Origin: Ferrimicrobium sp.
Lineage (GTDB): Bacteria > Actinomycetota > Acidimicrobiia > Acidimicrobiales > Acidimicrobiaceae
Direction: 5' to 3'
Assembly: GCA_027365375.1 (NCBI GenBank)
Contig: DAHXNM010000141.1
Location: 1 to 37,989, forward strand
DNA length: 37,989 bases
Part shown: piece after piece, positions 1 to 37,989 of the stretch
How the letters are laid out: every line of letters begins with the position of its first letter
Numbering within the stretch: the first letter of the stretch is position 1
Program-made: the position numbers and the translations under genes
The notes under the pieces: model-generated
Told to the model about the DNA's origin: nothing
Database searches by the model: none
What the model saw: only the letters and a program-made list of their open reading frames with translations

Positions 1-94
1 TCTGGCGACACAGGAGAGCATGATGGTCATCGAAGGTCCCAGCTAGTGCCTCTTCTAGCTGTGAGATCTTTGAACGCAGTCTTGACTTGGCCAT
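1..94 (-). pseudogene. IS110-family transposase fragment, runs off the window edge
   Basis: Reverse-strand translation MAKSRLRSKISQLEEALAGTFDDHHALLCRQ resembles the linker between the DEDD and Tnp_20 domains of IS110 transposases. It abuts the IS4-type inverted repeat. Confidence 0.55.
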
Positions 95-97
95 CTG

Positions 98-1557
98 GGC
101 TAGGACCAATACCGTTCAGTTAAGCACCAGCACACAGATCTGCGGTGGATGCTCAGGTTGAGGCCAATGGTGGTGATGAAGGCGTTTGGCCACCCACTTG
201 AGGACCTTACGCTTGACCACTCGAGGGTTGGAGCGCAATCGACGCGGCGGGTTGAGACGTCTTGCGAGGGTGTTCATGGCAAAGACCCAGATAAGTTCTG
301 CTTCAGCTGTTCCTACTGGGGGGAAAATCGCCCCTTGCAACAGAGTGCCGGGCGATACGTAAAGCAGCGACAAAGGAGATTCGATCTGGGTCATGTCCTG
401 AATGCGCTGCTGTGTCAGCCATGAGGACTCTGATGGCATAGTGACAACACAGGTGTCCCCAGATCTCTTGGTAGATGAGCTCTGGAGACTTGGAACGCAA
501 GACCTCTCTCGCTCCTCGCTGGTGGGTCTTTAATTCGTCAAAGGTGGTCTCTATCTCCCAGCGTTCTGAATAGAGCTGGGCCAACTCCTTAGCCGGTGCG
601 ATGACGGGATCCAACAAGGTGGTGATGAGCCGGTATTGACCGTCCCCATCGATGGTGTAGTCGATGACACGTACCTTATGGGGATCTCTCCCGCCACGAC
701 CCGCCCCAGAGGTGGGCCGAATGGAGGCGATCCAGGAGCCATCGGATAAGGTCTGTTCATGGTGCGGGGACAGGGTGGACTTGACTCGAAAGGCCAGATC
801 AGCCCCGGTACTGGTAGCTTGCTCCCACAGGTTGAACCCATAGAGGCCACGATCAGCTAACACTAACATCCCTGGGGAAAGACGGCTGATGAGTTCTCGA
901 GTGAGTTCAACCTCAGAGCTGGTACAGGGGCCGATGACGGCATCGACGATTGCATGGGTTCCACACTCTGCTAGAGCTACCATGCGTGCCTGAGGGAAGG
1001 CGGAGCGATCTCCTCGACTCGAGGGAGGACGACCAAAGTGAGTCTCGTTGGCCTCGGTATCGGCAATATCTAAACACGTACCATCGATCGCCATCACGCG
1101 CCTTGTCGCGAACCAGGATCCAGGAGTATCTGGGGTAGCTAAAGGGCGTACAACCCGGTAGAAGAGATTACGCACTGGTTCTGCACCCAACCGGAGTCGA
1201 GCCTGGAAGAGTGCAGACTTTGACGGGGGCTTTAACGACTCAGTCCAGCCCTTGGACCATGACGGGCCATCGGAGAGCTGAGAGAACACATCCTCATAGG
1301 AGCCCTCTGAATACATCGCCATGCCGATGGCAAAGTAGACCATCACCCGGGCAGGCAGAACTCGGTTTCGGATCTCTCTACGTCCAACATCATCGATCGC
1401 TTCATCGATAACATCTGGAGGGAACACCCTCGTAAGCAGACCTATCGAGACAAGATCAGACAATCGGCGATCAGTTGCGGGCTTTACCCAACCGGCACGA
1501 GGCATGGTTACATGTTAGCACAGAATAGCCTTTAACTGAACAGTATTGGTTTTAGCC
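98..1557 (-). mobile_element. IS4-type insertion sequence with terminal inverted repeats
   Basis: Left end ggctaggaccaataccgttcagttaa (98-123) matches the reverse complement of 1532-1557 (ggctaaaaccaatactgttcagttaa) with 3 mismatches. The transposase lies between them. Confidence 0.85.
116..1505 (-). pseudogene. IS4-family transposase, reading frame broken near the C-terminus (frame 1: 303-1505; C-terminal part in the 116-439 ORF)
   Basis: The 400-aa ORF has DGT, DRG and YxxRWEIETTFDELK motifs of IS4 DDE transposases. The conserved tail (RRLRSNPRVVKRKV) is in the overlapping frame; the switch falls at a TTTTCCCCCC run. Confidence 0.8.
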
Positions 1558-1558
1558 G

Positions 1559-2464
1559 TTAGCCTCGGGACCCAAACAGTTTCGGCCACTTGCGTGAATC
1601 TCGATGGTTATGGCGATGCGCATTTGTGCGCCACTCCTCAACCCAACTTCGTGACGGCGCTGGGAAGGGTAAGGCTTCGTTCGGTTTACGAGCGGTGTAA
1701 AAGTCGGTAGCCGCCTCGCGACCTAGGATGCCGAGGGCGTGAGTGATGCGACCGTTGAAGTCGGCTACTCGTTCTTGGTCTCGAGCATACAGTGGTTCTC
1801 CGATGATGACGGTAGTGGAGCCGGGGTGGATTCGGTCAGCGGTCTTGCCGAAGATCTCATAGGTGCCGTCAATAAAAATGGGTACTACCGGCCGACCCAC
1901 TTTGATCGCAATTTGGGCGGCGCCTGACTTGAGTTCTTGGGTGAGTCCGTCGGGTGTCCTCCCACCCTCTGGGAAGAGAACGAGGTTCCAACCCTCCTCT
2001 AGGAGCTGGGTGGCCAACTCTGCCGACGCACGCGAAGGCCGCACGCGGTCGATCGGGATAGCACCGAGGAGTGTGGAAGAGAAGAAGCCTTTGGTTCTTC
2101 GGTCAAAGAAGAAGTCAGCTCCAGCGCCGACGACGGTGTGGTGGCGTAGCTTGGGTGGTAGCACGGTGAGAATGAGAGGAGTGTCGAGGTGGCTTTGGTG
2201 ATTGGCCACGAAGATTATTGGCCGCTCCAGGGTCTCTAGCGCTGATGCATTGATGATCGTAGGCTTTGCGATCGAACGAGTGAGCGGGGCAATGCTGGTG
2301 TCGAGCAGGAAACCGCGTACGCGTCGAACAACCTCTTTGCGCGAGAAAGTGGTGTCGTAGTTTGTGCCGGTGGCATGAGTTCGTGGCGGAATCATCGATC
2401 CAGGTGGGGTTGGTCGACGCAATAGGAACTCTGCTAGCGGGCGTGGTGACTTCCTAGTAGACAT
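1559..2464 (-). CDS. 1-acyl-sn-glycerol-3-phosphate acyltransferase (PlsC-like)
   Basis: NHQSHLD (HX4D) and FPEGGRT motifs; start overlaps the end of the upstream gene. Confidence 0.85.
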   Translation of the reverse strand: MSTRKSPRPLAEFLLRRPTPPGSMIPPRTHATGTNYDTTFSRKEVVRRVRGFLLDTSIAPLTRSIAKPTIINASALETLERPIIFVANHQSHLDTPLILTVLPPKLRHHTVVGAGADFFFDRRTKGFFSSTLLGAIPIDRVRPSRASAELATQLLEEGWNLVLFPEGGRTPDGLTQELKSGAAQIAIKVGRPVVPIFIDGTYEIFGKTADRIHPGSTTVIIGEPLYARDQERVADFNGRITHALGILGREAATDFYTARKPNEALPFPAPSRSWVEEWRTNAHRHNHRDSRKWPKLFGSRG

Positions 2465-4040
2465 CGGCCATCACCAAGGGGGGAGAGTGTAGGTGCATGA
2501 TACTGGGATCAGATCCGACTATCGTTCGAGCCATCTCAAGAGCATCAGCCATTGTCGATGCCGACTGGAAGCCAAGACGGCGGGTCGTCTTTGGATCGCC
2601 ACCAAGGATGATCACGCCACCTAGATGGTCGAGGGCATGGGCACCCCAATACCACATGTAGAACGGATGGACACCGTGGTAGGCGTTCCCGGTTCGATAG
2701 AGGTGAATGTACCAAGGATCTCGAGCGAAGGACTCCTCGTATTTGGACTCGATCACCAACGGGTCCGTGGTTTCACTGAGCACCTGGTCGAAGAAGTCTA
2801 CATAGCTTGGGTGGAACGCTGGATCGAACTCGGGACGGTTTGGGTGGGACATGATTAGCACACCACCCTTGCGTACCAGTGGCTTGTTTCGGTACATATT
2901 GAAGAAGTAACCAAGTCCGAGGCAGTAGACCAAGATCGGATTCATGATGGAGTTGACGTTATAGGGGCCGATGAATGGAAGCCCAAGTGTCAAGATATCT
3001 GACTGGCCGTCGACTCTGACCAGTTGCTGTTGATAGACGCGCTCTAGCGTGATCTCATGGACCGCCTCTACCTCTCCAGCGGTGATTCCGGTCACCCCAT
3101 AGGGAGATCGCACCGACTGGAAGATCTGGCGTGCGAGGTGGGGTGGGGTCCTCTTGAGGGCTTCGCTGGAGGCGATGAAACTTCCACGATCTCGAAGGTT
3201 CCACTCCCATTCTCGCTTGGCGAGAAAGCGGAAGTTCTCTGGAAAGGTGGCGGTGTTGAGCGTCGTCTCGATCTGGAAGATCTTTACTCCAGCCTCTTTG
3301 ATCACATGACCCATGCGCCAGTTAGATGAGTGCAGCTCTGAGTTGTGTCGATCCATGAACGATCGCGAGTGGACCATGGTGTCGACGTTGTGGTGGAACT
3401 TTATGGAGTCATAGCTAGCAAGTCCAGTCGCAACCGACTTATGTCCACCATCCATTGAGACGAGGTTGATGTTGACGTAGACCAAGAGGTCGCTCTCGAC
3501 TGCGCGACGGTTGAGCTCCACGAGTTCGCCACGATCCGTCTCTCCAACCACGGTCATGTTCGGCTTGTCTTCAGCATCGTGCTGGGTTAGCTGACCCCGG
3601 GGTGCGAGAGCGTTGTAGACCCGGTTTCCAAGTGCATGGCGAAGCTCTCCCTCGGTCATGCGACGATGGAGTGCGAGAGCTGCGATGAGGGCTACGTCGG
3701 TGACGCCGGCTTCGGCTGCGCGTTCTAGCACAGCCTCGATCACTAGTGAGCGAATGTCAGGTGACGCCATCTGTGGAAGTGGAAGCGAGACGTCGTCAAA
3801 GGCGATCGTCAGCTTCATGTTTGCGTTCAGCAGACTCGACAGTGGTTGAGCATCACCAACCGGGTTGTCAAGCGCCTTCTCAATGGCGGCGCGAACATCA
3901 TTGATCGGGTTCAATGGCTCTGGAGGATAGAGGATGCGTGACCCTCTTGGCAGACGCTCAAGCCGGAAGGACTCTCCGTGCCAAAATAGCGTCGGGGGAG
4001 TCGCGCGGTCAACCTCGAGAACAAATCCGGGTCTAGGCAT
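2454..4040 (-). CDS. LarA-like (DUF2088) nickel-pincer racemase/epimerase homologue
   Basis: ALHRRMTEGELRHALG, QHDAEDKP and SMDGGHKSVATGLASYDSIKFHHN align with LarA motifs. The start at 4040 (MPRPGF) overlaps the upstream stop; the track ORF extends to 4136. Confidence 0.75.
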   Translation of the reverse strand: MPRPGFVLEVDRATPPTLFWHGESFRLERLPRGSRILYPPEPLNPINDVRAAIEKALDNPVGDAQPLSSLLNANMKLTIAFDDVSLPLPQMASPDIRSLVIEAVLERAAEAGVTDVALIAALALHRRMTEGELRHALGNRVYNALAPRGQLTQHDAEDKPNMTVVGETDRGELVELNRRAVESDLLVYVNINLVSMDGGHKSVATGLASYDSIKFHHNVDTMVHSRSFMDRHNSELHSSNWRMGHVIKEAGVKIFQIETTLNTATFPENFRFLAKREWEWNLRDRGSFIASSEALKRTPPHLARQIFQSVRSPYGVTGITAGEVEAVHEITLERVYQQQLVRVDGQSDILTLGLPFIGPYNVNSIMNPILVYCLGLGYFFNMYRNKPLVRKGGVLIMSHPNRPEFDPAFHPSYVDFFDQVLSETTDPLVIESKYEESFARDPWYIHLYRTGNAYHGVHPFYMWYWGAHALDHLGGVIILGGDPKTTRRLGFQSASTMADALEMARTIVGSDPSIMHLHSPPLVMADVY

Positions 4041-5253
4041 CGTGTACCGACTTTCTTTTTGTGAGATCGAAAACAACTTTAATGGCGTCCTCGCGGCCAC
4101 CATGATAGGCCTTGCGAAGGGCCGGAACATACTCATTGAGTCGATATCTATGAGTTACGAGCCTGCCTAGCCCTAGCTCGGGGGCTAGATGAAGGGCGAG
4201 GTCGAAGGTGCGTGGTCGCCCATCGTTGTCTAGTAGTCCAATCCGCTTCGCGGTTGCGGGCTCGAGCTGTTCTTGTCCGTAGGCGTAGGCGCCCTTTAGC
4301 GTTACCTCGCGGTGCCAGAGTGGAGCGAGATCCAATGATTGCCTCGACGGCATGCCGGCCACGATCACCTCGCCGCCTGGACGGACGGTTTCGACGGCTG
4401 ACTCGATGGTCGAGGTAGAGCCAACCGCATCGATAATGGTGTCAAAACCATCGCTTAGATATCGTCCTACCCGCTGGCTGGCATGCAGCCGACGAGCAGC
4501 ACCGAGGAGTTCGTCAGGGTATAGCACCTGGGTGGCACCAAGAACTTTGGCGAGTTGGCGTTGCAGTGGGTGTTTAGCGACCACGGTGATTGAGTCGTAC
4601 TCACCGAGCCGAGCAGAGGCCGCTAGGGTTGTGAGCCCGACGGTACCAGCACCGATGATGGCAAGGTTGCCTTGACGGCGGTTTGGCACAAGGCTGATAT
4701 GAATCGCGCAGGCTAGTGGCTCAATCATCACAGCATCTTCGAGGGTCATAGTCTCTGGGAGCAGGTGCAACGCGCGCTCATGGGCGATGAATTCATTCGA
4801 CCAACCGCCACCGGTTGAGGCACAATAGCCGAGCTGTATTCCCTCTTTGAGATCGCCTATGGCGATAGACTCGCAGCGTTGTGTCTCTCCGACTGCACAG
4901 AACCGGCAGGGGGCGAGACCTCTTATTGCGCAGGTGAGCGCTGGTTCCACGACGACTCTCTCACCTGGGCGGTCTACTCGCTCGCCGACGATCTCGTGCC
5001 CAGGCGTGAAGGGTAAAGAGGTGAGTGGATCGAAGTAGCGAGAGGACTTGAAGAAGACGGTGGCGATGTCTGACCCACAGATTCCAGAGAGTAGCGGTCG
5101 TACTCTTACCCATTCGTTGGAGGGCTGTTTCGGAGTATCGACGTCCTTCAGACTAAGTGGACCTGACTCGATAGCCTTGTCGGTCAGTCGATCCTTTAGA
5201 AGCCGGGCTGTTAGAAATCTGGCCGGTGACCGGCTAACGACTAGTGCCTTCAA
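4033..5253 (-). CDS. zinc-dependent medium-chain alcohol dehydrogenase (MDR)
   Basis: GICGSD, GHEIVGERV, structural-zinc cysteines (CAIRGLAPCRFCAVGETQRC), Rossmann GAGTVG. A TTG start at 5253 overlaps the upstream TGA; the track ORF extends to 5322. Confidence 0.8.
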   Translation of the reverse strand: MKALVVSRSPARFLTARLLKDRLTDKAIESGPLSLKDVDTPKQPSNEWVRVRPLLSGICGSDIATVFFKSSRYFDPLTSLPFTPGHEIVGERVDRPGERVVVEPALTCAIRGLAPCRFCAVGETQRCESIAIGDLKEGIQLGYCASTGGGWSNEFIAHERALHLLPETMTLEDAVMIEPLACAIHISLVPNRRQGNLAIIGAGTVGLTTLAASARLGEYDSITVVAKHPLQRQLAKVLGATQVLYPDELLGAARRLHASQRVGRYLSDGFDTIIDAVGSTSTIESAVETVRPGGEVIVAGMPSRQSLDLAPLWHREVTLKGAYAYGQEQLEPATAKRIGLLDNDGRPRTFDLALHLAPELGLGRLVTHRYRLNEYVPALRKAYHGGREDAIKVVFDLTKRKSVHDA

Positions 5254-7574
5254 AGCTGGCCTCCGATCGGGAGGAAGATGTTGCCATACCCCTTCGCGCG
5301 TGACCACTCTTCGATTAGCCATCCGCGGCGCCGAGCAAGCTGGCGCAGTTTGGTATCTGGGTTGACGGCTACAGCAGCGCCGGCGGCCTCGAGCATCGGG
5401 AGATCGCTTGTGGAGTCGGCATAGGCGATCGTCTCTTCGATCTCGAATCCGTTGCTCTTGGCTAGCTTGCGCAACAGGTCACCACGCGCCTCTCCAATTG
5501 GGAGCGCGCCAGGAACCTCACCTGTCAGCCGACCGTTGTCATCGGTGGTCATCTCCAGAGAGATCATCTGATCGAACAGGGGTGCCATAGGGGCAACGGC
5601 AAAGGAGAGTGCTCCGGTGATGCAGACGGTAAAGTGTCCCGCGCGCCTATGAGCTCGTACGCGTGCAAGTCCGAGCGGAAACGATTTGCGTAGCAAGTAT
5701 CCGGTGAGAAACTCAGGTGCCTTGCGCTCTAGTTCTTCGAGCTCGGCACCACGGTAGCGCCGATAGAAGTAGCGGAGGAAATCGGAACGGTCGTGATTAT
5801 CGAGCGCCAAGAGCTGTGGGGCCTCTGCTAATAGACTCGCTGCGATCGCCAACTTCTGACCTCCCTCTACACTCGCTGTCGCAAGCCAGGAGAATGAGTC
5901 AACTACATTTGCCGCCAAGATGGTGTTCTCTAGGTCGAATGCCGCCATACGATGACCGCTAAGGAGCGATGCTCGAAGCCGGTCTTCTCTGGAGGTTCGT
6001 TTCGGAGCGCTGCTCTTGGGACGGGTGCGAGCGCGAGCGTGCTCTACCACCGATGGAAGGTGTGTCGTTAGCACGAACGACTCCCAGTCGATTAAGCGTG
6101 GGTCCATTGCTATCGTGGCTCGCTCCTCATCCTCGAGTTGGGAGGCGAGCTCTAGCAGATTATCGGCTAGATAGATGGCCTCGCATTCGGCGTAGGCACC
6201 GTAGAGCTCGACGTAGGAGCTGGCACGTTCAAGACCCTGCTGAGTCTCTGCGAGCTGGTCTTGATACTCGACGAAGTTCGACCGCAGCGGCAGTTTCGAT
6301 ATGATCTTAGTTGAGGTGTCAACCAGTCGTTTGGAACGCCGCAGTGTCGACTCCACCTGTCCACGAGCGGGATAGGTCCACTCTGGAATCGCAATCGCCT
6401 GTCCAATCTCGTCGTAGAGTGGATTTTCGCTGAAGTACCTACGGATAAAGCCAACTAGCTGACGATACTTGAGCGGGTTCACGGATCCAGATGCAGAGTG
6501 ATAGTGTTTGACGCTCTCAGGTGGATGCGCTGCAGCCGTCAAAATTGCGCCTACGACCAGATCGACGGGGATCACATCGACGACCCCTTCAGGGACGCCG
6601 GGAAAGTCCTTCAGGAGTCCACGAGCGAACGAGATGATAATCGGCTCCGCCATACGAAAACCACGAATCCAGCCAGGATAAGGGTCACGGAGAGCGGACT
6701 CGATGATCGAGGGTCTGACGATCGACAGAGGGACGTTGCCACGCTCCGATTCGAGCAGTCGTTCGCCCAGAGCCTTGGTCATCGCGTAGGCATCGGGCCA
6801 CCCCAGGCTTTGAGCTCGGGCACGGCCCTTGGCCACCATCTCATCCTTTACCCATTCAGCGCGCAGGCGTTCGATCTTCTCCGAAAGGAGCGCAACTCCT
6901 GCTGCTCCAAGCTCAGCAAGTGCAGTCGAACGCAGCTCAGCCAGGGTGTCGGGTTCACGGCTGGAGGCCTCGGTGGAGGTGCGTTGTGCGCGAGCGGCGT
7001 TGACCTCCTGTTGCCAAGGAATATCTGGGTAGTGAGGTTGCTCGGTCAATGAGAGCTCCGGGGCGTCTCCCTTCCGAGAGCCGGCGACATAGGCGGTGGA
7101 GACGGATACGAAGTGTCCTGGATCCTCGGGATTGGCTCGTGCTTGCTGGTAGGCGTGCATCACCCGTGTTGGCCCGAGAAGGTTGATCTCGATAGCCTGG
7201 TCGAACATGGCGTCAAAGCTCACGGTGGCTGCGGAGTGGACCACCACGTCGCTGTTGGCGAGCAGTCGTTGACCCTCTTCGTCGAGGCCGAGTCCGTCAG
7301 TTCCTACGTCGCCTTTGGCGATCTTTACTCGATTCGCGACCTCGTCACGGAAGCGTTGCGACCCCCATTGATCGCGGAGTCGATCGAAACAGTTATTTCT
7401 GAATAGATCCTTCTCGGCACGCCCCTCGGCGGTGATAGCCCGCCCTGGACGAATGAGCAAGACTAGGTTGGTCTCCGGTAGCGTTCGAAGCACCGTCTCT
7501 ACCAGAGCCGTTCCCAAAAACCCGGTTGCGCCGGTTACAAAAATAGTCTTTCCGCTTAGTGCAGATTCGAGCAC
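5250..7574 (-). CDS. fatty acyl-CoA reductase-like SDR fused to a HAD-IB phosphatase-like domain
   Basis: N-terminal GATGFLG and YAMTK (SDR/male-sterility type). C-terminal FDLENT, CITGA and YADSTSDLPML (HAD motifs). Confidence 0.8.
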   Translation of the reverse strand: MLESALSGKTIFVTGATGFLGTALVETVLRTLPETNLVLLIRPGRAITAEGRAEKDLFRNNCFDRLRDQWGSQRFRDEVANRVKIAKGDVGTDGLGLDEEGQRLLANSDVVVHSAATVSFDAMFDQAIEINLLGPTRVMHAYQQARANPEDPGHFVSVSTAYVAGSRKGDAPELSLTEQPHYPDIPWQQEVNAARAQRTSTEASSREPDTLAELRSTALAELGAAGVALLSEKIERLRAEWVKDEMVAKGRARAQSLGWPDAYAMTKALGERLLESERGNVPLSIVRPSIIESALRDPYPGWIRGFRMAEPIIISFARGLLKDFPGVPEGVVDVIPVDLVVGAILTAAAHPPESVKHYHSASGSVNPLKYRQLVGFIRRYFSENPLYDEIGQAIAIPEWTYPARGQVESTLRRSKRLVDTSTKIISKLPLRSNFVEYQDQLAETQQGLERASSYVELYGAYAECEAIYLADNLLELASQLEDEERATIAMDPRLIDWESFVLTTHLPSVVEHARARTRPKSSAPKRTSREDRLRASLLSGHRMAAFDLENTILAANVVDSFSWLATASVEGGQKLAIAASLLAEAPQLLALDNHDRSDFLRYFYRRYRGAELEELERKAPEFLTGYLLRKSFPLGLARVRAHRRAGHFTVCITGALSFAVAPMAPLFDQMISLEMTTDDNGRLTGEVPGALPIGEARGDLLRKLAKSNGFEIEETIAYADSTSDLPMLEAAGAAVAVNPDTKLRQLARRRGWLIEEWSRAKGYGNIFLPIGGQL

Positions 7575-7614
7575 CGTAGTATCCCCATCATGTGAGTTGT
7601 CAGTTTACGCCGTG

Positions 7615-8130
7615 TTAGGGACGGCTGTTGCGCCTACGCCTGGCCTCGCGCTTGGAGGGAGGTTTGGGTGGGGTATAACGCTTTGATGCAGTGGGTCGTG
7701 GTCTCGGCGCCATCATGGCAGCGCTGCTCCCGGACGAGTTTGGGGGAGCGAGCCCAGCCTTCTTGGCCATCCGCGCCTGACGGCGTAGCTCAACTTGAGC
7801 GCGATCGACTTTGAATCCAACAAAAACTCCCCACGCCATCAGAGGGAAGGCCAGCAGAACAAGACTGCCCCATCCGGCGCCTAGCGCGACGATGATTGCA
7901 CCAACTCCAGCGAACCGGCGTTGGTTGCGATAGATCATGAAGGCTGTGATCGCCATCAGTACCAGCCCTTCGGTAATAGCGACGGCTGGATCATTCAGGA
8001 AGGACGCATTTTTTGCTGGCTTTACTTTGCCAATAATCACTGGGGTCCAGATGGCGATGTAGGCGATAGCGGTGAGCGCTACGATGCCAAAACCTATCTG
8101 ACGTTCGCGTTTTGAAAGTGGGGCGGCCAT
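7615..8130 (-). CDS. hypothetical multi-pass membrane protein
   Basis: 171-aa ORF with several hydrophobic segments and a basic C-terminal tail. Confidence 0.6.
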   Translation of the reverse strand: MAAPLSKRERQIGFGIVALTAIAYIAIWTPVIIGKVKPAKNASFLNDPAVAITEGLVLMAITAFMIYRNQRRFAGVGAIIVALGAGWGSLVLLAFPLMAWGVFVGFKVDRAQVELRRQARMAKKAGLAPPNSSGSSAAMMAPRPRPTASKRYTPPKPPSKREARRRRNSRP

Positions 8131-8334
8131 ACCTGAGCAAGCCTAGTGGGATGGGGTCTGTCTGCGTCCAAGTAACTAGATTCGGCTCCTAGAGTATGCT
8201 GAGCATCAGTTGGATGGAGGACATTTCCATTACTTGACCACCATCGGGAGTTCTCGATATAGAGAGGCAATCGAGGTCGCAACGGGACAGCCGATGGTAG
8301 CGACTAGCCGAGGAGCCCTGAATAGAGTTAGCTT

Positions 8335-8922
8335 ATGACGATTGAAGAGCGCAAGGAACGCACCCGCGCCATGTTGGCTGAGGCGGCAGCTGACCTGTTT
8401 GTCATGAAGGGCTTCGATCACACTACGGTAGAGGAGATAGCTCAGGCCGCCGATATCTCTCCACGCACTTTCTTTCGATACTTCGCCACTAAAGAGGAGG
8501 TGGTGATGAGTTTTCTGTGGCTAAAGGTCGACAAGTTACTGGCTTCCTTGGCTGTTAGACCCTCTGACGAGAGTCTGTTGGAGTCGGTGCAGGTGGTGTT
8601 TCGTTCGACCGAGGCAGACTCCGATGTAGAAAGAGACCGGCAACTTTTGCGCCTGTTGGCAACAACACCATCGCTGCGTGCTCGTTGGTTGGTAGATGGT
8701 TGGGAGTCAGCGGTTCGGCTGCGTCCAATCATAGCTGGGCGACTCGGACTCGAGGAGTCGAGTGCTCGGGTCGGGTTGATTGCGAACACTCTATTTATGG
8801 TTGCTGAGACGGTGCTTGATCAGTGGTCTTTTGATGGTGGTGATTTCGTTGGCGATATGCTAGCCGCCCTAGCCCTGCTCGATCGAGGAGGGCTGTTGAG
8901 TGCCGGGGGTGAAAGGATCTAG
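8335..8922 (+). CDS. TetR-family transcriptional regulator
   Basis: N-terminal HTH: AAADLFVMKGFDHTTVEEIAQAADISPRTFFRYFATKEE. Confidence 0.9.
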   Translation: MTIEERKERTRAMLAEAAADLFVMKGFDHTTVEEIAQAADISPRTFFRYFATKEEVVMSFLWLKVDKLLASLAVRPSDESLLESVQVVFRSTEADSDVERDRQLLRLLATTPSLRARWLVDGWESAVRLRPIIAGRLGLEESSARVGLIANTLFMVAETVLDQWSFDGGDFVGDMLAALALLDRGGLLSAGGERI

Positions 8923-9094
8923 TGCCAACAAACTGACTCACACCAAAATGGGGTTGAGCTCAAGAGTTCACCAGGGTCACGGGAGCCGGTTGGGTGCGAG
9001 ACCGCGAAGGTTGGTGGTCCGTAGTTGCAACGGCTATCGCCATCGGGTGATGTCACAATCTACGAAGTTAGCGGTCACGGAGGCCAACCAGCGG

Positions 9095-9487
9095 TTATGA
9101 GGCGGTTGGTTGTGCGGTCCTGCACTCAGCAAGGGTGGCAACGTTCTCGTGGGCTAAGAGATGGGAAAGACAGAGGATCTCTGGCACCAAAGTGCTGGCA
9201 ATCCTGTAGTACTTGCGTCTCCCGACACGTTCGACCGCGATGAGTCCACAGGCTGCTAGGCAGCTGAGGTGCACAGAGGTCCGCCCTTGGGACAGCCCTG
9301 ATGCCTTCACACACTCTGTGGCGCCTAGACGGCCAGCAGAGTTGATAGCGACAAGCAACTTGAGTCGCGTCGGGTCGGCAAGGGCGGCGAAGAATCGGCT
9401 GAGGTGAGAGATATCCTCGGCTTGCATGAGAGTCGCCTGCGTCTGCAGGAGCCCCGATTTGGAGAATTTAGAGGGCAGCGAGCGCAT
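9095..9487 (-). CDS. ArsR-family transcriptional regulator
   Basis: FFAALADPTRLKLL plus ASGLSQGRTSVHLSCLAACGLI winged helix. Likely start at 9487 inside the end of the malY-like gene. Confidence 0.85.
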   Translation of the reverse strand: MRSLPSKFSKSGLLQTQATLMQAEDISHLSRFFAALADPTRLKLLVAINSAGRLGATECVKASGLSQGRTSVHLSCLAACGLIAVERVGRRKYYRIASTLVPEILCLSHLLAHENVATLAECRTAQPTAS

Positions 9488-10637
9488 CGTGGATCCTTTC
9501 AATCATTGTCTCGACGACGGATGGCCAGGCGGCAAGGTTCAGTCGGAAAAACTCTGGTGCCCCCGGTAGGTAATCCTCTCCAGGGCCGACCGCCACTCGT
9601 GCGCGGTCGAGCAGAAACTCGTAGGCCGACTGGTTGGAGGGACGCCGGAGCAGCTCACCCCAGAGAAGATAGGTTCCCTCGCGTTCTGTGAGAGTCACGT
9701 TGTCGTCATCTGCCAAGCCCTTGGTGGCGAGTGTGAAGTTGTCATCGATGATGCCGCGAACCTCAGCGAGCCATGCACCCTCGGTCTGGTAGGCATGTGC
9801 GCCGACGCTGAGCCCGATAGAGGTAGCTTGCGAGAGAGCAAGTAGCTGGCTTCCCTCTATACGAGCACGCAATTCGGTGTCGTTTGGCAGTTCAATATGA
9901 GCTACCTTGAGGCCGGCGATGTTGAAAGACTTCGACGGTGACGCGAGGACGACCGCACGGTTAGAGCTTTCGTGATCGAGCGAGGTGTACGGAATATGGA
10001 CTGCACCCGGAGCTCGAAGATCCTGATGGATCTCGTCCGAGATCACAGTCAGCCGTTCCCGTTCGGCTATATCAGCGATCATTGTCAGTTCAGCTCTACT
10101 GAATACGCGTCCTGTGGGATTCTGGGGATTACACAGGATGATCGCCTGCACACGTTCCTCCGCGGCGGCTCTAGCGACGAGGTCAAAATCGATGGTGTAG
10201 CGTCGATTGACTCGCTGCATTGGGACAGGAACTAGTTCGCGTTGGGCTTCGTTCACAACGCGAAAGAACGGCGGATAGCTCGGTGTCAGGACGATAACTC
10301 CTGCTCCAGGGTCGGTGACTGCCATAACGATAATTCGCAACGCTGCCACTACGTCGGCCACTGTCACGAGCGAGTGGGGTTGGGTGCCAAAGTTATTTTT
10401 GGCCCAGTCCTGGTAAGAGGCCTGGTAATTCAGGATGAGATCAGGCGATGGGTATCCAGTGTCGCCTAGCTCGAGAAGCGTGATTCCGGCCTCTAGCGCT
10501 CCTCGAGGGGGCGGAAAGTCCATGTCTGCGACCCATGCTGGTAGGACGTCTGCCGGATATCGCTGCCACTTGACGGAATGAGTACGGCGAGCACGAACTG
10601 CAGCGAGGCTCTCTTCAGCGGGAAATTGCGACTTCAT
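9468..10637 (-). CDS. MalY/PatB-type PLP-dependent aminotransferase (cystathionine beta-lyase-like)
   Basis: LPAWVADMDFPPP, NPQNPTGRVF, SDEIHQDL and SPSKSFNIAGLK. Likely start at 10637; the track ORF extends to 10748. Confidence 0.85.
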   Translation of the reverse strand: MKSQFPAEESLAAVRARRTHSVKWQRYPADVLPAWVADMDFPPPRGALEAGITLLELGDTGYPSPDLILNYQASYQDWAKNNFGTQPHSLVTVADVVAALRIIVMAVTDPGAGVIVLTPSYPPFFRVVNEAQRELVPVPMQRVNRRYTIDFDLVARAAAEERVQAIILCNPQNPTGRVFSRAELTMIADIAERERLTVISDEIHQDLRAPGAVHIPYTSLDHESSNRAVVLASPSKSFNIAGLKVAHIELPNDTELRARIEGSQLLALSQATSIGLSVGAHAYQTEGAWLAEVRGIIDDNFTLATKGLADDDNVTLTEREGTYLLWGELLRRPSNQSAYEFLLDRARVAVGPGEDYLPGAPEFFRLNLAAWPSVVETMIERIHDALAAL

Positions 10638-10892
10638 AGTAAGCAAGTGTATTCCGTTGAGAAAGCGGTTGTTGAGTTCCTTGTCAGCCGATCGGATGAC
10701 ACCGTTTGCCCAGCTCGCGACTGTTTTTCTTGATGGATCAATCTGCATCTCCTCGGATTCAAGTCCAGAGGATCACTTGTGGGAACAAATCTGGTAGGGT
10801 GATGGTTGAAAATGGCAGTGACTGACAAAGTTGTAGATGTTGATAGCTGATGGTGCCATCGTTGGCGTGGTGACAAGAAGGAAGGAGAGGCA

Positions 10893-12464
10893 ATGGATTC
10901 GTCCCAAAAGGTTGCGAGGAGGGATCTTAGAGGAAGCCCGTGGTTATCGTTGGTTGCGGTGGCCTTTGGCGTCATTATGGTTGGGCTGGACGCGACCGTC
11001 GTTTCGATCGCGAACCCGTTTATAGCTCGAGGGTTGCATGCGAATCTCGCGGACCTGCAATGGGTAACCAATGGTTACCTTTTGGTCACGGCAGTCCTCC
11101 TTATTCCGGCTGGCAAGCTTGGTGATCGTGTTGGTCGTCGCAAGATCTATCTGATCGGGATGGCTGGCTTTGCTCTCGCGAGTGTCGGAGTCGGACTTTC
11201 AGGTTCTATTGGTTTGGTTATCCTCTTCCGTGTCTTCCAAGGGGCATTCGGTGCGTTGATCATGCCAAACACGTTGGCGATCTTGCGCAAAACCTTCCCG
11301 CTCGAAAAGTTAAATACTGCCATCGGAGTATGGGGCGCAGCCTCAGCGGTTGCAATCGCTGGAGGACCGATCGTAGGAGGCCTTCTGGTCCAGGATGTCT
11401 CCTGGCAGTCTGTGTTCTACCTCAACCTTCCGGTCTCGATCATAGGTATCGCTATCAGTGTCGTGGTGTTGCTAGAGAGTCGCGAGACTGATGTTGAGTC
11501 TCCGGACGTTCCGGGGATGCTAACGCTAGCTGCGACCCTGTTTCTGCTGGTATTTGGCCTGATCAAGACACAGACTTGGGGTTGGACAGATCCGAAGACA
11601 CTCGCCTGTTTCGGAGGGGCAATCGTGTTCGCTGCTCTTTTCATCTTTGCCGAAGGTCGAGTTACGAGTCCGTTGCTGCCACTCAGGATCTTCGCAAGTC
11701 GAGCGCTCTCGATGTCCACCATCAGCGTGATCCTGAATTTCTTCGCCTTTTATGGTGTGATCTTCTTTGTCTCTCTATATCTGCAGGAGGTTCACGGATA
11801 TTCGCCGATACAAGCTGGCGTACGCCTGTTACCGCTGACTGCGATGTTCGTTGTCTCTGCTCCGCTCGGCGCAGCCTTGAATCAGCGTTTTGGTCCGCGG
11901 TTTCCAGTAACGATTGGTATGCTTTTTGCCGCGGCGGGTCTATGGATCCTGACGAGTCTCGAGGTGAATTCGAGCTATACCCTGCTTGCAGTACCCTTCG
12001 TGATACTGGGTCTGGGTGTTGGATTTGTTCTAACGGCGACCTCTGACGCGATAGTAGGCAATGCTCCATCCCAGGATGCTGGGGTAGCCGGTGGGATTCA
12101 GTCGACGGCGTTACAGATTGGTGGAGTTATTGGAACCTCCGTGCTCGGTTCGGTCCTCCTTGATCGAGTGGGTTCGACGCTGGTGAGCAAAATGACCAAG
12201 GCTGGGGTCCCTGGCTCACTGGCGCCTAAGTTGCTTGCTGCAAAACCGCTGATCGCGGAGGGCGCGGCGCCGCATGTCGCTCATATTCCGGCGCAGTTGC
12301 AGCTGGCCATCACCAATGGATCGCACGCGGCATTCCTCTCAGGACTCCATGTTGCAATGGTGGTCGGTATCATCGTGTGTCTCGTTGGGGCAGGGACAGG
12401 GTTCGCGATTGGCAACAAGAGGCCTACAGAGGAGAGGGCCCCGGAGGAGACGCTTACTGATTGA
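10893..12464 (+). CDS. MFS transporter, DHA2 (EmrB/QacA) type
   Basis: 523 aa, about 14 TM, LDATVVSIANP and WVTNGYLLVTAVLLIPAGKLGDRVGRRK motifs. Confidence 0.9.
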   Translation: MDSSQKVARRDLRGSPWLSLVAVAFGVIMVGLDATVVSIANPFIARGLHANLADLQWVTNGYLLVTAVLLIPAGKLGDRVGRRKIYLIGMAGFALASVGVGLSGSIGLVILFRVFQGAFGALIMPNTLAILRKTFPLEKLNTAIGVWGAASAVAIAGGPIVGGLLVQDVSWQSVFYLNLPVSIIGIAISVVVLLESRETDVESPDVPGMLTLAATLFLLVFGLIKTQTWGWTDPKTLACFGGAIVFAALFIFAEGRVTSPLLPLRIFASRALSMSTISVILNFFAFYGVIFFVSLYLQEVHGYSPIQAGVRLLPLTAMFVVSAPLGAALNQRFGPRFPVTIGMLFAAAGLWILTSLEVNSSYTLLAVPFVILGLGVGFVLTATSDAIVGNAPSQDAGVAGGIQSTALQIGGVIGTSVLGSVLLDRVGSTLVSKMTKAGVPGSLAPKLLAAKPLIAEGAAPHVAHIPAQLQLAITNGSHAAFLSGLHVAMVVGIIVCLVGAGTGFAIGNKRPTEERAPEETLTD

Positions 12465-12496
12465 TATTGAGTTGCCACCTTTTGGTGTTGTCGCTC

Positions 12497-12535
12497 AGGG
12501 TGCCGTTGAGGTGATGCTTCAACGGCACCCTTTTT
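12497..12535 (+). terminator. rho-independent terminator downstream of the MFS gene
   Basis: Perfect 13-bp stem agggtgccgttga/tcaacggcaccct, 9-nt loop, then T-run. Confidence 0.9.
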
Positions 12536-12855
12536 GCAATGCCTTTGTGTGCTAGCTTTGTGGTTCCATGGGTTCGCGATGTGGCTGTCGAGTTCGGTTG
12601 AATAGTGGTGTCGACCATTTGATCGCGCCAAAGCCTGCCGCGAGGAGTTGGGATGTCCATCATATCACGATCGTGTCCGCAGGAAAAGAATCTGCTCTTT
12701 AGTGTGACATCGGCCAGCTGACCTTGGTCTCCGAGAGGTGTTGACTCAACCGTGAGGCCACTGCAATGCCCGGACTCAGGCCACTCTTGGTCGCACTCGG
12801 CGGTGATGATGTAATTGATTAGCTAGCCAAGAGAGCGTCAGCTATCTGCGTTCGA

Positions 12856-13806
12856 TCAGCGGTGATCGTGAAGATGACCTGCGAGCCAAGACAAGATTGT
12901 TGCTGAGTGGTGCAGCGGTGTCGACAGGTGTCCCTCATCGGGCAGGCTTCGCAGTTCACTGCTATGAAGGTGACGTGCTAGCCATCTGGAGTGTTGAGCG
13001 GGCACCATCAAATCTTGATCACCCTGCCAGATCTGCACCGGCGTTGTCATCGTCTCGAGGTCAAACCCCCAGGGCCGCACGAAGGCAAGGTCGTCGTCAA
13101 GCCAGCCGTCAATACCAACGCTTAAGGCGTGAGCAAAATCGTCGACTATCTCTTGTCCTAGAGTTCGGACTGCAGCGACATCAACGGGGGTCAGAAGGGT
13201 AGCCATGTTGGCCACTACCGAATTAACATCTGCAGTTGCCAAGTCGTCGCGTGCCTGATTTAGATACTGACTGAGAGCATCGGAGCCTTGGAGCGCCAAA
13301 CCGAACTCGTCGAGGTTGTCTTCTCCCATCCCCTCAAGGAAGTCGAGATCTTCTTGACCGTATGCTCCGACACCACTTATCGAGGCGACGGCGACCACTC
13401 GATCGGGAAGTAGCGCGCCACAGGCGAGTGCATGGGGTCCTCCTCCTGAAGTGCCATAGCTAGCACAGCGAGTGATCTCGAGGTGGTCGAGCAACTCCGC
13501 GCTGTCGTTAGCAACGGAAGCAACGCTTCGACCTGGATGCCTGGATGAACTCGCGTAACCTGGTCGTGTGGGATAGATGAGACGGATGCCAAGTTCGGCT
13601 GCGTTGGCAAGTTCGTAACCCATCGGGATGCCGGCCCCTGGAGTCCCATGGTGAGCGATAATCGTGTCTTGATAGTTGGATCCAGTATCAAAATACTCCA
13701 ACGTTCTACCGTCGCTCAGTTGGAGGTGTTCGATCGCCACATCGGTCCTTTCGTTAACTGCTATCACCATCACGTTAGTGGAGTCTGCCTCGGTATGGTT
13801 AGTCAC
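12856..13806 (-). CDS. alpha/beta hydrolase
   Basis: HGTPGAG, GTSGGGPHA nucleophile elbow, DEGHLS near the C-terminus. Confidence 0.85.
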   Translation of the reverse strand: MTNHTEADSTNVMVIAVNERTDVAIEHLQLSDGRTLEYFDTGSNYQDTIIAHHGTPGAGIPMGYELANAAELGIRLIYPTRPGYASSSRHPGRSVASVANDSAELLDHLEITRCASYGTSGGGPHALACGALLPDRVVAVASISGVGAYGQEDLDFLEGMGEDNLDEFGLALQGSDALSQYLNQARDDLATADVNSVVANMATLLTPVDVAAVRTLGQEIVDDFAHALSVGIDGWLDDDLAFVRPWGFDLETMTTPVQIWQGDQDLMVPAQHSRWLARHLHSSELRSLPDEGHLSTPLHHSATILSWLAGHLHDHR

Positions 13807-13975
13807 CAGCGTGTCCGGAGGCTCTGATCCTCAGCGGCGGTGCCGTGGGAACCAAGCATTATGTAGGTTCTTTGGGCTGGGGGAGCGTTGTTAGGGCGCC
13901 ACCCTAGGTCTCAACTAAGACTCGCACCTCTAGGCGAAGGTACAGGGACACCTGAGCCAATCTCCACTTGACGTT

Positions 13976-14018
13976 GTTCCACCCCAAGGCAGAGCCCTGC
14001 CCTTGGGGTGGAACTTTT
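13976..14018 (+). terminator. strong hairpin with T-run, plus orientation
   Basis: gttccaccccaagg (13976-13989) pairs with ccttggggtggaac (14001-14014), followed by tttt. Confidence 0.75.
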
Positions 14019-14155
14019 GCTAGTGAGCTCTATCGGCGACCATAGATTGCTGATTTCAGGGCGATAAGTACCTACAATCAGTTGGTATATGGCCTAGACA
14101 ACTTGCTGTTTGAGTTTCGCAAACGAATTGGGGGAGTTTCGCAACCGGCCCTTGG

Positions 14156-14229
14156 TGGGCGCTAGAGGACTCGAACCTCCGACCTCAGCCGTGTGAAGGC
14201 TGCGCTCTAACCAACTGAGCTAAGCGCCC
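14156..14229 (-). tRNA. tRNA-Val (CAC anticodon)
   Basis: Reverse strand gggcgcttagctcagttggttagagcgcagccttcacacggctgaggtcggaggttcgagtcctctagcgccca folds as a cloverleaf; anticodon loop TTCACAC. Confidence 0.93.
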
Positions 14230-14318
14230 GCGACAGGTAGATACTAGCCAGCCAACTTGTGGAAACTGTTCACGTGGTACTCAGTTTCGGTCAAGGGGGT
14301 TGTGGATCAAACACTGAC

Positions 14319-14362
14319 ACACCAGCTTTGGGGTTCATCGAATGTTAAAGGCTGGTGTTTTT
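14319..14362 (+). terminator. intrinsic terminator or attenuator in the leader of the EAL operon
   Basis: acaccagc (14319-14326) pairs with gctggtgt (14351-14358) followed by T5; 56 nt upstream of the EAL start codon. Confidence 0.65.
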
Positions 14363-14418
14363 CTGCCGAAATGCCTAAAAGCGGTCAGCATGGCGCATGG
14401 GATGACGAGGTGTAGGCA

Positions 14419-15558
14419 ATGCAGCAGCAGGCAGAAGGGCAAGGTTCGAGTGTTACTCAACTTGATGTTGAGCCTGTCGTAAGAGTGATCACCTCCGCGA
14501 TTGCCGATCCAAGCACACTTGGCATCGTAACCCAGCCGATCGTGTCTCTCGACGACGGTAGTGTGGTGGGCTATGAAACACTAGCTCGATTCGCTGGTGA
14601 GATCTCCACCGAGCGCTTGTTCGAGGAGGCTTCCGAACTTGGAATGGGTGCAGAGTTGGAGGCGATCGCTCTCGAGCGGGGTCTGGCGATGCTTCACTAT
14701 CTTCCTCACGGTTTTGTCCTCCATGTGAACGTGTCGCCAACGTATCTCGGTATGCAAGATATACATCGAATCTTGCTCGGTGCGCGATTGGATCGGGTGG
14801 TTATCGAGCTTACCGAACATATCCCAGTATCTGAGACCGGTCAGTTGCGCCGACAGCTCGCGACCTATAGGTCGCTCGGCGCACGTATAGCACTTGATGA
14901 CGCAGGTGCAGGTTACGGAGGGTTGGAGCTCATGTACGAACTCGAGCCCGACATGATCAAGATCGACAGGTTCCTCATCAGCGACATAGATCGCTCTGAC
15001 ACCAAGGCGGCTGTTGTGGCAACGCTTGTGACCTCTGCTCGAGCTAGAGGCATCAAGGTAGTTGCCGAGGGAATCGAGACCGCATCTGAGTTTGATGCTG
15101 CCTCCCGTCTAGGGATCGACCTTGGGCAGGGGTATTGGATTGCGCGACCAGCAGCGGGTTTGCCGCGGATTGATGTAGCTAAGTTGTCACGACATAGCCG
15201 CAAAGAGCGTAACGTCACTCTTGGTAGGGAGCTTGCTAGGGTAACCGAACCGGTTACAACTGCGCTGGGGAGCTCGAGTTTTGTTGGTGTGCAGTTTGGT
15301 GTCGGAGTAGACCACTACGGGAGACCATTGTTCGTTTGGTCGATAGATGTTGATGGAGTTGAACACGTTCGAAACGCGACCGAGGTTGAGTCTGGGTGCT
15401 CGATACAAGAGTGCATCAGGAGGGCCCTTGGCAGGAGTTTGGAGACCCGCTTCGATCCTTTGGTGGTGACCGACCATGCTCGGCGTGTTCTCGGCATAAC
15501 CCGACTTGAACGACTTCTCAATGTTGTGGATGCCAAACCAGGATCGGAGGCATCCTGA
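14419..15558 (+). CDS. EAL-domain protein (predicted active c-di-GMP phosphodiesterase) with a C-terminal extension
   Basis: YETLAR, HVNVSP, ELTE, LDDAGAGYGG, IKIDR, VVAEGIET and GQGYWIARP all match EAL catalytic motifs. Confidence 0.88.
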   Translation: MQQQAEGQGSSVTQLDVEPVVRVITSAIADPSTLGIVTQPIVSLDDGSVVGYETLARFAGEISTERLFEEASELGMGAELEAIALERGLAMLHYLPHGFVLHVNVSPTYLGMQDIHRILLGARLDRVVIELTEHIPVSETGQLRRQLATYRSLGARIALDDAGAGYGGLELMYELEPDMIKIDRFLISDIDRSDTKAAVVATLVTSARARGIKVVAEGIETASEFDAASRLGIDLGQGYWIARPAAGLPRIDVAKLSRHSRKERNVTLGRELARVTEPVTTALGSSSFVGVQFGVGVDHYGRPLFVWSIDVDGVEHVRNATEVESGCSIQECIRRALGRSLETRFDPLVVTDHARRVLGITRLERLLNVVDAKPGSEAS

Positions 15559-16496
15559 TGTCAGAGCAGATCGAGATCACACTTGCCGGAGATTGGGATT
15601 GGGAGTTGGAGGTCCGGCGCACCCTTGCCGCCCCTCACGAACTAACGACAGTTTTGGAGCCGGTGAATTCTTGTCACTCCGCACAGTTGATGGCCATTGA
15701 AGGACTGACGCGGAGCCCACGAGTCGGTTCGAAGGAGCTCTTTGCACGGGCTAGCGCCCTTGGACTCGACGTGACACTTGAGCTATGCACCCTTAACCGG
15801 CTACTACAGCGGTTCGCGGCCGAAGAGACCGAGGTGCGCCTTAGCGTTAACGTCTCTCCGTCAATTGTAGGCTCGACAGCCGTGCAGGACCTGTTTGCAC
15901 CCTGGTGTGATCGCCTTATCATCGAGATCTCTGAGGAGAACATCGTCCGAGATCCGAGAGTGGTTGCCGAGGCGGTGGCACCTCTTCGGGCCCAAGGTGC
16001 AGAGATAGCGCTCGACAACGCGGGAGTTGGCTACGGAGGATTGTCGTTGTTGGTGGCATTGGAGCCCGAGTGGGTAAAGATAGATCGTCGGCTGGTTGGT
16101 ACACTCTTGACCTCGGAGACCTCTCGTTCAATCGTACGGAATCTGTCGACGATGGCTCATAGGATTGGGTCACGCGTCATTGGCGTTGGTGTCGAGGAAG
16201 AGGCTCAGCTAGAGTTGCTGGTTGCTATTGACGTTGATTGCTGGCAGGGCTATCTCGAACAGCCTTTTGCGATGCGTCGCCCAGTAGGCGCAATAGCTGC
16301 GATGTTGCGTGAGCATCCGATTCCGCCGACTGCGACCTTTGTGGTCCAGCTCGCAGATTCGGCCTCGTTAGCGGTTGGCCAGTGGATCCGTCGTGGTGTA
16401 GCGTCGCTTGATGATGTTGCACGTGTGACCGATGGCTGCTACGAGGTAGGCTGGGTGAAATTTCGCGACCTAGTTGGCGTCGCGCGGAGTAATTAA
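15558..16496 (+). CDS. degenerate EAL-domain protein
   Basis: SVNVSPS, EISEEN, LDNAGVGYGG, VKIDRRLV and VIGVGVEEE: EAL fold motifs with substitutions. ATG overlaps the upstream TGA (TGATG). Confidence 0.8.
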   Translation: MSEQIEITLAGDWDWELEVRRTLAAPHELTTVLEPVNSCHSAQLMAIEGLTRSPRVGSKELFARASALGLDVTLELCTLNRLLQRFAAEETEVRLSVNVSPSIVGSTAVQDLFAPWCDRLIIEISEENIVRDPRVVAEAVAPLRAQGAEIALDNAGVGYGGLSLLVALEPEWVKIDRRLVGTLLTSETSRSIVRNLSTMAHRIGSRVIGVGVEEEAQLELLVAIDVDCWQGYLEQPFAMRRPVGAIAAMLREHPIPPTATFVVQLADSASLAVGQWIRRGVASLDDVARVTDGCYEVGWVKFRDLVGVARSN

Positions 16497-16534
16497 GTCA
16501 GTCTTAAGCAACGATTGCTGCTAGGGGAGGTGGA

Positions 16535-17665
16535 ATGGCGCAACATGCGCGTGCCAAAAGGAGCAAGGTTCAGCGCTCCAAGCGAAGTCGCCGTGGCAGG
16601 ATTATAGGTATTCTGGTGGTGGTCGTGATTCTCGCCGTCGCGGTGACCATAGGTGCTTTGCAGTCGAGTCGCCAAGTTGTCACACAGACCAAGACCAGAC
16701 ACACGTCTGCTCCCAAGACATCGAAGTCTGTTCCGCCCACGGTTCCAGCGTCTACCCAGGCGCGGTGCCCGTTGACCGATCTTCCTGCGCCTAACGGACA
16801 GGTGCCACAACGCCCAGCCTTGGCGATCAAGGTCGGCAACGACCCAGGAGCGCGTCCACAGAGTGGACTCAGTGAGGCTGACGTGGTCTATGAGGTCCAA
16901 GCGGAGGGTGGTATTACTCGGTTCATAGCCGTGTTTCAATGTCAGACTCCAGCCACCGTGGGTCCGATCAGATCCCTACGTTGGGTCGACTGGCATGTTG
17001 TCCATCAGCTTGGCCACCCCATCCTCGTCTCTGCTGGAGGTATCAATCCTGACATCTCTGCAGTCAAGTCCCAGAGTTGGCTCCACTACATCGATGCGCT
17101 CGCGTTCGTCGGTGCCCCCTTCGAGAGAATTTCTTTTCGAGTTCCTCCTGAAAATCTGTACGGGTCACCCTCAGAGATCTGGTCTTTGGTGTCCTCGAAG
17201 ACACCTCCTCCGAGCCTCTTCGATTTTTCTTCAACGCTACCTCAAGGAGGAGCTAGCGTTGGGACCGTCTATCTGCCCTTCTCGTCTCCTGAGGACGTGA
17301 GCTGGGAGTGGAGCGCGTCGGCGAACAGATTTCTTCGTTTCTATTCGGGGCAACCTGCCAACGGCAACGGTGGTGAGCAGTTGAGCGCGACCAATGTTGT
17401 TATCCAGTTCGTGAATGCTCCTCCAGGTAAGTACAACGAGAGCGGTCCACACAGCCTTGGTGTGCACTCGCAGACGGTCGGAACTGGACCGGCATGGATC
17501 CTGCGTAATGGCGAGATCTTCAAGGGAAGCTGGCAGCGGTCTTCGCTATCACAAACCACCTCGTACCATCTTTCGAATGGTGAACAGATCTCTCTTGCGC
17601 CCGGTCAAACCTGGGTGGAGGTGGTTCCAAACTGGGTACATGCCACCGAGACTGCGCCGTCGTAG
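16535..17665 (+). CDS. DUF3048 domain-containing membrane-anchored/secreted protein (YerB-like)
   Basis: N-terminal TM; RPALAIKVGNDPGARPQSGLSEADVVYEVQAEGGITRFIAVF and VGPIRSLRWVD are typical of DUF3048. Confidence 0.85.
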   Translation: MAQHARAKRSKVQRSKRSRRGRIIGILVVVVILAVAVTIGALQSSRQVVTQTKTRHTSAPKTSKSVPPTVPASTQARCPLTDLPAPNGQVPQRPALAIKVGNDPGARPQSGLSEADVVYEVQAEGGITRFIAVFQCQTPATVGPIRSLRWVDWHVVHQLGHPILVSAGGINPDISAVKSQSWLHYIDALAFVGAPFERISFRVPPENLYGSPSEIWSLVSSKTPPPSLFDFSSTLPQGGASVGTVYLPFSSPEDVSWEWSASANRFLRFYSGQPANGNGGEQLSATNVVIQFVNAPPGKYNESGPHSLGVHSQTVGTGPAWILRNGEIFKGSWQRSSLSQTTSYHLSNGEQISLAPGQTWVEVVPNWVHATETAPS

Positions 17666-17741
17666 TGGATCAGGCAAGCAACATTGTTGGCGCAACCCCG
17701 GCGGTGGTTGGGAGCAAAAGTGGTGAAGCTATGATGCAGCG

Positions 17742-19229
17742 TTGTTAATGGGCGAGGTCCGCCACCAAGGTTCCGGTGGTCAGCCTACCTTCGGTCAACG
17801 GGCCAATGGCATGTTCTTCACTCCGGTGGACGTTGCTACGCGGTTGCTTGCTGCTTTCGTCGAGGAGTACAGTCTCGATGTCCATCGCGTACTTGACTTA
17901 GCTGCAGGTGCAGGTTCTTTGCTCCTGGCTGCCGATCGGGTGCTGCCAGGGTCTCTCACGCTGGTAGGCGTTGAGCAAGATGCGACGGTAGCGGAGAGTT
18001 GCCGTAATGATCTTGCCGAACGAGTGCATGCAAGCAGCGATCTGACCATCTTCCAGGGTGATGGTCTCGACCCTGCAATAAACAGACAGCTCTCGCACCA
18101 GTTTGGTCGCTTCGACTTGGTAGTTGGCAATCCACCGTTCTTGAGCCCACGACTGCGTTCGCTTCGCTATGAGGGTAGCAACGGTGTGGAGTGGAGTAAG
18201 CTTCGTCGCTCATATGCTGATATCACAAGGGCGACCACCGATCTCTCTGCCTACTTTGTCGCTCGAGCCTTTGAGCATCTGCGCGTGGGTGGGGTGTGCG
18301 CGATGATAGTTCCAATCTCATTTCTATCCTCAGACGGCGCCTCCGAAGTCCGACGGGTAATTGAAGGACAGGGTGAGGTTCTAAAGGTTGATCGCCTTCC
18401 GGATGATGCCTTTGCCGCATCGGTGGCTACGGTATGTCTATGGGTTCGTAGATTGAGTGAGCAGGTAACTCGATCGAGTTCTGAAGGGACGAGCTGGGGG
18501 TCATGGATCGCCGAGTCGCCGAAGCTCGAGCTTCCAGGGTCGTTGCGAGTCAGGGATTTAGCTCGAGTGACTGCTGGCTTTCGTGATGAGTTCTATCAGG
18601 TGGTAGCTGAGGTTAAGGAGGTAGACAACGCCACTGTGTCATTGACCGATCAAGGGTGGCATCAAGTGTTTACTGTTGGACACCTGGGTTGGGGAGAACC
18701 GTTATGGGGACACCGTCCCGTCAGGATAGGTGGGCATGCTCTCCTCCATCCGGCGGTGTCGTCAGCTGCGGTTTCGTCGATGAAGAACGCCATGCGTGCA
18801 CTCTTAGTTCCAAAGCTTGTCATCGCGCCGCAAAAACGAGTCGTCGCGCCTTGTATAGATTCCGAGGGATCGGTGGTGCCGTTAACTCCAGTGATCTCTG
18901 TCCTTGCAGCCGATGGTTCAAGGTTGTCACTCTCACTCTTGGCTGCTGCGCTCGGTTCGCCGGTTGCAGCCGCTTATCTTGAACATCGCTGTGCAGGTAC
19001 TGCGTTGAGCACTAAGGCACTGAAGTTCTCTGCGCGAGATGTAGGCGATGTGCCTTTACCTTTGAACCGAGAGGCCTGGGAACGGGCGGGTCATCTCTGG
19101 CCGGCCTGGGGAGCGGGAAGGTTGGGACCCTACCTGGACGCGATACGCGATGCCTACTCGATCGAAGAACCGAGTTGGGGTGAGTTGCTTGATTGGTGGC
19201 TCCCTCGCATCGGCCAAGTCGTGGAGTAA
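17742..19229 (+). CDS. class I SAM-dependent N6-adenine DNA methyltransferase (orphan)
   Basis: GMFFTPVDVATRLL, VLDLAAGAGSLLLA (motif I) and VVGNPPFLSP (motif IV). Alternative start at 17748. Confidence 0.8.
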   Translation: MLMGEVRHQGSGGQPTFGQRANGMFFTPVDVATRLLAAFVEEYSLDVHRVLDLAAGAGSLLLAADRVLPGSLTLVGVEQDATVAESCRNDLAERVHASSDLTIFQGDGLDPAINRQLSHQFGRFDLVVGNPPFLSPRLRSLRYEGSNGVEWSKLRRSYADITRATTDLSAYFVARAFEHLRVGGVCAMIVPISFLSSDGASEVRRVIEGQGEVLKVDRLPDDAFAASVATVCLWVRRLSEQVTRSSSEGTSWGSWIAESPKLELPGSLRVRDLARVTAGFRDEFYQVVAEVKEVDNATVSLTDQGWHQVFTVGHLGWGEPLWGHRPVRIGGHALLHPAVSSAAVSSMKNAMRALLVPKLVIAPQKRVVAPCIDSEGSVVPLTPVISVLAADGSRLSLSLLAAALGSPVAAAYLEHRCAGTALSTKALKFSARDVGDVPLPLNREAWERAGHLWPAWGAGRLGPYLDAIRDAYSIEEPSWGELLDWWLPRIGQVVE

Positions 19230-19233
19230 TGAG

Positions 19234-19362
19234 GCGTCATCTCCAGCGAAACTCGGGCAAAACACCAACGAGACTCTTGCGGGTCTCGTTGGTGTCTGGG
19301 GGTTTGGGATGGGGTTGTTGGTACTCTCCAACCTATGCCGGTTTCTTGTGAGTTGGCTGGTA
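19234..19362 (+). repeat. 129-bp direct repeat, copy 1, containing a 15-bp-stem hairpin
   Basis: Two differences from copy 2 by eye. Hairpin acaccaacgagactc-ttgc-gggtctcgttggtgt. Confidence 0.9.
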
Positions 19363-19485
19363 ACTGAGATCAGGAATGCTGGGATTGTCCGCTAAGTTGC
19401 TTTTGGTCCCTCTAGCTGAGAATCACTGCATCGTTGGCTGGCGAGCTATGGCTCATCCCAGGTTGATGAGATATCGGAGTGATAC

Positions 19486-19614
19486 GCGTCATCTCCAGCG
19501 AAACTCGGGCATAACACCAACGAGACCCTTGCGGGTCTCGTTGGTGTCTGGGGGTTTGGGATGGGGTTGTTGGTACTCTCCAACCTATGCCGGTTTCTTG
19601 TGAGTTGGCTGGTA
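19486..19614 (+). repeat. 129-bp direct repeat, copy 2, containing the same hairpin
   Basis: Near-identical to 19234-19362. Hairpin acaccaacgagaccc-ttgc-gggtctcgttggtgt. Confidence 0.9.
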
Positions 19615-19631
19615 GCGGCTTGAGTCCTCCC

Positions 19632-19916
19632 ATGGATAAATCCGGCGACCTCCAACTTGACGCTCGTTTTAGCGAGCTGCCGGGTAGCCGCGTGATCTCA
19701 AACCCGATTCCTCTCGAGTTCATAGTGGAGGCAAATAAGCTCGCCGGCGTAGTTCGTATTAGTTCTCCACGCTTCTTTGCCGTCTATTGCCCCATCATGA
19801 GAGCTCCGATGCACGGGTATGGCGGATGGGTTGCAACTGTCAGTCGCCTTCAGGAGTTAGAGTTGCTAGATTTCAGGAGATTGAACCGGGGTTTCGGAGG
19901 ATGGGTGAGTGATTAA
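19632..19916 (+). CDS. small hypothetical ORF, uncertain
   Basis: MDKSGDLQLDARF... open frame between the repeat and the next gene; the track ORF starts inside the repeat at 19587. No family recognised. Confidence 0.3.
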   Translation: MDKSGDLQLDARFSELPGSRVISNPIPLEFIVEANKLAGVVRISSPRFFAVYCPIMRAPMHGYGGWVATVSRLQELELLDFRRLNRGFGGWVSD

Positions 19917-20153
19917 CTTCTCGGTAAAAAGGATCCTCGAGGAGTGAACTTTATCTGACTCGCTGGATTCGATGAGCCGCAGGCGGATTTCTCGATTCTG
20001 ATGCTATCGTCGGTTGGTCACACAGCCCTCTACCATGATCACGGAAACCTTTGGAACCAGGGTGATTCCTAGATCGCAGAGTCTTCGTAAAGACAGGTAG
20101 GCTCAAGAGCCACATGAACGGTCTGCGAGGCTCGGTCCTGCAGGGCAGAGAGG

Positions 20154-21578
20154 ATGTCATTCGTGAGGTTTTTTGACGTTGTGCTCTTAGGTGCTGGATC
20201 GGCCGCAGAGTTGATTTGGCCCCATCTTCCCGGAAAATCGGTAGCAGTCGTTGAGGCAAATCGTGTCGGAGGCGAGTGCCCTTTCGTCTCTTGTATGCCC
20301 TCAAAGGCACTTCTTCGATCTGCACAGGTACGCAGATTAGTTTCGCAGGCGCATACGCTCGGGGCCGTATCCTCCCCCTTGGTCCTAGATGATGGGGCAA
20401 AGGCGTTTGCTGCGGCGGTACAGCGGAGAGATCGGATCGTAGAACATCGCGACGATAGTGACAATGCTGCAGAGCTGATCGAATCTGGCGCCATGCTGTA
20501 TCGGGGGCGTGGGCGAGTACAGGGTCCAGGTCGGCTGATTGTAGAGGACGATAGTAGGGCTGTCGAAGAGCTTTCCTATGGAGAACTTGTTGTTGCCACC
20601 GGGTCATCACCGGTGATACCGCCGATCCCTGGACTCGATCTTGTGCCTACCTGGAGGAGTGACGAGGCGCTGAGTTCTTCGGAACTTCCGGATTCGTTAG
20701 CTATCTTGGGAGGAGGGGCGGTAGGGTGCGAGCTTGCTCAAGTGTATGCAACATTCGGTGTAGATACCACCCTTATTGAGGCTGCCGACCATCTCCTTCC
20801 GCACGAAGATCCTGTTATTGGTGAAATTCTTGCCGATGCACTGCAAAGATCGGGAGTCAAAGTACGGATGGGTGCAAAGCTAGTCAAAGCCGAGCCTCAT
20901 GAGGTTGGAGCACTGCTGATTATGGAGACGGGTGCCGAACTTTGTGTGTCCCGAGTTCTCGTTGCTGTCGGTCGCCGGCCAAATATCGCCAATCTTGGCC
21001 TCGAGACGCTCGGTGTAGACCCAGATAGCCATGCGTTGGAGGTCGACGCACAGGGTAGGGTCGTCGGCATCGACCATCTTTGGGCTGTTGGGGATGTCAC
21101 TGCGATTGCACCCTTCACTCATACAGCAAGCTACCAAGGACGAGTAGTTGCAGCGAACCTGCAAGGGGGTGAGAGGCGTGCGGACTATCGGGCGATTCCT
21201 CGCTGTGTCTATACAGATCCTCCGGTCGCGGCGGTCGGGCTCACGGCGGATGAGGCAGGCTCACGCGGACTAGAGATACGCGAAGCATCGTTTCCACTCA
21301 ACTCCACGGCTCGGGCGGTTTCAGATGGGAACGATATCGGTATCTTGAATCTGATAGCGGATGCACGCCGGGGCATACTCGTGGGTGCAGCGATGATCGG
21401 TGCTGGTGCCGACGAGATGATCGCAGAGGCGGTGTTGGCGATTCGAGCTGAGATACCGATCTCACTCCTGATAGATCTAGTGCATGCGTTTCCCATCTAT
21501 GGAGAGGCTTACGAACCTCCGTTACGGCAGCTCTTAGGTCTAGATACTGATGACACACCAATGGCTTCTGGCAGATAG
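20154..21578 (+). CDS. class I pyridine nucleotide-disulfide oxidoreductase (dihydrolipoyl dehydrogenase/mercuric reductase-like)
   Basis: FAD motif GAGSAAE, redox CPFVSC in GGECPFVSCMPSK, NAD motif GGGAVGCELAQ, C-terminal HAFPIYGE. Confidence 0.85.
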   Translation: MSFVRFFDVVLLGAGSAAELIWPHLPGKSVAVVEANRVGGECPFVSCMPSKALLRSAQVRRLVSQAHTLGAVSSPLVLDDGAKAFAAAVQRRDRIVEHRDDSDNAAELIESGAMLYRGRGRVQGPGRLIVEDDSRAVEELSYGELVVATGSSPVIPPIPGLDLVPTWRSDEALSSSELPDSLAILGGGAVGCELAQVYATFGVDTTLIEAADHLLPHEDPVIGEILADALQRSGVKVRMGAKLVKAEPHEVGALLIMETGAELCVSRVLVAVGRRPNIANLGLETLGVDPDSHALEVDAQGRVVGIDHLWAVGDVTAIAPFTHTASYQGRVVAANLQGGERRADYRAIPRCVYTDPPVAAVGLTADEAGSRGLEIREASFPLNSTARAVSDGNDIGILNLIADARRGILVGAAMIGAGADEMIAEAVLAIRAEIPISLLIDLVHAFPIYGEAYEPPLRQLLGLDTDDTPMASGR

Positions 21579-21744
21579 CATGCCGCTTACTGGCTCCGCC
21601 AATACTCACTGAGAGTGTCAAAACTGATTACCAATTCCTGAGTTCGTGTATGCTAAGCGCTGCTAGATGTTGAGTGGATTGGGAGACAACTGACGCCTCC
21701 CTTGTCGCGCTTTGGAGCTTTTCCGGGGAGTTTAGGGTGTTGAG

Positions 21745-23202
21745 TTGGTGGTTCGTAAAGCTAGGCCGATAGTCGCTATCTTTTTGTTGGCCTCCTCTCT
21801 TAGTGTCATGATGACCGTACATGCATCGAGGCGACTCCCAGCGGTGCGTCTCAACTCATCTCATTATGGATATGTGCTCGCAGGTGCCGGCGGTGCGACC
21901 TATAGTTTCGGATCCACAAACTATGGATCTACATATTCAGATGGGCTTACTGGGCTCACCGGGGCTCACCCGTTGAGCGCGCCGGTTGTCGCGATAGCCA
22001 CAGACCCTGCAGGTGGCTATTGGATGGCGGCCAAAGACGGAGGGGTATTCAATTTCGGCAACGCGGCATTTCATGGATCCACCTACAGCTACGGGATCAC
22101 TGGCCTGGGAGGATCTCATCCGCTCAATGCTCCAATCGTCGGCATGGCCGCTACCCCTGGTGGCAATGGCTATTGGTTGGTCGGAGCCGACGGAGGTGTA
22201 TTTGACTTTGGAACTGCTTCGTTCCTTGGTTCTGAGGGGGGAAAGAGCATCCCCGCCCCGGTCGTAGGTATTGGAGGCATGACCGCCCAGTTCTCAATTA
22301 CCACTACGTCGCTCCCAAGCGCCACTTCGAACCAGACCTACAGCACCACGCTCAGTGCTGCAGGCGGAGTTGGTGCCAATACCTGGTCTGCCACTGGATT
22401 GCCCGCTGGGCTATCGATGTCATCCTCTGGAGTAATCAGCGGAACGCCAGGTAATGCGGGCACTGCTTCGGTGGTGGTCACGGTGACTGATCAAGCTGGT
22501 CAATCGGCAACTGCTGATCTCAAACTGACCACGAATCCCCAATTGCTCACCTCAGCCTCCCCAAATTGGTCGGGCTATATCGTGCAAGACGGTGCTTTTA
22601 ATGGGGTGAGTGCTACCTTCAACGTCGCGGGCTTGACAAGTCCTCAGCCTTCTGTGTGCAATACTGGTAGTAGCGGTTCACTCAGTCAGTACTGTGCGAC
22701 GGCAGAGTGGGTAGGGGTGGACGGTGCCAACAACTCTGACCTCATCCAGGCTGGCGTCGTAGATGTGCCGGTAGTCGGGACCAACAGCTACTGCATCCGG
22801 CCTTGGTGGGAGATCCTTCCAGCCGCGGTTACCTACTTTGCCAGTAGTTGCAATGCGGTGTCCGCTGGCGATAGCGTCTCCGTCGATGTCTACGAAACAT
22901 CTACCGCGAACCTTTGGAATATACAGATCAAAGATAACACCAACGGACTGTCGTTTTCGACTCAGCAGTCCTATGCTGGTCCAGGTGCCTCGGCCGAGTG
23001 GATCGTGGAGGCTCCGACTTCGAGCCAAGGGATAACGACATTGTCGCCCTACACTCCGGTCACGTTCACGAACCCAAGCTACTCTCTGGCTCCGACGGGT
23101 GGTGTCGATCAACAGACGGCTGTGGTTATGGTCCAAAACGGGAGTGAGGTATCGGTTCCGATCAAGAGTACGAGTAACTCATTCACGGTGGCCTATCAGT
23201 AG
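21745..23202 (+). CDS. secreted G1-family (eqolisin-like) glutamic peptidase with WLVGADGG-type repeats and a putative Ig-like domain
   Basis: Signal-like N-terminus; repeats GYWMAAKDGGVFNFG and GYWLVGADGGVFDFG; Ig-like GLPAGLSMSSSGVISGTP; NWSGY, EWVGVDG, LIQAG, AEWIVEAP. Confidence 0.8.
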   Translation: MVVRKARPIVAIFLLASSLSVMMTVHASRRLPAVRLNSSHYGYVLAGAGGATYSFGSTNYGSTYSDGLTGLTGAHPLSAPVVAIATDPAGGYWMAAKDGGVFNFGNAAFHGSTYSYGITGLGGSHPLNAPIVGMAATPGGNGYWLVGADGGVFDFGTASFLGSEGGKSIPAPVVGIGGMTAQFSITTTSLPSATSNQTYSTTLSAAGGVGANTWSATGLPAGLSMSSSGVISGTPGNAGTASVVVTVTDQAGQSATADLKLTTNPQLLTSASPNWSGYIVQDGAFNGVSATFNVAGLTSPQPSVCNTGSSGSLSQYCATAEWVGVDGANNSDLIQAGVVDVPVVGTNSYCIRPWWEILPAAVTYFASSCNAVSAGDSVSVDVYETSTANLWNIQIKDNTNGLSFSTQQSYAGPGASAEWIVEAPTSSQGITTLSPYTPVTFTNPSYSLAPTGGVDQQTAVVMVQNGSEVSVPIKSTSNSFTVAYQ

Positions 23203-23482
23203 CTTAAGCGTCGTTACAGCCTCGTTCGAGGTGTGACCGCATGCAGTATGTAAGAGCAGGGGCGGTGCACCACGTGTATTGTTTATGAGTTGTCGCAGGC
23301 GTTCCTGGTAGCGTCTCCATGTGGTGATCTATGGCTTGTGTCTGCGGCCGTTCGCCTAATGATCTCCTGTTGGGACGCCTCTTGTAGGGAGACAAGCTCA
23401 AGGGAGGGCCTGTGTGGCTCATCGTACTCAACACCACGAGAAGTTGTTGGTGCTTGTAGCTAGTTAGACAATCCTTCGATGG

Positions 23483-24271
23483 CTAAGACGAGGCGTTGGG
23501 TGATGGCACAAGAGCGTCGAGCTCAGCAAGAAACTGCTGGCAGTCAGCGTGGATTTTGATGACACCCCGGTCGTCGTAACGGGTTGGTCCTTGGTTGACG
23601 ACGACGACCTCCTTGCCTCGATCGAGTGCGAAGGCGACGAGCCGTGCAGCCGGATTTACCGAAAGCGTACTCCCTAGAACAAGCACCACCTCTGTTGTCT
23701 CGATGAGCGCTTGAGCCAGTTCGATCCTTGCTGGTGGCACCGGCTCTCCGAAGGTCACCGTGTTTGAGGTGAGCACCCCGCCACAGGAGCCTGAGTCGAA
23801 GCGGATGCGACAACGTGGGTCTCGGTCACCTTGAACGACACGTTCGAGTGCCTCGTCCATCGGTTTGATATCTCCGCAGCTAAGGCATCGGGACTCGTGA
23901 ATGCAGCCGTGAAGTTCTATAAGTGGGTAGTGGTAACCGGTGCTCAACCGATGAAGGCCATCGACGTTTTGAGTGATCACCCCTTGGAGGCGGCCCGCAC
24001 GAGCGAGCGATTCTAGGCAATGGTGTCCAGGTGTAGATTGAGCGCGATAAAGAGGGTTGGTGAGCCGGTCGTGCCATAGTTTTGCCCTCAGTTCCGGATC
24101 TTGCCGGTATTGGCTTACCCGGGAGTGTTTTGATGCGGCTGGATTCTTGGTCCAGACACCCTCAGGCCCGCGGTAGTCGGGGATTCCAGCCGCCGTCGAC
24201 AGGCCGGCTCCCGTGAAAGCTACAATCGTCGTCCTTTGAAGCTCGTCTAGGGTTGGGTGCAATCTGTTCAA
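23483..24271 (-). CDS. SIR2-family NAD-dependent protein deacylase (CobB-like)
   Basis: FTGAGLSTAAGIPDYRG, TQNVDGLH, ELHG and zinc cysteines CLSCG/CRIRFDSGSCGG. TTG start overlaps the upstream TGA. Confidence 0.9.
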   Translation of the reverse strand: MNRLHPTLDELQRTTIVAFTGAGLSTAAGIPDYRGPEGVWTKNPAASKHSRVSQYRQDPELRAKLWHDRLTNPLYRAQSTPGHHCLESLARAGRLQGVITQNVDGLHRLSTGYHYPLIELHGCIHESRCLSCGDIKPMDEALERVVQGDRDPRCRIRFDSGSCGGVLTSNTVTFGEPVPPARIELAQALIETTEVVLVLGSTLSVNPAARLVAFALDRGKEVVVVNQGPTRYDDRGVIKIHADCQQFLAELDALVPSPNASS

Positions 24272-24678
24272 CCGCTGATGCTGGGTCCGATTCGTGTCGT
24301 GGTGATCTCGATGAGAACACGACGTTCAGCGATCATCGATGCACGATATCCCTCCCAGTCGTTATGTTCGCCCGCAGCTAGCCGGTAGTACTGAACCAGC
24401 TCCTCCATCGCTTCTGGCAAGGAGTGAACCGATGCGACCCCGTCGATCTGGATCCAGTCGCCGAAGAAAGCGTCCGGGAACACGCAGACAAAGGCGGATG
24501 GATTATTACGAAGGTTTTTTGTCTTTATAGCGGTCTCCCGAGATGAGATTCCTATGGTGCTTGCTGTGAGTCGAACGGCGAGTACCGGCGAGAGCTGGAT
24601 ACTGCGATCCTTGCGGAAGGTTCCTAAGACTGCATGATGGTTGCTGTCGAGAAAGTCGAGCGTGGGTGGTGAGGCCAT
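24268..24678 (-). CDS. PPOX-class (FMN- or F420-dependent) split-barrel oxidoreductase
   Basis: FLDSNHHAVLGTFRKDRSIQLSPVLAV ... NLRNNPSAFVCVF is typical of the PPOX class; likely start at 24678. Confidence 0.75.
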   Translation of the reverse strand: MASPPTLDFLDSNHHAVLGTFRKDRSIQLSPVLAVRLTASTIGISSRETAIKTKNLRNNPSAFVCVFPDAFFGDWIQIDGVASVHSLPEAMEELVQYYRLAAGEHNDWEGYRASMIAERRVLIEITTTRIGPSISG

Positions 24679-24688
24679 GAGGTTAATC

Positions 24689-26017
24689 CTATTGGGTTGT
24701 CGGGTTTTCGTCCTCAGGGACAATGATATCATCAGCTAGGGCAGCCTCACGGCGTGCAATCTCTTCTGGGGGTGCCGCATTCCGGAAAAAGAAGTAGTAG
24801 GCAAAGGCTGAAGCCGTTTGGATGACGCTGGCTATCTCAAATGGTAGCGAGAGGCTCACGTCGTCTAGGAGGTAACCGGTCAGAGTAGGAGATGCCGCCA
24901 TCACGATCTGAGATGGGAGATTTGAGAGTGCTGCGACCCGAGCCTGTTCTGAGGGATCGGCCATAGCGAGCACGTATGACTGTCGCAAGGGGAGAGCCAC
25001 GCGTTGGGCGAACATCCGAATCGTGTAGATGATGCCTGCAATGACGAAGGTGGGGGAGAGTGCTAGCGGAATCAAGAGCAGCCCCTGGGCGATGCGCAGC
25101 CACGAGGTAATTCGTACGGTACCAAAACGCTGCGCCATTTTAGGAGCGATGAGTCCTGATCCTAGAGTGATTATGTTCACGACCAAATAGAGTTCACCAA
25201 TACTGACCTCGTTGGCGTGGTAGCGGATATAGAGCCAATAGGTGACGAAAGGACCAAACATTCCAACTGCGGCTCCGTTGAGCGTGTTGGTGACCCACAG
25301 TCGATAGAGCAGCCATCGTGATCGTTGGGGAAAGGCAAATACCTTCTCTTGCTTGTGCTCGGCTGGGTGAGAGGCTTGAGAAGGATGATTGGAGAGAAAC
25401 ATCGCAATGACGCTTGCAACGAGTGCCGCGGCTGCGGCGATGAGCATACTTGGGCGAAATACTGCGACTGCTACCGCTCGCGCGACATGTTGTTGTCCGG
25501 AGATGGCCGCGAGCCCGGTGCCGATGAGCGCTCCAGCCGTCGAGGCCAACGACACCAGCGAGAATGCTCTATTGCGGTTAGATGGGTTGATGGAGTTGAC
25601 GATTAGCTGTGATTCTGCGGGTTGATAGGGACCCACCATGCCGGCACCGGCACCAGCTCCACGTCCAAAGCTCGCCAGAGCTGCAAAAATGAATAGGACT
25701 GCCGTATCGCTGGAGAAGGCATAGACGACACCCGCCACAGCCACCAAGGCGGGGACGACGATCATAAAGGATTTGGCGCCGACCTTGTTGGTGGCAAATC
25801 CAATCCCCGAGGACATTCCAGCAGCAACAAGGGCGACTATGAGATAGAGGATTCCGAGTTCGAACCCATTGAAGCCGAGGGTAGCGAGGTAGATAGGCAC
25901 CGCAATGCCTGCGATCGCCCGCGATACGCTCATTGCCACTCTGGCTGTGAAAATCAAGGATAAATCTTTGGTCTGGAGTACCTCCAACCAGGAGCCGGAG
26001 CTTGCCGCCTTCGTCAA
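24689..26017 (-). CDS. MFS transporter
   Basis: 442 aa, about 12 TM segments, MFS-like pattern. Confidence 0.8.
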   Translation of the reverse strand: MTKAASSGSWLEVLQTKDLSLIFTARVAMSVSRAIAGIAVPIYLATLGFNGFELGILYLIVALVAAGMSSGIGFATNKVGAKSFMIVVPALVAVAGVVYAFSSDTAVLFIFAALASFGRGAGAGAGMVGPYQPAESQLIVNSINPSNRNRAFSLVSLASTAGALIGTGLAAISGQQHVARAVAVAVFRPSMLIAAAAALVASVIAMFLSNHPSQASHPAEHKQEKVFAFPQRSRWLLYRLWVTNTLNGAAVGMFGPFVTYWLYIRYHANEVSIGELYLVVNIITLGSGLIAPKMAQRFGTVRITSWLRIAQGLLLIPLALSPTFVIAGIIYTIRMFAQRVALPLRQSYVLAMADPSEQARVAALSNLPSQIVMAASPTLTGYLLDDVSLSLPFEIASVIQTASAFAYYFFFRNAAPPEEIARREAALADDIIVPEDENPTTQ

Positions 26018-26041
26018 TGGGTTACCTCAATTAGCATACGC

Positions 26042-26058
26042 TTACAAACTAGTTGTAA
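26042..26058. promoter_or_regulatory. candidate operator palindrome upstream of the MFS gene
   Basis: ttacaa-actag-ttgtaa inverted repeat 25 bp upstream of the MFS start. Confidence 0.4.
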
Positions 26059-26188
26059 ACTGCAAGTATTCCTGTCGTCTCGAAGAACTGCGGTTGTGGT
26101 TATCGAGCGTGTCAGAGACCTAAGGTTTTCAGCGTGGAGATGGATAACGGTCACCAGATCTTAGAGGTACGGCATCTAGGATGCGGTG

Positions 26189-26224
26189 CAGATTAAATCA
26201 AGACAGATTAAATCAGGACAGATT
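26189..26224. repeat. 15-bp short tandem repeat (two full copies plus part of a third)
   Basis: cagattaaatcaaga / cagattaaatcagga / cagatt. Confidence 0.8.
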
Positions 26225-26467
26225 CCATCCGCACTAGAACCCTGGGTATACAATAGCATCGATGCCGGAGCGTGTGACAGTTGGTTTTTCTTTTGGTGGC
26301 TACTCGTAGCCGATCAGAGCTTCACATTCGGGTCCAAGATCTATAGATCCCGACGGAGCGGGCGCGATAGCGCTATTCGAGACAGCCGCAATGTCTGAAC
26401 GCTGCCACTAGCTGATCGGCCCAGGTGTCGTAGGCTACCCGGCTCTCCGGTTATGGCGGAGTAGATG

Positions 26468-29422
26468 TCATTCGCTGATATCTGGCGAAAATCCTTGCCG
26501 TAGCAGATTCTCTGAGATCACCTGTTGGTCGGCGAACTGGATCAGATACGATGGTCCACCAGCCTTGAAACCTACGCCGGAGTTGCCAAAACCGCCAAAG
26601 GGATGCCTTCCGGGCACGGCACCGGTGATGCCACGATTGACATAGAAGTTCCCCGCCCGTGCCGCATTCGCCACCCGGGCGATTGCCTGAGCGGATCGCG
26701 AGAATACCCCTTGAGTCAGTGCATAGATAGTGTCGTTTGCCCGCCAGATGGCGTCGTCGAGATCGTCTGCACGCTCCACCGTTAGGACTGGACCAAAGAT
26801 CTCCTCGCGATAGAGAGGCGATTGGCGATCGGGGTTTACGAAGACAGTTGGAGGAACGAAGTAACCATCGCTCTCTGGCGCTATCCCTTGCTGTAACAGC
26901 TCTGAACTCTTCTTACCCTCTTCGATCATGCGCGTGATCTTGGCGAAGGCAGCATCATCCACAACGGGACCCACCTGGATGGCTGGGTCACGAGGATCAC
27001 CGACGATCAGCGTGTTGGTGGCGAGTGCGAGACGATCGACGAAGGCATCGAAGATCTGGCGATGGACAATCACCCGCGAACACGCTGAACACTTCTGACC
27101 GGCAAACCCAAATGCAGAGTAGATCACGCCGGGTACAGCTTGGTCGAGGTCGGCATCTGCATCGACCACTATCGCGTTTTTCCCTCCCATCTCTGCAACG
27201 ACTCGTTTCAAGGATGTTTGACCAGGTACGACGTGGCTGGCGGCCTCGATGATATCAAGTCCAACCGCTCGGGAGCCGGTGAAGGCGATGGTCGAGATCT
27301 GTGGGTGGCGAACGAGTTTTGCACCTACGGTCTCCCCTCGACCTGGAACGAGGCAGAGAGTGCCTGCTGGTAGTCCAGCATGCTCAAACGCACGTGCGAT
27401 GTAGCTCGCAGTGATAGGCGTCTGCTCGGCCGGCTTCAGGATCACAGAGTTGCCCATTACCAGGGCTGCCGCCGTCATCCCCATCGGGATCGCTAGAGGG
27501 AAGTTCCATGGTGGAATCACTAGGGTGACCCCCCGGCTGCGATAACGCAGCTGATTGGTCTCGCCCGCGGGAGAGTCGAGTCGTTCGGTGTCGAGTCGCT
27601 CCGCCCAGATTGCGTAGTACTCGAGAAAGTCAATCGCTTCGCCGATATCATTGTCGGCTTCAAGCCAGGGCTTGCCAGCCTCCATGATCTCGATGGCGTT
27701 GATCTCGCTTCGACGGCTGCGCAGATAGGCGGCTGCCTTGCGGAGAATAGTGGCGCGCTCTGGAAGCGATGCGCTTGACCACCCGGGTTGCGCAGCAAGT
27801 GCCGCCGAGGCTGCTGCCTCCACCTGCTCTTCGCTGGCCTCTTCGATCTGGGCAAGAATTTGGGTCGGGTTCGCTGGATTCAACGAAGTCGACCAGACGC
27901 CACTCTCAGCGAGAGGGAGACCGATTGAAAGTCGGATTTTGTTGCTGGTGTTTAACGTCGCGGCGACGTTGTCTATAGCCTCCTGCTGGAGCCGCATCTC
28001 GTGCTGGTGATGGAATTCAGTCGTCGGCTCGTGCGTATATCCAGTGGGATATCCGGTTGGAGGTCTTGATTCGCGTGTGAGTTTAGGAGGCGCGACCAGG
28101 CGTGCGATTGACTGCTTGCTTCCAAAGCGCGCCCTGACGAAGGAGGAGTTCGACGTATTTTCGAGCAGACGGCGCACAAGATAGCTCATGCCCGGTAGTA
28201 GTTCACCTACTGGGGTATAGATCCTTACCGACTGGCCCTGGGCGAGCAGTGCTGAGGACATCGGTTCTGCCATCCCAAAGAGCATCTGAATCTCATAGTC
28301 ATCTGGAGTGAGTCCAAGGCTCCGGGCGTAGGCGATGGCGAAGGAGAGGGAGCGGAGATTGTGGGAGCCAAAGGCTGGATGCACCTTCCGGTGATTATCG
28401 AGAAGTAGCTTGATAGATTCCTCGTAACTGATATCGCTCTCGGCCTTATCTGTGAAGACTGGAGGGGTGTGCGACTCCGAGGAGGCCTGGGCGAACTCAG
28501 TATCCCAGTATGCGCCCTTGACAAGGCGTATCCATAGACGTGGATTGCCAGACTCTTGGCCCTCTAGACGAGTTAGCAGCGACTTGAGCTCGGCAACATG
28601 TCGACGGAGATACGCCTGCATCACTAGCCCAAGTTGGAGGTCGGCGAAGTTTGGGTCACCCACTAACCGGTTGAAGATCTCAAGCGTCAACTCATAGGTG
28701 TCATAGTGCTCCATGTCGAGGAAGATCAAGCTGCCGGCATCTTGTGCTGACTTTAGGAGTGGGGTGATGCGTTCGATGACCTCGTCTATGGCGCCTCGAC
28801 GTTGCAACGGTCCGTAGTGAGGAGTGAGCGCGCTCGGCTTGACGCTGATGCTGATCTTGGGTCCAGTGAGCTTGGCGTTGATCGCGATAAATGGAGCAGA
28901 GGTGGAGAGCCGGTCGTGGATGTCGGTAAGGCGGTTGATGTACCTGTCGCTCTCTGGGTAGGTGATGATCTTCTCACCCAGCAGGTCAACCGTGGTCAGA
29001 TAGCCCTGGTGGGCCATCTGACCTACTTTGCGAGCAATCTCATCGAGCTCAGTACCGAGGATAAATTGGTTAGCCATCTCGATGATGTTGTTTCGAGTCA
29101 GCGATGTCAATACCGAGCGGCCGATACCAAGTTTGGAGGCGAGTGACTGGCTTGCAGCCATCCATTTTGGAGCTCTGGGATCGAGGTATTCGAGCACGTG
29201 CGCAGTAGTCTGTTCCGGCCCATCTAGGGAAGGAAATACATCTACAAGTCGAAACAGGTCAGCGCGGAAGACAGGATCCTTCAGCGCTTGCTTCATAACC
29301 AATGAGGCGAATCCTTTGAGCTGGTAGACACCACTAGGGCCGTCGTAGGTGCTAATTGCAGCCGCGATCTCTTGGATCGCTGGCTCTAGTGATCCGCTGT
29401 GTACTGACTCCAAACTCATCAC
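26468..29422 (-). CDS. putA: bifunctional proline dehydrogenase / L-glutamate gamma-semialdehyde dehydrogenase
   Basis: N-terminal PRODH-like region (RLVKGAYWD) and C-terminal ALDH (PPWNFPLAI, FTGSRAVG, AGQKCSACSR). No N-terminal DNA-binding extension. Confidence 0.92.
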   Translation of the reverse strand: MMSLESVHSGSLEPAIQEIAAAISTYDGPSGVYQLKGFASLVMKQALKDPVFRADLFRLVDVFPSLDGPEQTTAHVLEYLDPRAPKWMAASQSLASKLGIGRSVLTSLTRNNIIEMANQFILGTELDEIARKVGQMAHQGYLTTVDLLGEKIITYPESDRYINRLTDIHDRLSTSAPFIAINAKLTGPKISISVKPSALTPHYGPLQRRGAIDEVIERITPLLKSAQDAGSLIFLDMEHYDTYELTLEIFNRLVGDPNFADLQLGLVMQAYLRRHVAELKSLLTRLEGQESGNPRLWIRLVKGAYWDTEFAQASSESHTPPVFTDKAESDISYEESIKLLLDNHRKVHPAFGSHNLRSLSFAIAYARSLGLTPDDYEIQMLFGMAEPMSSALLAQGQSVRIYTPVGELLPGMSYLVRRLLENTSNSSFVRARFGSKQSIARLVAPPKLTRESRPPTGYPTGYTHEPTTEFHHQHEMRLQQEAIDNVAATLNTSNKIRLSIGLPLAESGVWSTSLNPANPTQILAQIEEASEEQVEAAASAALAAQPGWSSASLPERATILRKAAAYLRSRRSEINAIEIMEAGKPWLEADNDIGEAIDFLEYYAIWAERLDTERLDSPAGETNQLRYRSRGVTLVIPPWNFPLAIPMGMTAAALVMGNSVILKPAEQTPITASYIARAFEHAGLPAGTLCLVPGRGETVGAKLVRHPQISTIAFTGSRAVGLDIIEAASHVVPGQTSLKRVVAEMGGKNAIVVDADADLDQAVPGVIYSAFGFAGQKCSACSRVIVHRQIFDAFVDRLALATNTLIVGDPRDPAIQVGPVVDDAAFAKITRMIEEGKKSSELLQQGIAPESDGYFVPPTVFVNPDRQSPLYREEIFGPVLTVERADDLDDAIWRANDTIYALTQGVFSRSAQAIARVANAARAGNFYVNRGITGAVPGRHPFGGFGNSGVGFKAGGPSYLIQFADQQVISENLLRQGFSPDISE

Positions 29423-29515
29423 CTCATACTACCCTTAAAGCGTTATCTCGGTTCGAGAATCGGTGGTAGTCGTAGTGTCTTGGGTCAAGGTGTCCTAGAG
29501 GTGAGGTGGCAGGTC

Positions 29516-30379
29516 ATGGAGACGCTTGAGGTGAAGATGCGAGATGGTGTTCGGCTTGTATTGGATCGGTTTGATCCAGTCGGTCCTAGTCTCACAGCTT
29601 CGGTGATCTTGCTGCATGGGCTCTCGTCGAATGCACAACTGTGGTGGCCTGTGGCTCGTTTGCTCTCAGAACATGGAGTTTGCAGCTACACCGTCGATCA
29701 GAGGGGCCATGGTCGTTCGGGTGGGGCGGGTTCCCCGATGGGGATCGCCGAGAGCGCGGATGATCTTCTAACCGTGGTGAAGGATATCTCGCCCAGCGAA
29801 CCACTAGCGGTCGTGGGGCAGTCATGGGGTGCCTCGGTGGCGCTGCATTACGGAGCGGTCGCCGCCGATCAGCCAGAGGTCAGGCCCTATGTGGTTGGTC
29901 TAGTTGATGGCGGATTTCAAGCTATGGGGCGTGCTTTTTCATCTAGGGAGGATGCGCTCAGACAGTTGCGTCCTGCCGAGATTGATGGGCGACCGATCGA
30001 GGAGCTGGACGCTTTTTTTCGACGGCGGTACGAGGATTGGGATCCAGAGGTCTTACTCGCTGCCCGAGCTGGTTTTCACATCGACTCTGCTGGGCTAGCC
30101 TATCGGCGATTGGCAGTCAGAGACCATATGGTCATTTTGGGCGATCTAATAGATTACGAGCCACACATCGATGCAGGGCGTCTTCGCTCCAAGCTGCTCT
30201 TGATCCCTGCGCTTGCAGGGAGTCCAGAGGCGGATGAGGCAAAGACGGTGGCTGCAGGAAGACTGCTCGCAGAGGCTCCTAACCAAGGCTGGCTTCGCCC
30301 GATGATCGGCGATCACGATCTTCATGCCCAGTATCCCGAGCGTATCGCCGAGATCATTTTCGAGTCGCTTTCGGCCTAG
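29516..30379 (+). CDS. alpha/beta hydrolase
   Basis: LHGLSSNAQLWWPVA, DQRGHGRSGG, VGQSWGASVA. ATG at 29516; the track ORF begins at 29480. Confidence 0.85.
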   Translation: METLEVKMRDGVRLVLDRFDPVGPSLTASVILLHGLSSNAQLWWPVARLLSEHGVCSYTVDQRGHGRSGGAGSPMGIAESADDLLTVVKDISPSEPLAVVGQSWGASVALHYGAVAADQPEVRPYVVGLVDGGFQAMGRAFSSREDALRQLRPAEIDGRPIEELDAFFRRRYEDWDPEVLLAARAGFHIDSAGLAYRRLAVRDHMVILGDLIDYEPHIDAGRLRSKLLLIPALAGSPEADEAKTVAAGRLLAEAPNQGWLRPMIGDHDLHAQYPERIAEIIFESLSA

Positions 30380-30734
30380 AGGCGGCGTTGTTCGCCAAGT
30401 GAGGTCTGTTGTTCGGGGCTGGGGCCCGCATCCTCCGAGCGGCGGGTGATCCAGATGGCGTGTGGGTGAGAGTGTTGGCTTGTGATTGGTCATCGGTATC
30501 GGCCCAGATCGAACCAGAGTCTATGTTTTGTCTTTAACGCCAAGAGACACCGTGAACGCAACCGACATTTTGTGTTTAGAGCTCTGGCCAACCTCTCCTG
30601 CTGGCTGCGTCGGCCTTTGCCGTCTCCGGTATCTGCGTGTGATGCACTAACTCGGGTGATCGGCTGGGCGCTATCGGCGCGAGTGAGTGATGATCGGTAG
30701 ACGCTATCGGCTCTTGCGCTCAGGTGATCGCTGG

Positions 30735-31784
30735 CTATCCGAGTATTGACAATGAGAAAAAGTCGCCTTGCTGGTCGGTAAACGGCTCGGTGTAGACCAC
30801 ACCTGGTTTTAATGAGTTGACCGCTCGCGAGCAGTCGGCGACGAAGGGGTCACTGCCGGCGATGAACACGGCGGTGTCGGCCAGTGAAGGAGTGATGGCT
30901 TCAAGGATCCCCGGTATGCGGCCATGGTGATGTGGCTCGGTGGTGCAGGTTAGGTCATGATCATGACGTGTGTAGCTGACCTGGAGCTCAAAGTTTGAGT
31001 AGCGTCGTTTGAGGTATTCGAGTTGTCCTAACGGATAGACATCTGCTGGCGTGCGTGCTGAGAACACGAGAGTGACCGGATGTGCAAAGCCCCGTCGAAG
31101 TGCAGCCTCGGTGAGCGACATGATCGGGGCGAGGCCGGACCCGCCGGCGATCAGTAGAACGGGCGTGGCGATTGCGGGGTCACCGATGAAGGAGCCGTAA
31201 GGCCCATTTACCATGAGGGTCTCGCCGATTGATACGCGGTCGGTGAGCCAGCTGCTGGTCTGGCCGAAGGGTTCACGAGTGATGTAGAAGGTCAATTCGC
31301 CGTCGGGGCGCGGAGCATTCGCCATCGAGTAGTTGCGCAGAGGATGCTCCGGTGGCGCTCCAAGTTGCATATGTTGACCGGGCCAGAATCGGAGCGACTC
31401 GCCAACGGGGCGAAGGCGTAACTCGATGATGGAGGGGGTGCGCTCTATACGTTCTACTACGACATAGGGGACCTGTTCGCGAGGTGGGAATAGCGTCGGC
31501 TTTGCGTCCTCAGTTCCCCATTCGATCTCGAGGCACTCCGATAGCGGTTTGGCCATGCACATCGCTCCATAACCTTGCTCGCGATCCTCTTTTGAGAGAG
31601 CCATGTCTAAGACGAACCCTTGGTCGAAGGAGCCAGAGCGGACCTTAACCTTGCACTCGCCACAGGTTCCGGCCCGACAGTTGTTCGGCAGTGCCCAACC
31701 CTCGGCCTCGAGGGCGGCCAAGACGGTCATGCCATCGGGGCAGGGAATCTCATTGCCTGACGGATAGAGCCTTATTACTGACAC
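30735..31784 (-). CDS. 2Fe-2S ferredoxin-NAD(P)H flavoreductase (oxygenase reductase component type)
   Basis: N-terminal CRAGTCGECKVKV plus downstream Cys; FAD motif RNYSMAN; GGSGLAPIMSL nucleotide-binding region. Confidence 0.88.
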   Translation of the reverse strand: MSVIRLYPSGNEIPCPDGMTVLAALEAEGWALPNNCRAGTCGECKVKVRSGSFDQGFVLDMALSKEDREQGYGAMCMAKPLSECLEIEWGTEDAKPTLFPPREQVPYVVVERIERTPSIIELRLRPVGESLRFWPGQHMQLGAPPEHPLRNYSMANAPRPDGELTFYITREPFGQTSSWLTDRVSIGETLMVNGPYGSFIGDPAIATPVLLIAGGSGLAPIMSLTEAALRRGFAHPVTLVFSARTPADVYPLGQLEYLKRRYSNFELQVSYTRHDHDLTCTTEPHHHGRIPGILEAITPSLADTAVFIAGSDPFVADCSRAVNSLKPGVVYTEPFTDQQGDFFSLSILG

Positions 31785-31921
31785 CGGGCCTCCTTAAAAC
31801 ACTCAACACACGTTTAGGTCTCTCGCTCCTCGATCACAGCGTCGCAGTTCGTGTCCTTCGACACCATTGGCGACTGCACTGTGATCTATGAGACGAGAGC
31901 CTGTGCTACTATTGTAACCAG

Positions 31922-31937
31922 CCGACCGAATGGTCGG
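31922..31937. promoter_or_regulatory. candidate TetR-type operator in the divergent promoter region
   Basis: Palindrome ccgacc-gaat-ggtcgg, 23 bp before the GTG start at 31961; a TetR gene lies in the same cluster. Confidence 0.55.
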
Positions 31938-31960
31938 TAGATGTGTGAAAGGGGAGTGCA

Positions 31961-32986
31961 GTGACACAGGCGCACGACGGACTCGGCGGATCGATGGAGT
32001 TTCCCCCGCCGATTGAGCAGCCAAACATCTTTCCGTTGTCGTGGGAGTCTCAGACGACGAAGCTCGAAGAGATTTGGGCCTCGGCACAGAAGGAGTACTG
32101 GGATCCAGCACGGCTTCCGTGGGACGGTCTGCGACCCGAGCAGATGTCCCCAGCAGAGCGCGAGGCGGTTGCATACTGGTTCTCGCTTCTTTCTGTGTTC
32201 GACGCATCGGCTCCACCGGTGTTCGCGACAGCCTTAGTGCATGCGTATGAGATTCATGAGGAGGATCCGGTTCGACGCGCGTTCTTCTCGATCACCCGTG
32301 ATGAGCAGAATCACGAGATAGTCTGTGGTAAGGCGATCTCACTCCTGACGCCAGGAGCCCCACTCGACTACGAACCACAGTCTGACCTGGGGCGCAGGGC
32401 AAAGCGCAACGTTGAGTGGCTCTATCACAATGGGGCTCGTTATTGGAACGGTTATAAGAAGGCGGTTCCTCGCTACTCGATGGCTGTGCTTTTTAGCTCC
32501 TTCCTGATGGGAGAGGTCGCCTCGGCTACCTTGTTCCAATACATGTTCAACCACACAACGATTCCCGTCTTCAAGGAGGCTTTCCGAGCGATAGGCCGCG
32601 ACGAGGGTCGACACATGGCGATCTGCCTTTCCCTGATGGAGCGCGACTACCCAAAGATCTCTGACGAGGATCGTTCGGTCGTGACCAAACAGATTCGGGC
32701 TGGCTATGTCTTCCTCTCCGGCATCCTTTTTGAGCCCCCATCCGATTTCTGGGACCTACCCGAAGATTTTATTTCGACACAGCGTGAGATAGAAGAGGTA
32801 GCCCGTGCAGCAGGGCTGGGTGTCGCCACCTACGATGAGAAGTTAGAGAATTGGCGCCAAGCGATGCTAAACGTCAAGGGAGTGCTGGAACGATATGACA
32901 TTCCGTTCCCGGCTATCCCTGAGGTTGGAATCTCTGGAGAGGAAGTCACGGACGTAAATTGGGACGAGATAATTCCAGTCTTTTAG
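31961..32986 (+). CDS. R2/ferritin-like diiron carboxylate protein
   Basis: DEQNHE and DEGRHM (ExxH pairs), FLMGEV and SVFDAS supply candidate diiron ligands with R2-like spacing. Confidence 0.75.
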   Translation: MTQAHDGLGGSMEFPPPIEQPNIFPLSWESQTTKLEEIWASAQKEYWDPARLPWDGLRPEQMSPAEREAVAYWFSLLSVFDASAPPVFATALVHAYEIHEEDPVRRAFFSITRDEQNHEIVCGKAISLLTPGAPLDYEPQSDLGRRAKRNVEWLYHNGARYWNGYKKAVPRYSMAVLFSSFLMGEVASATLFQYMFNHTTIPVFKEAFRAIGRDEGRHMAICLSLMERDYPKISDEDRSVVTKQIRAGYVFLSGILFEPPSDFWDLPEDFISTQREIEEVARAAGLGVATYDEKLENWRQAMLNVKGVLERYDIPFPAIPEVGISGEEVTDVNWDEIIPVF

Positions 32987-33834
32987 GCCGAGATCTAGAC
33001 ATACGCATTGGGGTAGTTGGTGGGGGAACCATGGGTTCGTCTATCGCCTCCCAGGTGCTGATGTCTGGATTGTGGGTCACCGTTATCGAGGCCAAGTCAG
33101 ATGCAGCACGACGTGCGCAAGATCGTATCGTCGCCACCATCGACCGGGCCCGCCAGAACGGCTTCACCGATATCTCCAGCGAGGTCATAGAGGAGCGGCT
33201 CTCTGTCGTGACCGACTACGAGCAACTCGTCGGGTCATCTATCGTGATCGAGAGTGTGCCAGAGATCGTTGAGCTAAAGCGCGAGGTCATCACCCGAATC
33301 CGACGGGCGATAGGTCCTGATACGCCGGTCGGATCCAATACCTCCTCGATCGCTATCGGCAGCCTTCAAGAGGGGCTGCCTGGGGCTGAGAGTATCGGCG
33401 GACTTCACTTCTTTAACCCGGTACCAGCATCGGCGTTGATCGAGATAGTGGTAGGGCCGTTGACAGGTTTGCCCGTCGTTGATCTTTTTGGGGAGCTTGC
33501 CAGGTTGCTCGGCAAGGAGGCGATCGTCGTCAACGATGCTCCTGGATTCGCCACCTCAAGGCTGGGAGTTGCACTCGGGCTCGAGGCTATTCGGATGCTC
33601 GAAGACCAGGTGGCGAGTGCTGCTGATATCGATCAAGCGATGGTGCTCGGCTACAGGCACCCAATTGGTCCGTTGCGCCTTACCGACCTGGTTGGTCTCG
33701 ACGTCAGGCTGGCGATTGCCCGATATCTCGAACAGATGCTTGGAGAGCGATTCACGCCGCCGAAACTTCTGATCTCGATGGTCGAGGCTGGTCGCCTTGG
33801 GAAGAAGTCTGGAGAGGGCTTCTTTGTCTGGTGA
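32959..33834 (+). CDS. 3-hydroxyacyl-CoA dehydrogenase (PaaH/Hbd-like)
   Basis: GVVGGGTMGSSIA, SNTSSIAIG, GLHFFNPVP, NDAPGFATSRLG. Confidence 0.9.
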   Translation: MGRDNSSLLGRDLDIRIGVVGGGTMGSSIASQVLMSGLWVTVIEAKSDAARRAQDRIVATIDRARQNGFTDISSEVIEERLSVVTDYEQLVGSSIVIESVPEIVELKREVITRIRRAIGPDTPVGSNTSSIAIGSLQEGLPGAESIGGLHFFNPVPASALIEIVVGPLTGLPVVDLFGELARLLGKEAIVVNDAPGFATSRLGVALGLEAIRMLEDQVASAADIDQAMVLGYRHPIGPLRLTDLVGLDVRLAIARYLEQMLGERFTPPKLLISMVEAGRLGKKSGEGFFVW

Positions 33835-34621
33835 TGCTAGTCACGAGGAGGCCGCGACCTCTGTTTCATCGTCTCAGGCCGCGCAGAGCCAGCCTCTGGT
33901 GATTGTTACCGAGAGCGAGGGGGCGCTTAATCTCGGCCTGAACCGGCCAGACAAACGCAATGCGCTCTCGCTCGCGCTGGTGGACCAGCTTCGTCATGCT
34001 ATTGAGACCCGTCGGAATCGACCTGCAGTCTTGTTGTTGACCTCGACGACACCAGGAATGTTTATTGCTGGTGCAGACATCGGCGAGCTTAATGATCGTG
34101 GTGAAGAGGAGGCCTTCCAAGCGATCAACGTAGAGCTCTTCAATGCTATTGCGCGCTGGCGATGGCCAACCATAGCCGTCATCGATGGACCAGCGTTTGG
34201 AGGTGGGTTGGAGTGCGCGCTCGCGTGCGATCTGCGTGTCGCCTCCCCCACGGCTCGATTTGCTCAGCCGGAGCTTGGACTCGGTATCCTGGCGGGAGCA
34301 GGAGGGAATTGGCGTCTACCTGAGCTCGTAGGCCAGGGGATCGCGCGAAGGATGTTATACCTTGGTGAGGTTCTGGATGCCTCAACTGGGTACTCGGTCG
34401 GTCTCGTTGATCAGCTCTCTGAGGAACCTCTTGCTGCCGCGATTGCCTGGGCGAACGTCATTGGTTCGAAACCCTGGCGGGCGCTAGAGATAACGAAGTT
34501 AGCGTTGGCGACTGGGGGGCACGACTCTACCCGCGTAGTGGATATTTTGGGACAGGCGATTCTCTTTGAATCCGAGGAGAAGCGAGTCCGGATGCAGAGG
34601 TTTTTGAAGCCGAGTCATTAA
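33797..34621 (+). CDS. enoyl-CoA hydratase/isomerase family protein
   Basis: NRPDKRNALS, AGADIGEL, IDGPAFGGGLECALACDLR. The start is a TTG (33797 or 33824). Confidence 0.88.
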   Translation: MGRSLERASLSGDASHEEAATSVSSSQAAQSQPLVIVTESEGALNLGLNRPDKRNALSLALVDQLRHAIETRRNRPAVLLLTSTTPGMFIAGADIGELNDRGEEEAFQAINVELFNAIARWRWPTIAVIDGPAFGGGLECALACDLRVASPTARFAQPELGLGILAGAGGNWRLPELVGQGIARRMLYLGEVLDASTGYSVGLVDQLSEEPLAAAIAWANVIGSKPWRALEITKLALATGGHDSTRVVDILGQAILFESEEKRVRMQRFLKPSH

Positions 34622-34634
34622 TAGATGATGAAAG

Positions 34635-35129
34635 GTGGGTATTATGCGCGAGTTTGCGTTGTCTGAGCGCTATCCGATCCTCTACAAGGGTTATGGCGAG
34701 ATCTCTGTTGGAGACAGGCAGGCTACTCGGGGCCGAACTATCACCGAGGGCGATATCACAAGCTGGTGCGCGCTTACAGGAGACTGGTTCTACCTGCATA
34801 CTGATGCAGAGGCCGCCAAGGCGTCGGTATTTCAGCAGGTTGTTGCCCCTGGTATCATGGTTTTTGCGATGGCAACTGGCCTTGCAGTTCCCGCAGACTC
34901 GACTGCCATCATCGCCAACTATGGCTCTGACTCGATTCGCTATCCACACCCAACGTTTGTCGGTGATACGATTCACCTCGAGGCGGAGGTAGTCGCGAAA
35001 GACGATAAGGGGGATGATCGTGGGGTGGTGTCGCTGCGTTGGCAGGTGATCAACCAGAACGGAGTCCTCGTCTGCACCAGTGTGCTGAAGGTGCTCGTCG
35101 CTCGAGAGGTCCCCGCTTATGGCGTTTGA
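34635..35129 (+). CDS. MaoC-family hot-dog dehydratase
   Basis: GRTITEGDITSWCALTGDW and VAPGIMVFAMATG; likely ATG at 34644. Confidence 0.85.
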   Translation: MGIMREFALSERYPILYKGYGEISVGDRQATRGRTITEGDITSWCALTGDWFYLHTDAEAAKASVFQQVVAPGIMVFAMATGLAVPADSTAIIANYGSDSIRYPHPTFVGDTIHLEAEVVAKDDKGDDRGVVSLRWQVINQNGVLVCTSVLKVLVAREVPAYGV

Positions 35130-35925
35130 GCGTAGCCTGCCGCTGGAGCTAGCCACCGATGAGCCGGTAGCCTTTGGGGTCGGCGTTGACCTCGCCGAGC
35201 TGTGGCTCAACCGGCCAGCTAGGTTGAATGCCAGCTCAGATGAGATGGTGCGGTCGATCGACTTAGCGTTAGATGCAATCGCTGAACGCTCCCCACGTGT
35301 TCTAGTCGTTGGCGGAGCGGGGCGAGCCTTCTGTGCCGGACGTGACCTCGCCGATGCTCACCCAGAGGATGAGGATGCCGAGGAGATACTCGCCAACGTC
35401 TATAACCCACTGATACTGCGGCTAGCAGGCCTGGACGTGATTACCATAGCCGCGGTGCATGGTGCTGTCCTCGGCACTGGGCTGGGGTTGGCGCTGGCAT
35501 GTGATTTCGTCATCGCCTCGAGCTCCAGCCGGTGGGGATCACCGTTTGCGCGAATTGGCGCGGTCCTAGACTCCGGCGGTCACTACTTTTTCGGGCGGCT
35601 GGGGCACCAGCGGATTATGGAGCTGATCCTGCTCGGCGAGCTATTCGATGGGAGCGATGCATTCAGGTATGGGCTCGCCTCTCGGGTCGTGGACGATGAG
35701 CATTTTGAGGAGGAGGTCGAGCGATATGTCCAACGTGTTGCGCACGGACCAACCCAAGCCTTTCTAGCCTCTAAGCGGATCTTGAACCGGGAACGGATTC
35801 CCAAACTCGCCGAGGTGCTTGCGATGGAGGCCGAGGCCCAAGGTGGCTGTGCGAGGACTCTGGACTACGCGACAGGCATTCGTTCCTTCGTTGGACACCA
35901 AGAACCTCATTTCGAAGGATGCTAG
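35119..35925 (+). CDS. enoyl-CoA hydratase/isomerase family protein
   Basis: LNRPARLNAS, GRAFCAGRDL, VHGAVLGTGLGLALACDFVIAS. Confidence 0.88.
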   Translation: MAFERSLPLELATDEPVAFGVGVDLAELWLNRPARLNASSDEMVRSIDLALDAIAERSPRVLVVGGAGRAFCAGRDLADAHPEDEDAEEILANVYNPLILRLAGLDVITIAAVHGAVLGTGLGLALACDFVIASSSSRWGSPFARIGAVLDSGGHYFFGRLGHQRIMELILLGELFDGSDAFRYGLASRVVDDEHFEEEVERYVQRVAHGPTQAFLASKRILNRERIPKLAEVLAMEAEAQGGCARTLDYATGIRSFVGHQEPHFEGC

Positions 35926-35928
35926 CCG

Positions 35929-36540
35929 GTGGTCGATTCAGCGGCTGATGAGCGCCGTCAGGAGATCGCAAGTTTGGCGGTGAGTCGGTTTGCGCTGCGC
36001 GGCTTTGACGGTACGTCGATGAGTGATCTCGCCCGCCATGTCGGGCTCTCAAAGGCGGGTATCTATCACTACTTTCCTAGCAAGGAGGCGATCCTTTTCG
36101 AGGCACTCCTCGGGCATTCGGAGAGGCTCCTGGCTACGGTGCTCGATGCCGTTGATCGGGGCGGAGATCCATCTGAGAGACTCGGGAGAGTTGTAGAGGT
36201 GATACTGTACCTCTATCAAGACGCTGACGCCTATCATCAAGCTCAGGTCAACGACCTAGCTCGACTGCCCGAGTCCGAGCAGGAGGTTATCCGCAACAAC
36301 GAACGACAGGTGGTCCGGGTGATGGAGGAGCTGCTTGGCCAGCTTGGGGCAGGGTTGGAGATATCGACGATCAAGGCTCTCACCATGTCGACGTTTGGCA
36401 TTCTCAACTGGCATGCTCGCTGGTTCCGTGAAGGACCTGGCAGGATCGAGCTGGTGGAGTACGCGAAGCTGGTGACTGAGTTTGTTCTTGCTGGGATGAC
36501 TGGAGTAGTAGCGATGAGGGCGATGGAGGTTGGACCATGA
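35929..36540 (+). CDS. TetR-family regulator of the CoA-catabolic cluster
   Basis: ASLAVSRFALRGFDGTSMSDLARHVGLSKAGIYHYFPSKE HTH; embedded in the cluster. Confidence 0.9.
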   Translation: MVDSAADERRQEIASLAVSRFALRGFDGTSMSDLARHVGLSKAGIYHYFPSKEAILFEALLGHSERLLATVLDAVDRGGDPSERLGRVVEVILYLYQDADAYHQAQVNDLARLPESEQEVIRNNERQVVRVMEELLGQLGAGLEISTIKALTMSTFGILNWHARWFREGPGRIELVEYAKLVTEFVLAGMTGVVAMRAMEVGP

Positions 36541-36962
36541 CCGAACAGGAGCTCGCGGAGGCGTGTGCTCGGGCGATGTACGCACGTGATCTGGCGTCTC
36601 AGTCGCTAGGGATTGAGCTCGTTAGGGTTGGTCCAGGCAGCGCCAGCCTGACGATGGAGGTCACCGACACCATGGTGAATGGGCACAGGATATGTCATGG
36701 TGGCTACATTTTCTTGCTTGCTGATACCGCCTTCGCGTTCGCTTGCAACACCTACAACTTGGTGACTGTGGCTCAGAGTGCAGCGGTGGAGTTTATCGCC
36801 CCGGTCTACCGTTCAGATAGGCTCGTTGCGATTGCCAATGAGGTTACTCGGTATGGGAGGAATGGTCTCTACGACATTACGATCGAACGTGAGGGCGAGA
36901 CCATTGCTATCTTCCATGGTCGATCGCGATCGTTGGGACAACCGGTTCTAGAGGAGGAGTGA
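36537..36962 (+). CDS. paaI: PaaI-type hot-dog acyl-CoA thioesterase
   Basis: CHGGYIFLLADTAFAFACNTYN is close to the PaaI signature; start overlaps the tetR stop (ATGA). Confidence 0.85.
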   Translation: MTEQELAEACARAMYARDLASQSLGIELVRVGPGSASLTMEVTDTMVNGHRICHGGYIFLLADTAFAFACNTYNLVTVAQSAAVEFIAPVYRSDRLVAIANEVTRYGRNGLYDITIEREGETIAIFHGRSRSLGQPVLEEE

Positions 36963-36964
36963 AG

Positions 36965-37989
36965 ATGTCAAAGGCCTATCTTGTTGGGGGAGTTAGAACT
37001 CCATTTGGGCGCTACGGAGGCGCACTCTCTCCGGTCCGCACCGACGACCTCGCAGCAGGGGTACTAGCTGAGCTAATGCGGCGCTATCCGTCGGTGGCTG
37101 GGCATGTCGATGAGGTGATTCTAGGATGTGCCAATCAGGCGGGCGAGGACAACCGGAACGTCGCGCGCATGGCGGGTTTGCTCGCTGGCTTGGGGGTCGA
37201 GACCCCGGGTGTGACCGTGAACCGACTCTGTGGATCCGGACTTGAGGCGATAATGACGGCCTCGCGCCTGATCAAGAGTGGGGATGGGGAGATCGTCATC
37301 GCCGGTGGAGTCGAGGGTATGTCGAGAGCGCCGTTTGTAATGCCAAAGGCTGCGAGTGCCTTCGACCGTTCTATCGAGGTCTTTGACACCACGCTTGGAT
37401 GGCGTTTTATAAACGCTCGCATGCGTGATGAGTTCGGCGTCGACTCGATGGGGGAGACGGCCGAGAACGTCGCTGAGGAGTTTTCGGTATCCCGAGATGA
37501 TCAGGACGCCTTTGCTATGCGTTCGCAGGAGAGAGCCTCCAAAGCACAGGAGAACGGTCGCCTCGGGCGAGAGATCGTCTCGGTCGAGGTGCATAGCAGA
37601 CGCGAAACGACGGTTGTCGATTGTGATGAGCATCCTCGGTTGACCTCGTTGGACAAGCTCTCTGGGCTGAAACCTGCCTTTCGACACGGAGGAACGGTGA
37701 CGGCCGGCAATGCGAGTGGGCTCAATGATGGCGCCGCCGCTGTGTTGGTCGCCAGTGAACCGGCCGTAGAGCGCTATTCGTTGACCCCGGTTGCGGAGGT
37801 GGTAGCGGGAGCGACCGCGGGTGTCCCTCCGCGGATCATGGGCATAGGACCCGTGCCGGCCTCGCGCCGGGTTATGGATCGCCTGAATCTGCGGATCACC
37901 GATTTCGGGGTCATAGAGCTCAACGAAGCCTTCGCCGCTCAGTCGCTCGCCTGCCTTCGCCAACTTGGTCTTCCAGATGATGCCGACTT
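36965..37989 (+). CDS. thiolase, PaaJ/PcaF-like (3-oxoadipyl-CoA thiolase type), truncated by the window end
   Basis: [58 protein letters not shown]. Open to the window end and absent from the ORF track. Confidence 0.88.

Follow-up and report, generated by a model that had tools for sequence, protein, structure and literature searches.

A conserved actinobacterial operon that joins a fatty acyl reductase to a non-canonical LarA homologue and may direct alkyl-ether lipid synthesis

Introduction

The LarA homologues of groups 14 to 16 (LarAH14-16) have been named in NCBIfam (NF052592) and by Desguin et al. 2020 (Sci Rep; PMC7583248). Those authors noted that certain LarAH groups lack His174 and Lys298, and found that a purified group-14 protein from Frankia was inactive in the seven reactions assayed. 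Groups 14 and 15 are also named as lacking His174 in the study of the single-histidine enzymes LarA_Sp and LarA_Bw (9q2u/9q3k, 9q3j; PMC12611868), whose genes are found among sugar genes.

Two systems for the synthesis of ether lipids are relevant here. In Myxococcus the elb operon (ElbB-ElbE; PMC9131029) unites FAR1-like, HAD, dehydrogenase and AGPAT functions, while the peroxisomal pathway comprises FAR1, GNPAT, AGPS, a reductase and AGPAT.

We describe an operon of Ferrimicrobium sp. found in a stretch of 37,989 nucleotides, the whole of which is called the window below. It resembles the elb operon in the functions that it assembles, but differs in that ElbD unites ligase and carrier domains in a single large enzyme, in that the elb dehydrogenase is of the epimerase/dehydratase type and not an MDR, and in carrying a LarA homologue, which has not been described for elb. 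With the peroxisomal pathway it shares the FAR, reductase and acyltransferase roles; AGPS is absent from this type of operon, and LarA takes the vacant place. The window LarA itself lies among lipid genes and not among sugar genes as do those of LarA_Sp and LarA_Bw. The neighbourhood of group 14 may already be given in part in the supplementary context table of Desguin et al. 2020; added here are the conservation of the operon, the NPN (nickel-pincer) genes within it and the link to ether lipids.

Results

Gene layout in the window

Analysis of the window indicated that FAR-HAD, MDR, LarA and PlsC genes follow one another on the minus strand (Table 1), each overlapping the next as the sequence-only reading had described: FAR-HAD and MDR share the 4 bp TTGA (5250-5253), MDR and LarA share 8 bp (4033-4040), and LarA and PlsC share 11 bp (2454-2464). 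The identities which that reading had assigned to the four products agree with the Pfam and NCBIfam calls, namely NAD_binding_4 plus HAD, ADH_N plus ADH_zinc_N, Lar_N, and Acyltransferase. The open frame of the MDR contains an additional in-frame ATG upstream, at 5322; its homologues start at the position of the TTG, which is preceded by GGAGG.

The gene for the small protein upstream is possibly co-transcribed with FAR-HAD; a second copy was detected only in one locus of the same family (L057) and the gene was left out of the core. Judged by eye from the sequences, a transposase-like gene lies at 303-1505, 53 bp downstream of PlsC and close to the contig end, and genes resembling a phenylacetate-degradation (paa) cluster occupy 30735-37987.

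Table 1. Genes of the operon and its upstream neighbour in the window
Feature	Coordinates	Strand	Remark
Small predicted protein, no family	7615..8130	-	40 bp upstream of FAR-HAD
FAR-HAD fusion	5250..7574	-	GTG start
MDR dehydrogenase, zinc-type (polyol/ketose family)	4033..5253	-	TTG start
LarA homologue, LarAH14/15/16 group, 528 aa	2454..4040	-	ATG start at 4040
PlsC/AGPAT-type acyltransferase	1559..2464	-	ATG start at 2464

FAR-HAD, MDR and PlsC proteins

The FAR domain is of full length (about residues 3-503), with an invariant Ser159-Tyr263-Lys267, and matched the PDB profile of 7eoz with an E-value of 3.5e-102. A HAD-IB (SerB-like) phosphatase domain follows at about 540-750; it matched the PDB profile of 3fvv/SerB, and its nucleophile Asp547 is invariant while the second motif residue is Glu or Asp. 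The AF2 model of the fusion (pLDDT 88.6) gave rice DPW fatty acyl reductase and 3fvv/SerB as its best folds. The closest solved structure to the MDR is the ketose reductase 1e3j, with sorbitol dehydrogenase also near, and PlsC shows invariant NHxSHxD and PEGxR motifs and a profile of the acylglycerol-phosphate type.

The LarA homologue

The window LarA belongs to LarAH14-16, scoring 872 bits against NF052592 (curated cut-off 740) and 134 bits against PF09861 (Lar_N). The top fold matches of its AF2 model (pLDDT 95.3) were LarA structures, the best being 9q3k, and by profile and fold together the nearest solved structures are LarA_Sp and LarA_Bw, although identity to them is only about 20-24%.

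Alignment of the relatives revealed that Asp83, His125, Lys201 and His217 were invariant in all 55; these residues map to the ribose contact, the catalytic base (the counterpart of the canonical His108), the NPN lysine and the Ni ligand, respectively. The second catalytic His has no equivalent, Asn190 and Asn192 occupying the place of His174, and the position of Arg75, the carboxylate/phosphate contact, is taken by Leu86 in the window LarA and by Leu, Ile, Val or Cys in 47 of 47 operon-type relatives. The region of Lys298 reads PYNVNSIMNP and Ser364 is the likely equivalent, though the C-terminal domains align poorly. The window LarA thus resembles LarA_Sp and LarA_Bw in its Lys, Ni-binding His and single catalytic His, and also in Tyr360 and His458, which match Tyr307 and His401 of LarA_Sp when mapped by hand from the HMMER alignment, and departs from them in that Lys76 and His306 are replaced by Leu86 and Pro359.

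Because the second catalytic His and the carboxylate-binding Arg are missing, the window LarA is, to judge from its residues, outside the definition of the classical 2-hydroxyacid racemases, and the proposal of a 2-hydroxyacid epimerase made in the sequence-only reading could not be maintained. The same reading had not recognised the system as characterised, which holds for the pathway but not for the LarA group, to which NCBIfam and Desguin et al. 2020 have both already given a name. Our literature search for DUF2088 together with an acyltransferase returned nothing.

Conservation of the operon

The 80 named actinobacterial loci were from GTDB genomes of Frankia, Parafrankia, Actinopolymorpha, Kribbella, Nocardioides, Actinomadura, Actinoallomurus, Nitriliruptorales, Microthrix and Acidimicrobiales. 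Neighbourhoods were mapped using a codon-scored caller, since choosing the longest ORF favours antisense frames where the DNA is GC-rich. FAR-HAD, MDR, LarA and PlsC were all present in this order in 69 of the 80 loci, and the majority of the remaining 11 were interrupted by contig ends. In the 30 same-order loci that were fetched, the order was kept to the limit of each locus, MDR being undetected in five and one locus ending just upstream of LarA.

With gene starts taken from our simple gene caller, FAR-HAD and MDR overlapped (distance <=0) in 74 of 94 cases and LarA and PlsC in 51 of 92, while MDR and LarA did so in just 17 of 96, where the median gap was 49 bp. Since the MDR/LarA overlap is infrequent in the relatives, the fully overlapping arrangement reported earlier is correct for the window and specific to it.

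Of the 296 genomes of the class, 74 encoded a protein scoring above the NF052592 cut-off, as did 87 of the 398 of the phylum, nearly always in a single strong copy per genome. The distances of LarA, FAR-HAD, MDR and PlsC were correlated (r 0.89-0.93), which mostly reflects species phylogeny and, taken alone, is weak evidence. More distant LarA relatives (about 40% identity) adjoin CoA-transferases or other genes and not the lipid operon, and for this reason no function was deduced from them. A distant clade with the same active-site pattern stands beside a CaiB-type CoA-transferase in five loci (L077, L079, L080, L083 and L084).

NPN synthesis genes

The genome of the window encodes a single LarA, a larC with adjacent larB, and larE. 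As larB, larC and larE thus accompany one LarA, the NPN dependence predicted for this protein is well supported, and the window LarA very probably uses NPN, as its conserved residues suggest. Of the 80 named loci, 16 have larE, larB and larC next to the operon, as do L067-L069. LarC was found in 69 of the 76 class genomes with LarAH14 (the search gave no match in the other 7) versus 4 of the 220 without, a count that ignores phylogeny. In G205, G271 and G273 LarC is split over two frames, with an in-frame TGA in G271 and G273, the pattern to be expected if larC is broken or depends on a frameshift.

Taken together, the four-gene arrangement goes beyond chance: it is a real and widely conserved lipid operon linked to NPN. 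Gene order in relatives and the NPN genes of the genome were two of the points on which the lipid pathway of the sequence-only reading had been made to depend, and with both in place that idea and NPN dependence survive.

Ether-lipid genes in Rubrobacter and other genomes

In Rubrobacter the locus has the order plsY, FAR-HAD, MDR, LarA. The family concerned (f66) is Rubrobacteraceae, three of its genomes (G367, G475 and G514) matching R. indicoceani, R. tropicus and R. marinus plasmids at 100%. CarF/PEDS1-like desaturases, the known substrates of which are alkyl-ether phospholipids, were detected in 18 of the 398 phylum genomes, 17 of these being Rubrobacteraceae; CarF and the operon co-occur in one family only, and their association is confounded by phylogeny. 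The presumed diagnostic site of CarF, His113, is His in six of ten Rubrobacteraceae copies and Asn in the other four. Two Rubrobacteraceae with fragmented assemblies (G534 and G634) carry CarF and gave no LarAH14 match. The CarF-like genes lie in L182-L191 (Rubrobacteraceae) and at L241:3008-3718 (G415).

About 46% of the phospholipids or core lipids of Rubrobacterales are ether-linked, according to the statement in PMC10821996 that cites Sinninghe Damste et al. 2023. In a 2022 review (PMC9131029) the bacteria listed as having CarF are myxobacteria, Leptospira and Alphaproteobacteria alone.

No AGPS was found in the sampled Rubrobacteraceae, where the AGPS-homologue query gave weak matches of the D-lactate/glycolate-oxidase type only, and no PlsA/Ger-type HGD-D enzyme in the 29 genomes searched. 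Within the operon there was no known ether-forming enzyme (AGPS, ElbD or Ger/PlsA). G415, the one sampled CarF genome outside Rubrobacteraceae, gave no LarAH14 match; it has a full-length AGPS and, in addition, neighbouring genes for CarF, FAR and the C-terminus of an AGPS (L241:3008-6152), which together resemble a complete AGPS-type plasmalogen cluster.

Three Acidimicrobiia loci (L063, L171 and L235) have an AGPS homologue at a distance of 3-7 kb from the operon, and AGPS and the operon occur together in some Acidimicrobiia and Nitriliruptoria-like genomes. Since both are present there, LarA need not replace AGPS in those genomes and may carry out another step. For Acidimicrobiia, Frankia, Kribbella and Nocardioides the literature search turned up no lipid data, and it showed no direct report that Nocardioides, Kribbella or Actinomadura contain ether lipids.

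Discussion

The genome comparisons suggest ether-linked membrane lipids made by a route that has not been described. The computed results are the gene identities, the conservation of the operon, the NPN-synthesis genes, the retention of NPN-binding residues and the loss of racemase residues; beyond these, we infer the ether-lipid product, all substrates and the LarA reaction. On balance we favour the view that the operon is a conserved actinobacterial system for alkyl-ether (plasmanyl-type) glycerophospholipid synthesis that includes a non-canonical NPN enzyme. The fatty acyl reductase, glycerolipid acyltransferase and dehydrogenase expected of an alkyl-ether operon are all present. Besides the conserved order and the NPN genes, this view is favoured by the agreement of the operon's functions with those of elb, the ether lipids reported for Rubrobacterales, the CarF-like desaturases of Rubrobacteraceae, the negative AGPS and HGD-D searches, the AGPS found with FAR and CarF in G415, and the AGPS homologues near the operon in Acidimicrobiia; the Rubrobacter, CarF, AGPS/HGD-D and G415 arguments concern few families. 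Counting against it are the genomes that have AGPS as well as the operon, the confounded distribution of CarF, the Asn in four CarF copies, G534 and G634, and the seven LarAH14 genomes in which LarC was not detected. The case for ethers is strongest in Rubrobacter, and it would extend to the organism of the window only through homology of gene order.

In such a pathway the FAR domain would convert a fatty acyl thioester to a fatty alcohol or aldehyde, and PlsC, or PlsY in Rubrobacter, would acylate the glycerol-phosphate backbone. The MDR would oxidise or reduce this backbone or the ketone of alkyl-glycerone-phosphate, and the HAD domain would remove or transfer phosphate. NPN-loaded LarA would transfer hydride on a lipid or polyol intermediate other than a 2-hydroxycarboxylate, and its step may be the installation of the ether. 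In this tentative and rather doubtful form of the proposal, which was reached by elimination because neither AGPS nor a PlsA/Ger-type enzyme was found in the Rubrobacter genomes searched, LarAH14 would be an NPN-dependent ether-forming enzyme that joins a fatty alcohol or aldehyde to a glycerol-phosphate or glycerone-phosphate backbone, with hydride stored on and returned from NPN.

The chemistry of LarA, which is the inversion of secondary alcohols, could also be directed at the backbone itself. LarA would then invert or oxidise the C2 carbinol of sn-glycerol-1-phosphate, sn-glycerol-3-phosphate or a lyso-lipid, MDR and PlsC/PlsY would share this backbone, and the product would be a lipid of unusual stereochemistry in which an ether is not required. 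The closeness of the MDR to polyol/ketose dehydrogenases, the acceptance of both glycerol-phosphate stereoisomers by PlsY and PlsC (PMC13400652) and the plsY gene adjoining the operon in Rubrobacter are consistent with this; however, the missing catalytic His argues against free two-way inversion (PMC12611868) and the FAR is left without a role, so that we regard it as unlikely.

A product based on 1,2-diols, 2-hydroxylated chains or other alcohols, with LarA setting or moving the hydroxyl and FAR acting on a 2-hydroxyacyl or a normal acyl thioester, appears more improbable still. A FAR with the fold of the rice DPW enzyme and a LarA-type protein are compatible with a hydroxyacyl intermediate, but the carboxylate-binding Arg is replaced in every operon-type relative, and the neighbourhoods contain no conserved hydroxylase or condensing enzyme.

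That LarA is an ordinary NPN-dependent 2-hydroxyacid racemase whose lipid neighbours are incidental would agree with the title of NF052592, NPN-dependent hydroxyacid isomerase, and with the NPN-binding residues and NPN-synthesis genes. We consider it very unlikely, given the loss of the second His and the Arg, the inactivity of the Frankia LarAH14 protein in the seven reactions assayed (PMC7583248), the retention of the same neighbours across classes of the phylum and the correlated distances of the four genes. Equally remote is the synthesis of wax esters or fatty-alcohol storage lipids, for although FAR would supply the fatty alcohol and a PlsC-type acyltransferase is at hand to esterify it, MDR, HAD and LarA would have no part, PlsC has an acylglycerol-phosphate-type profile and the partner in Rubrobacter is PlsY, a glycerol-phosphate acyltransferase.

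If the alkyl-ether reading is right, the operon would give an orphan group of nickel-pincer enzymes a first pathway and would carry NPN chemistry beyond small hydroxyacids to membrane lipids. AGPS relies on flavin and PlsA/Ger on iron-sulphur chemistry; ether formation by LarAH14, if true, would dispense with both and add to the ways in which aerobic Actinomycetota can make ether lipids. The operon would likewise offer candidate genes for ether lipids made without AGPS or the anaerobic PlsA/Ger in Rubrobacterales, and perhaps in many other Actinomycetota. The origin of ether lipids in Rubrobacterales bears on the divide between bacterial and archaeal lipids.
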